A stretch of 64,000 bases of DNA, taken from the NCBI GenBank assembly GCA_010671905.1, contig JAAHII010000001.1, positions 5,580,001-5,644,000 on the forward strand. Reading direction: 5' to 3'. The notes under the pieces were generated by a model, which saw only the letters and a list, made by a program, of their open reading frames with translations, was not told the DNA's origin and did not search any database. Within the stretch, counting starts at the first letter, position 1. Every line of letters begins with the position of its first letter. Made by a program: the position numbers and the translations under genes. The stretch is from Leptolyngbya sp. SIOISBB. GTDB taxonomy: Bacteria; Cyanobacteriota; Cyanobacteriia; Phormidesmidales; Phormidesmidaceae. Positions 1-64,000 of the stretch are shown here, one piece after another.

Positions 1-204
1 TTCTGGAGAGGGGGCAGCATTCAACTGCGGCTTGAGCAATGACTCAGCAGAGGTTTCGACTGGGTCTGCAGGCATGATTGAATCGACGGACGTTGGCGCG
101 TCAATTTGGAGTTCTACTTCAGCTTGTGCAGGCAGACTGCCTAGGGCCAACGTGACGCTGATGGCACCGACACTGCTCAACCAGAAGAAAGGCTTCTTAG
201 GCAT
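1..204 (-). CDS. Secreted protein, N-terminal part only (runs off the window)
   Basis: An open frame starts with ATG at 204 and is still open at base 1, giving 68 residues. It begins MPKKPFFWLSSVGAISVT and continues with a hydrophobic stretch ending at an A-Q-A cleavage-like site near residue 28, so a Sec signal peptide is clear. The residues after it are acidic and proline-containing, as in a linker. The function cannot be read from this fragment. A secreted cell-wall enzyme such as an M23 peptidase next to birA is only a guess from gene order. It points the same way as birA, which lies just upstream of it. Confidence 0.6.
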   Translation of the reverse strand, partial: MPKKPFFWLSSVGAISVTLALGSLPAQAEVELQIDAPTSVDSIMPADPVETSAESLLKPQLNAAPSPE

Positions 205-287
205 AAAAGGACTCAGATGAGCTCTCAGTTCGCTGGAGAATTGCTCCGGCTGCATATTTGCTGCTCCGTCAGAAACCATCATAAACC

Positions 288-1124
288 TCAGCCATTGTAG
301 CCCAGGCTAATCTCACCTGGCTTTAAAAAACGCACGAATTTTTGGCCGTTGTGCTGCAGGCTGACAATTAAGTCACCCTGTAATGTGACGCCTTCTACCC
401 TGGCAATGTGCCCGTCTAATTTAACTTTTTTTCCGTGATGAGCAAGTTTTTGGATATATGCGTTTACGAAGGCGCTGTTTCCTTGCTGCTGCCAATAGTA
501 AAACCCTTGCAAGATGCCCCGCAGGGCAATCGCCGCTAGGTCTTCCAAGGTCTTTATCCGGGTAGATGCTTCATCTGGTAAAAGCTGACGGATGGAGGCA
601 GCGTTGGTCGGGAGTGGATTATCCCAATTGAGTCCGACCCCAATCACGACCTGCTGCAATTGTGGCGATGCCCTAGCTGTAGTGGATGTGGCCAGTCGAC
701 TTTCGGTCAAAATGCCGCCTACTTTAGAGCCTTGGCTGACGAGGTCATTAGGCCACTTAATTTGTATCGGTATCGCCAAATTAAGCAGGCTGGTCGCTAT
801 GCCCCAAGCACTGGTTAGCGTGAGCAAGTTGCTATGGCGCAGCGGCATCTCCGGTTCCAGCACTAAGGAAAGATACAGGCCCCCTGGTGGCGATGCCCAG
901 GTCCGTCCCCATTGCCCCCGCCCGGCAGTCTGCTCAGCGGCGATGACGACAGTACCTGCGCCATGACCTTGGTCGATCAGCTGCCACGCCGTTTGATTGG
1001 TCGACGGCAACCGATCATAAAGATGGAGTTGAAAGTCAGGCCGTAGCGCTGCTAGTTCGGGCAGGATGCCTAACTCTGAGGATGGACGAACCAGGGCAGT
1101 AATCAGGCGTTGATAATCGATCAT
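288..1124 (-). CDS. birA: Biotin--[acetyl-CoA-carboxylase] ligase BirA
   Basis: Attaches biotin to the biotin carboxyl carrier protein of acetyl-CoA carboxylase in the cytoplasm. The family marks are STN at residues 41-43, the biotinyl-AMP loop GRGQWGRTW at 68-76 and KWPNDL at 123-128, followed by a short C-terminal SH3-like domain. There is no N-terminal DNA-binding helix-turn-helix, so this is the monofunctional type without repressor activity. I chose the ATG at 1124 (278 aa); the frame stays open upstream to a TTG at 1190, but those 22 residues do not resemble the family. Confidence 0.93.
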   Translation of the reverse strand: MIDYQRLITALVRPSSELGILPELAALRPDFQLHLYDRLPSTNQTAWQLIDQGHGAGTVVIAAEQTAGRGQWGRTWASPPGGLYLSLVLEPEMPLRHSNLLTLTSAWGIATSLLNLAIPIQIKWPNDLVSQGSKVGGILTESRLATSTTARASPQLQQVVIGVGLNWDNPLPTNAASIRQLLPDEASTRIKTLEDLAAIALRGILQGFYYWQQQGNSAFVNAYIQKLAHHGKKVKLDGHIARVEGVTLQGDLIVSLQHNGQKFVRFLKPGEISLGYNG

Positions 1125-1598
1125 GATCTCGGGCCGATGACACAGCGCCGTACCGAACGTCGTGGATCGGGCTGGCGCTGTTGAGTTCAATGATGGCCCC
1201 TAAACGCTCCTAAATATTAAAAGTGGGCGGATCTAATATCCTCTAGGATCTCGGGAGCAACGGGGCGAGTGTAAAAGAACTGGTTGATAACCGGGCTGAG
1301 TGGAATTAAACCAGTATTCATCAATTCATTAAGAGGGGCTGTCGTCCGATTCACGGGTAGGGCCAATCGATGGTTAAAGTGGGTTTTGGTCTGGAATTTA
1401 ACTTGTTAAGGTAATCCTGGCACGTATCTTGTGCTCTAATCCGGTTGGGAGAACGCTCGGGCAATTTAGCAGTTGGTCTATCCAGAACAGGGGGCGGACA
1501 ATCTCCCTGTTACGCTTAACGAGATAACTAGGAAGGCCCAAGCTTCAAGGTATCCATTCCCACAACGGTCCTGTGCAGTGCAGAAGAGGAGAGAGCAG
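1125..1598. other. Intergenic region between divergent birA and speA
   Basis: About 470 bases separate the two divergent genes. Apart from the weak promoter-like pair at 1403-1430 I see no gene, RNA or clear repeat. The stretch 1473-1598 is open in frame with speA, from a TTG, but lacks family similarity and is more likely leader. Confidence 0.5.
1403..1430 (+). promoter_or_regulatory. Possible speA promoter
   Basis: TTGTTA at 1403-1408 and TATCTT at 1425-1430 are separated by 16 bases, a fair match to a sigma-70 type promoter. It would give a leader of about 160 bases before the chosen speA start. Assigned by pattern only. Confidence 0.3.
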
Positions 1599-3581
1599 AT
1601 GTCAACGACTCGGCAGTCCAGTGAAGAAATGCTGCAAGCGCTGCGATCGCAGATTCCCTCGGAACCCGACAATGGGCAGCCTCACACGCTTTGGACGATT
1701 GAAAACAGTGAGGAGCTGTATCGCATTCACGGGTGGGGCGATCCCTATTTTTCGATTAACGCAGCGGGGCATGTGATGGTCGCGCCCCGAGGCGATCGCG
1801 GCGGCTCTTTAGATCTTCACGACTTAGTCACAGCGCTACAACAACGTAACTTGGGATTGCCGATTTTGATCCGGTTTTCTGACATTTTGGAAGATCGCAT
1901 TGAGCGGCTCAATGCCTGCTTTGCTAAAGCGATCGCCCGTTACAGCTACAGCGGGGTGTATCGTGGTGTCTTTCCGGTGAAATGTAATCAGCAGCGCCAT
2001 TTGGTAGAAGATTTAGTCCGTTTTGGTCAGCCTCACCAGTTTGGGTTAGAGGCCGGTTCCAAACCAGAATTGTTGATTGCCTTGGCGACCCTCGATAATC
2101 CAGGGGCGCTGCTGATTTGCAACGGTTATAAAGATCTGGAATATGTCGAAACTGCGATGCTGAGTCAGCGGTTGGGCCATACCCCAATTATTGTGCTGGA
2201 GCAATTGGACGAAGTCCCTTTGGTCATCGAAGCGAGTCGGCGATTAAAGATTCGGCCTATTTTGGGGGTACGAGCGAAGCTGACGAGTAAAGGGATTGGG
2301 CGCTGGGGCGGCTCAGCGGGAGATCGCGCCAAGTTTGGCTTGGCCATTCCCGAAATTCTCAGTGCGGTGGAACAGTTGAAAGCTGCTGACATGCTGGACT
2401 GTCTGCAACTGCTGCACTTTCACATTGGTTCCCAAATTTCGGCCATTAGCGTCATCAAAGATGCCCTGCGAGAAGCCTGCCAGATTTATGTGGAACTGTC
2501 AGAGTTAGGGGCCAAAATGGGCTATCTGGATGTCGGCGGGGGGTTAGGCATTGACTACGACGGCTCCAAGACTAACTTTTATGCTTCCAAGAACTACAGC
2601 ATTCAGAACTATGCCAATGACGTGGTTGCGGAAGTCCAGGAAGCTTGCTCGGCCCGCAATCTGCCAGTACCGACGTTGATTAGCGAAAGTGGTCGGGCGA
2701 TCGCGTCCCACCAGTCCGTTCTGGTGTTTGATGTGCTGGGTACTAGCGATCGACCCGGATTAGATCCCATCGATCCACCTACTGCTGACGCTCATGCCCT
2801 GTTGCGCGAGTTGTATGACACCTACACCAACGTCACCGTCCAAAATTATCAAGAGGTTTATCACGACGCCGTCCAGTTCAAAGATGAAGCCATTAGTCTA
2901 TTCAATTTTGGTTATTTGAGCTTGACTGAGCGGGCGAAGGTTGAGCGACTCTACTGGGCTTGCTGCCGCCGCATTCTGGAGCTTTTGCGCCATGAAGACT
3001 ATGTGCCGGATGACTTAGAAGATCTCGAAAAGAGTCTGGCATCGATCTATTACATTAATTTGTCGGTGTTTCAGTCGATGCCCGATGCGTGGGCGATCGA
3101 TCAGCTATTCCCGATCATGCCCATTCACCGGTTGGATGAGGAACCGACCAACCGCGTCACGTTGGCGGATCTCACCTGCGATAGCGACGGCAAGATTGAA
3201 AAGTTCATTGACCTACGGGATGTCAAATCGGTGCTAGAGTTGCACCCCCTTAAAGATCAGGAACCCTACTATCTCGGCCTGTTTCTTGGTGGGGCCTATC
3301 AAGAAATTATGGGCAATCTGCACAATCTGTTTGGCGATACCAACACCGTCCACATTCACATGACGCCCAAGGGCTATCACATCGAGCATGTGGTCAAAGG
3401 CGACACCATGACGGAAGTGCTCAGCTATGTGCAGTACGACTCCGAAGACCTGATCGAAAACATTCGTCGGCGATCGGAACACGCCCTGCAAGACGGTAAA
3501 ATCACCATCCAGGAAGCGCAACTGTTGCTTCAGCACTACGAGCACAGCCTCAATCACTACACCTACCTCTCCACGGATTGA
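1599..3581 (+). CDS. speA: Biosynthetic arginine decarboxylase SpeA
   Basis: Converts arginine to agmatine, the first step of polyamine synthesis. It is a PLP enzyme of the alanine-racemase-like fold. The PLP lysine lies in FPVKCNQ (K128), the phosphate-binding glycine loop is seen in LDVGGGLGIDYDG, and the C-terminal TCDSDGKI supplies the active-site cysteine. The length of 660 aa from ATG 1599 matches the family, and a purine-rich GGAGAG sits just ahead of this ATG. A longer frame from a TTG at 1473 adds 42 residues of unlikely sequence, so I rejected it. There is no clear terminator; the toxin-antitoxin pair follows on the opposite strand. Confidence 0.95.
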   Translation: MSTTRQSSEEMLQALRSQIPSEPDNGQPHTLWTIENSEELYRIHGWGDPYFSINAAGHVMVAPRGDRGGSLDLHDLVTALQQRNLGLPILIRFSDILEDRIERLNACFAKAIARYSYSGVYRGVFPVKCNQQRHLVEDLVRFGQPHQFGLEAGSKPELLIALATLDNPGALLICNGYKDLEYVETAMLSQRLGHTPIIVLEQLDEVPLVIEASRRLKIRPILGVRAKLTSKGIGRWGGSAGDRAKFGLAIPEILSAVEQLKAADMLDCLQLLHFHIGSQISAISVIKDALREACQIYVELSELGAKMGYLDVGGGLGIDYDGSKTNFYASKNYSIQNYANDVVAEVQEACSARNLPVPTLISESGRAIASHQSVLVFDVLGTSDRPGLDPIDPPTADAHALLRELYDTYTNVTVQNYQEVYHDAVQFKDEAISLFNFGYLSLTERAKVERLYWACCRRILELLRHEDYVPDDLEDLEKSLASIYYINLSVFQSMPDAWAIDQLFPIMPIHRLDEEPTNRVTLADLTCDSDGKIEKFIDLRDVKSVLELHPLKDQEPYYLGLFLGGAYQEIMGNLHNLFGDTNTVHIHMTPKGYHIEHVVKGDTMTEVLSYVQYDSEDLIENIRRRSEHALQDGKITIQEAQLLLQHYEHSLNHYTYLSTD

Positions 3582-3616
3582 GCGCTGCGTTATTGGTTTT
3601 CGCTCCTCGATTTGAC

Positions 3617-3991
3617 CTACGGCGAGGGGCGATTGGACTGAGTATTTTCGTGCTGAGCGATCGCATCTTCAATCACATCGTTACCGACATCGGAGCGATC
3701 AGACTTGGCATAGATAGTCGCTAGGATGATACTCTCTGCCGTTTTCACGTAATAGACGACACGATAGCCGCCGCTTTTGCCTTTCTGGATATCAGTGTTT
3801 CTCAGCCGAACCTTAAAAACCTGATATTTCGTGCCGATGATGCGATCTCCTGGAGTTTCGCCAGCCTGTAGCTGCTCCATTAGGGGTGTCAGGTCGGACC
3901 GGATATAGCGGTAGCGTTTTGCCAGGGTCCGCAGGTCGCGTTGGAATCTTGGGGTCAGAGCAATCTGAATGGCCGCAGGATCACTCGGCAT
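3617..3991 (-). CDS. RelE/ParE-like toxin of a type II toxin-antitoxin pair
   Basis: A basic protein of 124 aa with the pattern of the RelE/ParE ribonuclease or gyrase-toxin fold: TPRFQRDLRTLAKRY near the start, then KVRLRNTDI, then the core strand SGGYRVVYYVK and ATIYAKSDR. In RelE relatives the basic and tyrosine residues of this strand carry activity. The ATG at 3991 overlaps the end of the upstream antitoxin gene by 11 bases, which indicates translational coupling. Whether it cleaves mRNA or targets gyrase cannot be told. It lies convergent to speA. Confidence 0.8.
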   Translation of the reverse strand: MPSDPAAIQIALTPRFQRDLRTLAKRYRYIRSDLTPLMEQLQAGETPGDRIIGTKYQVFKVRLRNTDIQKGKSGGYRVVYYVKTAESIILATIYAKSDRSDVGNDVIEDAIAQHENTQSNRPSP

Positions 3992-4226
3992 CAATGCCCT
4001 CCCACATGGCAGAGAGCGGCAGGGTTTGCCCGCTCAAAGCTTCTTTGAGCCCTTGATGAATGCCCGAGATCGCCTCCTTGGTCGGAGTTTCATCGGGATC
4101 AGTGTCATCAGCTTCGTCGATGAGAATAATCAAGCGTACACGCTGCGGTTTGAAGACGCCCAAAGCACTATCGAGCATAAGTTGCCCGCTCTCATCAATA
4201 GTTGCTGTCGTCTCGATCGCTTTCAT
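3981..4226 (-). CDS. Cognate antitoxin of the RelE/ParE-like toxin
   Basis: An acidic protein of 81 aa. Its first half (ETTATIDESGQLMLD, then KPQRVRLIILIDE) resembles the small beta-rich antitoxin-like proteins common in cyanobacteria, in which the N-terminal part would bind DNA and dimerise. The acidic tail ending in EGIDAE would wrap the toxin. The antitoxin comes first and its stop overlaps the toxin start, the classic type II order. The role is inferred from the pairing; I cannot name the antitoxin family with certainty. Confidence 0.7.
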   Translation of the reverse strand: MKAIETTATIDESGQLMLDSALGVFKPQRVRLIILIDEADDTDPDETPTKEAISGIHQGLKEALSGQTLPLSAMWEGIDAE

Positions 4227-4438
4227 AAAACGCCTCGCCTGCAGTTAAACAGCCAGGTAAATCAAATTGCCTTCTTTCAGGCTGGAAAAGCAAACTCCAC
4301 ACATTATGCCGCTATATGCACAGCCTCAACCAATACATCTATCTGTCCACAAGTTAAAGACCAAATCGAGCATGGCTCTATTTTGAAAACTGAATGGGTA
4401 TACTGCGGCTGCCAGTTTAACAAAAGTCCGACCTCTGT

Positions 4439-4860
4439 ATGCGCATTGCAGTAGCATTTCTTGCTGTTCTAATCATATCGGGATGTATTCCAAAGAGGTT
4501 GGATACTCAACAGAGAATCCTGACGAATTCTGTAGGGAAATCCTCTCTACCGGAGACCCTAAAGAAGTGAGGAACTGGCTCAACGACAGGGAAAATACAT
4601 TGGGCGAACTTCAAACCAACGAGGCTTCAGTTGATTTTATAACCGTCGGCTATGAGGCAGGCGCAAAGACCATCTACGCTGTAGAAATTGACTCCTATCC
4701 TGGTTGGGGAGAGAACACTGGTCACCTAGTTGTTGAACTGCCATTGGAAAATTCTAGACGTCAAGCAGTACTCGACTGGGCTGCGCCCATTGCGCATGAG
4801 CAGGGTTTTGACGCTTACAGTGACGTTGGGCAGCAATACATTTACGTCAAACTGGACTGA
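4439..4860 (+). CDS. Putative lipoprotein, reading frame broken near 4485
   Basis: The frame starting at ATG 4439 encodes a lipoprotein signal peptide ending in the lipobox I-S-G-C, with the cysteine codon at 4484-4486, but then runs out of frame after about 27 residues. From 4483 a second frame runs to 4860 with a coherent acidic domain (DEFCREILST, then YEAGAKTIYAVEIDSYPGW, then YSDVGQQYIYVKLD). Joining the two at 4486-4489 gives one lipoprotein of about 140 aa. Either one base is missing or two are extra at this point. The domain is not recognised. If the signal peptide is a coincidence, the gene is simply 4483-4860. Confidence 0.5.
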
Positions 4861-5221
4861 TGCCTAATATGTCATTCAACCGGACATCCCCACAAACTGA
4901 GTCAACCATAGGAATCCCAGCATTGTTGTACTTCAAACAGAAGCGCGATCGCCCTTTCACTTCAAGGACTAACCACTTGCATTTTGACTCTTTTCACTTG
5001 CATTTTTGACTTCTTTGTATATTTGCCTTTTGATTGAAGCCAGGTTGGAATAAATGGGCGATCGCAGCAGGCTTGCCGAATGTCACCAAGTTCGTCCAAG
5101 CTTGTAGCCAAATGAAATGCTTTCAGTGATCGGGGGCTGCTGATCCTACTTTGAGGAAAGCTACAGCAGAAGGCTGCTATAGAGCTAACATCCTGAAGGA
5201 ATGGTATCTTCGCACACTAAA
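4861..5221. other. Intergenic region with a short tandem repeat
   Basis: There is no gene here. It holds two tandem copies of a roughly 21-base unit beginning CACTTGCATTTT at 4974-4994 and 4995-5017, and HIP1 octamers. The rest shows nothing distinctive. Confidence 0.5.
4974..5017. repeat. Two-copy direct tandem repeat
   Basis: CACTTGCATTTTGACTCTTTT (4974-4994) is followed immediately by a near copy with one extra T in the T-run, an extra T in the CTC segment and a changed last base (4995-5017). It lies in noncoding DNA. Confidence 0.7.
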
Positions 5222-5248
5222 AAAGGAGCCTGAACCTCAGACTCCTTT
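5222..5248 (-). terminator. Rho-independent terminator of the 5276-5632 gene
   Basis: AAAGGAG (5222-5228) pairs with CTCCTTT (5242-5248). Inside it CTGA pairs with TCAG around the loop ACC, with one C/A mismatch between the two stems. On the minus strand the stem is followed by a T-rich run. It lies about 30 bases beyond the stop codon. Confidence 0.8.
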
Positions 5249-5275
5249 CGAGCGCTGTGTTGATGGATTGTTTGA

Positions 5276-5632
5276 CTAAATCTCTTCGTCGTCAACGGTG
5301 ATTTCTTCAATAGCCTCGACTGGTTGAGCCGATTGCTGCCGCAGCAATTCCTGCTGACGTTGCCGAAAATCTTGAGCTTCAGAACCGATTGCCCGATCTT
5401 GGTAATCTAGGAATTCTTGGGAACTCATGCCGGGAACCGAAATGGCGCGGTGGATCAGCTCAAAGGGGTCAGAAGAGTCACCGAACAAGCTAGCGCCATC
5501 ATCATCGGTGCCAACGTTACTGAAAGGCTCAACGTCAGTTTGTGCTAGGGCGCTATGCATTGAGACACCAGCCCCTAAAACGAGTAAGGAACCAGCGACC
5601 AAACCTGTCAGAATTGATTTTATCGAAAACAT
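5276..5632 (-). CDS. Small secreted protein of unknown function
   Basis: A protein of 118 aa with a Sec signal peptide (positive MFSIK, hydrophobic core, cleavage after A-L-A-Q near residue 31). The mature part is acidic and low in structure signals, with a glutamine-rich helix (DFRQRQQELLRQQ) and a very acidic end. I do not recognise the family. It is monocistronic with its own terminator at 5222-5248 and lies downstream of the ABC exporter genes on the same strand. Confidence 0.7.
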   Translation of the reverse strand: MFSIKSILTGLVAGSLLVLGAGVSMHSALAQTDVEPFSNVGTDDDGASLFGDSSDPFELIHRAISVPGMSSQEFLDYQDRAIGSEAQDFRQRQQELLRQQSAQPVEAIEEITVDDEEI

Positions 5633-5716
5633 GATGGATAACTCCTACTACACCATCGCTGCAATCGGCGTAATCTACGCCTTACTTTAGCAAAAAAATT
5701 GCCAGCGATCGCCCCC

Positions 5717-6637
5717 TTATACAATTCTACGACGCAGTAACGGCTGAATAAGTGCCAGCGACAGGCCACAAAAGCCAATAAGAACAGCCAGGGCGGTTGC
5801 CAAGGTGACTTCCGCGAAGGGCGCTGGCATCACTACACTGCCCAAACCCCAGTTGCCAGGATGCAAATAGATGTAACGAATCGGCTCAATGGCGTAGCTC
5901 AGCGGATTTAGGCTAGCAACTACCTGCAACCAGGGTGGCATAAAGGAGAGGGGCACCAACGCGGTGCTGGAAAATAGCAGTGGTAGGTTAGTGACGAAAA
6001 TCACGGCAATTAGCTCAATATGTCCTGGCAAGGCAAAGGATAAGCCCAGGCTGAGGGCTGTCACGCCTAATACCAAGGTCAGCACGATGAGCACCACCAA
6101 CGCTAACCCAGTCGGATCGGGCAAGCCTGCCCCCAACGCCGCACTCAGCACAATGATGGCTGCTGTTTGCACCATGCTCATGGCCGCGATAAAGATGGCT
6201 GACGCCGCCACGATGGAATAGCGAGAGGCCAAAGGGGCCACCAGAAATCGATTCAAAAAGCCAAACTCGCGGTCAAACATCACGGGGAGGCCTGCATTTA
6301 ACGCGCCCCCAAAGGCGGTGAAGACAATGATGCCCGCGCCTAAAAACTGGCCATAATTACGGCTATCCCCAAATAAGCCCTCAGGCACATTTTGAAAGAG
6401 CGCTCCGAACAAGATGAGCCACATCACGGGCTGCACCACGCCTGCTACTAATGTTGAAGGCCGCCGTTGTAACTGGATGAACAGCCGCCGGGTCATGGCC
6501 CCGGTCTCTTGCCAAAACTCGCTGGAAAACAGGCCTGGCGTCGCCATTGTGGAGCCGTCGCTGACCTGAGCTTTCCACTGACGTAAATCAGGATTGTCTA
6601 AGGACAGTTTGGGTTTGGGCGTAAGGGTGGTGCTCAT
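5717..6637 (-). CDS. ABC-2 type exporter permease (DrrB-like)
   Basis: A membrane subunit of an ABC exporter, 306 aa. A cytoplasmic N-terminus of about 60 residues is followed by six hydrophobic helices. The ABC-2 family's central stretch is visible (MFDREFGFLNRFLVAPLASRYSI), where the permease contacts the ATPase, as is the LPLLFSSTALVPLSFMPPWL segment before the last helices. The gene follows the ATPase gene by 96 bases on the same strand, so the two form an operon. The substrate is unknown; relatives export lipids, polysaccharides or drugs. Confidence 0.9.
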   Translation of the reverse strand: MSTTLTPKPKLSLDNPDLRQWKAQVSDGSTMATPGLFSSEFWQETGAMTRRLFIQLQRRPSTLVAGVVQPVMWLILFGALFQNVPEGLFGDSRNYGQFLGAGIIVFTAFGGALNAGLPVMFDREFGFLNRFLVAPLASRYSIVAASAIFIAAMSMVQTAAIIVLSAALGAGLPDPTGLALVVLIVLTLVLGVTALSLGLSFALPGHIELIAVIFVTNLPLLFSSTALVPLSFMPPWLQVVASLNPLSYAIEPIRYIYLHPGNWGLGSVVMPAPFAEVTLATALAVLIGFCGLSLALIQPLLRRRIV

Positions 6638-6733
6638 GGGGATTGATCGAGAGTTGATGAATGGTTGAGAGAGTCAATGGCCAATGGCGTTGCAAGTATC
6701 TTAACGAAGTCGCGATCGCCCCTTGGAAAATCT

Positions 6734-7759
6734 TTAGCTGCCTTTCATAGCTTGCTTGCGCTCAGCTTTGAGATCGCGGCTGCCAGAAGCGGCAATTTCG
6801 GCATCCATCAGGGTGCGTCCCGTCGCTGCTAGATACACATCATCGAGACTCGGGCGCGATTGTGAAATGCCAAACATGGGTAAATTGGCGTCTTTGAGCG
6901 CTTGCTGCACGGTTATCAGCGCATCCGATTGAGCCGTGACCACCAGATTCAAGGAGTTGCCCTGGGCTTCGTTCACAATTACCTCTTCCACACAGGACAA
7001 GTCCTGCAAGAGGGTTTTCGCTTGGCCAGCTTCACTATTAGGGGTGAATTCGCGAATGCGGAGGGTAATGCGATCGCCGCCCACGCGATCCTTCAATTCA
7101 TTGGGCGTGCCTACAGCGATCACCTTGCCCTGATCGATAATGGCGACGCGATCGGACAAGGCATCGACTTCTTCTAAATAATGGCTGGTCAGTAAGACTG
7201 TGGTGCCCGCTTCACGTAGCTGCCGCAAAAACTGCCAAACGGCTGAGCGGGTTTCAATGTCTAAGCCGACAGTCGGTTCATCCAGTACAAGCACGTCGGG
7301 CTGATGCAGTAGCCCCATGGCCAGATCCAGCCGCTTTTGGAGCCCCCCGGAGTAGGTGCCCGATTTTTTATCGGCCCAATCGATCAGTTCCAACAGGGCA
7401 ATCATTTGCTCGATGCGATCGCGAGCCACTTTTCTGGGCATGTGATAAAGCGCCGCTTGCAGTTGCAGCAGTTCACGCCCGGTCAACATCTTATCCAGCG
7501 ACACGGCCTGGGCGATGTATCCCAGTCGCTGGCGTGCTAGAGCCGGATTTTCCAGCACTGATTTGCCGCTGATTTCCACTTTGCCCGCATCCGGCATACT
7601 GAGGGTACACAGGCACCGAATCGTGGTGGTTTTGCCCGCGCCGTTTGGCCCGAGCAAGCCAAAAATTTCCCCCGGCTCAATGGTGAAAGACACGTCTTTG
7701 ACGGCTTCGACATCCCCATAGCGCTTTTTTAAGCCTTCGACTAACACCGCTGGCGGCAT
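6734..7759 (-). CDS. ABC exporter ATP-binding protein (DrrA-like)
   Basis: An ATPase of 341 aa that powers the permease encoded downstream. Walker A GPNGAGKTT is at residues 37-45, the signature SGGLQKR at about 137-143, Walker B VLVLDEP at 156-162 and the switch histidine in TSHYLEE at H193. The extra C-terminal domain of about 100 residues (RDLSCVEEVIVNEAQ and beyond) is typical of the daunorubicin-resistance subfamily. The start ATG at 7759 fits the usual N-terminus. Confidence 0.93.
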   Translation of the reverse strand: MPPAVLVEGLKKRYGDVEAVKDVSFTIEPGEIFGLLGPNGAGKTTTIRCLCTLSMPDAGKVEISGKSVLENPALARQRLGYIAQAVSLDKMLTGRELLQLQAALYHMPRKVARDRIEQMIALLELIDWADKKSGTYSGGLQKRLDLAMGLLHQPDVLVLDEPTVGLDIETRSAVWQFLRQLREAGTTVLLTSHYLEEVDALSDRVAIIDQGKVIAVGTPNELKDRVGGDRITLRIREFTPNSEAGQAKTLLQDLSCVEEVIVNEAQGNSLNLVVTAQSDALITVQQALKDANLPMFGISQSRPSLDDVYLAATGRTLMDAEIAASGSRDLKAERKQAMKGS

Positions 7760-7979
7760 ATGGTTAACCCAATTGGCTCCACTGCAAGGTTACACGGCAT
7801 ATTCTACCGAAGTCGGTGGAGAAGTTTCAGAGACCCTAGTCGTCTGTGGTGTAATTTACCCAACCATTTACCCAGTTATTGGGGCCTTTAGGGCAGGGGT
7901 TGAGGGGGCAAAGGCAAGGACCGGGATTGTGATGATTGTCTGCTGAGGTGTTGGGAAGCCGTACTCTGAAGAGAGACTT

Positions 7980-10520
7980 TCATTCACCCCACATCGGTTG
8001 CAGCGGTGCTGGCAAGGTCATATACGGTGGTGTGTAACCGCCGTACATTGCGTGAGTGGTAAGCAAGACTTGGTTCAGCGCCTTGACCGTGGCCGCATCC
8101 GCCTGGCGCGGTACAGCAATGCGGGTCATATAGGCCGGGGAGTAAATCGAGTCAAAGTGATGGTTGAATTTTGGCAAGACCATGTGTTGTCCTTCTTGAG
8201 CGAAGAGTAAATCAATCGCGCCATCAGCTTGCTGCACAAACAGTGGATCTTGCAGCATTACCAGCGGTAAAGACACTGAGAATTCGCCACTGTGGTTGGC
8301 CAGTCGCCAATTCAGATTAGTGATGCCCTCGGGCGATAGCTGAGGAAAAATTTGTTGCAGATTAGCGTCGCTGAGGCGGGTCACGCGCGGGGGCGTAGTG
8401 GCGCGATCGCTGGGCCACCCCGCCAGCCGAAAATCGAGATTGTTCAATCCGTGTAATACGGCTGGAGCGGCGTTGCCATCTGCCCCCGCGACCCGCTTTA
8501 GTTCCGGACGATACTTATCGACTAAAGGTAAGAGCGCCAGTTGCTTGGGCGGCAGGCGTGTCGGTGACTGATTCGACGAAAGACTGTTCGCCGTACTCAC
8601 CAACTGCATAAAGGTGTCGCGATCCCAGCGGGCGAGATCACCGTTTGACACCATCTTGAACCAAAGATCGCCCATCGCCTCTAGGGTGGGGGCTTCCTCG
8701 GGGGTAAGGGCCATGAGATTGGGCACAACATAGTTGTCGAGGCCATAGCGCTTAATGTTTTGACCATTGCCCCACTGCTTATTCAAATCGGGCATATCCC
8801 GCAGGAAGGGGTACAGTGCGCGGGTAAATTCTAGATAGTCAATGGCTTTGCGATCGCTGGGCTGAAACTCGGCATACACCAGGTCACTCAACCGCTTTGC
8901 CATGGCCACCGAGAGTAGAGAAAAGGACTCAGTGGAAATATCGAGTTGATGGGTTTGCAACAGCCGAAACACTTCGGCTTCTTGGGCTGACGCGTCGGTA
9001 TAGCTTTGTTCGAGCTGGCCGACCGCCGCCTGAATGGCAGTGATCTCTGTCACGAGATTAGGTTGCCAGCGCTTCAGCGATCGCCAAAACCGGGGATTAA
9101 ACGCCTGATCACAAAACAGCAGCGTCAGCAGTTCAGAGTCCGATAGGTCGGGGGCATTGTTTTGAAAAAACGTGATGAAATGACGACGCGCGACGGGATA
9201 GCTATCGGCGGCGGGCCAATTAGTAATGGCTTCTGTCCGGGTGGCAAAGAGACCTAGGATCCGTGACGTATCCATCTGATTCACCGAGCGGCGACTCAGG
9301 TCGTGAGTGAGGCCAATGTCTTGCCAAAAGCGGCGATCGTAATAGTGATTAATGGCCGTTAAAATGTCGTCGCCATGATCTGTGGCTAACGTGTCAAGTT
9401 GCTGTCTGAGGGCCGCTTCGAGGGCGCGGCGATGCTCGTAGCGGTGGCGATAATTGAGCGACGCCTGCACCAAATCTTCGGGAAAGAGAGCAATCCCTTG
9501 CTGTGCCACATGGGCGATGTTCAGCGCGTGAACGGCAGGCGTATCTTCCGCTGCGGTGGGCGTCGGTAGCGGCAGGCGACCGAGGGCAATAGTGGTACTG
9601 GTGGATTCGGCATCGGTGTAATCCTCCTTTGTAGAGGCAGCCTCGACCTGAGCGATCGCTTCTAGGCGCAGCCACGGTTCGATCGGGGTAGTGAGGAGCG
9701 ATCGTAAGAGATATTGCTTGTTGGTCAGCGCCTGCTCGTATTTATAAAAGGAATGCACTGATCCTGACTCGGTCTGTAGATCCTGTTCTCGTAGGTAGGG
9801 AAATTCCAGGGTGGTCAGGTGGGTTTCGACCAGGGGCAACAGCTCTTGTAAGGGCACATCAGCCTTCTGCGCCGCCCAAAACAGATGCCCCAAAAAGGGC
9901 CGGAGATAATACTCATCGGTGTCAAATACCTTGTTACTGATCAGCTCCTCATACTCACCTCGACTCAACCCTGCAGCAATGAGAGGAATCGCCGGATTGC
10001 GCTGCAAATGCCAAAAGAACTTGTCATCAAGCACATACTGTTGCCCCGGCGGCACCGTACTGCGAATCACCTCGTAGGTTTCCCGCGACAGCGGCGGCAC
10101 CACGACGCCATTCGCCAGCACAAACGTAATGCTGTTATCAGGGTTGATCGTGTACGTTGCCCCCTCTAACAACCAAATGGGACGCCGGGGCTCAACCCCA
10201 GTTAAGGCGACAAAGCCCCCCTTTTGCACCTCGGCCCAAAAGGCGTCTTTACCCCGTAAGATGCCCCGCCACAAATCGGCAAACCGCTCTCTGGGAATGG
10301 GGAGAATGGCCCCTGTGGTTGCTCCGGACTGCGGCGTCACCGCGATCGCCCCCTGTGCTGTCGCCCGAGCCGTCCCACTTAAATTGCCAATGCTGAGGCA
10401 GCTTGCCGTCAAAATTGTGGCGACTAATCGGCGATTTGCCCGACGTGGCGCTCCAGGACCACGAACGGTGAGACGAGAGAGCAAAGCTATCAAACTCCTG
10501 GCAGCAAAGCGCGATCGCAC
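7980..10520 (-). CDS. Large secreted or envelope protein of unknown function
   Basis: An 846-aa protein starting with GTG at 10520. The N-terminus is long and basic, then hydrophobic (LVATILTASCLSIGNLSG), ending in an A-R-A-T-A-Q-G site, so it has a signal peptide with an extended n-region; a later start is possible. The mature protein looks mainly helical and rich in W, F and Y, with recurring motifs such as FFWHLQRNP and FWRSLKRWQ. I find no known catalytic motif or repeat family. The gene is single, with about 220 bases before the ABC ATPase gene. Confidence 0.75.
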   Translation of the reverse strand: MRSRFAARSLIALLSRLTVRGPGAPRRANRRLVATILTASCLSIGNLSGTARATAQGAIAVTPQSGATTGAILPIPRERFADLWRGILRGKDAFWAEVQKGGFVALTGVEPRRPIWLLEGATYTINPDNSITFVLANGVVVPPLSRETYEVIRSTVPPGQQYVLDDKFFWHLQRNPAIPLIAAGLSRGEYEELISNKVFDTDEYYLRPFLGHLFWAAQKADVPLQELLPLVETHLTTLEFPYLREQDLQTESGSVHSFYKYEQALTNKQYLLRSLLTTPIEPWLRLEAIAQVEAASTKEDYTDAESTSTTIALGRLPLPTPTAAEDTPAVHALNIAHVAQQGIALFPEDLVQASLNYRHRYEHRRALEAALRQQLDTLATDHGDDILTAINHYYDRRFWQDIGLTHDLSRRSVNQMDTSRILGLFATRTEAITNWPAADSYPVARRHFITFFQNNAPDLSDSELLTLLFCDQAFNPRFWRSLKRWQPNLVTEITAIQAAVGQLEQSYTDASAQEAEVFRLLQTHQLDISTESFSLLSVAMAKRLSDLVYAEFQPSDRKAIDYLEFTRALYPFLRDMPDLNKQWGNGQNIKRYGLDNYVVPNLMALTPEEAPTLEAMGDLWFKMVSNGDLARWDRDTFMQLVSTANSLSSNQSPTRLPPKQLALLPLVDKYRPELKRVAGADGNAAPAVLHGLNNLDFRLAGWPSDRATTPPRVTRLSDANLQQIFPQLSPEGITNLNWRLANHSGEFSVSLPLVMLQDPLFVQQADGAIDLLFAQEGQHMVLPKFNHHFDSIYSPAYMTRIAVPRQADAATVKALNQVLLTTHAMYGGYTPPYMTLPAPLQPMWGE

Positions 10521-10670
10521 GAATCAACAGGCCCGATGACTGCCGCCAGTATATCGACGATTTTCTACAGGAGACGGGATTCCAGCAAAATGCACCCAAG
10601 TTTGTGCGAAGTCCCGAAATCTGGGTGCAATGCCCAGGTGGCCTACCAGAGATGGTAACGGTTATTAGGA

Positions 10671-11771
10671 TTACCCAGCTTCCAGGGTTGACCACACTTC
10701 GAGCTTCGTTTTGACCTTGCGAATGACTTCGTCGGTGAAGTCGGTGGTGCTCATTTGCCCCCCTAAATCGGGGGTGGCTGTGCCTTCGTAGATGGCTTCA
10801 AAAACCGATTCATAGATGGAGCGGGAAGCGCGATCGCAGGCTGGAGTCCCCACATAGGTCAACAGCGCCGCCCCCGCTAAAATCATCGCCATGGGGTTGG
10901 CAATATCTTTGCCAAATAGCGCTGGAGCAGTGCCGTGGGGTGCTTCGGCCATCACCGTTTTGACCTGTAATGTCGTCGGGTCAAACCCCAACACTAAACT
11001 TTCTGAACCGGCAATGCTGCCATACATTTGCAGCACCATGTCCGAGAGCAAGTCCCCATCTCGGTTGAGCGCTGGAATCACTAGGGCTTCACCGCTGTTT
11101 TGCAACAGCAGGGCAAAGGTGGCATCAATGAGCAACGGTTGGTAGGCCACTTCTGGGTAACGCTGGGCCGCCGCATCCAATTCTTCTTTAAACATGCCTT
11201 CATAGGTGGCGCTGACGGTGAACTTGGGTCCCCCAAAGACCTTCGCTCCAGTGCGCTTGGCATGGGCAAAGGTAAACTCCGCCACGGTACGACAGATCGA
11301 ACGGCTGATTTTGGCGGTGCGCCAGGCAATTTCATCGCCGGTTTCGGTCGGTTCGCGCCATTCTTTGGCTCCGTAGGCATCATCCACCGCCATGCGGACA
11401 ATCGTAATCGGCGCATACACCCCGCCAATGGGCAAAATCTTGGGAATGCGCCGCCCCGTACGCAAAATGACGGCAGCCCCTAACTCTTCTCGCAAAATTG
11501 CGTTGGGACTACCCACATCGCCCGCAATTTCCGGTGTAATGGTGGCCGCTTTGAGCGCCAAACCGGTTTTACATGCAGCCTCTGCCGCCTGTCGCACCAC
11601 CTGGTTTTGACTCGCCTGTCGGCTTTTGAGACTCAAATCATAGTCAACAAACTGCAAGGACTGGCGAATTACCTCTGGTTGTAAGACGCGCAAAGCGGCG
11701 GCTAACAGTTCTTCACCGGTTTCGTCCCCATGCATGACCACGACCGCCGGAACCGATTGCTGAGTTGGCAT
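10671..11771 (-). CDS. Isocitrate/isopropylmalate dehydrogenase family protein
   Basis: A beta-decarboxylating dehydrogenase of 366 aa. Seen are the metal-binding region NRDGDLLSDM, the GSIAGS turn and the nucleotide loop EAPHGTAPALFGKDIANP, all in family order. The substrate loop differs from both LeuB and the usual cyanobacterial Icd. GPKFTVSATYEGMFKEEL recalls the eukaryote-type NADP isocitrate dehydrogenase, so the substrate is uncertain. I chose ATG 11771 (MPTQQSVPAVVV). The frame extends 49 codons upstream, but that part has no family similarity. Confidence 0.85.
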   Translation of the reverse strand: MPTQQSVPAVVVMHGDETGEELLAAALRVLQPEVIRQSLQFVDYDLSLKSRQASQNQVVRQAAEAACKTGLALKAATITPEIAGDVGSPNAILREELGAAVILRTGRRIPKILPIGGVYAPITIVRMAVDDAYGAKEWREPTETGDEIAWRTAKISRSICRTVAEFTFAHAKRTGAKVFGGPKFTVSATYEGMFKEELDAAAQRYPEVAYQPLLIDATFALLLQNSGEALVIPALNRDGDLLSDMVLQMYGSIAGSESLVLGFDPTTLQVKTVMAEAPHGTAPALFGKDIANPMAMILAGAALLTYVGTPACDRASRSIYESVFEAIYEGTATPDLGGQMSTTDFTDEVIRKVKTKLEVWSTLEAG

Positions 11772-12246
11772 AAAAAATCCATGAGAACTGACTGGGTGAA
11801 CGTCAGCATCTTGATCGTTGGCAAATTGCCAAAACTGTAAAAACCAGTACCAAATGAAAAAGTTCCCAATGGTCTTTAGGATTGCCGACGGCGCTAATCG
11901 ATGGAGGGGCGAACGCAAAAAAGCCCTGTGTCTGTATCTAAAGATGAGGACGATCGCAATTTTTAGACTACGTGAATGTGAGAAGAACCCCGTTGGGTAG
12001 GCTTCCTAGCCTGCCCGCCCCCACCGATTGCCCCAGAACGACCAGGATGGTCTTCAAATCAATTTGACATCAACCGTAATGCGAAGACTGGGTGACGGCA
12101 CGGCTGGGTGTACTGGGCATGAGTCAGGCATCCCACCGGAAATTTCGTCCGCCCACAGATGGAGAAAATATTTGCCGAATCAGAAATGCCGTGAAATAAT
12201 AGGAGATTGTGTCTCTCAAAAATTTTTAAGGCTGATCTAACTTGTC
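11772..12246. other. Divergent intergenic region holding a dispersed repeat
   Basis: It lies between the dehydrogenase gene (minus) and rpmG (plus). Most of it is copy 1 of an intergenic repeat (11907-12165). I see no gene; the promoter for rpmG presumably lies in 12166-12230 but has no clear consensus. Confidence 0.5.
11907..12165 (+). repeat. Dispersed intergenic repeat, copy 1
   Basis: It shares a series of blocks in the same order with 32675-32930: GAACG plus an A-run, TCTGTATC, CGTTGG-TAGG, AGCCTGCCC, AGAACG-CCAGGATGG, GGCATCCC-CCG and TTCCGTCC-like ends. This copy has lost most of the hairpin seen in the other. It lies in a divergent intergenic region. Confidence 0.7.
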
Positions 12247-12435
12247 ATGGCTAAAGGCGTTCGTCTAGTAATTACCCTTGAGTGCACCGAGTGTCGCACC
12301 AACAACAATAAGCGGTCGAATGGGGTTTCTCGGTACACGACTGAGAAAAATCGTCGTAATACCCCCAGCCGCATTGAGCTGAAGAAGTTCTGCACCCACT
12401 GCAACAAGCACACCGTGCACAAAGAAATTAAGTAA
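12247..12435 (+). CDS. rpmG: 50S ribosomal protein L33
   Basis: 62 aa, starting [16 protein letters not shown] and ending HTVHKEIK. Two CxxC pairs (CTEC and CTHC) make this the zinc-binding C+ form of L33. It heads a cluster with rpsR 36 bases downstream, the usual cyanobacterial rpmG-rpsR pair, followed by the RNase II gene. Confidence 0.96.
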
Positions 12436-12471
12436 TCCAGTCAAGTAAGGATAAAAGAGGTAGGTAACCCC

Positions 12472-12687
12472 ATGGCATATTTCCGTCGTCGTCTGTCTCC
12501 CATCAAACCCGGAGACGCTATCGACTACAAAGACGTCGATCTCCTGCGCAAGTTCATTACCGAGCGTGGCAAGATTCTGCCCCGGCGGATTTCTGGTTTG
12601 ACGGCTAAGCAGCAGCGGGATCTAACGACTGCTGTCAAGCGGGCTCGCATGCTGGCCTTGTTGCCTTATGTGAATACTGAGGGCTAG
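12472..12687 (+). CDS. rpsR: 30S ribosomal protein S18
   Basis: 71 aa with the conserved core [18 protein letters not shown] and [23 protein letters not shown] that contacts S6 and 16S rRNA. An AGAGGTAGG ribosome-binding site precedes the ATG at 12472. It is co-directional with rpmG and the exoribonuclease gene. Confidence 0.97.
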
Positions 12688-12749
12688 TACCGATCGCCTC
12701 AGCCGTTATGCTTGAGATGTCGTCATCATCGTAGGGAACGTTTGGGACT

Positions 12750-14810
12750 GTGGAAAAGGGGACGCTTGTCGAATTCCAGGTCAAAGGGAGTCCCCGACTG
12801 GGTGTGTTAGATCGGCCCGAGGGCAAAAAGAACTGGATCGTCCTAGACGATCAGGGGCAGTCCCATACCGTTCACCCCCGTTCGTTTACGTTTCAGCTCA
12901 ACGGGCAGTCTTTTGAGCCGGATAGCTTGAGCGCGATTCTGGCTGAGGCCGGTAACTACGTTGATCCCAGCAATTTGGAAGTGGCCTGGGAGTTGTTGAG
13001 CGAAACCAATGAGTCGACCAATCCGGCGGCCTTAGCGATGTTGCTGTTCTCTGATCAGGGAGCAGCTTTTTGCTATGCGGCTCACCAAATGTTGTCGGCG
13101 GACAAGATTTATTTCAAGCATAAGGGCGATCGCTACGAACCTCGCTCGGCTAATCAGGTCCAAGAACTGCTCCATCAAATTGAAAAAGAAGCCCAGCGCA
13201 AAGCCGAATGGGCCGGATTTCTGTCGCGCGTTCAGCAACGTCTGGCGGGTGAATCGATAGAATGGCAGAAAAGCGATCGCCCACGTCTAGAAGTGATTGA
13301 AAAGCTGGCGCTCTTAGGCGAAGAGTCGAACCAAAAGGCCCCTGCCCAGGAAGTATTGTCTGCAGTCGGTCGAGGGGTAGGCCAGGAATCAGCCTTTAAC
13401 CTGCTGGTTGACCTCGGCATTTGGCAGGTACACGAAAATCTAGAACTGCGTCGACGGCAAATCCCAGTGGACTTTTCAGAGGCTCTTCTCACTATGGCGC
13501 AGCACCGCCTGAGCAATCCACCGCCAGACGCCGATGCCAATCGGCTTGACTTGACGGGCCTCAAAACTTACACCATCGATGACGAAAGCACTCGTGAAAT
13601 TGATGACGCCCTTAGCCTAGAAACCTTGCCAGATGGTCAACAGCGCCTATGGGTTCACATTGCCGATCCGACCCGGTGGCTATTGCCGGGGGATGATTTA
13701 GACCTAGAGGCGCGGCGGCGTTGCACGACGGTCTATTTGCCAACGGGCATGGTGCCCATGTTTCCGCTAGAGCTAGCAACGGGGCCGATGAGTTTGGTGC
13801 AAGGGGAAGTGCATTGTGCGCTGAGCTTTGGGGTCGTGCTGACAGAGGCCGGGGCGATCGCGGATTATCAAATTGCTGCCAGTCTGGTTAAGCCCACCTA
13901 TCGGCTAACTTACGAAGATGTCGATGAAATGTTGGATTTGGGCATCCAAGCGGAACCCGAATTGCTGGCGATCGCTGATTGGGCCAAAATCCGCGAACAA
14001 TGGCGGGGGCAACAAGGGGCCATCAATATTCACATGCCGGAGACCTCGATTCGAGTGTCCCAAGAGAACGAAGATGAGTCCATTGAGATCAAGGTATTGG
14101 ACGACTCTCCGGCTCGGGAACTTGTCGCTGAAATGATGATTTTGGCAGGCGAAGTCGCCGCCCGCTACGGTCAGGATCATGCCCTGGCGATGCCATTTCG
14201 GAGTCAACCCCAACCGGAACTGCCCCCCGAAGAAGAACTCATGCAGTTGCCGTCGGCATTGGTGCGCTACTCGGCCATTCGCCGCTGTATGCCCCGCAGC
14301 GAAATGGGGATTACCCCGGCTCGCCACGCCACCTTGGGACTAGAAGGCTATAGCCAGGTCACGTCTCCCATTCGCCGCTACACAGATTTACTCGCTCACT
14401 TTCAAATCAAAGCTCATTTACGGGGGGAGCCGCTGCCGTTTTCTTCCGAAGAAATCACAGAGCTGACCCAGGGGGTGAGTTCGGGAGCGTATGAGGCCGT
14501 ATTGGTCGAACGTCAAACCAAACGCTATTGGGCGCTGGAATATCTGCGTCGCCAAGGATCGGATTACGTTTGGTCAGTAATGCTATTGCGTTGGCTGCGG
14601 GAAGGCGATCGCTTAGGTCTGGTGATGTTCGAAGATCTCGGTCTGGAGTTACCGATGCGCTTTGAGCGCAATGTGGATCTCGGTGAGCGTTTGCAAGTTC
14701 AAATCACCCAAGTCAACCCGCGACAGGACATCATCCGGATGGCTGAAGTGGCAGCAGCACCGAGTGAAACCGATATCCATGCAGAAGTGTCTGGAGCTGC
14801 TACCAGTTAA
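12750..14810 (+). CDS. RNase II/RNase R family 3'-5' exoribonuclease
   Basis: Degrades RNA from the 3' end. 686 aa from a GTG start at 12750. The RNB domain carries the catalytic aspartate cluster TIDDESTREIDDALS near residues 274-288, followed by HIADPTRWL, and VTSPIRRYTDL for RNA binding. The C-terminal 65 residues resemble an S1 RNA-binding domain (FERNVDLGERLQVQITQVNP). The N-terminus is the shorter cyanobacterial type. It lies 62 bases after rpsR and is probably transcribed with it, linking a ribonuclease to ribosomal genes. Confidence 0.93.
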   Translation: MEKGTLVEFQVKGSPRLGVLDRPEGKKNWIVLDDQGQSHTVHPRSFTFQLNGQSFEPDSLSAILAEAGNYVDPSNLEVAWELLSETNESTNPAALAMLLFSDQGAAFCYAAHQMLSADKIYFKHKGDRYEPRSANQVQELLHQIEKEAQRKAEWAGFLSRVQQRLAGESIEWQKSDRPRLEVIEKLALLGEESNQKAPAQEVLSAVGRGVGQESAFNLLVDLGIWQVHENLELRRRQIPVDFSEALLTMAQHRLSNPPPDADANRLDLTGLKTYTIDDESTREIDDALSLETLPDGQQRLWVHIADPTRWLLPGDDLDLEARRRCTTVYLPTGMVPMFPLELATGPMSLVQGEVHCALSFGVVLTEAGAIADYQIAASLVKPTYRLTYEDVDEMLDLGIQAEPELLAIADWAKIREQWRGQQGAINIHMPETSIRVSQENEDESIEIKVLDDSPARELVAEMMILAGEVAARYGQDHALAMPFRSQPQPELPPEEELMQLPSALVRYSAIRRCMPRSEMGITPARHATLGLEGYSQVTSPIRRYTDLLAHFQIKAHLRGEPLPFSSEEITELTQGVSSGAYEAVLVERQTKRYWALEYLRRQGSDYVWSVMLLRWLREGDRLGLVMFEDLGLELPMRFERNVDLGERLQVQITQVNPRQDIIRMAEVAAAPSETDIHAEVSGAATS

Positions 14811-14904
14811 GGTTAAAATTGCCGACAGACAACGCTTTCCTGATTGTTCCGGTCGTAGAGTGGTCCCATTTCAGGGTGACTTTGCCGCAAAGTATGTCAT
14901 GGCT

Positions 14905-15402
14905 CTAAACGCCAATGACATACTTTTTCCATTCGGCATGAGTGCCACTCCTGACTTGGCGAGTCACTTCAAAAAAGAGGCTGCTGTGGGGGCGTCGAGG
15001 TGGATTTTGGAGCGGCATTGCAGCTTCACGAGGGGTTCGATTGCCCTTCTTCACGTTGCAACGAACACAAGCGGTCACCATATTATCCCAGGTGTCGCCC
15101 CCGCCCCGCGATCGCGGCACGACATGGTCAAGGGTCAAACCATCGGCAGACAGCCCGCAATACTGGCAAGTATGATCATCCCGCTGCAGGATGTTGCGTC
15201 GAGTTAAGGGAATTTCTTTGTAAGGCACCCGTACATAGTTCCGGAGGCGAATGACTGTTGGCAAAGGCATATTGGGGTAAATAAACCTGCCATTGTGCTC
15301 AACCTGTTCAGCCTTGCCCTTAATAACTAGTACTATCGCTCGACGCCAGCTCGTGATGTTGAGCGGTTCATAAGAGGCGTTAAGCACTAGAACCTTACTC
15401 AT
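14905..15402 (-). CDS. HNH endonuclease family protein
   Basis: 165 aa. The HNH centre is clear: C79/C82, the metal and catalytic pair D92-H93 in LDHVVPRSRGG, N107 and C112/C115 form a zinc-stapled beta-beta-alpha metal site. The N-terminus MSKVLVLNASYEPLNI is the signature of a widespread, highly conserved bacterial HNH group, especially common in cyanobacteria, whose biological role is unclear. It converges on the exoribonuclease gene. There is no sign of an intron or mobile element around it. Confidence 0.92.
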   Translation of the reverse strand: MSKVLVLNASYEPLNITSWRRAIVLVIKGKAEQVEHNGRFIYPNMPLPTVIRLRNYVRVPYKEIPLTRRNILQRDDHTCQYCGLSADGLTLDHVVPRSRGGGDTWDNMVTACVRCNVKKGNRTPREAAMPLQNPPRRPHSSLFFEVTRQVRSGTHAEWKKYVIGV

Positions 15403-15777
15403 GGGTGATTGTCTGAAGAATATTGCACTGATGTTAACACAGGTGCATTTTCCAGGAGATCTGAGGCCTATTCCTTACAAACAAGGCACCTAAGGGTGTA
15501 GCCAAGCAATTGCTCAAAGAACTTTTAGCAGTTGTATTGGTGCAGTTCTCGTATGCACTGTACTGATCAGCAAAGTCTCTGACGGCAATTCTGAGAAAGT
15601 ATTTACAAATTAGTTAAGTCGATGCGAAACCCTACAGGCATAAGCTTTGGCAAAATATTGTTGGAATCGCCCCTGTACCGAATGGTCCTCGATCTTGAAC
15701 GATGCAGCGAGATTGTGGAATGAACAGTGGCACGAACCTGTGATGCGAGCCTCGGACTGATGATCGGGATTGGTTAA
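15403..15777. other. Intergenic region
   Basis: About 375 bases between the HNH gene start and the PepSY gene end, both on the minus strand. No gene, repeat or clear terminator seen. Confidence 0.5.
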
Positions 15778-16098
15778 TTAGGCTTCGCGACTACTGGCTT
15801 CTGCTGTAGCTTTACTTCTAAAAGAGCGGCTGATATTTTGCCAGACCATCACCCCGCCCGTTCCCAGCATCCACAATAAGCCTAAGCCATTTAGCAAGAC
15901 ATAGAACGGTTCTAAATTGGGGCCAAGATACTCTCCCTCATGCAGAGTCATCAAGAAATGCACCTGATCACGAGACAGCCCCAACCAGTCCTTGGAGAGG
16001 CGATAAATCATTCCCGTGGTGACCGTGATGAGTAACGGTAGCAAGACAATGGGGGCAACAGTGCGGTGCAGCTTACGGACGAATAATCGAAACTTCAT
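15778..16098 (-). CDS. PepSY-type small membrane protein
   Basis: 106 aa with two hydrophobic helices: residues about 15-33 (VAPIVLLPLLITVTTGMIY) and about 65-86 (FYVLLNGLGLLWMLGTGGVMVW). The segment KLHRTVAPIVLLPLLITVTTG matches the first helix of PepSY-associated membrane proteins, which often act in iron uptake or reductase systems. No iron-uptake gene is adjacent. The length is typical of the short cyanobacterial form. Confidence 0.7.
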   Translation of the reverse strand: MKFRLFVRKLHRTVAPIVLLPLLITVTTGMIYRLSKDWLGLSRDQVHFLMTLHEGEYLGPNLEPFYVLLNGLGLLWMLGTGGVMVWQNISRSFRSKATAEASSREA

Positions 16099-16568
16099 GA
16101 TTTAGAGCAAACTTGAGCAATAAGGAAGGGGCAGGAGGCAGGGAAATCGATTTGCGTATGCTCATCAGTGGCTTTTGGCCAGGTAATCGATAGCCCAAAC
16201 GTGAGATATCGTGTTCACCGACTTAGACTTCATAATCTTCTCATTTTTAGAGATAAAATACTGTTGCGGTCACTGCCTGCGCTCAAGCAATCAACTACTT
16301 GCCTTATCGGGATCCTTGACGATGATGTTGATTGCAGAAAAGGCTGGCGGGTAGTTATGCGGATTTTCATTGGATACCCACAATCCTAATGTTGATTTTG
16401 CAGACTGTGCTTTGGAGGGTAAGGCTGCCCGACATCAAGACCGACTCTCAACATTCCTGACGCGATTGTTGAGGCTGGGAGTTGCTGCAGATCCATTTGG
16501 ATGAGGGACGATCGCCCGCGCGATTTTTGTCGATATTTACACTAAGAGATTTGGCTTGATAACGCTTA
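16099..16568. other. Intergenic region
   Basis: About 470 bases between divergent genes. One open frame (16168-16389, plus) has no recognisable composition or start signal. Nothing else is supported. Confidence 0.5.
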
Positions 16569-17408
16569 ATGATGGAAGAAGCTAGCCTCAGGATGTGGCT
16601 GTTTGCCCCAGGTAACTGGCAATACTTACTGATTAATGCCGCGATCGGCATTGGCATTGCCGCTGATGCGGTCATTGCCACCATTGGTCGGTTTAAACGG
16701 TTTAAGACTGTGCGCGATGCGTTGACTTGGGCGGCGGCGATCGGCTTTACCCATACTGTGTTCCCAATGATTGGGTTAATTGGTCTGTGGTATGCCGCGA
16801 GCTCATTTCCCTCCCTTAAGGCGGTGATCTATGGGGCGGGATTTGTCGCGATGGTGTGGTTCATCAATGACGTGGTGCGTGACATCGCGGGACTAGATGA
16901 AGAAGAAGGCGAAAATGAGACTGATGAAAAAGATTTTTTCTATCAGTTTTTAGCGAAACACTCTCGCTTTTGGGCGGCGGTGTGGGCGGTTTCGATTGAT
17001 GCTCTGGTTACCGGACCCGGTAAGACCGCCGCTACTGCTCAGTGGAGCCAAGCGCAAGTGCTGGGCAGCTTTCCCCTGGTGGGGTTTGTTGTGTTTGGGT
17101 TGGTGATGTTGAGTGCCTGGCCCGCGATCGTGTTGCATCAATATTGGCAAGAGCAGAAATTTGATGACCCCAAAGGATTAGCCCGTTTTACCACGCTGGG
17201 GTCTTGGGTCGAACTCAGTATCTTTCTATACTTTGCCTATTTGGCCATCTCGGAGATGATACTGGCTCTGGGGGTGCAGCCCATCATCAGTGAATTTTTA
17301 ATCGCGGGTATTTTCGCGATCGCGACCACCGCTGTCTTGCTGATTACATTGGGCGATCGCGTTTGGGTTACCCAATTGCAGGAGGCTAAAGACTTACTCC
17401 AGACCTGA
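16569..17408 (+). CDS. MntP/LysE-superfamily-like membrane transporter
   Basis: 279 aa with about six hydrophobic helices in two halves joined by an acidic cytoplasmic loop (DEEEGENETDEKD). Each half has an Asp motif resembling the manganese exporter MntP: GIAADAVIATIG in helix 1 and AVSIDALVTGPGK in helix 4, compared with SMDAFAASIGKG and SIDAMAVG in MntP. In that family these acidic residues bind the metal. A role in divalent cation export is inferred from these motifs; overall length and other regions differ. Two ATGs in tandem could serve as the start. Confidence 0.65.
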   Translation: MMEEASLRMWLFAPGNWQYLLINAAIGIGIAADAVIATIGRFKRFKTVRDALTWAAAIGFTHTVFPMIGLIGLWYAASSFPSLKAVIYGAGFVAMVWFINDVVRDIAGLDEEEGENETDEKDFFYQFLAKHSRFWAAVWAVSIDALVTGPGKTAATAQWSQAQVLGSFPLVGFVVFGLVMLSAWPAIVLHQYWQEQKFDDPKGLARFTTLGSWVELSIFLYFAYLAISEMILALGVQPIISEFLIAGIFAIATTAVLLITLGDRVWVTQLQEAKDLLQT

Positions 17409-17471
17409 GGTCTCGCTGACAGATTTAGGGAATCAGGCTATTCTCAGGGCAACTTTAGTAGGGGATCGTCT

Positions 17472-17834
17472 ATGAGTGATGTGCTTTGGCAACAGTCGGC
17501 GCTCGCCTCGTCTCTAGAAGATCACCAAATTGCCTGTGGGGTGATGCGCCATCCGGTCACCCGCAACTGGCAAACTTGGTTCTCTCTGTATGGCACCGAC
17601 ATCACCTGCATCTTTGCTAGCAAAGACTATGGCTTGGCTCAGGCTGTCCGGCAAATGTTTGTAGTGGAATTGCGCTCCGGTTGCTTGGTGGATAGCGATC
17701 GCGCCAAAACCTTTATCGCTGATCTACAACAACTGGCAGGCAGTGAGCTCATCGATCCCCTACCCCAACGTAATCTGGAGACATTGGCCCAACAAATCTG
17801 CCAGCAACTAAAAACCGAGCAGGGCGTTGAGTAA
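17472..17834 (+). CDS. Conserved hypothetical protein
   Basis: 120 aa, soluble and of mixed composition, starting MSDVLWQQSALASSLEDHQ. I do not recognise a domain. The coding frame is well supported by the GTAGGGGATC ribosome-binding region before the ATG. It lies 63 bases after the MntP-like gene on the same strand, so the two may share a transcript, and converges on the DNA ligase gene. Confidence 0.65.
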   Translation: MSDVLWQQSALASSLEDHQIACGVMRHPVTRNWQTWFSLYGTDITCIFASKDYGLAQAVRQMFVVELRSGCLVDSDRAKTFIADLQQLAGSELIDPLPQRNLETLAQQICQQLKTEQGVE

Positions 17835-17865
17835 GCGACGGTTCACCAATACGTGGAGATCGCCC

Positions 17866-19479
17866 TCATCCACTTTGGTATTGCTTGAGCAGATCCTTTG
17901 CGGTGTCAAGGGTATCGGCTTCGGCCACAGGTTTGTCATCGCGCCAGCGCAGAATGCGGGGGAAGCGCACAGAAATGCCTGACTTGTGACGCTTGGACTC
18001 AGCGATGCCCTCAAAGCCGATCTCGAAAACGTGGAGCGGCTCCACAGAGCGCACTGGGCCAAAGCGCTCGATCGTGTGGCGGCGAATCCATTTGTCGAGT
18101 TTTTCAATTTCAGCGTTGTCCAGACCCGAATAAGCTTTGGCAAAGGGCACAAGGTCTTCGCCCTGCCACAGCGCAAAAGTATAGTCCGTAAACAGGTTGG
18201 CCCGTTTGCCACTGCCCGCTTGGGCATAGAGCAACACGGCGTCTAAAGTCATCGGATCGACTTTGTATTTCCACCAATATCCCCGTTTACGGCCCACCAG
18301 ATAGGGACTGTCCCAACCTTTGATCACCAAACCTTCGGCCCCTTCATCCCTTGCTCTCGCCCGCATGGCCTCTAGATCGTCAAAGGATTGGAACTCTAGG
18401 GGAATGGACCGACCAATCCGCTCATCAGCGTACTCATCGAGTAATTCAAACAGGAGGGATTTGCGATCGCGCAGCGGCTTTTCGCGAATGTCGTGTCCAG
18501 CATGTTCTATCAGATCATAGGCAATGAAGCGCACAGGATTTTCGGCCATCACCTTCTTAGTGACCCGCTTGCGGCCCAAGCGCTTTTGCAAATGGTTAAA
18601 CGTTAAGGGGCGATCGCCCTCCCAGCAGAGGATTTCGCCATCCAGCACATGGCCATTCGGGAAAGCCTGAAAAGCTTCCACCATTTCGGGAAACTGTTCG
18701 GTAATTAAGTCTTCGCCCCGCGACCAGATAAACACCTCATCCGCCCGTTTGATGACTTGTGCTCGAATGCCGTCCCACTTCCATTCTGCTAGCCAGTTCG
18801 ACAACTCCTCTGCGCGAAATTTTTCCTCATCGATTTGGGATGCTAGAAAGAACGGATAGGGTTGACTGGGCGCAGTTTCAACCGCTTCTTCGCTGAGGAG
18901 ATTTTCATAGAATGCGACTGTGGGCTCAAAGTCCCCCATCAAGCGGTGGGCTAAGACGGGTTCCGGAATCCCCGATGCCTTGGAGAGTCCTTTGATCACC
19001 AATTTGCTTGAAGCCCCTACCCGAAAGGCACCCGTCAAGACTTTGTTCAGCACAAAGATTTCGAAGTCGTCGAGCGATCGCCACCACGACACAATCAGTT
19101 TGTGGCGCTCCTCGTCCGTGTCCGCCGCTTTCACCAGGGGAATAATCTGCTCCATCCACTGATGTAGAGGAATGTCCGCCGCCGATTTGCCTTGCAGCGG
19201 TGTGTCTCGCAGCAGTAATGCAATCACCTCTGCCGAATCGCCCACATGAGAGTAGCAGTCTTTAAACAACCATTCCGGCAGGTCAGAAATGCTGAGGTAC
19301 ACATCCCGCAAGATTCGCGCAGTGACGAGGCGGCGACGGGTCTTGCTGAGCAGCAAGTACAGCGCCCAAACTGCGTTCTCAGGGGCCTCCTCAGCGAAAT
19401 ATTGCCGCAACGCTTCGATCTTTGCATTGGTTGAGGTCGTGGCATCGATCGCCTGAAAAAGCTCGGTAAACCGCTTCAT
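17866..19479 (-). CDS. ATP-dependent DNA ligase
   Basis: Seals nicks in DNA using ATP. 537 aa. The adenylation motif is EWKWDGIRAQ with nucleophile K234; further nucleotidyltransferase motifs are WSRGEDL, LDGEIL, GAEGLVIK and WWKYKVD. An N-terminal DNA-binding domain of about 200 residues precedes it and an OB-fold domain follows, as in the longer bacterial type thought to act in repair. It is additional to the NAD-dependent LigA that bacteria use in replication. In other bacteria this type often sits beside an Lhr helicase and a nuclease; neither is here. Confidence 0.93.
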   Translation of the reverse strand: MKRFTELFQAIDATTSTNAKIEALRQYFAEEAPENAVWALYLLLSKTRRRLVTARILRDVYLSISDLPEWLFKDCYSHVGDSAEVIALLLRDTPLQGKSAADIPLHQWMEQIIPLVKAADTDEERHKLIVSWWRSLDDFEIFVLNKVLTGAFRVGASSKLVIKGLSKASGIPEPVLAHRLMGDFEPTVAFYENLLSEEAVETAPSQPYPFFLASQIDEEKFRAEELSNWLAEWKWDGIRAQVIKRADEVFIWSRGEDLITEQFPEMVEAFQAFPNGHVLDGEILCWEGDRPLTFNHLQKRLGRKRVTKKVMAENPVRFIAYDLIEHAGHDIREKPLRDRKSLLFELLDEYADERIGRSIPLEFQSFDDLEAMRARARDEGAEGLVIKGWDSPYLVGRKRGYWWKYKVDPMTLDAVLLYAQAGSGKRANLFTDYTFALWQGEDLVPFAKAYSGLDNAEIEKLDKWIRRHTIERFGPVRSVEPLHVFEIGFEGIAESKRHKSGISVRFPRILRWRDDKPVAEADTLDTAKDLLKQYQSG

Positions 19480-19751
19480 GCTGCTGGGAATGACGATGGG
19501 AGCGCTATTGCTGATTCATTATGACGCTAGAGATGATTCCCTTGCAGGGGTTGTATGAGTGGGTTATACCGAGTCTCTAAAATCTAGCTATACATCCTTT
19601 CCCCTTGCCCCCATCGCCCCCTTGTCCTCCACTACAATCTGTAGCTCTATTCTGGAGAACTGGTATTACGTCCAGACCAGAGTGCTCCTCTGACAGAACG
19701 GGGCAATTTCTTGCACAATAAAAAAGCTCTGATTATCTGTTTAACGAATCA

Positions 19752-21191
19752 ATGACGACTGCGGCTCCGTCTCTCACTGCACAGCAAAAGCCTTGGGCAA
19801 AGGCGATCGCTCAGCCCGCTCAGGAATTTTCCCTCACGCCCCTGTCCGTGCTGGCGGGTGCCATTCCTCCCGATCTGCGAGGCAGCCTCTATCGCAATGG
19901 GCCAGGCCGCTTAGAACGTCAAGGTCAGCGAGTGAGCCATTGGTTTGACGGTGATGGGGCAGTACTAGCGGTACATTTTGCTGATGGACAGGCCCAGGGG
20001 ACATATCAGTATGTGCAATCCGCTGGTTTCACCGAAGAAGAGCAAGCTGAGCAGTTTCTTTATAGTGGTTACGGCAGTTTGGCCCCTGGCCCCTTTTGGC
20101 AACGCTGGAATGCTCAGCTCAAAAATGCAGGCAATACGGCGGTGCTGGCGTTGCCGGACAAACTGCTGGCCCTGTGGGAAGGGGGCTGGCCTCATCACCT
20201 CGATCCCATAACTTTAGAGACAAAAGGCGTTCACCCGTTGGGACAATTGACGGCCAATGAACCCTATTCTGCTCATCCCAAACGCCATCCTCAAACCGGA
20301 CACATTTTCAACTTCGGCCTAGTGGCCGGCGCTAATGCCACACTGAATCTCTATCGCAGCGATGCTCACGGTCACATTGAGAAAAAGGAATCGGTGCCAC
20401 TGAATGGCATTCCCCTCATTCACGATTTTGTCTTGGCCGATCGCTACCTCGTCTTTTGTGTACCCCCAGTACGGCTGAATCCCCTCCCTGCTGTCCTGGG
20501 CTTTCAAAGCTTTAGTGATGCACTGATGTGGCAACCCAAGCACGGTACGCAACTAGTCGTGGTCGATGCTGAAACCCTTGAGGTCATTAGCTCTGAGGCG
20601 GTGGATCCCTGGTACCAATGGCATTTTGGTAAAGGCTTTGTCAATAAAGACGGCGACATTGTGCTAGAAGTCGTACGCTATGACGACTTTGCCACTAATC
20701 AACAACTGAAGGAAATCGCCTCAGGCCAGATTAAAACTCTGGCAGACGGACAGTTTTGGCGGGTCTGTGTGGAACCTCAAACGGCTCGGGTACGATCGCA
20801 AACCTGTTTAATCGAAGACCATTGCGAATTTCCCCATATTGCGGAAGATCAGCCGACGGTGATGGCTCCCACTTACCTGTCGATCCAAACACCTGGCGAA
20901 GATAATACGGGGGAATTGTTTCGGGCGATCGCTCGCTTTGATCCCGATACGGAAAAGCTGACCATCGCCGATGCCGGATTAGAGCGCTATCCCTCTGAGC
21001 CAATCTACGTACCCAAGCAAGCTGGCGATGTCCCCTCTGGTTGGGTGTTGTCGGTGGTGTATGACGGAGCCGCTGATCAGAGTGAACTCTGGATTTATGA
21101 TAGCGATCGCCTGACTGAATCACCCGTTTGCCGCTTGCACCTGCCACAAGTAGTGCCCCATAGTTTTCATGGCACCTGGCGACCCAGCTAA
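19752..21191 (+). CDS. Carotenoid cleavage oxygenase (RPE65 family)
   Basis: A non-haem Fe(II) dioxygenase that cleaves carotenoids or apocarotenoids. 479 aa, close to Synechocystis apocarotenoid oxygenase. The four iron-binding histidines are placed as in the family: H175 (SAHPK), H224 (LIHDF), H291 (WHFGKGF) and H473 (FHGTW). The substrate side GSLYRNGPGRLE and DGDGAVLAVHF is also conserved. Whether it makes retinal from apocarotenals or cleaves full carotenoids cannot be told from the sequence. It overlaps the end of the next minus-strand gene by 4 bases. Confidence 0.92.
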   Translation: MTTAAPSLTAQQKPWAKAIAQPAQEFSLTPLSVLAGAIPPDLRGSLYRNGPGRLERQGQRVSHWFDGDGAVLAVHFADGQAQGTYQYVQSAGFTEEEQAEQFLYSGYGSLAPGPFWQRWNAQLKNAGNTAVLALPDKLLALWEGGWPHHLDPITLETKGVHPLGQLTANEPYSAHPKRHPQTGHIFNFGLVAGANATLNLYRSDAHGHIEKKESVPLNGIPLIHDFVLADRYLVFCVPPVRLNPLPAVLGFQSFSDALMWQPKHGTQLVVVDAETLEVISSEAVDPWYQWHFGKGFVNKDGDIVLEVVRYDDFATNQQLKEIASGQIKTLADGQFWRVCVEPQTARVRSQTCLIEDHCEFPHIAEDQPTVMAPTYLSIQTPGEDNTGELFRAIARFDPDTEKLTIADAGLERYPSEPIYVPKQAGDVPSGWVLSVVYDGAADQSELWIYDSDRLTESPVCRLHLPQVVPHSFHGTWRPS

Positions 21192-21604
21192 TTAACTCTA
21201 AAGTGGGGGTGCTGCCGCAGCTGATCTAGATCTAGCGCCTCAATGAACGCGATGAATTGTTTTTCATCCATCTGATTACGCGTCATCATCTGGCCTTTGA
21301 ATTGGAGAGCAATGTAGTCCTGTTGACGCCTTACCACTATGGCCGTCGTGGCCTCTAGCTTAATTGTGACCTGGTGAAAATCTTCTAACTCCAGCGAAGA
21401 CGATAACAGCGATCGTAACCCTAACGCTTGGAAAACTATTTGCACCCAGTGCGTTGTTGAATTTTCTTCCGTAACAAAATAGTCTCGGGGTAAGCCACTG
21501 AGATCAAATAGGGCCACTCCTAAGATGTCGGTTATTTCAAGTGATGTTTCGGCAGGTGAATTCAATGCAGGTTTGATACAGGAAACGGAAGCGTGGGCCA
21601 TCAT
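21188..21604 (-). CDS. Roadblock/LC7-like small protein
   Basis: 138 aa. The pattern LGVALFDLSGLPRDYFV followed by a helix WVQIVFQALGLRSLLSSSLELEDFHQVTIKLEATTAIVVRR resembles the Roadblock/LC7 fold, which in bacteria often regulates small GTPases or motility. No GTPase gene is adjacent, so the role is unknown. The fold assignment is by eye. The gene is convergent with the carotenoid oxygenase gene and overlaps its stop by 4 bases. Confidence 0.55.
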   Translation of the reverse strand: MMAHASVSCIKPALNSPAETSLEITDILGVALFDLSGLPRDYFVTEENSTTHWVQIVFQALGLRSLLSSSLELEDFHQVTIKLEATTAIVVRRQQDYIALQFKGQMMTRNQMDEKQFIAFIEALDLDQLRQHPHFRVN

Positions 21605-22123
21605 GGCTTAGAAATTATATTGAAGACTATTCGATAGTGCCAATCACCGCAACTGCATAGTTTAGGCATGGCAAGATGCTTGTGCTGAGTGCTAGCTGTA
21701 AGCGCTTTTGTAGGGAATCAGCGATCAGAAAAGGTCGAGGCCACATGTTTTAGAGACTCAACATCCTCTAACTTAGAGTTTGACATCTCTGGCCTATCGC
21801 AGTTTGAAAACCACCTCTAATGTTTATTTCATTAACGTATACGAATGTCGTGGCCTAATCTTAGGATTTTAAGTAAAACTCATCAAAAGAACATAACTGT
21901 CAAGCTTTGATAGGCTCGGTAGCCTGCTTCAAAACTACTGTTTGGGTTCACTCCGGCCCAGAGATGAATCCCAAAAAACTGACTGGGGCAAAAGTGGCCT
22001 CGAATGGTACGGATGCTCTGGTCTAGGCAGTTCTTGGCCGTTACTTGATTAGGAGGGCTTTAGCTGGGGCAACAATTAAGGCAAGGGTATCGGTCAGCGC
22101 GCGCTCTACTTTTTCCAGGGGGA
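21605..22123. other. Intergenic region
   Basis: About 520 bases with no gene, no strong hairpin and no repeat that I can support. Confidence 0.5.
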
Positions 22124-22831
22124 TTAGGATATCAATCCCCAAATGAGTAAGACTGCTCCCAGTCCCAGGCAGACAAACATGGCTATTCCAGTATTTTGGA
22201 CATTTCGCGAAGTGGTCGTGGCTAGCCTCTCCTCATCTTTGAGTGAAACAAGATAGTTGTGGTCGGCCTGCACGGGCTTGCCAATGGCCACTTGCCCGGT
22301 CAGATCGCTGACTGCGCCTACCACCAAGACATCTTGTCCCACGGGTAACACTGACTCAGCGTAACGATAGCCAAGGGTTGAGCCCGATCGCTCATCACGA
22401 AACTCATCCATGATGGCAACGGTATCAATCGCCGCCCCATCCAGATTGACTAAAATGCTGCCGGTGTCATCTTTCAGCCAAAACTTAGTGGACCGCTGGT
22501 TGCGAGAAACCTGTTCGGTTTTGCGTTCGAGTTTCCCTTCTTGGTTTTTCTCTTCGTACTCGCGGGTCACGGTCGAAACATAGTGGACACAAGGTTCCTG
22601 TTTGTGCTCTGACCGTAGCGGCTCCGCTGTGGTGACTTGGCCCCAGAGTTTGACATAGTCGCGCCAATTACCGCCGCCGATTTCATCTGCCACCGCTCCA
22701 GCGATATCGGTCAACTCAGCCACTGTCACCGATCGCGCCCGCTTAATGCTAAATAACTTTTGCTGTTGATTACGGCGGGTAAAAAACATTACCGCACCGA
22801 TAATCAACAAAATAATGCCGATAACTTTCAT
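22124..22831 (-). CDS. GIDE-domain membrane protein
   Basis: 235 aa with a membrane helix at each end: residues 3-18 (VIGIILLIIGAVMFF) and about 212-233 (GIAMFVCLGLGAVLLIWGL). The region between resembles the GIDE domain of the mitochondrial E3 ligase MULAN: VKLWGQVTTAEPLRSEHKQEPCVHY, a charged segment, then FWLKDDTGSILVNLDGA. There is no RING domain, so automatic E3-ligase labels for such bacterial proteins are misleading. In cyanobacteria the function is unknown, probably envelope related. Confidence 0.8.
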   Translation of the reverse strand: MKVIGIILLIIGAVMFFTRRNQQQKLFSIKRARSVTVAELTDIAGAVADEIGGGNWRDYVKLWGQVTTAEPLRSEHKQEPCVHYVSTVTREYEEKNQEGKLERKTEQVSRNQRSTKFWLKDDTGSILVNLDGAAIDTVAIMDEFRDERSGSTLGYRYAESVLPVGQDVLVVGAVSDLTGQVAIGKPVQADHNYLVSLKDEERLATTTSRNVQNTGIAMFVCLGLGAVLLIWGLIS

Positions 22832-22938
22832 CGCATCTCACCCACACTCATTTAGCCCGGTTTCAGACTTTACTTAGGGTGCCCCGCAGAATCCGGCGAG
22901 GGCATTACCCCACACAAAACCATACAGTGCACCTAAGC

Positions 22939-22978
22939 AAAAAAAAGCCCCCAAAAGTCAGATAAGTGACTGGGGAGC
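22939..22978 (-). terminator. Terminator of the XDD3/PEP-CTERM gene
   Basis: On the minus strand a GC-rich stem (GC-T-CCCC with GGGG-G-GC) encloses a GTCA/TGAC stem and is followed by a run of T. It lies about 45 bases beyond the stop of the gene at 23021. Confidence 0.75.
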
Positions 22979-23020
22979 TAGTGTCATAGTCGTATTTGAG
23001 TTGCTTTGACGTGCTTGGAC

Positions 23021-23911
23021 TCAAGTCTTATTAGCCTTGCGCTGGCGAGTCCAAGCGACAGCCCCTACGATTGCTAGGGCTAGTGCCGATGTGGGTTCAG
23101 GTACGGAGGCGACTTCACCTTCAAAAACAGTCCCTTCGTTAAAGCACTCTGCCCACAGGTGCGCGATAAAGCTACCACCCGGCAAATTGGAAATGTCGAA
23201 CTTAAAGCCGTAAGACTTCGCGTTAGGAATGTCTCTCTGATCTAAGTTGCTGGCAAAATCGAAGCCGTAGCTAGTCAGTGCACTTGCATCTAAGACTTCG
23301 ACCTCGTTTAAGAAGTCGCCCTCAGCAATCAGGCTCTGGGTGCTTGAGCGATTGGCACCCGTTTTAGGTAGATAGGTGAAGTTGCTGTAGTTGGTGCCAT
23401 TGTTCAACACGCTCCCGTCTTCCAAATCGAAAACGTTGCCTAGGGTCGCATCACGTGCGGCGTTGCGATACGACTGCAGGCTGGCAAAACCTTGGTTCTG
23501 GCCGGACTCAGTCTTGGTAGCATCGACTTTATAAAGTCCTACATCAACAGAAGAGTCATTATTCTCAGCAAACCGGACACCATAAACATCACCATTGCCT
23601 AGGGCTGTATCAAAGTCATCGTTGGGGGAAAAGTTGAAAAACATATCACCCCAAGCAACTGTGTCGTTCAAAACATTGTTGAAGGGTTCTCCTCCCAAGG
23701 GCAATTTGCTGCTAATCCCGACAATTAGGTGATTACCATCTTGCACATATCCCGTGCCGAATAATTCGAAAGCTGAGACGCCATTAGTGACTCGTCCCTC
23801 ACCATCGGTAACGCTGTCTTGGGAGTATGTGACCTGAGCAAAACTGGGCATGGTACAGATCAGCGTACCGGCTGCTGCCGCTGCGATCGCGGAAGAAATG
23901 TGCTTAAGCAT
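23021..23911 (-). CDS. XDD3-type exosortase-dependent surface protein (PEP-CTERM)
   Basis: A secreted protein sorted by an exosortase. From ATG 23911 it has 296 aa: a signal peptide (MLKHISSAIAAAAAGTL to about A25), a body with WGDMFFNFSP, VYGVRFAENNDS and VGLYKVDA typical of the XDD3 family, and a C-terminal tag VPEPTSALALAIVGAVAW followed by RQRK. The tag is recognised and cleaved during sorting. A longer frame from 24022 adds 37 residues before the signal peptide and is unlikely. No exosortase gene is in the window. Confidence 0.9.
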   Translation of the reverse strand: MLKHISSAIAAAAAGTLICTMPSFAQVTYSQDSVTDGEGRVTNGVSAFELFGTGYVQDGNHLIVGISSKLPLGGEPFNNVLNDTVAWGDMFFNFSPNDDFDTALGNGDVYGVRFAENNDSSVDVGLYKVDATKTESGQNQGFASLQSYRNAARDATLGNVFDLEDGSVLNNGTNYSNFTYLPKTGANRSSTQSLIAEGDFLNEVEVLDASALTSYGFDFASNLDQRDIPNAKSYGFKFDISNLPGGSFIAHLWAECFNEGTVFEGEVASVPEPTSALALAIVGAVAWTRQRKANKT

Positions 23912-24849
23912 ATGAATCCATCCTGAGTGAAATCCCGCAAACGTTTCCAACTTCTCTGAGCATATGGATGGAAATACTGAGTGTAAATAAATACTTGATT
24001 GCTTTATGCTTTCTTGATGCACTGCTTCCGTGATTCACGATGAAACATCAATTCAATAAGTTTTGTTGCCTGCGGAAATGTTCTGGGCCCTCTGCTGAGA
24101 TTGAAATATAGCTTTGGCCGTAGAAAATAAAATTAGTGCTTGGAAAATTGGAGGTGTGGATTGCATCAGTGAAAATACTTGCTTCTTGGCTTCCTTCATG
24201 ATTCTGATGTTGCTTCGATCAATACTCCGCAATCAGTTGACTGATTGCGGAGTATTGTATAGAGCGCTAAGGGCTCTAGATCGCTACACAGTTGACTGGA
24301 AAACGAATGTAAAGTCATCGTCCAGTTGCCAGAGTCACTCGGCCACAATCCACAACAAATAGCCGCTGCTGTAACTAATTCCATCGCTTCGACCACTTTG
24401 TCCAAAGCTTGACGGCTATTACGTAGGCTAAAGTGCTGAACTGAAAATTTCTTACAAGCTTTTTCCTATGCAGGAGGAAGCCTCTGATGCCTGAAGAATC
24501 TATCGATGTTACTCGCGGCGTTGCCACAACGCATTGCAGATGGCTACAGAGTCAACTCTGTTAGGTCGGGATTTAGATGGGTCAATATTCATGAAATCTA
24601 TGTATGCCAAGAATCTCGCAGACTTTGCGCAAGTTAAGTGATGGCATTGCCTAAAAGCAGAAGTGACTGTTTACAGAAAGTCCTAGTTTTTTAAAGTGTT
24701 GGTGAAAGGACTGTGCTTTTTGTGACGAAGATGACTTGCGTAGTCAAGATGTAAGTGCGACTACTTAGCCCCCGAGTGTCGCTCTCCAGAATTTCAACTG
24801 TCCAAGCAGGTGTAATCTCCCATTCGGTTGTATTGAATTTGTAAAGCAC
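23912..24849. other. Divergent intergenic region between two PEP-CTERM genes
   Basis: About 940 bases. It holds a 38-base near-perfect palindrome at 24220-24257. Two overlapping open frames on opposite strands (24114-24362 plus, 24196-24405 minus) run through the palindrome and look accidental. No promoter consensus could be fixed. Confidence 0.5.
24220..24257. repeat. Near-perfect 38-bp palindrome
   Basis: CAATACTCCGCAATCAGT at 24220-24237 and its exact reverse complement at 24240-24257 are separated only by TG. It is not followed by a T-run on the plus strand. It could be a large operator, a cruciform or the remains of an element. Confidence 0.9.
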
Positions 24850-25789
24850 ATGTCATATAAGAACTTATTGATAATTCTGGCCTGTTCTAGTGGCCTTGGA
24901 CTGTTCCCAGTATTTGCCAGTGCTGTACAAGCAGCTGACTTTACACTTGATTTCGATAACAATGCCAACGGTGACCCCATAAACTTTATGGGTAACCCAG
25001 ACCTTGCGGTTGGTAACTGGGAAGATGTTGCATCGACCAAAATTACTGACCAATGGAAAGATGACTTTGGCGTCACTATTAGCGCATTCGAGAAGACGAG
25101 CTACGACAGTAACGGGCACTATGACAATTCCGACCTAGATGATGCTCTTCATGGGGCTGTCCTCTTCAATACAGATCCCAATTACTATTCTGAGAACTCG
25201 GATGCCAGGAGAGGTAACGATGAATTTAAGGGAGGGTTCGATACCGATCTGCTAGCTGGCACTGACCAACTAACTGGTGCGGAGTACCTAACCGTTGGTG
25301 GAACTCCGCAAGACCTAGGAAACGTTCTCATTATTCAAGAAAAGAAAAAACCTTAACAAAACTGATGATGAAGCTGACGGTGGTATTCTCCGCTTTGACT
25401 TTGATGATTTGGTTGATCTGACCTCCATTGACCTGTTGGACGTGGACGATTTTGGTAGCCGAGGCACGCAAATTGTCTTTACTGCTTATGGTGAAGACGA
25501 TAAGCTTGGCACCTGGAAATTTGACCAAGAGGCTCTAGATGATGGGACGGCTCAGCAACTCAGTGATGACGCTGGTGACAATTCCCTTTATCGATTTAAC
25601 TTTGAACAATCGGGTGTACAGCGTTTAGAGGTGCTTTATCCCGGTAGTGGTGCGATCGCAGCTTTACGTTGGCAGGAATCACAAACCCCCGCGTCCATTC
25701 CTGAGCCTGCTTCTGTCGTCGGCCTGTTGGCGATCGCTGGTTTAGGCCTGCGCCTCAAAATGCGTGCCGGTAATACGATGAATCTCTAA
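24850..25789 (+). CDS. PEP-CTERM surface protein, frame broken at an A6 run
   Basis: The first frame (24850-25356) has a signal peptide (MSYKNLLIILACSSGLGLF to A-Q-A) and an Asp/Asn-rich body. The second frame, open to 25789, carries the rest and ends with IPEPASVVGLLAIAGLGLRLKMR, a PEP-CTERM tag. The two join smoothly if one A is removed from the A6 run at 25345-25350, giving 312 aa (QEKKNLNKTDDEADGG across the join). The intact protein would be exosortase-sorted like its neighbour at 23021. The break may be a sequencing error, slippage or a true mutation. Confidence 0.8.
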
Positions 25790-25850
25790 GCAGTTGTTTT
25801 CTCAGCTATCTCAACTCATCGACACTGATGAGTCCTCCTCTCGAATTGAT

Positions 25851-26423
25851 TTACTCAACTGCGTTTGGAGTATTTGTTTCTAGACGTGATTGAAGTGTTG
25901 ACAGGGCTTCGTCGCACCATCTCAGCCAGCCCTGCTCATACTGGATACCATTGCGCAGGGTGAGGTATTGATAAACCGATTTGTCTGAGAGGGCTTCTGC
26001 ATCAGGAAAGAAGCGGTCTTCGATCGCTTGATATTCCACCAAGCGAGTCTGATGTTGTTTGCGGTGTTGGCGCAGTTCTTGCAAAAGGGTGGCTGGTTCG
26101 ACAATGTAACCACCAAATAATTTGACCAGCAGATTATCTTTAATCGGACTGAGTTCACAGGGGGTATGCATCCATTCGGCGAGCCTCCCTTTACCTAATT
26201 CCGTGATGGCATAAAGCTTTTTGTTGGGGCGAGTTTCTTGCTGCACCGTTTCCGAGATAATGATGTCGTTAGCTTCGAGTTTGGCGAGTTCTCGGTAGAT
26301 TTGCTGGTGGCTGGCATCCCAAAAAAAGCCAACCGAACCATCAAAACGCTTGGCGAGGTCGTAGCCGCTGCTAGGGCCGTCTAACAGCGCCACTAAAATC
26401 GCATGGGCAAGAGCCAAAATCAT
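25851..26423 (-). CDS. PadR-family transcriptional regulator
   Basis: 190 aa. The N-terminal winged helix matches PadR: ILVALLDGPSSGYDLAKRF, then QQIYRELAKLEANDII, then PNKKLYAITELGKGRL. The C-terminal domain is the longer Vir-like type (QYEQGWLRWCDEAL) used for dimerisation. Such repressors often control exporters or stress genes; the target here is unknown. I chose ATG 26423 (MILALAHAIL); an upstream extension of 11 residues is unlikely. Confidence 0.9.
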   Translation of the reverse strand: MILALAHAILVALLDGPSSGYDLAKRFDGSVGFFWDASHQQIYRELAKLEANDIIISETVQQETRPNKKLYAITELGKGRLAEWMHTPCELSPIKDNLLVKLFGGYIVEPATLLQELRQHRKQHQTRLVEYQAIEDRFFPDAEALSDKSVYQYLTLRNGIQYEQGWLRWCDEALSTLQSRLETNTPNAVE

Positions 26424-26536
26424 CACTCCAGTGCATAGGCAACTATGAGCATACACTAGGGGGCTGGCTCAGCAGATATGGGCACCTGTCCCGTGGGTGG
26501 CATTCTGTGACACCTTCATTGAGGGGCGGCACGGTC

Positions 26537-26938
26537 TCACATTGCAGCGTTCTCTCGCGTCACAGGATTGGCAATTTCGATTAGGTTGCCATCCGGATCG
26601 CGAAGATAGATTGACCAAAGTTGGCTCTGGGCCCCCGTTCGCGGCACTGGGCCGAGTTCAATTGCCACGCCTGCGGTTTCTAGATTGGTGATGAAAGTTG
26701 ACAAGGGAGTGTTAGTTAATAAGCAAATATCTGCAGAGCCTGGGGTGGGATATTTGGCATGGGGTGCAATGGGTGCGTCAGCAATATGCAAATTGATTTT
26801 TTGGCGGCCTATCTGTAGGGCTTTACGACCAGCCCCAAACGTGATGATGGGAATTTGTAAAATCTCTGAATAAAACTTGAGGCTGGCGGTCAAGTCAGTG
26901 ACTGTTAGAACCCAATGGTCAATCTGATAAAAATGCAT
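26537..26938 (-). CDS. VOC-family (glyoxalase-like) protein
   Basis: 133 aa, made of two beta-alpha-beta-beta-beta modules: IDHWVLTVTDLTASLKFYSEILQI in the first and IYLRDPDGNLIEIA in the second. The metal positions appear as H8 and the E of LIEIA. Close relatives with this layout include glyoxalase and virulence-protein-like dioxygenases; the substrate is unknown. It is monocistronic, on the same strand as the PadR gene and 114 bases upstream of its ATG, so the two might be linked. Confidence 0.85.
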   Translation of the reverse strand: MHFYQIDHWVLTVTDLTASLKFYSEILQIPIITFGAGRKALQIGRQKINLHIADAPIAPHAKYPTPGSADICLLTNTPLSTFITNLETAGVAIELGPVPRTGAQSQLWSIYLRDPDGNLIEIANPVTRENAAM

Positions 26939-27008
26939 GGGTTTAGGAATTAAGCGATCGCAGATTCGATAATCATTAGATAATTTCTAAATTGCTGCAT
27001 CGCGGAGT

Positions 27009-27377
27009 GTGTTCGTGAAGTATTTTTTTCTCTCTGAGGGCTGGACGACGGGTCGAATCTGGGAGTTTGGTGGGTTATGGGATGAGTTTGCCTGGCAACG
27101 CAAACCCCAAATCAAAAAAATGTTGCTCAATATTATCGAAAATGGTGAAACGCTCTGGTTGTATCAAGTAGAAGATGCTGTTTTGATGGTAGAAGTGCGT
27201 CCAGTCACAGAGTCGGCCCGCGCCATTGGGCAAGTTGTGCTCAAGCGCTTGATGACAGCAGAGCAGGTTTTAGAACGACTTTGTACAGCGGATGATGGCG
27301 CGATGGCTTCATCAGGCAATCTCGATGATTTAGCCTCTAAAACGCTCAATTCTCTTGGGCAGGCCACCGACGCCTAA
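27009..27377 (+). CDS. Conserved hypothetical protein
   Basis: 122 aa from a GTG at 27009 (a second GTG lies at 27015). It begins with aromatic residues (MFVKYFFLSEGWTTGRIWEFGGLWDEF) and has a helical C-terminal half. I do not recognise the family. Composition and HIP1-free coding look normal. It lies divergent from the VOC gene and convergent to argG. Confidence 0.6.
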   Translation: MFVKYFFLSEGWTTGRIWEFGGLWDEFAWQRKPQIKKMLLNIIENGETLWLYQVEDAVLMVEVRPVTESARAIGQVVLKRLMTAEQVLERLCTADDGAMASSGNLDDLASKTLNSLGQATDA

Positions 27378-27589
27378 TGCTGGCGCATTAAGACACTGCG
27401 GCGTAAGTTGGCAAACCGTTCCAATGGGCAGCGGAGAGAGGGAAGCCAGGGGACGAACACAGCCAGGACCAGCTTTTACCGTGAAGTATTAGTTGCTTGA
27501 GCCTGTTTGACACAGAAACAGTAAAGGCACCGTGGACTGGCCGACGATGCCTTGAGGAATTATGGGGGGCATTTGAGCATGGCGGGCAT

Positions 27590-28795
27590 TTAGTCGTTGC
27601 CTGACCGCTGTGACCAGATGCGAGTCGGCAAGCCCCAGACGTAAATAAAGCCCTCAGCCGCCCGATGGTCAAAGGAGTCGTCGGAGCCATAAGTCGCTAA
27701 AGCTTCGCTATAAAGGGCGCTCTCAGACTGGCGACCCGCAATTAGCGCATTCCCTTTGTGCAGTTTAATCCGCACTACGCCAGACACATACTCCTGTGTG
27801 TAATTAACAAACGCATCTAGCGCTGACTTCAGGGGACTGTACCAAAGGCCGTTGTAGATCAGACGACTGTATGATTCTTCTAATTCACGTTTGTACTGAG
27901 TGACATCAGCGGTGAGGGTCAAACTTTCTAAGTCGCGGTGAGCCGCAATCAAGAGGAGCAGCGCGGGTGCTTCGTAAATTTCGCGCGATTTGATCCCGAC
28001 TAAGCGGTTTTCGATCATATCGATGCGGCCAAAACCATGCTTGCCAGCGATTTCATTCAGCTCTTGCACGAGGGCTGTCATCGGCAGTTCTTGACCGTTT
28101 AGGCTGATGGGTTCCCCAGCGTTAAAGCCAATTTCCACATATTCTGGCTCATCGGGGGTATCCGCGATCGCCGAGGTCATGGCATAGATTTCTTCTAGCG
28201 GTTCCGTCCAAGGATCTTCTAGCGGTCCCGCCTCAATGCTGCGGCCCAGCAAGTTGTAATCAATACTGTAAGGCGACGACTTTTTCACGGGAAAGGTGAG
28301 GCCAAATTTTTCTCCATAGGCGATCGCCTCTTCGCGGCTCATGCCCCACTCGCGAGCCGGAGCGAGTACCGTCAGGTCGGGATTCAGTGCACCAATGGCC
28401 ACATCAAATCGCACCTGATCGTTGCCTTTACCTGTACAACCGTGGGCTACCGCATCGGCATTGCACTGGTGGGCGGCATCAACCAACAGTTTGGCAATTA
28501 AGGGGCGAGCGAGTGCTGTCGATAGGGGATACCGATTTTCATACAGGGCATTAGCCTTAATGGATGGCACGGCATAATGCTTAACCAGAGCTTCCTTCGC
28601 ATCGACTACCAGCGATTCCGAAGCCCCGGCCTTCAACGCTTTTTGACGGATGGGTTCGAGGTCTTCTCCTTGCCCCAAATCAGCCGCCAGCGTAATCACT
28701 TCCTTGACCCCCAGCTCATTCTTGAGATAAGGGATGCATACCGTCGTATCGACCCCGCCCGAGTATGCCAACACCACTCTTTCTGCTCGACCCAT
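27590..28795 (-). CDS. argG: Argininosuccinate synthase
   Basis: Joins citrulline and aspartate with ATP to make argininosuccinate in arginine synthesis. 401 aa, the standard length. The P-loop-like ATP site AYSGGVDTT is at residues 10-18; [13 protein letters not shown] and [13 protein letters not shown] are further family blocks, and [23 protein letters not shown] lies near the end. It is monocistronic. Together with speA this places both arginine synthesis and arginine use in the window. Confidence 0.97.
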
Positions 28796-29209
28796 TGCTC
28801 ATTACCCAGTGAAGTCCACAAGCTATACATTTTTGCAGACAAAGGGGCATTTGGCTGACTAAACCTAACAGATTTTTTGTGGCGTTTTATCGAAAAAACA
28901 GCATGCTGAAGACATCGCGTTGAGCACTAAACCGGGGCTTTTGAGTGCAGGGGCAGCGTGAGGTATGAAGGTCTTGCTGGCTGTGAGTTGCCAAGATCTA
29001 ATTGTGAATGGCTTCGCTAACAGCTATATGACAGAGATCGATGGTCTACCTCCTTCCGCCCCCCACCCTTCTCCTCAGGGCAGACTGCATCAACACGCTA
29101 CGCTCACCGAACTTCCTACGCGAGGGCTGTTTTAACGCACTCCCCCACCTGTCGCATCGCCTTTGTAGAATAGACAGGTGATTGATGTTCAAAAGGCCCA
29201 CAGACCACT
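28796..29209. other. Divergent intergenic region of argG and the PmbA gene
   Basis: About 410 bases; promoters for both genes must lie here, but I see no clear consensus, hairpin or repeat. Confidence 0.5.
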
Positions 29210-30553
29210 ATGCCAACGCTGCAAGAAATCGCTGCCTACGCGCAAGAGAGTGCCCAAAAGCAGGGAATCCACAAGTACGACGTTTACGGTTCGACAGTGG
29301 ATGAGACGAGCGTGCAGGTCGATCAGGGAGAACCGAAACAGGTTAAGGCGTCTCAGCGATCGAGCGTGATTGTCCGAGTGTGGAATGAGCAGGGCTTAGT
29401 GGGGGTGACTACCACGACCGACGTTGATCCTAACGGCATTGACTTGGCATTACAGACGGCTGCTGATGCCAGCACCTTTGGCGCGAAGGAGCACATTCCT
29501 GACTTTAGTCCTGAGGCCACAACTCCGACTGCCGAGGTGGTATGCGAAATTATGCCTCCAAGCGATGTCCAAGACCTGATCAAAACACTGGTAGGTGCTG
29601 AAAGAGAGGTGCTTGATGCGCATGCTGCGATCACCTCAGTTCCCTACAATGGGATTGCTCAGCGTCAGGTTGATCGCTTTTATCTCAATAGCGAAGGGGC
29701 ACAGCGGCGAGAAGGGCGTAGCTATGCCTCCCTTTATCTCTACAGCAAGACTGAGCAAGAAGGTAAAAAGCCGCGATCGGCGGGGGCTATGCGGGTGCAT
29801 CGAGGGTTGCCGAATCTGGATGTTGAGACCTGCATTCAAGAGACGACTGAGAAAACTCTTAGCCATTTGGACTATCGCCCCATCGAGTCTGGCAAGTATC
29901 CGGTGGTCTTTTCTGCCGAAGCCTTTTTGAGCTTGTTAGATGCTTTTTCCAATCTGTTCAACGCTCAGAGCATTTTGGATAACCGTAGTCTTTCCACTGC
30001 TGATGCTCTTGGCACAGAAATTGCAGTGCCACTGTTGACCGTTTATGACGACGCCCTACATCCGGAAAATGTGAGTGCCGAAACCTTTGATGGTGAGGGT
30101 ACCCCCACCCGTCGGTTACCCATTATTGAAAATGGCGTACTGAGCAATTTTCTACACAGTGCGGGGACGGCCCAACGTATGGGTGCTCAGCCCACCGGCC
30201 ATGCCAACATTGGTGCTAAGGTCAGCGTGGATGCCAACTTTTACCATGTGATGCCGGGACAACCGTCGGAGCAAACATTGAGTTTAGAAACCGCTGAAAA
30301 TGTCGTTTTTATCGACGATGTGCAAGCGTTGCATGCTGGGGTTAATGCCCTACAGGGTTCTTTCTCGTTGCCATTTGATGGCTGGTTGGTGAATAAAGGC
30401 GAAAAGGTCAGTATCGAATCGGCAACCGTTGCGGGTGATTTTCGTGATTTGTTGAAATCGATTGTTCACGTAGAAGCAGAACCCGAGATCACACCCGGTG
30501 GGGTCTGTCCGCGCATTTGGGTGGAGGCGTTGTCGATTACGGGTGAGGCGTAG
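29210..30553 (+). CDS. PmbA/TldE-type protease subunit
   Basis: 447 aa of the TldD/PmbA family, which process modified peptides as a TldD-PmbA dimer. Seen are the N-terminal domain ([25 protein letters not shown]), the [19 protein letters not shown] block and the barrel segment [26 protein letters not shown]. The HEXXXH zinc motif of TldD is absent, so this is the PmbA-type partner. The last 88 bases overlap the convergent hydrolase gene. Confidence 0.88.
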
Positions 30554-31245
30554 CCCTCCTCGGTAATGGTGGCCAGTTCCTTCAGCCCAACTAAGACCTG
30601 TTCAGCAGTCGCCGTCCAGCCAACAATGCCCCCCTGAGCCCGGACCATCTCGACTGTCGCCTGTTGGAATTCAGGAAAGTAGCTGGCAGTACCGTCTTCG
30701 ACCAAGAGGCATTCGAAACCGCGATCGTTGGCTTCGCGCATGGTCGTCTGCACACACACTTCGGTCGTCACGCCAGTCAAAATCAAGTGGGTAATGCCCT
30801 GTCGTTGCAATATTGAGGCGAGGGGGGTCGCATAAAACGCCCCTTTGCCTGGTTTGGCGATGACGATTTCGTCTCCCTGCGGTGCCAATTCAGAAATGAT
30901 GCTGTTGCCTGGCTCTCCTAATACCAGCACGCGTCCCATCGGCCCGGTATCGCCAATTTTGAGCGTGCTGTTGCCGCGATCGCGCTTCGCTGGGGGACAG
31001 TCTGACAGGTCAGGATGATGCCCCTCAACTGTTTGGATGATCAGCCAACCGCGATCTCGAAATTGTTGCTGCAGTTGCTGGATCGTCGGCACAATTGTCC
31101 ATAGTGGTGTCACATCATTGCCTAACGCCTCTCCGAAGCCTCCTGGCTCCAAAAAGTCGCGCTGCATGTCAATAATGATCAGGGCCACGCGATCGCTCGT
31201 GGGCAGCACATAATCATAGGGCTGAGCAGCAATCTGGGCCATCAT
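30466..31245 (-). CDS. Isochorismatase-like cysteine hydrolase
   Basis: 259 aa of the isochorismatase superfamily with the catalytic triad: Asp in IIDMQRDF (D26), Lys in [12 protein letters not shown] (K131 or K134) and Cys in [11 protein letters not shown] (C164). The sequence around [10 protein letters not shown] and the [10 protein letters not shown] end resemble biuret or amide hydrolases, but the substrate is not known. The last 30 or so residues (after VGLKELAT) are encoded opposite the end of the PmbA gene and have no family match, so the true stop may have been lost through an indel. Confidence 0.85.
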
Positions 31246-31349
31246 CCTTCTCCGAGACCTCGAGTCGTTTATACCGAGCAGCCAGCCGTGGCAGCGTCAA
31301 TATGAATACTTTGTTCATGGCTTCAAGCAGTGTCATCCATCATTTCATG

Positions 31350-31388
31350 AAAAAGCGCCCGGTATCGACGGTGCCAATACCGAGCGCA
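31350..31388 (-). terminator. Terminator of gap2
   Basis: On the minus strand GCGCTCGGTAT pairs with ATACCGGGCGC (one T/G wobble) and is followed by TTTTTC. It lies about 65 bases beyond the gap2 stop. Confidence 0.88.
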
Positions 31389-31451
31389 TAGGCTCATATA
31401 TGCTAAACGGAGTCAAAACGCTGTAATTGCGTTAGCCATGTGTTGAGAGCC

Positions 31452-32465
31452 TTAGCTCCACTTCTGGGCCACGAGTTCAGCTAAGTCAACGACGCGCTGG
31501 CTATAGCCCCACTCATTGTCGTACCAAGCCACGATTTTCACTAAGTCGCCGCCCAAAACAATGGTCAAGCTGGAGTCGACGATTGAGGACTCATCAGTCT
31601 TACGGTAGTCAATGGAAACTAGCGGCAGCTCGCTGTAACCCAGAATACCTTTCAGCTTGCCCTCAGACGCTTCTTTCATCGCGTCATTGATTTGTTGAGC
31701 GATCGCCGGTTTTTCAATCTGTGCTACAAAGTCAACCACTGACACATTAGGAGTGGGAACTCGCAAAGCAATCCCATTAAGTTTGCCAGAAACCGCAGGA
31801 TATACCTTCGCAACGGCTTCAGCCGCACCCGTGGTTGTCGGCACAATGTTCAAAGCAGCAGCGCGGGCTCGACGGAGATCGCGGTGGCTGGCATCCAGCA
31901 GTCGCTGGTCACCCGTATAGCTGTGGGTCGTGGTCATGGTGCCTTTCACGATGCCAAAGCTTTCATGCAGCGCCTTCACGACGGGAGCCAAGCAGTTGGT
32001 GGTGCAGCTTGCATTGCTGACCACATTAAATTCGCTAGGGTCGTAATCTTCGTGGTTAACACCCATCACGAACGTACCAACGCCGCTACCTTTGCCAGGG
32101 GCGGTAATCAGAACTTTCGAGGCACCTGCTTCGATGTGGCGTCCAGCGCCTTCTACACTTCGGAAAACCCCGGTGGACTCGATGACGAGATCAATGTCCC
32201 AGGCTTTCCAAGGCAAATTGTTGGGGTTACGGTCAGAGCAGCATTTAATTGTTTTGCCGTTAACAATCAGGGTATCTTCGCCCGCTTGGACATCAGCGTC
32301 TAGGCGACCCAACATCGAATCGTATTTTAATAAGTGAGAATTGGTATGGGGATCAGAGGTGTCATTGATAGCCACTACCTCAAGTTGACTGTCGTCGCGG
32401 GTCAACCAACAACGCAGAAAGTTACGACCAATCCGCCCAAAACCATTAATTGCTACTCTAATCAC
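31452..32465 (-). CDS. gap2: Type I glyceraldehyde-3-phosphate dehydrogenase (Gap2)
   Basis: Interconverts 1,3-bisphosphoglycerate and glyceraldehyde-3-phosphate; the cyanobacterial Gap2 form uses NADP(H) in the Calvin cycle. 337 aa. GFGRIGRN at residues 8-15 binds the nucleotide, NASCTTNC has the catalytic C154, and the residues after the Rossmann strand ([21 protein letters not shown]) match plastid-type Gap2. The start is GTG at 32465. It ends with the strong terminator at 31350-31388. Confidence 0.95.
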
Positions 32466-33119
32466 TGCGTTTTACCCTCTGTGCACTCAAAACTCAATAG
32501 GTAACATTTCCTAAACGGGATTATCATATCGCAAAGACTGCCCCCATTTATAGATCCCTTGGTCGGAACCGAGTGAGAAATTTGCTACTTCGCTGAACTG
32601 GGGGATCAGGCTGTTAATGCTCTCTGGCCAGTGGCGGAAACGGATGAAATTAATCAGGCTATAGGGAAGAAACGGGTGAACGAAAAAAAGCGCGGTATCT
32701 GTATCCGAGAAGGGTGATCGCGACTTTCAGAAGACCTCAAGTGAGGGGCAACTCGTTGGATAGGTTTCCGAGCCTGCCCAAACTCACCTTGCAGCTCGTT
32801 AACCGACCACCAAAGAACGGCCAGGATGGCCATCAAACGAGCCCAGAATTGGCTGGGCTGGATGGCCATCCTGCGAGGCTTACCGGGCAAGCATCCCGCC
32901 GAAAATTCCGTCCACCCGGGAAGAAACCCACTTTCTAGCTAAGGGGTATGCGTGACTCTTGAATAATTTGGCTAATCAGCCGAGACTGAAATTATGCTGA
33001 ATGAGTTATGGCGTCTCTCACACCTTGGGTCTGAAGACTCTTTTTTCCTTTTGGGGTGTGCGTCTCTCGCTATTTCGCGTCAGTCTCATTGAGTAGGGCG
33101 TAAGCTGGTTGGGTTGAGC
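32466..33119. other. Divergent intergenic region with a dispersed repeat
   Basis: About 650 bases between gap2 and the DUF6398 gene, largely occupied by repeat copy 2 (32675-32930). The rest has no supported feature. Confidence 0.5.
32675..32930 (+). repeat. Dispersed intergenic repeat, copy 2, with hairpin
   Basis: It shares ordered blocks with 11907-12165, including CGTTGGATAGG, AGCCTGCCC and AGAACGGCCAGGATGG. This copy contains a nested inverted repeat: AGGATGGCCATC (32823-32834) pairs exactly with GATGGCCATCCT (32861-32872), and within it AGCCCAG (32840-32846) pairs with CTGGGCT (32853-32859). Confidence 0.75.
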
Positions 33120-33665
33120 ATGGTGGCAAAGGCCAAAAAGTCGGAAAAGGTACCCAAGGTCATGCAGGTGATCTTCGATCTCATCACAGCGATTACCGAT
33201 AACTTTGCTGTCCAGCACCTCAATGCTGAATATGCCACCTTGATTCGCCAGGCGACGGCAGCGCTCTGTCGCAAGCGTCCGTCACCGCTCAAAAGTGGGC
33301 GTGATCGCAGCTGGGCCTGTGGCATTAGTCATGCGATCGGCATGGCGAACTTTTTGTTCGACTCGTCACAAGACCCATACATCAGTGCCAGCGAGTTGTA
33401 TGCCTGGTTTGGTGTTAGCAGCAGCACTGGGCAGAGTAAATCTAAGCAAGTCCGCGATATGCTCGACATTGGGCAGCTCGATCCAGAGTGGTGCCTGCCA
33501 AGTAATCTCGGGGATAATCTGCTGGCGTGGTTGATTTCAGTGAATGGCCTGATTCTCGATCCCCGCTCCGCTCCCCCTCAGGTACAGGAGCAACTTGCAG
33601 CAGCGAGCCTCATTCCTTATGTTCCTGATCCGCTTGATGCCGATTACCCTCTTAGCCACAACTGA
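33120..33665 (+). CDS. DUF6398-type protein
   Basis: 181 aa from ATG 33120 (a TTG two codons earlier is also possible). The helical block VMQVIFDLITAITDNFAVQHLNAEY and the later ASELYAWFGVSSSTGQSKSKQVRDML match a domain of unknown function often found next to, or fused with, pRiA4b ORF-3-like domains. The next gene is indeed such a protein, so the two probably work together, or were one polypeptide. Confidence 0.75.
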   Translation: MVAKAKKSEKVPKVMQVIFDLITAITDNFAVQHLNAEYATLIRQATAALCRKRPSPLKSGRDRSWACGISHAIGMANFLFDSSQDPYISASELYAWFGVSSSTGQSKSKQVRDMLDIGQLDPEWCLPSNLGDNLLAWLISVNGLILDPRSAPPQVQEQLAAASLIPYVPDPLDADYPLSHN

Positions 33666-34180
33666 AGCTGCTGGCCTGGCATCGGGGGCAACCCGCAAAC
33701 CGAAAAAGGTGATCAAAAGAGCAAGCGATACTTTTTATATTCTCAAAGTGAATTTGGTGGGTGGCCCCCCTCACGGAAAGCTTTGTTCGTAAAAATCCCC
33801 GGATTGCCCGAACGATTGTCATCAAGGGTGAGCAGTCTCTTCAAGAACTCCACCAAGTCATCTTTGCAGCATTTGATCGCGAAGAAGGGCATCGGTATGA
33901 ATTTCAGGTTGGGGGCGATGGCCCTGACGCTCCAGACTGCCGACGCTATGGGCTCGCATCGTTAACTGAGCTTGACTATGCTGGCGACGTACCTCAGACC
34001 ACCATCAACGATCTCAATCTGGAAAAAGGAGAAATGTTTGGCTATACCTTTGACTTTGGGGACGACTGGTGGCATGTGCTAGAGGTCAAGGCGATACGCT
34101 CAAAAGCCCCTAAAGGCAAATATCCCCAAGTGACTGAACGAGTCGGCCAAAGCCCACCCCAGTATGCTGATTTTGACTGA
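33637..34180 (+). CDS. pRiA4b ORF-3-like protein, frame broken at a C6 run
   Basis: From about 33637 one frame encodes RKPKKVIKRASDTFYILKVNLVGGP, then is lost; from 33761 another frame continues LTESFVRKNPRIARTIVIKG, then LQELHQVIFAAFDREEGHRYEF and FGYTFDFGDDWWHVLEV to 34180. Removing one C from the C6 run at 33765-33770 joins them exactly as in the family (VGGPLTESFVRKNP). The FDFGDDWWH motif is diagnostic of the IS1096/pRiA4b ORF-3-like family, of unknown function. The start is uncertain and overlaps the DUF6398 gene. Confidence 0.7.
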
Positions 34181-34248
34181 CCAGTGGGGATCCTCTATCA
34201 GCAGAGCAGAACTGGAGGGATCGGTTGACAGAAGGCGATCGCCCTATG

Positions 34249-35583
34249 CTAAGAACACAGTCGTAAAATTTGCACAGCCATTGCCAGGCTATCTTGATAG
34301 AGGACGTCTTCACCCCAGCGCTGGAGCTGCTGTCCCAAGATTAGATCGGCTCGCTGGTCAGAGATGGCACTCACCTCTTCGACGCGGCAGGCTTGTGCCC
34401 CACCACCGGCTTCCATACGCATACATCCAGTCGTCTCTGAACAGAGAATCGTGCAGCAATCAGCCTGTTGATTGTCAGAGGTCAGACGAATGCCCACTAA
34501 ATCCCCGATAACTTCGCCCACATCCGCTACGGGAATGGCCGCCAGCTCTGCCTCAATCTCGTGTTTACCCGAGCTGTTTTGCAAGTACACCTTGCGAATG
34601 CCGTAGTCGCCACCTTCTTCGACATAGCGAATGGGGGTCCACTCTAATCGGCTGGCTAGCCAGCCGAGAAACATGAGGGCCTGGGCGGCATTGCCCGGTT
34701 CGTGGTCGATACTCACGTGGTCAATTTCTGCCAGGGCATCGCGGCGTTCTGGAGGATCAAAGGCTTCAGCCGTGAGCTCTTGCCAGGGGAAGAGGCGATG
34801 CCAATTGAGATCAGCGATATATTTGCCTGATTCCGTAATCTCTTGAATTTTGTTGAGCTCAGATTCCACTTCGCTAAAGTAGCTGGAATCGACAATTAGG
34901 CAGTTGCTGGTCTCTGATAGCTGATTAAAGAGGGTTTGCTCCGGATTAGGGGTGGCCTTCCACCAAACAAATTTGGGCAACTCGCCAATCATTAACGAGG
35001 TCACCACATCGGCAACCTGATCAAGGGCTGCTTTAGAGCCTCGTAGGGAAATGTATTCGCAACAAATTAGATTGCTGGCGTTGCGTTTTTGCACAGGGCA
35101 ATAAGCGGACACTTGAGCAGTGACTGTATCATCGCCATCTAGCGTCGGGCAGAGGGTAATAACGCGACAAGGATTTTGAGCCGCGATCGCCTCGCTCAGG
35201 CTAAAGCCCCGCACATCAGCATTCGTAAACACCTTCTGACTGTCAGGCAGATTGGCATATTCCTGACGCAATCGGGCCAACGTCACCTCATCTACGCGTC
35301 CGGTCACCCGCAGTCCATAGGCTATCTGGGCCTGCCGAATCGCCTCCCGTGTTTTGGGACCATGCATGCCGTCAATCGGTCCCCGATAAAAGGTCAGCGC
35401 TGCTAGTAGCTGCTGAAAGTCTTCGGGTTCATAAACCACGATGCTAAAGGTACTCGCCCGCGTCGCGACCGGAGCGGTGGCCCCATCGTTCTGAGTCCGC
35501 CAAATATTCCGGAGCTCGTTTTCAATTTCCTCAATCGAAATGCCTTTAGGTTTTTGCAGCGCAACAAGAGGAGTGGTGGTCAT
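34249..35583 (-). CDS. opcA: Glucose-6-phosphate dehydrogenase assembly protein OpcA
   Basis: Needed for assembly and redox control of glucose-6-phosphate dehydrogenase in cyanobacteria. 444 aa. An N-terminal peptidoglycan-binding-like helical domain (YRGPIDGMHGPKTREAIRQAQ) is followed by the OpcA core (YISLRGSKAALDQVADVVTSL, LPKFVWWKATP, and LGWLASRLEWTP). Cysteine-rich stretches (ADCCTILCSETTGC) near the end fit the proposed redox sensing. It lies 135 bases downstream of zwf, completing the fbp-zwf-opcA cluster. Confidence 0.94.
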   Translation of the reverse strand: MTTTPLVALQKPKGISIEEIENELRNIWRTQNDGATAPVATRASTFSIVVYEPEDFQQLLAALTFYRGPIDGMHGPKTREAIRQAQIAYGLRVTGRVDEVTLARLRQEYANLPDSQKVFTNADVRGFSLSEAIAAQNPCRVITLCPTLDGDDTVTAQVSAYCPVQKRNASNLICCEYISLRGSKAALDQVADVVTSLMIGELPKFVWWKATPNPEQTLFNQLSETSNCLIVDSSYFSEVESELNKIQEITESGKYIADLNWHRLFPWQELTAEAFDPPERRDALAEIDHVSIDHEPGNAAQALMFLGWLASRLEWTPIRYVEEGGDYGIRKVYLQNSSGKHEIEAELAAIPVADVGEVIGDLVGIRLTSDNQQADCCTILCSETTGCMRMEAGGGAQACRVEEVSAISDQRADLILGQQLQRWGEDVLYQDSLAMAVQILRLCS

Positions 35584-35718
35584 ATCAACTTTAGAGATGA
35601 GGGACAGATTCGATCCAGTCGTCCAAGTCGTTAGTCAAATCGAGTCGAAATCCGGTTGTCAAGACGCGAGTTTATGCTAACGGATTTATCCATAAGTCCG
35701 GAGAACTTAAGGATGATG

Positions 35719-37250
35719 CTAGAGTCGGCGCCAGCGACGACCATGGCAGTTCAGCAACAGTTCCGACTCCACCGGCCCCCAGGTGCCTGCTTCATACATC
35801 GGAATCGCATCCGGAGCCGCTGGCGCATCCCAGACCTCCAACAGGGGCGTGAGCATTCGCCAAGAGGCTTCTACTTCATCGCCGCGAGTAAACAGCGTTT
35901 GATCGCCCAACATGCAATCTACTAACAAGCGACCATAGGCTTCTGTACTCGGTTTACCAAATGCAGCGTCATAACGAAAATCCATCGCCACCGATCGCGT
36001 CCGTAACGAATTTCCCGGCGCTTTTACTTCAAAGCGCATCGCAATACCCTCGTCGGGCTGAATGCGTAGCGCCAACACGTTGTGGCTCAACTGCTTAGCG
36101 GCCGACTGAAACATCATGTACGGCACTTCCTTAAAGTGGATGGAAATCTCCGAGACTTTCTTGGGCATGCGCTTACCCGTTCGCATGTAGAAGGGCACAC
36201 CTTTCCAGCGCCAATTGTCAATCATCAGTTTCAACGCGGCATACGTTGGGGTCGTAGACGTTTCACTCGCACCCTCTTCTGAGCGATAGCCGGGTACCTG
36301 CTCACCCTTCATCCAACCAGGAGCGTATTGGCCTCGCACGGCACACTTTGAGAGATCTTCCAAATCTGCCAGGTGAGTAGCTTGCAGCACCTTCACCTTT
36401 TCACTGCGGATACTATCGGCATCCAGCGAATTGGGGGCTTCCATCGCCGTTAGGCAAAAGAGCTGCATCAGGTGATTTTGCACCATGTCTCGCAGCGCCC
36501 CAGACGTTTCGTAATAGCCCGCCCGGCCTTCTAAACCAACGGTTTCCGCCACGGTAATTTGCACATGATCCACAAACTGCCGGTTCCAAAGCGGCTCAAA
36601 AATCGCGTTAGCGAACCGGAAAACCATCAGGTTTTGCACGGTCTCTTTACCGAGGTAGTGATCAATCCGATAGACCTGCTCTTCTTTACAAACGTCTTGC
36701 ACGACGCGGTTGAGCACTCGAGCCGAACCAATATCTTTGCCAAAGGGCTTTTCGATGACCAGGCGCTGTTGGGTCGGATCACTCAGCATTCCTGCCGCCC
36801 CTAACTGTCTGGTGGCTTCGCCAAAAAAGCGTGGCGCGACCGAGAGATAAAACACCCGATTGCCGCGCGTGCCCCGTTTTTCGTCTAGCTCACCCAAAAA
36901 CGCTTTCAATCGTTGATAACTTTCTGGCTTGTCGATGTTAGCGGGGCAGTAGTACAGTCCCTCAGCAAAATTGTTCCAAACGGCTTCGTTACCCAGACCG
37001 CCACCAAATTCTTCAACCCCTTCACGCAGGTGGTCGCGAAAAAAGTCATGGCTCCATTCTCGACGCGCCACTCCCACAATGGTCAGCTCCGGAGGGAGGC
37101 GGCGATCGAGCTTCATTTGATAGAGCGCAGGCACCAGCTTGCGCTGGGTTAAGTCGCCAGAGGCACCAAAGATGACTAAAATCTGGGGGATCAGGGAATG
37201 CGGTCTTGCTGTAAACCAACGCGTAGGGGATTTTCGAGCAGACTAACCAT
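35719..37250 (-). CDS. zwf: Glucose-6-phosphate 1-dehydrogenase, frame broken near the N-terminus
   Basis: First enzyme of the oxidative pentose phosphate pathway. The frame open from 37134 to 35719 holds the substrate motif IDHYLGKE and VIEKPFGKD. The true start is ATG 37250 ([19 protein letters not shown]), in another frame. Between 37183 and 37197 the reading shifts, then [17 protein letters not shown] with the NADP-binding GASGDL motif follows. Two extra bases (a T and one C) or one missing base would explain it; the restored length is 509-510 aa, normal for the family. The shift is probably an assembly error. Confidence 0.92.
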
Positions 37251-37354
37251 AGGACGTTATCGGGGGTTAAATGAACAGAGGCTATTCGAACCGGACTTTG
37301 TATCGTTCGGACAGACGGCATACCTGATGGCGCCGCAATCAGCCGGTGTGCGCT

Positions 37355-38411
37355 TCAAGAAGACGCGATCGCAGCCTGTTCGCGCAGCCGCTCTTGAATA
37401 AACGACTCCACCAATTGCACATCTTCTGTACTGCCAATGACTAAGGGCGTACGCTGGTGCAGTTCCGAGGGCACAACATCTAACAATCGCTCAGTACCAG
37501 TACTTGCCCGGCCACCCGCCTGCTCAATCAAAAAGGCTAAGGGAGCGGTTTCATAGAGCAGTCGCAATTTGCCTGCCGGCTTTTTCACCGTGCCGGGATA
37601 CAAAAAGACGCCACCTTGCATCAAAATTCGGTGGAAATCTCCGACTAATGCCCCGCTATAGCGTAAAGAGTAGCCCTCGTGACGGTGTACATAGCGCGTG
37701 AAGTCGCGAATTGACTCTTCCCACTGCCAAAAGTTGCCCTCGTTCACACTGTAGGTGGGTCCGTGCTGAGGAACTTGAATGTTTTCGGCTGTGAGAATGA
37801 ATTCGCCAAGACTGGGATCAAGAGTAAAAAGAATGTACCCCACTGCCAATCGAATACACCAGTACGGTGGTTGGACCGTACAGAATATAGCCAGCTGCGA
37901 GTTGGTCGCGGCCATGGGTAAGGAGATCCGAGGCCGACTGGTCAAGGTCATCGTTAGTTTGTCGACGAATTGCAAAGATGGAGCCGACGTTCAAGTTAAT
38001 GTCCACGTTAGAAGAACCGTCGATCGGGTCATATAGCAAGGTATAGCGACCAATCGGACAGTTTTCGGGAATGTAGTAAGGTGTGTCCATCTCTTCGGAG
38101 GCCAGCCGACAAACCAAACCACTCTGTTTAAATACCGAGATAAACACGTCGTTGGCAAAGACGTCCATCTTTTTAACGTCTTCCCCTTGCACGTTCGTTT
38201 TGCCAGTGAAGCCTAAAGTATCAGCCACCAGCCCCGCCCGAGATAAGTGTCGCGCAATTAGCTTGCCCGCTAGTGCAATTCGACTCATCAGGGCACTGAG
38301 GTCTTGTGCCTCTGGTCCAAAGCTCTGGAGTTGTTGCAGCACATGGCGCGACAGAGTGGTGCAGTCACGGTCAAGCGTTTGCTCCGAAGACGGTTGATAG
38401 CTTTCAACCAT
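37355..38411 (-). CDS. fbp: Class I fructose-1,6-bisphosphatase, frame broken at a homopolymer
   Basis: Dephosphorylates fructose-1,6-bisphosphate in the Calvin cycle and gluconeogenesis. The N-terminal frame (38411-37818) has the metal motif [13 protein letters not shown]; the C-terminal frame (to 37355) has [18 protein letters not shown] and [17 protein letters not shown]. Removing one base from the five-A run at 37826-37830 (T5 on the coding strand) joins them as [13 protein letters not shown], giving 351 aa, the normal length. It heads the fbp-zwf-opcA cluster. Confidence 0.93.
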
Positions 38412-38864
38412 GCAGGTCTCCTATGAAGACATTAATTAAAGAGCTGCTGACTACCTGAACCTGACACGTGATGTCAAAAAATATTGCAGGGCTCGGCAGC
38501 GAGTCTCTCAGCTTCATAGTAAAAAGGTTGCCGCTAAAGCCCAGAAGTCTTTATACCAACTAAAGATTAGCCTATGCATAGAATTGATTTGGTGATGGTT
38601 GCTGGAGCGATCTATCACACTTGGGATGGCAGCATTAGTAACACTGAACTGGTTAAACCGTGATGACGCTATCAGCCGCCTCCAGTTTCAGCAGCTATTT
38701 AGATGAATAGAGGGGCGAGGCAATTTGGCTGTTGTCTGCGGTGCTGCCAAACAACAACTTTCAATAAAACTGCTACGAAATTACCGATTCCTGAGTCCGT
38801 GTTTCTCTAAACTTGTTTGAAGTGAACCTCATAATATTCACTGCATTGCACAGGAAGACTGAAT
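38412..38864. other. Divergent intergenic region of fbp and pgi
   Basis: About 450 bases that must hold both promoters. No unambiguous consensus, hairpin or repeat found. Confidence 0.5.
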
Positions 38865-40451
38865 ATGGATGAACTTGAACTTTGGCAGCGTTATCAAGAC
38901 TGGCTGTATCGTCACGAAGGTCTCGGACTCTATCTCGATATCAGCCGCATCAGTTTTGATGACAAGTTTGTTGAACAAATGCAGCCCAAATTTGCCAAAG
39001 CCTTTGAGGAAATGGCGGCGTTAGAACAAGGATCGATCGCCAATCCAGACGAAAAGCGCATGGTCGGTCATTATTGGCTGCGAGATCCTGACCGGGCTCC
39101 CTCTGCCGCTCTGAAGCAAGACATCCTCTCGACGATTCAAGACATCAAAACCTTCACACAACAGGTGCATACTGGGGCCTTATATCCCCCTGGACAAGAG
39201 AAATTTACCGATCTCCTTTGCATTGGTATTGGTGGTTCTGCCTTAGGACCGCAGTTCGTTTCCCAAGCCCTCACAGCTGATGCGCCGCCTCTCACCGCAC
39301 ACTTCATTGACAATACCGATCCCGCTGGCATTGATCGCATTCTCAATCGTTTGGGCGATCGCCTCGCCACCACCCTCGTGATTGTCACTTCTAAATCTGG
39401 CGGTACTCCCGAAACCCGCAATGCCATGCTGGAAGTGCAACACCGCTTTGAGCAAATGGGCCTCCATTTTTCGAAGCAGGCGGTGGCGGTAACTGGCATT
39501 AGCAGCAATCTTGAGCAAGTCGCCACTCAGCAAGGTTGGCTGGGCACGTTTCCGATGCATGGCTGGGTAGGAGGACGCACCTCTGAACTGTCAGCAGTGG
39601 GGCTACTCCCTGCAGCCCTTGAGGGCATCGATATCATGGCCATTTTGCAGGGTGCCAAAGTCATGGATGCGGCGACTCGGGTAGCTGACTTACGACAAAA
39701 TCCAGCGGCGATGTTAGCCCTGAGCTGGTATTACGTCGGTGAAGGGCACGGTCTCAAAGACATGGTCCTTTTGCCTTACAAGGACAGCCTGGCTTTGTTC
39801 AGCCGTTACTTACAGCAATTAGTGATGGAGTCGCTCGGTAAAGAGCGCGATTTGGACGGCAACATTGTGAACCAGGGCATTGCCGTTTATGGCAATAAAG
39901 GCTCTACTGATCAGCATGCTTACGTCCAACAGTTGCGAGAGGGGGTTAACAATTTTTTCGTGACTTTCATCGAAGTCCTGCAAGACCGCGAAGGTACATC
40001 CATCACCATTGACCAAGCAGCAACGGCTGGCGATTTTCTGAACGGCTTCCTGCTAGGCACTCGGCAAGCCCTCTACGACAATCAACGCGGTTCGATTACG
40101 ATTACCGTGCCTCGCGTGATGCCAGAAATCGTGGGTGCTCTCATCGCCTTGTATGAACGAGCCGTCGGGCTGTATGCCTCTTTAGTGAATATCAATGCTT
40201 ACCATCAGCCTGGTGTAGAAGCGGGCAAAAAAGCCGCAGCGGGGATTTTGGATTTGCAGGCGAAGGCGATCGCTGCTGTCCAAAATTCACCAGAACCCTG
40301 CATGATCACCGAGCTTGCTAGCAAGATTGGAGCAGAAAAGAACATCGAGACGCTGTATCAGATTTTGCGCCATCTTGATGCTAATCAGCGGCATATTGAG
40401 CTTTCAGGAGATGCCGTGAGTTTGGCCCAGCTACAGGTCTCTCGACGATAG
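38865..40451 (+). CDS. pgi: Glucose-6-phosphate isomerase
   Basis: Interconverts glucose-6-phosphate and fructose-6-phosphate. 528 aa, the usual cyanobacterial length. The phosphate-binding region [15 protein letters not shown] and [13 protein letters not shown], and the catalytic block with [15 protein letters not shown] are seen. It is divergent from the fbp-zwf-opcA cluster, so the enzymes around the glucose-6-phosphate node are grouped here. Confidence 0.96.
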
Positions 40452-40533
40452 AGGCGAAATGCTATGGTCAGCGTCAAAATCCAGGGGCAGCATATTCCCT
40501 CGGCTTTTCGAACGGCTGCTTTTCTACGTCCCT

Positions 40534-40896
40534 TTAGGTTGGAATTGAGACCGTGACGGCCGCGATCGCAATGTACATGTCGTCGTTCTTATCAGCGAGT
40601 TCGGCGATCGCCTTGCCCGCCACGACCATGCCACCATCTTGCAAAACCAAAGTCTTTTGGCCAAAGGGCAAAACCGCTAACACTTCGGCCTGCCTGACGG
40701 TACCAGGAAAGGGCACCGCCACTTGAACCTCTACCAACATTTCGTTCGGATGTTCTAGACCCGCTACTTCCCAAACGCCCGGTAGCGCATTGTGAGCGAT
40801 CGCATTTCGCACCGCTCGTGCTGCTGCCACGGTTGGATCTTGACCATGCTGATCGACCCCCATGCCCATTTCAATCACCAACCGCTTCTGGGTCAT
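40534..40896 (-). CDS. Lin0512 family protein
   Basis: 120 aa matching the small Lin0512 family: RLVIEMGMGVDQHGQDPTVAAARAVRNAI, then VEVQVAVPFP and GGMVVAGKA near the end. Some relatives are annotated as ring-opening amidohydrolase-like without proof; the function is unknown. It is convergent with pgi and lies downstream of the membrane protein gene on the same strand. Confidence 0.85.
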   Translation of the reverse strand: MTQKRLVIEMGMGVDQHGQDPTVAAARAVRNAIAHNALPGVWEVAGLEHPNEMLVEVQVAVPFPGTVRQAEVLAVLPFGQKTLVLQDGGMVVAGKAIAELADKNDDMYIAIAAVTVSIPT

Positions 40897-40951
40897 TTTG
40901 TTTCCTCAAAGTTTTTACCGACAGCAGTGACAATCCGTCAACTCGTCCCGA

Positions 40952-41533
40952 TTACGATGCTGCTTTCACCATAGGGGCTTGATACCCTTGAATATTTTCT
41001 GGCCGAAAGCGACGAATAATGGGAGTGGCTAGTCGAATTTCGGGATCTGATCCCTGGACCACAACCAAGTATTTCCCAGCGTTTAGGCGATTGCGATAAG
41101 ACAAGGCATCACCACTGCCAAAAGCCAGTCCTGCACCGCCGCCAACAAAAAATGCTCCCATGGCTCCAGAGCCCGCTCCGAGTAAGCCGCCAAGGATTTG
41201 ATTGCCCAGTGTTCCCGCCCAAGGGAAGGTATCCAACCCCGTCACCGCATTGAATCCAAACCCCGCAATAAAGCCAAAAGGCATCAGCCAGAACATCATC
41301 AAGCGCACCTGCTTCCACGCTTGGCTAGCGGGATCAATTAAGCCAAACTCATCCGCGCTTTTGTAGCCTTTGCCCAAGATCGTGACGGCGTCCATCGTGA
41401 ATTGAGCCTCTTCTAGGGCTGAGTAGGCCGCTTCAGCTTGCATGCGATCGCTTAAAACAGCTATCAAATAAATCATCGACAAGCCAAGTAATAACGACAT
41501 TTGTGAACGTATTTTGGTATCGAGTTTCTCCAT
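40952..41533 (-). CDS. Membrane protein with glycine-rich segment, unknown function
   Basis: 193 aa. There is one helix near the N-terminus (LLLGLSMIYLIAVLSD), two in the middle (MMFWLMPFGFIAGFGFNAVTG) and a glycine-zipper-like stretch (GTLGNQILGGLLGAGSGAMGAFFVGGGAGLAFG) typical of proteins that pack in membranes. The C-terminal 40 residues look like a small beta domain (KYLVVVQGSDPEIRLATPIIRR). I do not recognise a named family. Confidence 0.7.
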   Translation of the reverse strand: MEKLDTKIRSQMSLLLGLSMIYLIAVLSDRMQAEAAYSALEEAQFTMDAVTILGKGYKSADEFGLIDPASQAWKQVRLMMFWLMPFGFIAGFGFNAVTGLDTFPWAGTLGNQILGGLLGAGSGAMGAFFVGGGAGLAFGSGDALSYRNRLNAGKYLVVVQGSDPEIRLATPIIRRFRPENIQGYQAPMVKAAS

Positions 41534-41830
41534 CTGCTTTGGTTAGATAGAGCTCCCAAGTTGATACCCATTCAGCTTCCTATTATTACGTGTTGGCGGG
41601 CTTCTGCTGGCCCATTCTAAAGCCAGCTACTGCCAAACCGAATGCATCTCGCGGGATCAGTCTCGCCGCCATCAGCATTCCTTATGCTCCAAGCATTTGT
41701 GGGCTCCTGACACTTGCCGCTGGCTTACTGAAACTGCAAAAAGACATTAACGTGACAACGCAACAAGGTAATATATCAAACATATTGTCTTAGCTACCCA
41801 ACATCGTTGTAGCTCACTGAGTAGGAAATT

Positions 41831-42235
41831 ATGAAACAGCTTATTACTCGCTTTTTTGCCCTAGTTCTGGTAGCGGTAATCGGCCTAGCCGGTTGTAGCA
41901 GCGCTGGAGTCAGTGGAAAAATGACCGGTGACTACAAGCAAGATACTCTTACGGTTGTTGATGATCTGAGAACAGCCATTAATATTGCTCAGGACGATCC
42001 CAACAAAGGGGCCGCTGAGGTTGATGCCCGCAATATCATCAACGACTATTTCTCTTACTACCGACGTGATCGTGCGATCGATGGATTGAGCTCTTTCACA
42101 ACTCTTCGAACCGCGTTGAATGGGTTGGCTGGTCACTATAGTTCCTACCCTAATCGCCCCATTCCTGACAAGCTGAAGAACCGGTTAGAGCAAGAGTTCA
42201 AGCAGGTTGAAGCGGCCCTAAAGCGAGGCTCTTAA
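41831..42235 (+). CDS. psb27: Photosystem II assembly lipoprotein Psb27
   Basis: A lumenal lipoprotein that binds CP43 and protects photosystem II during assembly and repair of the manganese cluster. 134 aa with a lipobox LAGC (C22) and the four-helix core (YKQDTLTVVDDLRTAINIAQ, then RAIDGLSSFTTLRTALNGLAGHY, then LKNRLEQEFKQVEAAL). The length and motifs fit Psb27. It ends in the terminator at 42268-42299. Confidence 0.95.
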   Translation: MKQLITRFFALVLVAVIGLAGCSSAGVSGKMTGDYKQDTLTVVDDLRTAINIAQDDPNKGAAEVDARNIINDYFSYYRRDRAIDGLSSFTTLRTALNGLAGHYSSYPNRPIPDKLKNRLEQEFKQVEAALKRGS

Positions 42236-42267
42236 GCGCGTTGTAAGACTTGAGATTTCTGTTGGTT

Positions 42268-42299
42268 AAAGCGCTCTCCAAATTTTGGGGGGCGCTTTT
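42268..42299 (+). terminator. Terminator of psb27
   Basis: AAAGCGC (42268-42274) pairs with GCGCTTT (42292-42298), extended inward by TCTCC/GGGGG-type pairs, and is followed by a short T-run. It lies about 30 bases after the psb27 stop. Confidence 0.8.
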
Positions 42300-42655
42300 G
42301 CTGAGCGCTAGAGCTTGCTTATCATGCCATCATCAACTCTACATCCCGGCACTCAACGCATTCACCTCAATCCACCGACCGCTCTGAACTTAGACCCAAC
42401 TACGCTGGCGATACTCATTGGAGCTGCTAGTCTGCAGCTTTTGTCATGGAAATCATCAGGACAGGAACTTATCCTATTGGAGTTGTCGGTTGCGGATCCC
42501 CTCCACATTTATTTTGGGCATGCTCTAAGCTTCTGCTGTAATAGATGCTTGGGCTGAAGATAAATCTCTAGCTTCTCGAATTTCCCCACTGTTTCAGAGA
42601 AACTGGGCGTTCATCAAGGATTGCTTTGAGTTTTAGTATTCCTGTCGCAAATAAT

Positions 42656-42685
42656 TTGACTAAGATGGCTTAGCTTTGTTAGAAT
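42656..42685 (+). promoter_or_regulatory. Sigma-70 type promoter of the rpmJ-rpsM-rpoA cluster
   Basis: TTGACT (42656-42661) and TAGAAT (42680-42685) with an 18-base spacer, 34 bases before the rpmJ start. The best promoter match noticed in the window. Confidence 0.7.
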
Positions 42686-42719
42686 CGCAATTCTGTAGTG
42701 GAGTGCTGAGAAAAGGGAC

Positions 42720-42833
42720 ATGAAAGTCCGCGCATCCGTCCGAAGAATGTGTGATAAGTGTCGCGTCATTCGTCGTAAAGGCCGAGTGATGGTGATTTGC
42801 TCAAATCCGAAGCATAAGCAGCGCCAGGGTTGA
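42720..42833 (+). CDS. rpmJ: 50S ribosomal protein L36
   Basis: 37 aa, [14 protein letters not shown] through [13 protein letters not shown]. The zinc ligands C11, C14, C27 and H32 are all present. It opens the cluster that continues with rpsM, rpsK, rpoA and rplQ. An AAAAGGG ribosome-binding site precedes it. Confidence 0.95.
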
Positions 42834-42960
42834 GTTCTCTGGATTTGCAGTCTATGTAAAGGTTTTTTGTCGTTCGATGGTGGATATTCACCTGGCAGTT
42901 TGGAAGTTCACGGCTAAACTGCATCGAGATCAGATGAGGTTCATGGGGAGAAGATAGTCA

Positions 42961-43341
42961 GTGGCACGGATTGCTGGCGTAGACCTGCCAAGAGACAAGC
43001 GGGTTGAAATTGGTCTGACATATATTTACGGTATTGGTTTAAGCCGGTCAAAGGCAATTCTGGGGAAAACAGGTGTTAATCCTGATACTCGAGTGCGTGA
43101 TTTGACTGACTCTGATGTCGCTAGTCTGCGCGACTCGGTTGAAAGTGACTATCAGGTCGAGGGTGACCTGCGTCGCCTTGAAGGCTTGAACATCAAGCGG
43201 TTGATGGATATCGGTTGTTATCGAGGGCGTCGTCATCGGGCGGGCTTGCCAGTCAGGGGGCAGCGAACTCGGACAAATTCGCGTACTCGTCGCAGTGGCA
43301 AGCGTACTGTGGCCGGTAAGAAGAAAGCGCCTAAGAAGTAA
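42961..43341 (+). CDS. rpsM: 30S ribosomal protein S13
   Basis: 126 aa from a GTG at 42961. [25 protein letters not shown] opens it and the C-terminal [17 protein letters not shown] tail contacts tRNA in the P site. It lies 127 bases after rpmJ and ahead of rpsK in the conserved order. Confidence 0.97.
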
Positions 43342-43436
43342 CGTAATTTTTGGTGTGTCTTGAGTCATCGTCTACCCTTTAGACGGTGTTTTAGGGCGCG
43401 CCTGTTTCGCTGATAAGGATTAATGGCAGGCAGGTA

Positions 43437-43829
43437 ATGGCTAAACCAACAAAGAAATCGGGTGGGCGTAAGACCAAGAAGAATATACCTAATGGTGTTG
43501 CCCACATTCAGTCCACATTCAACAACACCATTGTGACCATTACTGACACCAACGGTGGTGCAGTTTCCTGGTCTTCAGCGGGTGCTAGTGGCTTCAAAGG
43601 GGCTAAGAAGGGAACGCCCTTTGCGGCTCAAACTGCTGCCGATAGCGCTGCCCGTCGAGCAATGGATCAGGGAATGCGGCAGATTGAAGTGATGGTTAGC
43701 GGTCCTGGCGCTGGACGAGAAACGGCGATTCGGGCGTTACAAGCTGCAGGATTGGAAATTACATTGATTCGCGATGTGACGCCAATTCCTCATAACGGCT
43801 GTCGTCCTCCCAAGCGGCGACGCGTTTAG
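43437..43829 (+). CDS. rpsK: 30S ribosomal protein S11
   Basis: 130 aa with [39 protein letters not shown] and the end [15 protein letters not shown], all standard for S11 on the 30S platform. It is followed by rpoA after 47 bases. Confidence 0.97.
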
Positions 43830-43876
43830 TCTGAGGCATTTCAGAGTACTGGCAAGGCATAGAGAGGGGCACATCA

Positions 43877-44824
43877 GTGGCACAATTTCAGGTCGAGTGC
43901 GTAGAGTCATCGATTGGTGATGATCAAAGTCATTTCAGTCGTTTTGTTATTGAACCGTTAGAGCGCAGCCAAGGGATCACGGTTGGCAATGCTCTGCGGC
44001 GAGTTCTGTTGTCTAACTTAGAAGGCACTGCGATTACGGCAGTGCGCATCGCTGGGGCTACCCATGAATTTTCGACGGTGCCGGGTGTGCGTGAAGACGT
44101 CCTCGATGTGCTCTTGAATATGAAAGAGGTTGTGCTCAAAAGCTATTCGGCACAGCCTCAAATTGGTCGTTTGATGGTTCAAGGTCCAGCTAGGGTGACG
44201 GCTGGTCATTTTGACTTACCTTCTGAAGTTGAGGTTATCGATCCTGAGCAATACATTGCCAACGTTGCGGAAGGGCACACGCTGGAAATGGAATTTCGGA
44301 TTGAGCAAGGCAATGGTTATCGAGCTATTGAGCGTAGTCATGATGAGGCCGCTGCTCTTGACTTCATGCAAATTGACGCGGTGTTCATGCCGGTTAGAAA
44401 GGTGAACTACACCGTTGAAGACGTCATGGAAGGGGGCGCGCTCAAAAAAGATCGCTTGCTTATGGAAGTCACTACGAACGGTAGTCTGACGCCACAGCAG
44501 GCGATGAGTGAAGCGGCGGCGATTTTGGTCTCTTTGTTCAATCCGCTGAAGGATGTCACGTTGGAGCCAAAGTCTGAAGAGGAGCCGAAAGAGGAAGATC
44601 CCGCTAACCATATTCCTATTGAAGAGCTACAGCTGTCTGTGAGAGCCTATAACTGCTTAAAGCGAGCGCAAGTTAACTCTGTTGCGGATCTCTTAGATTT
44701 CACTCAAGAAGATTTGCTGGAAATCAAGAATTTTGGTCAGAAGTCTGCAGATGAGGTAATTGAGGCTCTGCAACAACGCTTAGGAATTACGCTGCCAGCT
44801 GAAAAGTCTGCCAAAACTTCTTAG
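43877..44824 (+). CDS. rpoA: DNA-directed RNA polymerase alpha subunit
   Basis: 315 aa from GTG 43877. The N-terminal domain has [25 protein letters not shown] for dimerisation and beta contact; after an acidic linker ([11 protein letters not shown]) the C-terminal domain has [20 protein letters not shown] and [13 protein letters not shown], which bind UP elements and activators. Confidence 0.97.
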
Positions 44825-44918
44825 CGAAGACGGTTTGCTCAGTTTGACTGAGTTAGTTGCCGAGGTCTGCCGCTTCGGTTTTTTATTGAGTTGTGTGAAC
44901 GCAAAGGGGGAAGTCAAC

Positions 44919-45269
44919 ATGCGACATGGATGTCGTGTCCCACAATTGGGAAAACCGGCTGATCAGCGCCGAGCTTTGTTGCGATCGCTGACGACAGAGT
45001 TGATTCGCAATGGTCAAATTACCACCACTAAGGCCCGAGCTAAAGCGGTGCGTTCTGAGGCTGATCGGATGATTACGCTCGCCAAGGATGGCTCTCTAGC
45101 TGCTCGCCGTAGGGCGCTGGGTTACATATATGATTCCAAGTTGGTGCATGCCCTATTTGAGCAAGCACCGGAGCGTTATGCCGATCGCAAGGGTGGCTAC
45201 ACGCGCGTATTGCGCACGGTGCGTCGTCGTGGTGATAACGCTGAGATGGCCATTGTCGAGTTGACCTAG
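44919..45269 (+). CDS. rplQ: 50S ribosomal protein L17
   Basis: 116 aa, [20 protein letters not shown] through [10 protein letters not shown] chose ATG 44919, which follows an AAAGGGGGAAG ribosome-binding site. The frame is open upstream to 44835, but that part is not conserved. Confidence 0.96.
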
Positions 45270-45292
45270 GGTCCGCTGTTGTCCATATTGCT

Positions 45293-46177
45293 ATGTCTCT
45301 TGTAAGTCCCCTATTGCAATCGTCAGCTGACGACTCTACGCTTCGAGATACTGAGTATCATCGGGTGGCGTTAGTTGTACAGTATGTCGGGACTCACTTT
45401 CATGGCTGGCAGCGGCAGCCTCGAGAACGCACTGTTCAGGGCGATATCGAGACTGCCATTGCGAGTGTTTTGGGGGTTCCGGTAACGCTATGTGGCGCTG
45501 GACGAACCGATACGGGGGTTCATGCAGCCGCACAAGTAGCGCATTTTTCAGCGCCTACTTTGATTCCAGCCTATCGCTGGGCCAGTATTCTCAACAGTCG
45601 TTTGTCGGCGGACATTGTCATTCGCGGATCGGCAGTGGTTCCAGATGACTGGCATGCGCAATTCTCCGCTCAGTGGCGCCGCTATCGATATACCCTCTAT
45701 ACCCACCCGGTGCCTAATCTATTTATTCGCCCGTTCTCTTGGCATTATTATTATGAGTCTTTGAGTACGACGCGGATGCAGGCTGCCCTTGATCCCTTGG
45801 TGGGATATAACGACCTGACTGCTTTCCAGCGGTCAGGCTCGAAGCGTTCTCATGCTTGGGTGGAGTTGCAAAGTGCTCAGTGCGAACGCCGTGACCCGTT
45901 TATTACGGTGGAATTGCAAGCCAATGGCTTTTTGTACGGCATGGTGCGGCTCTTGATGGGGATTTTGGTGCAGGTTGGGCGTGGGCTATTAAGTGTCGAA
46001 GAGTTCACCCATTTGTGGCAGAGTCAGCAACGGGAGCGTGTGAAATATGCGGCTCCAGCCAGCGGTCTCTGCTTACTCCGAGTCGGTTACGATGTCTTCC
46101 CCTTTGAGTCTGATATTTGGTATGACACTCAGCCTCACTTTAATCTGCCTCAGCTTTCCCCGGCAATTGCCGTCTAA
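45293..46177 (+). CDS. truA: tRNA pseudouridine(38-40) synthase
   Basis: Modifies uridines 38-40 in the anticodon arm. 294 aa with the catalytic Asp D73 in GAGRTDTGVHA, and the FHGWQRQP and NGFLYGMVRLLMG blocks. It lies between rplQ and rplM, its usual place in cyanobacteria. Confidence 0.96.
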   Translation: MSLVSPLLQSSADDSTLRDTEYHRVALVVQYVGTHFHGWQRQPRERTVQGDIETAIASVLGVPVTLCGAGRTDTGVHAAAQVAHFSAPTLIPAYRWASILNSRLSADIVIRGSAVVPDDWHAQFSAQWRRYRYTLYTHPVPNLFIRPFSWHYYYESLSTTRMQAALDPLVGYNDLTAFQRSGSKRSHAWVELQSAQCERRDPFITVELQANGFLYGMVRLLMGILVQVGRGLLSVEEFTHLWQSQQRERVKYAAPASGLCLLRVGYDVFPFESDIWYDTQPHFNLPQLSPAIAV

Positions 46178-46229
46178 ATGTTGACGGCTCTTTTGTAATC
46201 TTCATCCACTGAATCCGTTCTAGAAAACC

Positions 46230-46685
46230 ATGACTAAGACCTACATTCCACCCATAGATACGATTGAGCGCAAATGGTACGTTGTTGACGCGGCTGATCA
46301 GCGATTAGGGCGATTAGCGACCGAAATTGCCGGTGTTTTGCGTGGCAAAAACAAGCCGAGCTTTACGCCCAATATGGATACAGGCGATTTTATTGTCGTT
46401 GTCAATGCTGAGAAAGTTGTCGTGACGGGCAATAAAGCGAGCCAAAAACTCTATCGTCGTCACTCTGGTCGTCCTGGCGGCATGAAAGTGGAAACCTTCA
46501 ATCAACTACAAGATCGGATTCCAGAGCGCATTATTGAGAAAGCTGTAAAAGGGATGCTGCCCAAGAATGCCCTAGGCCGCAAATTGTTTACGAAGCTCAA
46601 AGTTTATGCTGGGCCAGAACACCCCCATGCGGCTCAGCAGCCCGAAACGCTTACTATTAATACGATTCCTGGAGGGAAAGCCTGA
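46230..46685 (+). CDS. rplM: 50S ribosomal protein L13
   Basis: 151 aa with [20 protein letters not shown], the [12 protein letters not shown] strand and [22 protein letters not shown]. Its stop TGA overlaps the rpsI start (TGATG), showing translational coupling. Confidence 0.97.
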
Positions 46686-47099
46686 TGCAAGCTACTGATA
46701 CCACAGAACGTGTTGTGTATTGGGGGACTGGGCGGCGTAAGTCGGCAATTGCCCGCGTCCGCTTAGTCCCCTGGCAGCGGTGAGATCAAAATTAATGGCC
46801 GTCCAGGAGCAGAGCATCTACAAGGGAATCCTGCCTATCTTGCCTCTGTGAAAGCGCCTTTAGAAACCCTGGGACTGGAAAACGAATACGACGTTCTGGT
46901 GAATGTTCGTGGCGGTGGTCTGACAGGACATGCTGATGCGATCAAAATGGGAGTGGCCCGAGCCCTGTGTGAGTTAGATCCTGAAAATCGCAAACCGCTG
47001 AAAGTTGAAGGCTATTTGACCCGCGATTCTCGTTGTAAAGAGCGGAAGAAGTACGGCTTGAAGAAGGCCCGTAAAGCGCCTCAATTCTCCAAGCGTTAA
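46685..47099 (+). CDS. rpsI: 30S ribosomal protein S9, interrupted by one extra base
   Basis: The ATG at 46685 begins [18 protein letters not shown]. The frame then breaks at an extra T at 46772; without it the reading continues [16 protein letters not shown] and on to the tail [15 protein letters not shown] at 47099, 137 aa in all, the normal length. The C-terminal KR touches P-site tRNA. As S9 is a core ribosomal protein, the extra T is almost certainly a sequencing error. Confidence 0.95.
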
Positions 47100-47170
47100 G
47101 TCAATTTCAGCGCCTGTTGATCATCAACACTCATGTTTAGATAGTTTTGACAAGTACCTAGGAACTCACT

Positions 47171-47419
47171 ATGCCTAAGTCCGAAATTCATCCGGAATGG
47201 TATCCCGAAGCCAAAGTTTATTGTGACGGGAAACTGATTATGACTGTGGGCTCAACCAAGCCTGAATTGCATGTCGATGTCTGGTCTGGTAATCACCCCT
47301 TCTACACGGGAACTCAGAAGATTATCGATACTGAGGGCCGAGTTGAACGCTTTATGCGGAAGTATGGCATGTCCGATACTACGACTAGTGGCAACGATGA
47401 TGCTAAGGCTGATGCTTAG
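47171..47419 (+). CDS. rpmE: 50S ribosomal protein L31
   Basis: 82 aa with EIHPEWYPEAKVYCDGK and HPFYTGTQKIIDTEGRVERFMRKYG. It lacks the CxxC zinc pair, so it is the C-minus form, as usual in cyanobacteria. It is followed by prfA. Confidence 0.95.
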   Translation: MPKSEIHPEWYPEAKVYCDGKLIMTVGSTKPELHVDVWSGNHPFYTGTQKIIDTEGRVERFMRKYGMSDTTTSGNDDAKADA

Positions 47420-47483
47420 CGATCGCTTTAAAAACGCTGTTGCGCGTCTTTAGCTGTTGCGATCGGAGTCTCCAAGTCAGACC

Positions 47484-48584
47484 ATGGCCGAAGCCTACCT
47501 TATTGACAAACTCAATTCAGTTCATCAGACATTTCATGAGCTTACGCGACGTTTGGCTGATCCCGATGTCGCTCGTGATCCTGATGAGTTCCAACGTATT
47601 GCGAAGGCACGGTCTTCCCTTGAGGAGACTGTGACAACGTATGATGCCTGGAAGGAATTGCAAGAGGAATTGGTCGGGGCCCAAGAGATTCTGCGCGAGT
47701 CTAGTGGTGATCCTGAGTTGAGGGAAATGGCGGCTCAAGAAGTGGCTGATCTAGAAGCCCGTTTAAAGCAGCTGGAAGGACATCTGAAAATTTTATTGCT
47801 ACCCAAAGATCCTAACGATGAGAAAAACATCATGTTGGAGGTCAGGGCTGGCACTGGTGGCGATGAGGCAAGTATCTGGGCGGGTGATTTGGTGAGAATG
47901 TATTCTCGCTATGCCGAATCGCAAAAATGGCGCATTAAGCTCCTGAGTGAATCGACTGCAGATATGGGGGGCTTCAAAGAAGCGATCCTAGAAGTTCAAG
48001 GGGACAGCGTTTACAGCAAGCTTAAGTACGAATCCGGCGTTCATCGAGTCCAGCGAGTACCGGTTACTGAAGCTGGGGGGCGGGTTCATACCTCAACTGC
48101 TACGGTGGCAATTATGCCAGAAGTTGATGATGTCGAAATTCAAATTGACCCGACCGAGGTCGAAATTTCAACGGCTCGATCGGGTGGTGCCGGTGGGCAG
48201 AATGTGAATAAGGTGGAGACGGCTGTAGACCTGTTTCATAAACCCACAGGGATTCGTATTTTTTGTACAGAAGAGCGATCTCAGTTACAAAATCGAGAGC
48301 GTGCCATGCAAATTTTGCGAGCCAAGCTCTATGAAATGAAGTTACAAGAGCAGCAGGCAGAAGTTACTTCGATGCGTCGTTCCCAAGTCGGTACGGGGTC
48401 ACGGTCAGAGAAAATTCGCACTTATAATTACAAAGACAATCGGATTACCGATCATCGCCTGAATCAGAATTTCTCTTTGTCACCTGCGCTAGAGGGCGAC
48501 ATTGAAAGCATGATTCAGACTTGCATCACCCAGGATCAACAAAAGCAGCTTGAAGAGCTAGCGACTTCTGAACCGGCTGCTTAG
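47484..48584 (+). CDS. prfA: Peptide chain release factor 1
   Basis: Reads UAA and UAG and triggers release of the finished peptide. 366 aa from ATG 47484 ([17 protein letters not shown]). The GGQ motif is in [18 protein letters not shown], and [14 protein letters not shown] is near the end. An upstream start at 47457 adds nine unlike residues. Confidence 0.97.
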
Positions 48585-48657
48585 GAATAACGCAAGTGCC
48601 CGTATTCGCAGTGCTAGGGTTCGAGTAGATTGTAGGCTATGAGTTTACACAATCCGT

Positions 48658-49914
48658 ATGGCACGTTTTCTGCATTTGGCCGACATTCACTTAGGCTTTG
48701 ACCGCTACAACAGTCCTGAGCGGACTAAAGATTTTTTCTTTGCCCTGTCTGATGTGATTCAGAAATATGCGATCTCGGCGCAGGTTGACTTTGTCGTTAT
48801 CGCTGGCGATTTGTTTGAGCATCGCGTCATTCAGCCTGCCATTTTGAATCAAGCGCAGCTTTGCTTTCAACAACTCCAGACAGCTGACATTCCTGTCTTA
48901 GCGATCGAGGGGAATCATGACAATACCCCTTATGGCACGTCCACCAGCTGGCTCAAATATTTGTCGCAGTGGGGCATGCTGAAGTTGTTAGAACCCGGTA
49001 ATTTAGCAGCTGGAGAGCCCTTATATTCTCCATGGGATGAGGTCAATAGGAAAGGTGGCTATATCGATTTAGCCTGTGGTGTTAGAGTTATTGGCTCTGC
49101 TTGGTATGGAGCAGCTGCTATTCGCGCCATTGAACAAATTGCCGAGGCGATTCCAGTCTTGCCACCCGGCCCTGACACAACACTGCTCCTCTTTCACCAT
49201 GGTTTAGAGGGGCAGATTGCTCGCTATAGTGGGGCGCTACGATATTCTGAACTGCTGCCCTTAAAAGAGGCTGGGGTAGATTATTTGGCATTGGGGCATA
49301 TTCACAAAAACTATAGTGAAGGCGGCTGGGTCTTTAACCCCGGTTCTTTAGAGGCAAATAACGTTGAAGAAGGCAGCTTTACACGGGGGGCATATTTAGT
49401 CGAAGTGGGTGCTGAGGGTATTCACGCTGAGCTGAAGCAAGACTATCGTCAGCGTCCGATTGTGCGTTTGGTCATTAAGACCCAAGACAGTGATAGCGAA
49501 GCTGATGTGGTCGCGAAAGCCAAACAAGCGGTTGAGGAGGCGATCGCGACTGGGCAACTCTTGCCTGAACGACAACCCATGGTCGAATTACGCATTGAAG
49601 GACAGGTGGGTTTTGAGCGCTTAGAACTCGATACTAAGCAACTGCAAAAAGATCTGCAGGCGTCAAGCCAAGCCTTGATTTTTCTGCTGAAATACGAAGT
49701 TGAGGAAAAAGAGGTTACTGAACCGATCTCTAGCGAGGCCAGTCGTGACCTCATCGAGCATAGTGCCTTCAAGGATATGCTGACGGCTCATCGCGATTAT
49801 AAAAGGCGGGCTGATACTCTGTCAGAAGGACTTGTCGATCTCAAAAATAAGCGCTTGGCAGGGCAGGACGACGAAGCCCTTTATGAGTATCTGGACGAAT
49901 TGTTGGTTCCGTAA
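48658..49914 (+). CDS. SbcD-like DNA repair exonuclease (metallophosphoesterase)
   Basis: 418 aa. The five calcineurin-like metal motifs are in order: LADIHLGFD, IAGDLFEH, EGNHDN, FHHGLEG and GHIHKN. Such proteins form the nuclease half of Mre11/SbcD complexes. No sbcC-like ATPase gene follows, so the partner, if any, is elsewhere. The C-terminal 150 residues are charged and helical (KDYKRRADTLSE-like), as in the cyanobacterial form. Confidence 0.88.
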   Translation: MARFLHLADIHLGFDRYNSPERTKDFFFALSDVIQKYAISAQVDFVVIAGDLFEHRVIQPAILNQAQLCFQQLQTADIPVLAIEGNHDNTPYGTSTSWLKYLSQWGMLKLLEPGNLAAGEPLYSPWDEVNRKGGYIDLACGVRVIGSAWYGAAAIRAIEQIAEAIPVLPPGPDTTLLLFHHGLEGQIARYSGALRYSELLPLKEAGVDYLALGHIHKNYSEGGWVFNPGSLEANNVEEGSFTRGAYLVEVGAEGIHAELKQDYRQRPIVRLVIKTQDSDSEADVVAKAKQAVEEAIATGQLLPERQPMVELRIEGQVGFERLELDTKQLQKDLQASSQALIFLLKYEVEEKEVTEPISSEASRDLIEHSAFKDMLTAHRDYKRRADTLSEGLVDLKNKRLAGQDDEALYEYLDELLVP

Positions 49915-50432
49915 CCCAGCTAGCAGGTCGCGCCATTTATGGATCAGTGATCCTAATGCAGGTCCCTAAAACTTACAGCTAGTGACCTCTTCCTTTGAAT
50001 GCTGCTTTTTTGTTGTATCAGGCTTAGGGAACAGTTGCTTGAAGACTATGGGGCGATTTGCTTTGCCAGGCTGAGACTTCTTACAAGACTCTTATCAGCT
50101 TTGTACACTTCTCATGGGATGGGCCAGCTTTGAATTCTGGTCGACGAAGGAGCGACTGCAGCTTTATTTTTCTACTAGGACGAAATTTTTCTGAGAAAAG
50201 TCTGGCCTTTTGCAAAACTGGGCGACTTATGCATTTCAAGATCAGGTCTTTGAGGCGGCTGATCTGGGTTCATTAAAGTAGTTTTATTCAGCAATTGTGT
50301 TCATCAGTAGCGGTGGCTGATTTATCACACCCTATAATACTGTAAAGGGATCTTTGTGATTTTAAACAGTTTGCATTAATGCTTTTCAAGCCGTAATGCA
50401 ATACTCTTGAGTCAAGGAAAGTGGTTTGAATA
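49915..50432. other. Region upstream of rpaA
   Basis: About 520 bases without a supported gene. A TATAAT at 50333-50338 is a possible -10 element for rpaA, with no good -35. Confidence 0.5.
50333..50338 (+). promoter_or_regulatory. Possible -10 element of rpaA
   Basis: TATAAT at 50333-50338, about 95 bases before the rpaA start. No matching -35 box is seen at the normal distance, as in activator-dependent promoters. Confidence 0.35.
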
Positions 50433-51137
50433 ATGCCTCGCATACTTGTAATTGACGACGACCCATCTATTTCTGAACTGGTTTCGGTCAACCTGGAGAT
50501 GGCTGGTTATGATGTCAGTCAGGCTGGTGACGGAATCAAGGGCCAAGCATTGGCGGTTCAGCTCTTGCCTGATCTGATTATGCTTGACCTGATGTTGCCT
50601 AAGGTTGATGGCCTGACGGTGTGCCAAAGATTGCGTCGTGACACCCGAACAGCAGAGATTCCTGTGTTAATGCTGACGGCGTTGGGGCAGACCCAAGATA
50701 AGGTGGACGGTTTCAACGCTGGGGCGGATGACTATTTGACTAAGCCCTTTGAACTAGAGGAAATGTTGGCACGAGTGCGAGCTCTGCTGCGACGGACTGA
50801 TCGTATTCCTCAGGCGGCAAAACATAGTGAGATTCTCAACTATGGGCCTTTGACCTTGATTCCAGAGCGCTTTGAGGCGCTCTGGTTTGACAACACGGTT
50901 AAGCTCACCCATTTGGAATTTGAGCTGTTGCACTGTTTACTACAACGGCATGGTCAAACTGTCTCCCCAAGTGAGATTTTGAAGGAAGTTTGGGGATATG
51001 ACCCCAATGATGATATTGAGACAATTCGCGTACATGTGCGCCATCTGCGTACCAAAATCGAACCTGATCCTCGGCATCCGAAATATATCAAGACGGTTTA
51101 TGGTGCCGGTTATTGTTTAGAGCTGCCCGGAGATTAA
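50433..51137 (+). CDS. rpaA: OmpR-type response regulator RpaA
   Basis: The master output regulator of the KaiABC clock, phosphorylated by SasA. 234 aa, very close to RpaA throughout: [18 protein letters not shown], phospho-acceptor D52, K104 in [10 protein letters not shown], the linker [19 protein letters not shown] and the winged helix [21 protein letters not shown]. The linker and NYGPLTL stretch separate it from RpaB. sasA is not in the window. Confidence 0.95.
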
Positions 51138-51224
51138 TCAGGAGGAGGGATTGGCCGCTTGCAGCAGTTCTGGTCATGAGGTCGTCAACGGAAAGTTGAG
51201 CGCACTCGATTGTGCTCATTCACC

Positions 51225-52064
51225 TTATTCATAGGAGCACCAATCGCTCCAGCCCCCAACATAGAGTTGGGGTATGGCTTTTCCCATAACGGCTTGGGCT
51301 AGCAAGTTGACGCAGGCAGTGACTCCAGAGCCGCAATAGTGAATGGATGGCTCTTGAGCAGGCAGATCGTTCCAGATTTGCTTGAGTTCTACAGGAGATT
51401 TGAAACAACTCTTCTCATCAAGATTGTTTTGCCAGAAGAAATTCACCGCTTGAGGGATGGAACCGGCGATGGGGTCGATGGGTTCCTGCTCACCCCGATA
51501 GCGTTCTGACGATCGCGCATCCACTAAAGCCCTGTTCCCCTGGATCTGGTGCTCTAAGATGATTTTGCGGTCAACGATCCAATCAGTTTGGGGCTGAGGG
51601 GTAAATTCTCCTTGCGATCGCACGGCGATATCGGTCTCTAAAGGGAAATCAGCAGCCTGCCAGGCTGGGAAACCGCCATCCAATACAGCAACGGCTTCGT
51701 GGCCCAGATAGCGCAGCAACCACCACAGGCGAGCGGCAAATGCTCCCTTCGTGGCATCGTAAGCAACCACTTGAGTCGCTGGTTGCGAAGAGACTCCCAG
51801 ACTTTCTAACTTGTTAACGAAATGCTCTAGGGATGGCAATGGATGCCGCCCGCCATGTTGCTCGACTGGGCTGGATAAATCTTGATTGAGATCCAGATAC
51901 AATGCCCCTGGAATGTGACCAGAGAAATATTCTTGTCTACCCTGCTGAGGATTGCTTAGGGCAAACCGACAGTCCATGATGACAACATTAGGGTTGCTCA
52001 GATGCGCCTGCAACCAATGAATATCGACTAAAGGAGTCGGCATGGCAATTGAGGATGGATTCAT
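51225..52064 (-). CDS. Sulfurtransferase (rhodanese / 3-mercaptopyruvate type)
   Basis: 279 aa, two rhodanese domains. The catalytic loop is CGSGVTA (cysteine near residue 244), the form typical of thiosulfate or 3-mercaptopyruvate sulfurtransferases. Domain 1 has FSGHIPGALYLDLNQDL and VVAYDATKGAFAARLWWLLRYLGH. The ATG at 52064 overlaps the stop of rsmD (ATGA) once the rsmD frame is corrected; a second ATG lies at 52043. It is the last gene of the hisH-rsmD operon. Confidence 0.9.
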   Translation of the reverse strand: MNPSSIAMPTPLVDIHWLQAHLSNPNVVIMDCRFALSNPQQGRQEYFSGHIPGALYLDLNQDLSSPVEQHGGRHPLPSLEHFVNKLESLGVSSQPATQVVAYDATKGAFAARLWWLLRYLGHEAVAVLDGGFPAWQAADFPLETDIAVRSQGEFTPQPQTDWIVDRKIILEHQIQGNRALVDARSSERYRGEQEPIDPIAGSIPQAVNFFWQNNLDEKSCFKSPVELKQIWNDLPAQEPSIHYCGSGVTACVNLLAQAVMGKAIPQLYVGGWSDWCSYE

Positions 52065-52637
52065 ATAACCTCTTGAGCAGATGCAGTAGAGCTTGCAAAT
52101 GTGGCGGTGTAGAACGATAACCGAGTACGGCCATAGCGTTTTTTGGGTGCGTAGGGCCAGGGCTGGTAGGGCGATCACCATCCAGCGATCGTCATGTTCA
52201 ACCGCCAACTCGCCATCCGGGGTTAGGAGACTGTATTGTGCGATCGCTTTAATTACCGAATTGTATAAACCTGCATCGTAAGGGGGATCGAAGTAAATAT
52301 GATGAAATGTCTGACCTTTTAGCAAAGATAGATGAGTCAGGACGTCGCCCCGAATAACGCTAAATTGCTGCTTGGCACTGGCAACTTGTTGCCAGTTTTG
52401 CTGGATCGTACGGCAGGCCACACCTGCCTTTTCGATGCCGGTGACGGTTGCAGCCCCTCGGCAAAGGGCTTCGGCCCCCATGACCCCATTACCCGCGCAT
52501 AAGTCTAGCCAGCGGCAGCCGTTGATGGAACGTTGCCAGATATTAAATAGCGCCTCACGGACGCGCCCTGTAGTTGGGCGTGTTGCTTGCCCTGGAACGG
52601 TTTTGAGCTGACGATTGCCGTAAATTCTGAGAGCCAT
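52061..52637 (-). CDS. rsmD: 16S rRNA (guanine966-N2)-methyltransferase RsmD, frame broken at a homopolymer
   Basis: Methylates G966 of 16S rRNA. MALRIYGNRQLKT opens it, followed by RPTTGRVREALFNI, the SAM motif LDLCAGNGVMGAEAL and the catalytic FDPPYDAG. As sequenced, the frame runs on into the sulfurtransferase and makes a false fusion. Removing one base from the T6 run at 52139-52144 (A6 on the coding strand) restores the family ending KRYGRTRLSFY and a stop at 52061-52063, 191 aa. Its start overlaps the hisH stop (TAATG). Confidence 0.9.
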
Positions 52638-53281
52638 TAGCGACTTAAAGCAGGGATGCTCTGCTGAATAACAGAGACGAAATTAGACAAAATTTGTAAG
52701 CCCACTGTCGATGACTTTTCGGGGTGAAACTGGACTGCCATGACATTGTCTTTGGCGACTGCTGCGGTTACTGTTTGACTGCCGTGAGTAACCGTCGCTG
52801 CCGTTGCTGTGGAGTCGGTTGGTTCTGGATAAAACGAATGGACAAAGTACACCCAATCATCGGTTTTAACGTTGCGCCAGAGGGACAAATCTGGCTGGGT
52901 GAGGGTGAGTTGATTCCACCCCATGTGGGGAATGGTGATGCCAGGTTCGGACTGAAAGCGTCGAATCATGCCAGGAATGATGCCTAATCCGGCCTCTTTA
53001 CCTTCTTCACTGCCGTCAAATAAAACCTGCAGACCGACACAGATCCCCAAAAATGGTTTGCCCGTAGCCACAATGTCATGAATGGGACCGATCAAATCGC
53101 GTTCTTTGAGGTGCTGCATGGCTGGATCAAAGGCCCCGACACCGGGTAACACAATGCCGTCGGCACTTTGCCAATCGGCCACGCGATCGCTCACAACGGT
53201 TGTTGCTCCGGCTTTTTCTAATCCTTTACAGGCAGAATGGAGGTTTCCCATGTCATAGTCGATGACAGCGATGCGAGTCAT
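52637..53281 (-). CDS. hisH: Imidazole glycerol phosphate synthase, glutaminase subunit
   Basis: Supplies ammonia to HisF in histidine synthesis. 214 aa from ATG 53281 (MTRIAVIDYDMGNL). The nucleophile is C81 in GICVGLQVL, and the His-Glu pair lies in QFHPEKS. It leads the hisH-rsmD-sulfurtransferase operon, with overlapping stops and starts; hisF is not nearby. Confidence 0.96.
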   Translation of the reverse strand: MTRIAVIDYDMGNLHSACKGLEKAGATTVVSDRVADWQSADGIVLPGVGAFDPAMQHLKERDLIGPIHDIVATGKPFLGICVGLQVLFDGSEEGKEAGLGIIPGMIRRFQSEPGITIPHMGWNQLTLTQPDLSLWRNVKTDDWVYFVHSFYPEPTDSTATAATVTHGSQTVTAAVAKDNVMAVQFHPEKSSTVGLQILSNFVSVIQQSIPALSR

Positions 53282-53520
53282 GGTTGACCTCCTTAGGAAC
53301 GGCAAAGACCACTCTTATCCTACACAGGGTAGAGACTCTCTGTTGTTCAATTGGTCGACTTTGCAACCTTACCCTGACTATTTTATGCCTGTTCATGCCT
53401 GAAAGTGCTGTAAGAGGACTGTATTAATAAAGACTCGCAACCTTAAACAGCGCTTAGGAGCAGGAATCTGTGACTACCACGTGCGGTCTCTGTTGTGGAT
53501 AACTGGCACTGGGTATTTCT

Positions 53521-54048
53521 ATGACGTTACTCATAACTACGTTTGCCCCCTGGAAAGCCCATCAAACCACTAACTCATCTGACGACTTAGTGGCGTCATT
53601 ATATGAGCTCCGACTCTTACCTACCCAGACTCGGTTGGTACGCAATTTACCTGTGCACTTTCAACTGGCACCCAGTCAAGTGATTGCAGCGGTGTATCAG
53701 CATCGTCCGACGACGGTAATTTGCTGCGGCATGGCCGAGACGCGGTCACGCCTTAATTTAGAGCGTTATGCCCATGGACCTGGAGAGCGCTTTGAAACAC
53801 CGCTCAACTTATCGCAATTGGCTGCAGGATTAAAGTGGACTACGATCAGCCACAATGCTGGCAATTTTGTCTGTAACGCGCTCTATTATGAGCTGCTTAG
53901 GCATATTCAAAAACATGATCTGGGTATCCAGAGCTTATTTCTTCATGTGCCACTGTTGAATAACTATAATCGTCAACCTTTAATCCAAGACTGTGTCAGT
54001 GTATTGTCCCGTTTGCAAACAAATAAACCTTTAGCATTGCTCCCGTAA
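53521..54048 (+). CDS. Pyroglutamyl-peptidase-like protein (peptidase C15)
   Basis: 175 aa. The catalytic triad can be placed as E81 (LNLER), C118 (GNFVCNALYYELL) and H142 (LFLHVPLL), matching pyrrolidone-carboxylate peptidase order and spacing. The N-terminal ITTFAPWKAHQTTNSS replaces the usual VTGFEPFGG-type loop, so substrate binding may differ. It is monocistronic. Confidence 0.85.
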   Translation: MTLLITTFAPWKAHQTTNSSDDLVASLYELRLLPTQTRLVRNLPVHFQLAPSQVIAAVYQHRPTTVICCGMAETRSRLNLERYAHGPGERFETPLNLSQLAAGLKWTTISHNAGNFVCNALYYELLRHIQKHDLGIQSLFLHVPLLNNYNRQPLIQDCVSVLSRLQTNKPLALLP

Positions 54049-54325
54049 TGCTAAAGGTGACAACGCCAATGACCGTTAGATAGAAATCGCAGAGCTGTAT
54101 CTCAAGGAACAGCGAGGTTCCCCAGCGGCTGGCCGACATATTCGAGACTGTCATAATCTAGCTATCCTTGTCAGGCCGTTCAAAGTTCGCAGTCCCTAGC
54201 TTCTTACTGCAAGATGGGTGCGGCATTGCCGATCTCACAAGATTTTAAGCATCAGTTGATGAGACGTCTTAGCTTGTTCCTGCTCCACTAAGTAGCTGGG
54301 CCGAATCAAACCTCAAAGCCTATCG

Positions 54326-54400
54326 CTGATTTCGACTCCGCTCAATCAGCTGGATGGTTGACCAAACTAGACACTGAGGGGTGAGCGGAGTCGAAATCAG
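54326..54400. repeat. REP-like inverted repeat, 18-base perfect arms
   Basis: CTGATTTCGACTCCGCTC (54326-54343) and its exact reverse complement (54383-54400) flank 39 bases. The TTCGACTCCGCTCA core is of the kind seen in dispersed palindromic repeats of many bacteria. Confidence 0.8.
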
Positions 54401-54501
54401 TCTGCACAATAATTACGCCTTCCTACTTATTCCTGCTGACAATCAGCCTTAACTGTGATGCTGGCTGCATTGGTCAACGTGGAATCATCAATAAATCAAA
54501 A

Positions 54502-54531
54502 AAAAGCTGGCTGCTTCAGCAGCCAGCTTTT
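54502..54531 (-). terminator. Terminator of the zinc-ribbon gene, perhaps bidirectional
   Basis: AAAAGCTGGCTGC (54502-54514) pairs perfectly with GCAGCCAGCTTTT (54519-54531) around a four-base loop. On the minus strand the T-run is eight or more long, serving the gene that ends at 54599. Confidence 0.9.
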
Positions 54532-54598
54532 GACATCTACAAAACCTGGTTGTGTACTCAGTTCAGCAGGAGTGATCCCATACTTGGACGCACCAACA

Positions 54599-54742
54599 TC
54601 ATGCCGACCGCATCTTGCTCCACCAAAAGCGGCGACGAGTATCTACCAAAGTGCCACAGTTGCTGCACTTCTTAATCCCGCGCACACGAATGCGACGAAG
54701 CTTTGTTTCTCCACAATGGGAACATTGAATTTGTTGAGTCAT
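54599..54742 (-). CDS. Small zinc-ribbon protein
   Basis: 47 aa from ATG 54742: MTQQIQCSHCGETKLRR and so on. Two CxxC knuckles (C7/C10 and C26/C29) make a zinc ribbon, followed by a basic tail (TRRRFWWSKMRSA). The frame extends upstream without conservation. A strong terminator follows. A nucleic-acid-binding or ribosome-associated role is a guess from the basic charge. Confidence 0.7.
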   Translation of the reverse strand: MTQQIQCSHCGETKLRRIRVRGIKKCSNCGTLVDTRRRFWWSKMRSA

Positions 54743-54979
54743 GATGCGCCTACAGAGACAGGGGATGTCGTTGCCAGTATTGACTACAGTTGTATCTTGC
54801 CAATTCCGTAAGCCCATTGGCCCCCAAGACACTACTCAAGCTGTCCCAGCTGACGGCGAAAATTTCTTGGAAATTACGGATGCAATCTCAACATTGTGGC
54901 GACAAGCCCAATCCACTCAAAAAAGTGTCCTCGGAGAAAATTGATCACAGATTGTGGCTGACTGGTCGAGGCGTGATGG

Positions 54980-55405
54980 TCAAAGATTGAACAAATCAAA
55001 TGGAAAGGGGCCATAGGTGCCGTTTACTAGGTCAACCTCTGGCTCCGATACATGAAACGACACTAAGACGCCTCGCGACGCCCCGGTATAGCCGTCTAGA
55101 TACCAGGCCCCTTTGAGCGTGTTGAACTTGAGATAGACCGGCCCGCTACGGTCTTCTAACTGCAGTTGTATCGGACGGCTCAGGACAGCGACGTAGGCTT
55201 CTAAAGCGGTCTGAGCGATCGCCAGCGTATCGGCACAGACGCCGAGGGTTTCATAGTCTGCGGCCTCACTAAAGGTTTGCAACGCCTCGCGAATCGCCAC
55301 TTTGTCAGCATCAGGGAGTTCTGGGGGCGTTTCCAAGCAGCTGAATGGCGCTAAACGTTTACGTAGGGCTTTGTAGTCAATCGAGTTCGAGTCTGTGACT
55401 GTCAT
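54980..55405 (-). CDS. DUF1824 family protein
   Basis: 141 aa, a soluble family found mainly in cyanobacteria and plants. The central LEDRSGPVYLKFNTLKGAWYLDGYTGASRGVLVSFH is its mark; the end YGPFPFDLFNL is also typical. The function is unknown. It is divergent from radC. Confidence 0.85.
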   Translation of the reverse strand: MTVTDSNSIDYKALRKRLAPFSCLETPPELPDADKVAIREALQTFSEAADYETLGVCADTLAIAQTALEAYVAVLSRPIQLQLEDRSGPVYLKFNTLKGAWYLDGYTGASRGVLVSFHVSEPEVDLVNGTYGPFPFDLFNL

Positions 55406-55494
55406 GAGTTAACTTACCGTTAAAGCAGAAATTCTCTTGGGTTTACTGGAAGTAGGGGCTTCACCCCATTTACCTTACTGGCTCTGGTGCATCC

Positions 55495-56220
55495 ATGACG
55501 ACCTATCAAGTGCGTGTGACCGACATGCCCTCTAGTGAGCGCCCGCGAGAGCGGCTGCTCGCCCACGGTGCTAAAACCTTAGCCACGGCGGAGCTGATCG
55601 CAATTTTGTTAGGTACGGGGCAAGGGCCCGGTAAACTCTCAGCCGTGGGCTTAGGGCAATACATCTTGCAATGTTTGGGTGCCAACCAGCGCGATGCCAT
55701 GAGCGTCATGCGGGATGTTGCCCCTCGGGAACTGATGGAAATTCCTGGAGTGGGTCCGGCAAAGGCGACAAGTATTTTAGCGGCGATCGAGTTAGGCAAA
55801 CGCGTGTTGCAGTCACGTCCGCCGGAGCAAACTGTGGTCGATGATCCCAGCGTGGCGGCTGCCGCCCTCAGCCACGAGTTGATGTGGCAAGCCCAAGAAC
55901 GCTTTGCGGTACTCTTTCTCGATGTCCAACATCGCATTTTGGGGATGAAGGTAATCACCGTTGGTACGGCAACCGAAACTTTAGCTCATCCTCGCGATAT
56001 TTTTCGCGAAGTTTTAAAGCAAGGCGCAACTCGAATCGTTGTCGCGCACAATCATCCCAGCGGTAGTCTAAACCCGTCTCAAGAAGATATTCAGCTCACC
56101 CGTCAACTGCTAGAGGCTGCCACCCTGCTGGGAGTCCCGATTTTGGATCACCTGATTCTCGGCAATGGCGACTTCAGCAGCCTGCGGCAAACCACCGCCC
56201 TCTGGCAGGAGGCTTCTTAA
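55495..56220 (+). CDS. radC: RadC-family (JAB/MPN) protein
   Basis: 241 aa. An N-terminal helix-hairpin-helix region ([24 protein letters not shown]) is followed by the JAB metal motif [19 protein letters not shown] with a distant Glu. It was named for DNA repair, but its enzymatic role is unproven. Length and motifs are normal. Confidence 0.93.
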
Positions 56221-56327
56221 TACAGGTGCCCAGTTTCCCATGCCTTACTAGCAGCGCTTTGTAGCACTTCCTGGTCACACCACTCTTCCATCAAGCGAAA
56301 CGTCTTGGTAGTAAGTCAGAATGCTGC

Positions 56328-56663
56328 GTGAAACCGAGGAAAAGTCCGGAACCAGTTACGGTTGCTAATGAATCTATACCCGCCCCTAGTGAAGGTGAAC
56401 TGGAATTGAATGACTGGGAATTACGGCCTGAAGAGAAGCAACCTTGGGTATTGAAGGCCAGACAAATTTATGTTTTTCAAGAAGTGTCGGGACCTATTCA
56501 GTGGGTAGACGTGAGTCCACAACTCTCTGAAACCCTGGGAAAGACTGATCCTAGCCTGCACTGCCAAGCCTATTTGGCAGAAGGAATTGGCGCGATATGG
56601 GAGCAGGGTTTTCAAGTGAGCCGTCACCAGAGTGGTTGGCACTACTCGAAGAGTTTGAGTTGA
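56328..56663 (+). CDS. Hypothetical protein
   Basis: 111 aa from GTG 56328. The N-terminus is polar and disordered-looking; the C-terminal 65 residues (ARQIYVFQEVSGPIQWVDVSP onward) form a likely small domain. I do not recognise it. The start is uncertain because no good ribosome-binding site is seen. Confidence 0.55.
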   Translation: MKPRKSPEPVTVANESIPAPSEGELELNDWELRPEEKQPWVLKARQIYVFQEVSGPIQWVDVSPQLSETLGKTDPSLHCQAYLAEGIGAIWEQGFQVSRHQSGWHYSKSLS

Positions 56664-56919
56664 GAGGTGTTGCCCCAAGAGTTCCATCTTTGTCTTAAGG
56701 AACTGATTCCTGGCGGCCATCTGCCCAATGAAAAAGCATATTGTGGGATTGAGCGAATCGAAGAATCATGTCTTTTTGAGCTAATCCTCAATCCACCTTA
56801 GACAATAGAAGAAGAGGGGCGGTCTGCTTTGTTTGCTGCGTTGACCTCGCCAAACTTATCCACAACTGCCGCAGACTCTGCTTCGTTCCAGATTGCCCCA
56901 TCGTCAAGGAGATGAAATT

Positions 56920-57051
56920 ATGATCACCGAAACGATGCTTGTAAATCCAGCCACTTATCTTGCTGTGAAGATGCTGACACTGCTGCTAGTTGCATCTGTG
57001 TACTGGTTTGTGGCAACTCACCAATCTGGTCATCATCAACCAGAATCATGA
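56920..57051 (+). CDS. Small membrane protein, 43 aa
   Basis: MITETMLVNPATYLAV begins it; a single transmembrane helix (about residues 16-33, VKMLTLLLVASVYWFVAT) is followed by a His-rich tail (HQSGHHQPES). The AAGGAGATG ribosome-binding site with correct spacing supports translation. The family is not recognised. Confidence 0.6.
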   Translation: MITETMLVNPATYLAVKMLTLLLVASVYWFVATHQSGHHQPES

Positions 57052-57221
57052 CTCCGCGATCGCACAGATTCAAGCACTCTTCAGCTAAAAACCGGCAACA
57101 GCATCGCCAACGTTTTGTCTAAGCATGGATGCTTCATCGGCGATATGCAGGCTAATTTAGCGATCTCGGAGTCTCAACACCAGTGACATTTCCAACATCA
57201 GGTCAGCACTAAACCCTAGAA

Positions 57222-57422
57222 TTATCCTCCGAAGTCTTTCCAGAGTTCACCTTCGTGGGGAATGACGTTTTGCTGAACATCATTACTTAAGGCTGCCGTA
57301 CTGGCGGACATCAAAGAGACCCGAGCAACGGTATACCCGGCGACAAAGGTGACACCAGCAGCCAGCAGACCGGCAACCCAGCGATCGCCGACAGACATAC
57401 TAGACGCGTTGGACTGATACAT
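57222..57422 (-). CDS. Small membrane protein, 66 aa
   Basis: A polar start (MYQSNASSMSVGDR) is followed by one helix (WVAGLLAAGVTFVAGYTVARVSL, about residues 16-38) and a soluble tail ending PHEGELWKDFGG. The family is not recognised. It lies 92 bases downstream of the next small minus-strand gene. Confidence 0.6.
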   Translation of the reverse strand: MYQSNASSMSVGDRWVAGLLAAGVTFVAGYTVARVSLMSASTAALSNDVQQNVIPHEGELWKDFGG

Positions 57423-57514
57423 AGAACACCTATCGTTAAAAGTTGATGTATCTATGATGGCAGCCTTTTTGTAACAGAGACTACTTTTTAGGGTTTCGTT
57501 ATCTTTGCTGTGGC

Positions 57515-57667
57515 TTATCGCAAAGAAACATCTTTACCTGCGACAATCTGATGCACTTGCTCGCCTAGGTCAACAGGCAAACCGGCGTGATGAGTGATAA
57601 TGCCATGGGCAACCCCAGCAAGTAGGCCGACAAAGGCAGGCATCATCAAAAAACTGAACGACTTCAT
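57515..57667 (-). CDS. Small membrane protein, 50 aa
   Basis: MKSFSFLMMPAFVGLLAGVA begins it, a helix or signal peptide of about 22 residues, followed by HGIITHHAGLPVDLGEQVHQ and a charged end. It is in the same direction as the 66-aa gene and may be co-transcribed. Not recognised; the call rests on coding composition and a coherent frame. Confidence 0.5.
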   Translation of the reverse strand: MKSFSFLMMPAFVGLLAGVAHGIITHHAGLPVDLGEQVHQIVAGKDVSLR

Positions 57668-58151
57668 ATATTGAGGATTGCGACTAAAACTTTGTCCAGC
57701 ATTCCTAGAAATCCGGTGTAAAAAAGTAGCAAAACTTACGATTTGCCTGGGGATTATGCTTGATCCGCATTGAGTTGATGCGTTAATCGAAATTCACTTA
57801 TCCGCAAACGCTCAATTCTTTACATTGTGCAAATAATGAGTTTCTTAGGGTGATTTACCATACTCATTGCGCCAAGATTCGTTTCCTCTTTAGTACTTTT
57901 TGCGGTGATATTTGCAGGTTAATCTTTGATACCACACCAATCACTCTTTGAAACAGAGTCTCTGCCTTGGTTAGGTGGTTATTCAACACTAGAAAGACGT
58001 GGGCTCGTCAGAAAAGTTCCAAAAACTAAGCTTAATTCTAGCTTAACTATCTCAAAAGCTTATCTTTGGGTTTCGTGGCGTTGTTTTTAATCTTGAACCC
58101 TTAAGTTACACGGTGGTTTTGAGTTTTGATGACTCCACGGAGTGTGCTGTT
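57668..58151. other. Region upstream of the phosphate-binding protein gene
   Basis: It carries the Pho-box-like array at 58031-58071. The rest (57668-58030) is AT-rich with no supported gene. Confidence 0.5.
58031..58071 (+). promoter_or_regulatory. Pho-box-like tandem array
   Basis: Eight-base units repeat every 11 bases: CTTAATTC (58031-58038), CTTAACTA (58042-58049), then weaker CAAAAGCT (58053-58060) and CTTTGGGT (58064-58071). The first two fit the cyanobacterial PhoB/SphR consensus CTTAACCT with three-base spacers. It lies about 80-120 bases before the pstS/sphX start; a TAATCT just downstream (about 58087) could be the -10. Confidence 0.65.
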
Positions 58152-59063
58152 ATGTTCGCAAATAAGTTTAAATTTGCTGGTGTTATTGCACTGGCTGCAA
58201 CTGTCGGTCTAGTAACTGCGACCTCTTCCCAGGCGCAACGAGAAGGTCTGATCCAAATTGATGGTTCCAGTACTGTCTTTCCGGTTTCTGAGGCAATGGC
58301 TGAGGAGTTCATGGCTGCGAATCCGGGTTCTCAGGTCGTGGTTGGCGTTTCGGGAACTGGCGGCGGTTTTCGCAAGTTTTGTTCCGGTGAGACGGATATT
58401 TCTAATGCGTCTCGTCCCGTCAAGGATGAAGAATTAGAGGCCTGTGCTGAGAACGGGATTGTGCCGATCGAGCTGCGAGTCGGAACTGATGCTCTGACAG
58501 TTGTTACCTCGGTTGAGAACGACTTCATTAGCGATATCTCCACGGAGGAGCTGAATGCAATCTGGGCTCCTGAAGCTGAGGGCACTATCACTCGCTGGAA
58601 CCAGGTAAACTCGGCTTGGCCGAATGCACCCATTGGCTTATTTGGCCCTGGTACGGATTCCGGTACCTTCGACTTCTTTACGGATGAAATCAATGGTGAA
58701 GAAGGGGCTAGCCGGGCTGACTATACCGCTAGCGAAGATGACAACATCATCGTTTTAGGAGTATCTCGTGACCCTAATGCTCTGGGTTATTTCGGTCTAG
58801 CCTACTTCCTGGAAAATCAGGATACCTTGAAGGCATTAAGTGTTGATGGCGTCGATCCGACTCCTGAGAATGCCAAGAGCGGTGATTATTCCCTCGCTCG
58901 TCCGTTGTTCATCTACGTTAGCCCAGCCTCTCTGGAGAAGCCTGAGGTGCGCGCATTTGTCGAGTTCTACCTAGAAACGGCTCGCGATACTGATCTCATT
59001 ACCGAAGTGGGCTATGTGCCGATGCCTGAAGACGTATACGACGAGATCTTAGGTAGCCTCTAA
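58152..59063 (+). CDS. PstS/SphX-family phosphate-binding protein
   Basis: A periplasmic phosphate-binding protein. 303 aa from ATG 58152 with a signal peptide (MFANKFKFAGVIALAATVGLV to SSQAQ). The ligand motifs are DGSSTVFPVSEAMAEEF, GVSGTGGGFRKFCSGETDISNASR and GPGTDSGTFDFF. The absence of pstC, pstA and pstB downstream suggests a stand-alone SphX-like protein. The Pho-box-like array upstream fits phosphate-starvation control. Confidence 0.92.
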   Translation: MFANKFKFAGVIALAATVGLVTATSSQAQREGLIQIDGSSTVFPVSEAMAEEFMAANPGSQVVVGVSGTGGGFRKFCSGETDISNASRPVKDEELEACAENGIVPIELRVGTDALTVVTSVENDFISDISTEELNAIWAPEAEGTITRWNQVNSAWPNAPIGLFGPGTDSGTFDFFTDEINGEEGASRADYTASEDDNIIVLGVSRDPNALGYFGLAYFLENQDTLKALSVDGVDPTPENAKSGDYSLARPLFIYVSPASLEKPEVRAFVEFYLETARDTDLITEVGYVPMPEDVYDEILGSL

Positions 59064-59478
59064 GACCTGACGGTTTGAGCACTGTTTTGCTCACCCTAAT
59101 GCTCCCCCAGGATGGATTCATTTCGTCCTGGGGGTTGCTATGCCCAGCTTCGAGATGAGCGATCGATGTTTCTAGGCGTTCTTAGCTCCATCAAGATATT
59201 GCTGTTGTTTTAGTGGCGAGTTAGGGGGCGATCGCTCACCTAGCTGTGAACTTGGTGCTCAAACTTATGCCCCGCATCCGGTTTTGCAGCCTTTTTCTCG
59301 AATTTTTAGAAACAAACGGCAGCGATAAGGTTTAGCCGCTCATGGTTGGTGATCAGAACGGCACCTTCTTCAAGCGAGAGAGACTTCGCAACTTTAATGA
59401 ATTCGCCAGTCTTGGTTTCGTTCATACGCTCCATCCATCGTTCGCATTTGAGTTCCCTGATCCAGTGACATAGCCAAC
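59064..59478. other. Intergenic region
   Basis: About 415 bases; a terminator at 59104-59134, then no supported gene or repeat. Confidence 0.5.
59104..59134 (+). terminator. Terminator of the phosphate-binding protein gene
   Basis: CCCCCAGGA (59104-59112) pairs with TCCTGGGGG (59126-59134), extended inward by a T-G and a G-C pair. The T-run after it is short. It lies 40 bases after the stop. Confidence 0.75.
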
Positions 59479-60327
59479 GTGGAAACGTTAGAGAAACGAG
59501 AGCTCCCTGAACAACTTCCGCAGACTAAATCTGGTGGTCAAAAATGGCGTTGGCAATGGTTGCTTGCTCCACTAATGAGCTTATCGATTTTTTTTCATAT
59601 TGCGCTGCTGTTCGTGCCACTGCCAGCACCAGTACCGCTTGCAGAAGAAGACATTGAAGAAGAGATTTCTGAGGAGGAAGAAGCCCCAATCGATATCTTG
59701 GCGCTATCTGACATTGACGTACCTGAGCCCCCATCAGAGCCACTGCCAGAATCACCTCAACCGCCCGAAACCGCTGCCCCGCCGCCAGATGCCGTGCCGC
59801 CACCGCCCGATCCAAACCAGGTGCCTGAAACGTTGCCAGAATCGCAACTGCCAGAAGAAACAGGACTCGAAGAAACGCCCCCTACTAACACTTTCGACCC
59901 CGCTCGCCAGCAAGCCCTCCTCGACCAAACTGGGGGGATTAACTCTGAGTTCGACCAGACACAAGACTTTCCACTTTATGCGTGGAATCCAGTTAAAGAG
60001 CCGGCAGCCTATCTGGCTGGGTGGGAGCCTCAAAGGCTTAGCTGCTTTTTTAGCTTTATCGATGAAATGAATTATGACCTTGATCCACGGGCTAACCGAC
60101 TTAAGTATTTGACGCGTAATTATGGGTTAATCGTCAATGAAGATCTGCCCAGAACGTTTCCCGGTCAAGAAATTGTTCCACAGCCTGACGGATACTGTGG
60201 TGAAGACTTCTTCGTGATTAACGAAAATGGCGTGCCTGCAGGTGTCTATGTTTCTGCTATTGGGGTTGGGGAAGGAAATCCGCCAGCCAATGTCATCCTG
60301 GTATTTTGGGTTGAAGACCCTCGGTGA
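59479..60327 (+). CDS. TonB-like protein with proline-rich linker
   Basis: 282 aa from GTG 59479. There is one membrane helix (about residues 27-48) containing S-x-x-x-H (SIFFH), the motif TonB uses to couple to ExbB-ExbD. An acidic and proline-rich linker (about 52-138) spans the periplasm. The C-terminal domain (FDPARQQALLDQ, then AGWEPQRLSCFF, YCGEDFF and ANVILVFWVEDPR) is shared with the end of the next protein, not the classic TonB-C domain. It probably acts as an energy transducer or anchor in the envelope. No exbB or exbD lies nearby. Confidence 0.65.
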   Translation: METLEKRELPEQLPQTKSGGQKWRWQWLLAPLMSLSIFFHIALLFVPLPAPVPLAEEDIEEEISEEEEAPIDILALSDIDVPEPPSEPLPESPQPPETAAPPPDAVPPPPDPNQVPETLPESQLPEETGLEETPPTNTFDPARQQALLDQTGGINSEFDQTQDFPLYAWNPVKEPAAYLAGWEPQRLSCFFSFIDEMNYDLDPRANRLKYLTRNYGLIVNEDLPRTFPGQEIVPQPDGYCGEDFFVINENGVPAGVYVSAIGVGEGNPPANVILVFWVEDPR

Positions 60328-60441
60328 ACATCACTGATTGGTTTATCGTCATACTGGTTAACTCTCATGGGAGAGCACTCCAGCGTCTTGTTTTGCTCAT
60401 TTTGAACGCCATCACTTTGGGTCCCAGGAGTTATAGAAACG

Positions 60442-62286
60442 GTGTCTTTCCAATTACCTAAAAAGAAACCTGCTTGGTATTTTTTACTGGCTCCGATGTT
60501 GTTGGCCTCGGTGGGTTTACATGCGCTGGTTTTGTTTGTGCCCACCGGGCCTGCAGAAGAGTCTCTATTACCACCGCCTGATCCCGAGGAAGACGGGGTG
60601 GCGGTGATTAAAATTGACGCTCCACAATCTAGTGCAACCGCAGCTTCAGCTAATGCTGGTACAGTCAAGACAGCGCCGCCAGCTAATGCCCAAGCGTCGC
60701 GCACGGGAAGTTCGGCGAACGCAAACAGAGCTCAGGCTGCTGGACAAAGTAGCAATAGTCGTCCCACTAGCAGCAGTACAACTAACTCAAGCACGACGGG
60801 ACCGATACCCAACTTTTCAACCTCAGGTCAGGTCAATAATCCTAATACTGAGACACCAACGGTGGGAGGTCGAGCGACTAGTGGCAGTGGTCGAACAACT
60901 GGCGTCGCAGTTCCCCCTGTGGGTCCTGATCCATTTGAAGAATATATTGAAGTCTTTAAGACTTACAATGCGGTCAAAATTTCGGCGGAAGTTGCTGCAG
61001 ATGATCGCAATACTTGGCTAGGGAGTCTTAGCGATCGCGGCCCTGAGTTCACGAGCCTAGAGATCGAACCGCTGAAGATTTTCGACCCGTTACCGTATGA
61101 AGCCAACATTTGTCTTCCTGGTACGCCTGAGGCAGCCCAGCTCTTGGTATTAGTTGATGCCGAAGGCAATCTAGATGAAGACCAGTATCAGCCCTTTCTG
61201 CAACGGACGGGATATCGGTCTTTTGATAATGCTGCTGCCGAAAAAATCAAGCAGCATGATTTCCCTGAAGGCGACATGCCTAGAGCTTACCTAGTCGAAA
61301 TTGCCGTGGATTATGATGCAGCCGACTGTGACTGGCCGCCTCAGGTGGAAAAGTTGCCTGACGAGTATTTCACCGTTCTAGATAACTATATTGGGCCAGC
61401 CCTCACAACGCCTGCTGACAGCAAAGCGGCTCAAGAAACCTGGCTTGCCTCGCTTGCTGACAATGATGAGCTTGAGCTACCGGTTATGGATGAACTAGCG
61501 GCTGAAGACTTTGAAGACTTTGAATATGAAGTGCCTTATCCCTTAGAGATTTGCCTGCCCTTGGCCCCGAAAGATGCGAAGTTTGGCGTAGTCCTACAGC
61601 CTGATGGCAAATTAAGCACGGAACCGGTGATGGTGCGCTCAACGGGATATCAAAATTTTGACGATCGCGCCCGCGAACTCGTGACGGATTTTCAATTTCC
61701 GACAGCTGATGAAACACACCTCTTAGTCGTCATAGTCCCGGTGGACTATAACTCCACTAACTGTCAGCCTCTCGATTCAGACTCGTTTGATGTACCAACG
61801 ACAACCAGCCGCACCACCGCCAATGATGAGGCTGTTCCTGAGACGGATACAGCGATCACCTTTGACCCAGCTCAGCAGACCACCCTTTTAGAAAAGGGTC
61901 GACAGCAGGTAGAAGCCGATTCGGTAGGGAGTTTGAATACTCAATTGGCCTTAGCAGCTGCGGCTTTAGAAGCCGGTTGGCCTGCCGCAGTTGACCGCAG
62001 TTGCTTTTTGGCTGATATCACTACCGAATCATTCATACCGGTAGAGGCGGCTGCAGACGCGTTGGTGATGTCAGAAGATGTTGAGTGGGTGCCTACAACA
62101 CTGTCGCGTTTGTATCAGACCGAGGCTGCTGACGCTGGCGAATATTGCGGTGCGCCCCTGATCACCTTGTCAATTGACAACGCCGCGCAACTCTTTGCCT
62201 CCACCATTCCGTTTGGGACGGGTGGGGCCAATACTCTGGTCGTTCTTTGGACTGCTGATCCGCGGGGGGCTAAACCTGCAGACTGA
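60442..62286 (+). CDS. TonB-like protein with two TonB-C-like repeats
   Basis: 614 aa from GTG 60442. A membrane helix (about residues 12-34) repeats the neighbour's LAPxxxxSxxxHxxxLFVP pattern. A Ser/Thr/Asn/Ala-rich linker of about 120 residues follows, then two homologous domains: one with LQRTGYRSFDNAAAEKIKQHDFP, the other with VRSTGYQNFDDRARELVTDFQFP, each like the end of TonB. The C-terminal domain (FDPAQQTTLLEK, AGWPAAVDRSCF, YCGAPL, ANTLVVLWTADPR) is shared with the upstream protein. It lies 114 bases after it and is probably in the same operon. Confidence 0.7.
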   Translation: MSFQLPKKKPAWYFLLAPMLLASVGLHALVLFVPTGPAEESLLPPPDPEEDGVAVIKIDAPQSSATAASANAGTVKTAPPANAQASRTGSSANANRAQAAGQSSNSRPTSSSTTNSSTTGPIPNFSTSGQVNNPNTETPTVGGRATSGSGRTTGVAVPPVGPDPFEEYIEVFKTYNAVKISAEVAADDRNTWLGSLSDRGPEFTSLEIEPLKIFDPLPYEANICLPGTPEAAQLLVLVDAEGNLDEDQYQPFLQRTGYRSFDNAAAEKIKQHDFPEGDMPRAYLVEIAVDYDAADCDWPPQVEKLPDEYFTVLDNYIGPALTTPADSKAAQETWLASLADNDELELPVMDELAAEDFEDFEYEVPYPLEICLPLAPKDAKFGVVLQPDGKLSTEPVMVRSTGYQNFDDRARELVTDFQFPTADETHLLVVIVPVDYNSTNCQPLDSDSFDVPTTTSRTTANDEAVPETDTAITFDPAQQTTLLEKGRQQVEADSVGSLNTQLALAAAALEAGWPAAVDRSCFLADITTESFIPVEAAADALVMSEDVEWVPTTLSRLYQTEAADAGEYCGAPLITLSIDNAAQLFASTIPFGTGGANTLVVLWTADPRGAKPAD

Positions 62287-62320
62287 TGATTCAGAGCCGG
62301 CGGCTGGTATGGCCACTACT

Positions 62321-63157
62321 TTAGGACGCCAAGCGATCGCGATCCGTCAAAATTTCATAGCCGGTATCTGTCACTAACACCGTGTGTTCAAACTGAGCCG
62401 ATAGAGAGCGATCCAGAGTGACGACCGTCCAGCGATCGCTAAGGGTGCGAGTGTGCTTGCCCTTCGCATTCAAAATTGGCTCAATGGCCAGGGTCATCCC
62501 CGATTCCAAGCGAATATTCGGTAACTGGCGCGTGCGAAAATTAAACACTGACGGGGGTTCGTGCAAGTTACGGCCAACTCCATGACCAACATAGTTTTCC
62601 ACAATGCTGAAATCTGCTGCTTTTGCGACATCTTCAATGGCTCCAGCAATATCCATTAACGTGTTGCCCGCTTTCACCTGTTCAATACCCGCGTAGAGCG
62701 CCGCCTCTGCAGTGTTAATCAGGCGCTGGGCCTCTGTCGATATCTTACCGATCGGAATGGTGATGCAGGAGTCGCCGTGGAAACCATCGAAATAGGCCCC
62801 TGTGTCAACTTTCAGCACATCCCCCGCCCGGATGACTTTGCGTTGACGAGGAATGCCGTGAACCACCTCGTTGTTGAGACAAGCACAAATACTAGCGGGA
62901 AACCCGTGATACCCCTTGAAGCTAGGCGTCGCGCCCATTTCTCGAATACGGGCTTCGGCATAGGCATCCAGATCGGCCGTGGTCATACCCGGTTCTACCC
63001 GCTGCGAAATTTCGTGGAGAACTGTAGCCACGATTCGCGCTGCTTGGCGCATAGTGGCAATCTCAGCATCGTTTTTCAGCTCAATCCCCTTCACTCGACG
63101 TCGTTTAGGACTGCTTTGGGGATTTGGACGGGAAAGGAGTTGGGACAGCAAATTCAT
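62321..63157 (-). CDS. map: Methionine aminopeptidase
   Basis: Removes the initiator methionine from new proteins. 278 aa from ATG 63157 ([11 protein letters not shown]). The metal ligands lie in [15 protein letters not shown] (two Asp), [12 protein letters not shown] (His) and IEPIL and QFEHTV (two Glu). The N-terminal extension of about 25 residues before KGIELKND is basic and variable. It converges on the TonB-like gene. Type I enzyme. Confidence 0.95.
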
Positions 63158-63575
63158 ATAACTTATGTGCAATCTTAAAAACTCAGCGTCTGGTTATTGA
63201 GATCGCTGTTTCATCGCCCTATCTGGATCGACACAGAAGGTTTATACCGAAAAACCAGAGCCGCATGGTGAGCTATACAACTCACTTAGAGAGTAGTGTA
63301 ACTTGAGAGGTCGGTGTTCTGTGCTTGACCGCTGCTTCGAGACGGGTTTAGCAATCGCCTTCTAATTGATCGCGGTTCGATATTGTTCAACGCTCGTGGC
63401 TGAACGAAAGGTTAGGTAATGTTGCCGTTCGGGAGGGGCCAATCATCTCCATGACGACAGCTTCTCGGGCCAATCTCCTTCAAAGACCTCAAAGCTCGCA
63501 ATTCTTTTTGGTCAGGGCTAGACACAAGCAAACTACTTGTCCTAGTATTAAAGACTGTGCGCTTTTCCAAATATC
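63158..63575. other. Divergent region of map and rplS
   Basis: About 420 bases with no supported gene, hairpin or repeat; both promoters must be here. Confidence 0.5.
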
Positions 63576-63938
63576 ATGAATGCCGAACAAGCTATTCGTT
63601 CGCTAGAAGCGGACTACATTAAGACAGATCTTCCTGACATTTACGTGGGTGACACTATCCGCGTGGGTGTTCGCATTCAGGAAGGGGGTAAAGAACGAGT
63701 TCAGCCCTATGAAGGTACAGTCATTGCTAAGCGTGGTGGCGGTATTAATGAAGCGATTACGGTTCGAAAGATCTTTCAGGGCGTCGGCGTTGAGCGAGTG
63801 TTTTTGGTTCACGCGCCGCTGATTGCGAATATCAAGGTTTTGCGTCGGGGTAAGGCTCGTCGGGCCAAGCTGTACTACCTGCGCGATCGCGTCGGTAAAG
63901 CAACCCGCCTGAAACAGCGATTTGACCGCAGTCTCTAA
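63576..63938 (+). CDS. rplS: 50S ribosomal protein L19
   Basis: 120 aa with [48 protein letters not shown] and the end [21 protein letters not shown]-like, standard for L19 at the subunit interface. Monocistronic in this window; the weak hairpin at 63971-63984 may end it. Confidence 0.96.
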
Positions 63939-63970
63939 GGGCAAGGCCAGGTTATCCGTGATAGCATAAG

Positions 63971-63984
63971 AGCCCTGCGGGGCT
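63971..63984 (+). terminator. Possible terminator after rplS
   Basis: AGCCC pairs with GGGCT around a four-base loop, 32 bases after the rplS stop. The T-run is poor. Confidence 0.35.
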
Positions 63985-64000
63985 TCCACATGCGTCCTTA

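Follow-up and report, generated by a model that had tools for sequence, protein, structure and literature searches.

Tandem TonB-like proteins with an undescribed C-terminal domain and their linkage to phosphate and other nutrient importer genes in cyanobacteria

Two adjacent genes of Leptolyngbya sp. SIOISBB encode proteins that resemble TonB and follow a gene for a phosphate-binding protein, which raises the question of what such proteins might do in phosphate uptake. The window analysed here is the whole stretch of 64,000 nucleotides in which they lie. Gene A (59479..60327, + strand, 282 aa) and gene B (60442..62286, + strand, 614 aa) both have a GTG start codon and are open across these coordinates. 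Each encodes a TonB-like coupler with a transmembrane anchor. An earlier note, made from the sequence alone, claimed an SxxxH motif for both proteins and linkers of different chemistry, and both claims were borne out. The motif lies within the hydrophobic N-terminal transmembrane helix, at S36-H40 in A (59584..59598, +) and S23-H27 in B (60508..60522, +); the linker that follows is acidic and proline-containing in A, and of Ser/Thr/Ala type in B. Promoter and terminator scans of the window (promoter sites fewer than in shuffles; seven terminators versus a shuffled mean of 4.3) were not used.

Both proteins end in a common domain, here named END, which an HMM of alignment A1 places at residues 137-282 of A (59887..60324, +) and 467-610 of B (61840..62271, +). 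In BLASTP, A and B match across their C-terminal regions with E 5e-7 and 25% identity, and the core of the motifs quoted in the earlier note is kept in an alignment of 17 homologous domains. The domain was said to be unrecognized; it has no match in Pfam or NCBIfam, and its profile finds none amongst PDB sequences at E<=1. An AlphaFold2 model of the END of A (pLDDT 82.8, pTM 0.81) has no match to known folds in Foldseek at E<=0.001. The best VIA rows are middling: at Z 4.2 (rmsd 4.3, 101 residues) folds that are unrelated to one another score equally, with the BamC C-terminal domain alongside the alpha subunit of glycyl-tRNA synthetase. In the absence of a consistent family, assignment to a known fold was dropped; the VIA rows include no TonB entry and are uninformative either way on a TonB-C fold. 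END is an undescribed domain, not recognizably TonB-C by sequence.

Used by itself as the query against contigs, gene A retrieved no relative. The first, narrow END profile matched 9/339 genomes of the phylum, and a wider one 139/388 genomes of the class. The smallest END-bearing genome, counting matches with completeness of 90% or more, is 3.2 Mb, and of the rows listed G063 (1.7 Mb), G075 (2.5 Mb) and G073 (2.8 Mb) have no match. The motif [S/A]xxxH is present within a hydrophobic N-terminal helix in 70/74 END proteins (54 with S, 16 with A). A few END proteins are without an anchor or a linker, namely L060 7376-7936 (signal-peptide-like) and L057 10091-10627 (no linker). On the END tree, all ENDs of the B type group in a single clade with support of 100/98, and those adjoining classical PstS likewise form one (98/92).

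The two TonB-C-like repeats described in gene B (repeat 1, residues 161-305, 60922..61356, +; repeat 2, residues 306-452, 61357..61797, +) are confirmed by fold, with sequence matches that stay below threshold. The repeats share 29% identity (E 4e-13), and in the model repeat 1 has a strand-strand-helix-strand order. In VIA, TonB C-terminal domains fill all of the top ten rows for the model of B and align with repeat 2, the best being that of Neisseria TonB (Z 6.0, rmsd 2.4, 75 residues); repeat 1 is matched in rows 11 and 12 (FusB and Salmonella TonB, Z 4.3-4.4). By sequence, gene B reaches Pfam TonB_C (E 0.011) and repeat 2 reaches TIGR01352, in both cases sub-threshold. Gene A has no TonB match in Pfam or NCBIfam, nor have the END proteins tested that lack the repeats, and hhalign gives END a probability of 0.2% against the TonB-C repeats. 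Gene A as a classical TonB is rejected on sequence.

A reading of A and B as two classical TonB proteins is not supported, A having no TonB-C detectable by sequence and the nearest of 14 Plug-domain matches to TonB-dependent receptors in the genome lying 242 kb from A and B. It could still be argued that A and B serve such receptors for phosphorus compounds, with the retention of two TonB-C-fold repeats in B and the 14 receptors in its favour. The distance to the nearest receptor weighs against this, as do the lack of TonB-C matches in the repeat-free END proteins tested and the position of the receptor cluster at 422-470 kb, which surrounds a different ExbB/ExbD pair (that ExbB only 38% identical). 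We give this explanation very little credence.

The search of the genome for ExbB/ExbD that the earlier note proposed found five copies of ExbB and six of ExbD; the TonB-C fold, in the model of B, and the motor proteins are both present in this organism, contrary to the double absence that the note said would refute it. No ExbB/ExbD, PstCAB or Som gene adjoins A and B in the window. The matching ExbB-ExbD set lies at C1:7394119-7395787, approximately 1.75 Mb away and unlinked to them. In three relatives (L058, L059 and L060), ExbB-ExbD-ExbD-PstS-A-B form one cluster, with an additional END gene between A and B in L060. Locus L104, from Leptolyngbya sp. PCC 6406, carries PstS, two END proteins and a B-type protein. 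Identity to the window genome's own L048 ExbB is 56-92% for ExbBs linked to END, and 37-38% for the three other ExbBs of that genome that were compared. Amongst 388 genomes, with many close relatives in the count, END and this END-type ExbB occur together in 128, END alone in 11, ExbB alone in 35 and neither in 214, so that 128/139 END genomes carry the one subfamily. Where END homologues are linked to this ExbB, one or two ExbDs accompany it. The tie of ExbB/ExbD to END proteins is an association, not a contact. In most tandem ExbD pairs the membrane Asp is missing from one member, a loss that a simple motor model does not call for.

The END-type ExbB and ExbDs score best against TolQ and TolR in NCBIfam, far below cut-off. 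This likeness would suit a Tol-like role, in which ExbBD and END preserve the shape of the envelope under nutrient stress and have no part in transport themselves, and Tol-like outer-membrane defects are reported for an Anabaena TonB2 mutant in the available part of that paper (PMC8597729). Such a role is improbable, given that it would not lead one to expect paralogues next to importers of phosphate, sulfur, metals and iron, nor an END tree largely tracking importer type.

The gene preceding A (58113..59063, +) encodes a PstS-family (SphX-like) periplasmic phosphate-binding protein, matching Pfam PBP_like_2 and TIGR02136 (E 1.5e-87, 293.6 bits, over the cut-off of 206.6); homologues beginning with MFAN suggest that its real start is the ATG at 58152. 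Upstream lie Pho-box-like direct repeats with an 11-nt period (58031..58060, +), which score highest of the 127,940 strand-positions in the 64 kb against a cyanobacterial Pho-box consensus. A phosphate-binding gene with a predicted Pho-like operator precedes A, as the earlier note had stated. Scores of at least 14 of 16 were found upstream of 28/53 PstS genes, versus 5.3% of 548 controls. No good site precedes the exbB of the window genome (12 of 16). The Pho-box-like site, together with the order of the genes, suggests Pho control of PstS, A and B.

For comparison of neighbourhoods, 39 END loci were taken from the hit table, chosen blind to their neighbours and with one mistaken region dropped, alongside 40 control loci at round-number positions in 11 END-bearing genomes. 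Within 8 kb, and with many rows being close relatives, PstS was found at 30/39 END loci versus 0/40 controls (p 4e-14), ExbB/ExbD at 26/39 versus 1/40 (p 3e-10), and the two jointly at 21/39 versus 0/40. A nutrient ABC importer of any of the types queried was present at 37/39 END loci and 17/20 further END loci versus 2/40 controls, the categories other than phosphate having been set after inspection of the loci and identical queries applied to the controls. END homologues are tied to PstS/SphX and often to PstCAB too, some relatives having a complete pst cluster next to the END gene, and END paralogues adjoin sulfate, sulfonate, zinc/manganese-type or ferric-iron importers. The hint at nutrient uptake in the earlier note was in this respect an understatement, as the association is conserved across cyanobacteria, far above controls.

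Sulfate and ZnuA linkage alone is not significant in the first set (6/39 versus 2/40, p 0.15), and gained weight only through the further loci and the END tree. On that tree importer type is clustered, with 15 changes where shuffles average 45.7 and 0/200 of them reach so low a count; three of the five rows labelled iron are based on a FutB-like permease alone. The ferric-iron label was first given by eye; these binding proteins have only sub-threshold NCBIfam matches, the best being 2-aminoethylphosphonate, but two of them group with the cyanobacterial iron-binding proteins 2pt1 and 2voz amongst PDB sequences (E 1e-125 or better). The metal-binding proteins match Pfam ZnuA (L165), with zinc and manganese models competing below cut-off. 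Taken as genomic evidence, neighbourhood and co-occurrence show functional linkage, and not contact or direction of action.

Exb genes are nearby in 37/64 END loci and absent within 8 kb from 13/39 of the first set. Six PstS-END pairs (L078, L140, L142, L146, L150 and L170) lack both PstCAB and ExbBD within 8 kb. These pairs, and the tight linkage of END to binding proteins whether or not permease genes are present, might indicate signalling, in which END proteins import nothing and instead inform the motor, or Pho regulation, of how loaded the binding protein is. The conserved motor anchor and the length of the linker argue for transmission of force instead. The 37 loci with Exb genes also weigh against signalling, which seems highly improbable.

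A stronger competitor concerns the outer membrane, where the protein encoded beside END genes of relatives, where present, is a Som-type porin. The Som genes exceed the cut-off of NF033921 in all four cases tested; this model is named 'iron uptake porin' by NCBI. Som was found within 8 kb of 10/39 first-set END loci versus 0/40 controls (p 4e-4). At six phosphate loci it lies inside the pst cluster or adjoins pstS; in L139, L143, L148, L151 and L215 it is between PstS and PstC, and in L165 it is 216 bp from a metal-linked END. END could, then, contact substrate-selective SLH/OprB porins, which the motor would open or drive ions through in a TonB-like manner, with the ABC genes near by for co-regulation only. 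According to the accessible text of a review, inorganic iron uptake in Synechocystis involves ExbB-ExbD and porins alike (PMC7676907), and periplasmic Pi accumulation in marine bacteria is described, in the part of the study available, as dependent on proton-motive force and unexplained by Pi-specific transport (PMC7250820). END is not yet an explanation for marine picocyanobacteria, because the few listed genomes below 3 Mb are without it. Som is absent within 8 kb from 29/39 first-set END loci, and in the window genome the nearest match over cut-off is approximately 0.96 Mb from A and B. Moreover, the END of L057 10091-10627, straight after its anchor, could hardly reach the outer membrane. 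Porin gating as the whole explanation is possible but rather unlikely.

We consider it reasonably probable that A and B are TonB-like couplers dedicated to phosphate import and driven by ExbBD, with paralogues specific to other importers. The predicted motor coupling of END proteins and their phosphate linkage are well supported on genomic grounds; the physical partner of END, binding protein or Som porin, is something we infer. ExbB-ExbD, presumably the unlinked set, would move A and B by proton-motive force, and END at the coupler tip would engage a phosphate step, periplasmic or at the outer membrane. Its contact there would be with the cognate binding protein PstS/SphX, by docking, or with a Som-type porin on which it acts. 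Under phosphate scarcity the motor would in this way promote the capture of phosphate or its passage into the periplasm, and END paralogues would have an equivalent role with sulfate, sulfonate, zinc/manganese-type metals and ferric iron. Against this reading count the absence of Exb, PstCAB and Som genes beside A and B, the END loci with no Exb or Som gene within 8 kb, the few END proteins lacking anchor or linker, the Asp-less ExbDs and the poor Pho-box score at exbB. We favour the binding protein as the partner, because importer genes are near-constant neighbours of END and Som is not, because the END tree largely tracks importer type, and because of the short reach of the L057 protein. A more speculative reading, advanced tentatively, is that cyanobacteria possess a family of Ton-like systems powered by proton-motive force, in which END couples ExbBD to a binding protein and/or a Som porin and ions are actively loaded into the periplasm via porin-type channels, without a TonB-dependent receptor. 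It would comprise phosphate, sulfate, sulfonate, zinc/manganese-type and ferric-iron paralogues, and in some lineages an asymmetric motor, one of two ExbDs keeping the membrane Asp.

The general view is that phosphate and other small ions diffuse through porins to pass the outer membrane. The END system is a named, deletable gene set in many cyanobacteria that could power such passage, and its importer-linked genes suggest an overlooked powering of simple-nutrient uptake. If this is correct, Ton-type energy coupling would extend to ordinary inorganic nutrients, through a new domain on a well-known machine. The system may also bear on the role of ExbB-ExbD in Synechocystis inorganic iron uptake, as outlined in the available part of the review (PMC7676907).

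Several known systems resemble the END system in part. The Pst importer (PstS/SphX-PstCAB) is represented by the PstS-family gene directly upstream of gene A; we know of no ExbBD or TonB-like part in that system as usually described, and none figures in the accessible part of one such description (PMC12260270). Amongst cyanobacterial TonB-like proteins, Anabaena SjdR, TonB2 and TonB4 offer a likeness; TonB2 and TonB4 are dispensable for siderophore uptake, and the available part of that paper mentions neither PstS nor a phosphate link (PMC8597729). The literature searched, which covered few subscription papers and was in part accessible, yielded no description of a phosphate-linked TonB/ExbB system. 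Som-type SLH/OprB porins (NF033921) have genes next to END at certain loci of the phosphate, sulfur and metal types, and to our knowledge are not energized. Tol-Pal (TolQRA) shares a motor superfamily with the END-type ExbB/ExbD, but the END system differs in its linkage to importers. The closest likeness is to TonB-ExbB-ExbD, in the SxxxH anchor helix, the long periplasmic linker, the dedicated ExbB/ExbD and the TonB-C-fold repeats of gene B. Unlike TonB, however, these proteins terminate in END, their genes are linked to ABC importers of inorganic nutrients and not to TonB-dependent receptors, and relatives of the window have paired couplers and paired ExbDs, one ExbD being without the membrane Asp.

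In the window, a PstS-family gene (58113–59063; TIGR02136, E 1.5e-87) lies upstream of gene A (59479–60327, 282 aa), which is followed by gene B (60442–62286, 614 aa); past gene B, on the opposite strand, is a gene that we read as methionine aminopeptidase-like. Both A and B begin with a hydrophobic helix containing SxxxH, and their linkers differ in chemistry, being acidic/Pro in A and Ser/Thr/Ala in B. After its linker, B has two repeats of about 145 aa each, 29% identical, and the two proteins share a C-terminal domain (BLASTP E 5e-7), termed END here. An earlier note had observed the anchors, the differing linkers, the B repeats and the common domain, all of which are confirmed. Among the proteins tested, Pfam and NCBIfam provided no model for gene A and none for END. 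About 48 kb downstream, another TonB-C-like protein of 493 aa (G000:C1:5690665–5692146, equivalent to L047:6666–8147) has the SxxxH anchor without END.

An AlphaFold2 model of the END of A, built with 15 rows (pLDDT 82.8, pTM 0.81), predicts helices first, then a strand-rich alpha/beta unit, with four long strands last. Foldseek gave no match to this model at E<=0.001, and the structure alignment VIA returned rows only up to Z 4.2, with no family prominent. For the model of the B repeats plus END (pLDDT 78.8, pTM 0.63), Foldseek again yielded no hit at that threshold. In the VIA alignment, however, the ten best rows were all TonB, their C-terminal domains fitting repeat 2 (at best Z 6.0 and rmsd 2.4 across 75 residues); gene B, as modelled, therefore carries TonB-C folds. 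Compared by sequence, END is not recognizably TonB-C (hhalign probability 0.2%).

For a 31-row END profile, 388 genomes of the class were searched, and 139 of them, in 62 of 159 genera, gave a match; an earlier 17-row profile, run on 339 genomes across the phylum, matched in 9. Among the genomes listed, the few small ones had no END. Relatives of B occur in Halomicronema, Oscillatoria sp. CS-180, an unclassified cyanobacterial MAG and Leptolyngbya sp. PCC 6406. The 64 loci supply 74 END proteins, and the anchor helix retains [S/A]xxxH in 70 of these (S in 54, A in 16); the other four comprise two without a clear helix, one without His and one that is too short. Unusual architectures include END directly behind the anchor, without a linker (L057:10091–10627), and END behind an apparent signal peptide (L060:7376–7936); L097:3687–4190 also belongs to one of these two kinds.

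The complete order ExbB-ExbD-ExbD-PstS-A-B is present in relatives (loci L058, L059 and L060), and ExbB-ExbD, a facing END gene and PstS-PstC-PstA-PstB are frequent in other families. Within 8 kb, 50 of the 64 END loci have Pst genes (S, C or A), 37 have Exb genes and 10 have genes for Som (SLH/OprB-type) porins, while nine have neither Pst nor Exb. A test set of 39 END loci, taken from the 31-row-profile table with neighbours unseen (a fortieth, with a wrong coordinate, was left out), was compared with 40 control loci placed at round-number coordinates of 11 genomes, each of them also END-bearing. PstS was found in 30/39 END loci versus 0/40 controls, Exb in 26/39 versus 1/40, Som in 10/39 versus 0/40, and PstS and Exb jointly in 21/39 versus 0/40, some END loci being of the same genus and so not independent. 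The sole Exb-positive control, L189, has an ExbB of END type, 68% identical to that of the window genome. In addition, a lipoprotein-like gene lies near END genes in 10 of the 64 loci (L058:13637–14383, L083:9618–10478 and others); that of L083 is Pfam DUF4333.

The top Pho-box-like site of the window (58031–58060) precedes the PstS-family ORF by about 50 nt and its likely ATG by about 90 nt. With a cyanobacterial Pho-box consensus, scores of at least 14/16 were obtained at the END loci for 28/53 PstS upstream regions versus 5.3% of 548 control genes, and upstream of ExbB, END and Som in 10/38, 9/73 and 1/12 cases, respectively.

No motor genes adjoin A and B in the window itself. The window genome encodes five ExbB and six ExbD proteins, including an ExbB, ExbD1, ExbD2 set at C1:7394119–7395787, the ExbB of which is 56–92% identical to END-linked ExbBs; three other ExbBs of this genome that were compared with it are 37–38% identical. 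At a cut-off for END-type ExbB of best E<=1e-75, chosen after the values were seen, 128 of 388 genomes have both END and this ExbB, 11 END alone, 35 ExbB alone and 214 neither. At L136:6293–6956 an END-linked ExbB is split into two ORFs by a frameshift or assembly error, which probably explains the END-only count of genome G097.

Of the 53 ExbDs collected, END-linked or not, 41 retain the membrane Asp, which corresponds to Asp25 of E. coli ExbD; Asn replaces it in seven (L136, L138, L147, L154, L155, L168 and the single ExbD of L079) and Thr in five. It is gone from ExbD1 of L055, L058, L059 and L060, and from one ExbD of the window genome (L048:4653–5066; G000:C1:7394652–7395065). In 11 of 12 two-ExbD loci (control L189, a thirteenth, left out), one copy bears Asp and one does not; L162 has Asp in both. 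Loss of Asp, to Thr or Asn, in one ExbD of a pair suggests a hetero-ExbD motor in which only one site can be protonated.

Twenty further END loci, from 15 genomes with at least two END matches, reveal that importers besides phosphate adjoin END as well. With one query set for all loci (phosphate, sulfate, sulfonate, zinc/manganese-type and iron importers, within 8 kb), an importer was found at 37/39 first-set loci, 17/20 further loci and 2/40 controls, both of the latter zinc/manganese type. Counts for the first set and further loci were 30 and 6 for phosphate, 3 and 3 for sulfate, 1 and 4 for sulfonate, 3 and 1 for metal (zinc or manganese) and 3 and 4 for iron, where one locus may count twice and the classes beyond phosphate were defined only after the loci were seen. 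NCBIfam cut-offs are passed by the binding proteins labelled sulfate (L141, L156) and sulfonate (L222, L223, L229); the iron label is supported by PDB relatives in the case of two binding proteins and elsewhere by the permease alone.

On a 93-row END tree, neighbour types cluster strongly: 15 changes were counted, where shuffling gave 45.7 on average and none of 200 shuffles went so low; near-copies inflate this clustering. All 21 ENDs beside classical PstS fall in one clade (98/92), sulfate and sulfonate ENDs form another with one unlabelled row (99/93), and four of five iron ENDs a third with two unlabelled rows (99/94). ENDs of the metal type are dispersed across the tree, and those of the SphX type sit on several branches. 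A polynucleotide phosphorylase gene recurs beside iron-clade END genes, for no obvious reason, at L226 (identified by NCBIfam) and at L218, L233, L234 and L163 (by eye).

From anchor, linkage, co-occurrence and phylogeny, we infer motor coupling and service to the adjoining importer. In the best-supported account, A and B would act as dedicated phosphate-import couplers, powered by the END-type ExbBD motor, and would represent one branch of a coupler family with paralogues for several importers. Counting against it, the window has no motor genes next to A and B, and the few small genomes listed have no END. The reading given in the earlier note was in part right, and too modest. A binding protein is the favoured partner of END, since genes for importers are almost always found close by and END mostly goes with the type of importer. 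Alternatively, END could gate Som porins, a reading kept alive by their being occasional but significant neighbours. A Som gene lies 1.6–1.9 kb from END, within the pst cluster or adjoining pstS, in six phosphate loci (L139, L143, L148, L151, L157 and L215), and the Som genes of L139, L141, L165 and L223, the four compared with NCBIfam models, all score above the NF033921 cut-off. The window genome has five Som matches over cut-off and 14 TonB-dependent receptors, none of them near.

Marine Synechococcus, Prochlorococcus and SAR11 are reported to accumulate periplasmic Pi in a PMF-dependent manner without a dedicated transporter, and the authors propose ion pairing (PMC7250820); the words 'TonB' and 'ExbB' do not occur in the main text of that paper. 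Other work implicates both ExbB-ExbD and porins in inorganic iron uptake by Synechocystis (PMC7676907), reports that siderophore uptake in Anabaena needs neither TonB2 nor TonB4 (PMC8597729), and describes induction of som, sphX and pstS in Crocosphaera on Pi depletion (PMC12260270). No description of a phosphate-linked TonB/ExbB system was found in the literature searched. A Ton-type system may here be put to a categorically new use. In E. coli, TonB binds FhuD and BtuF in the periplasm; by analogy, this would be a precedent for END gripping a binding protein.
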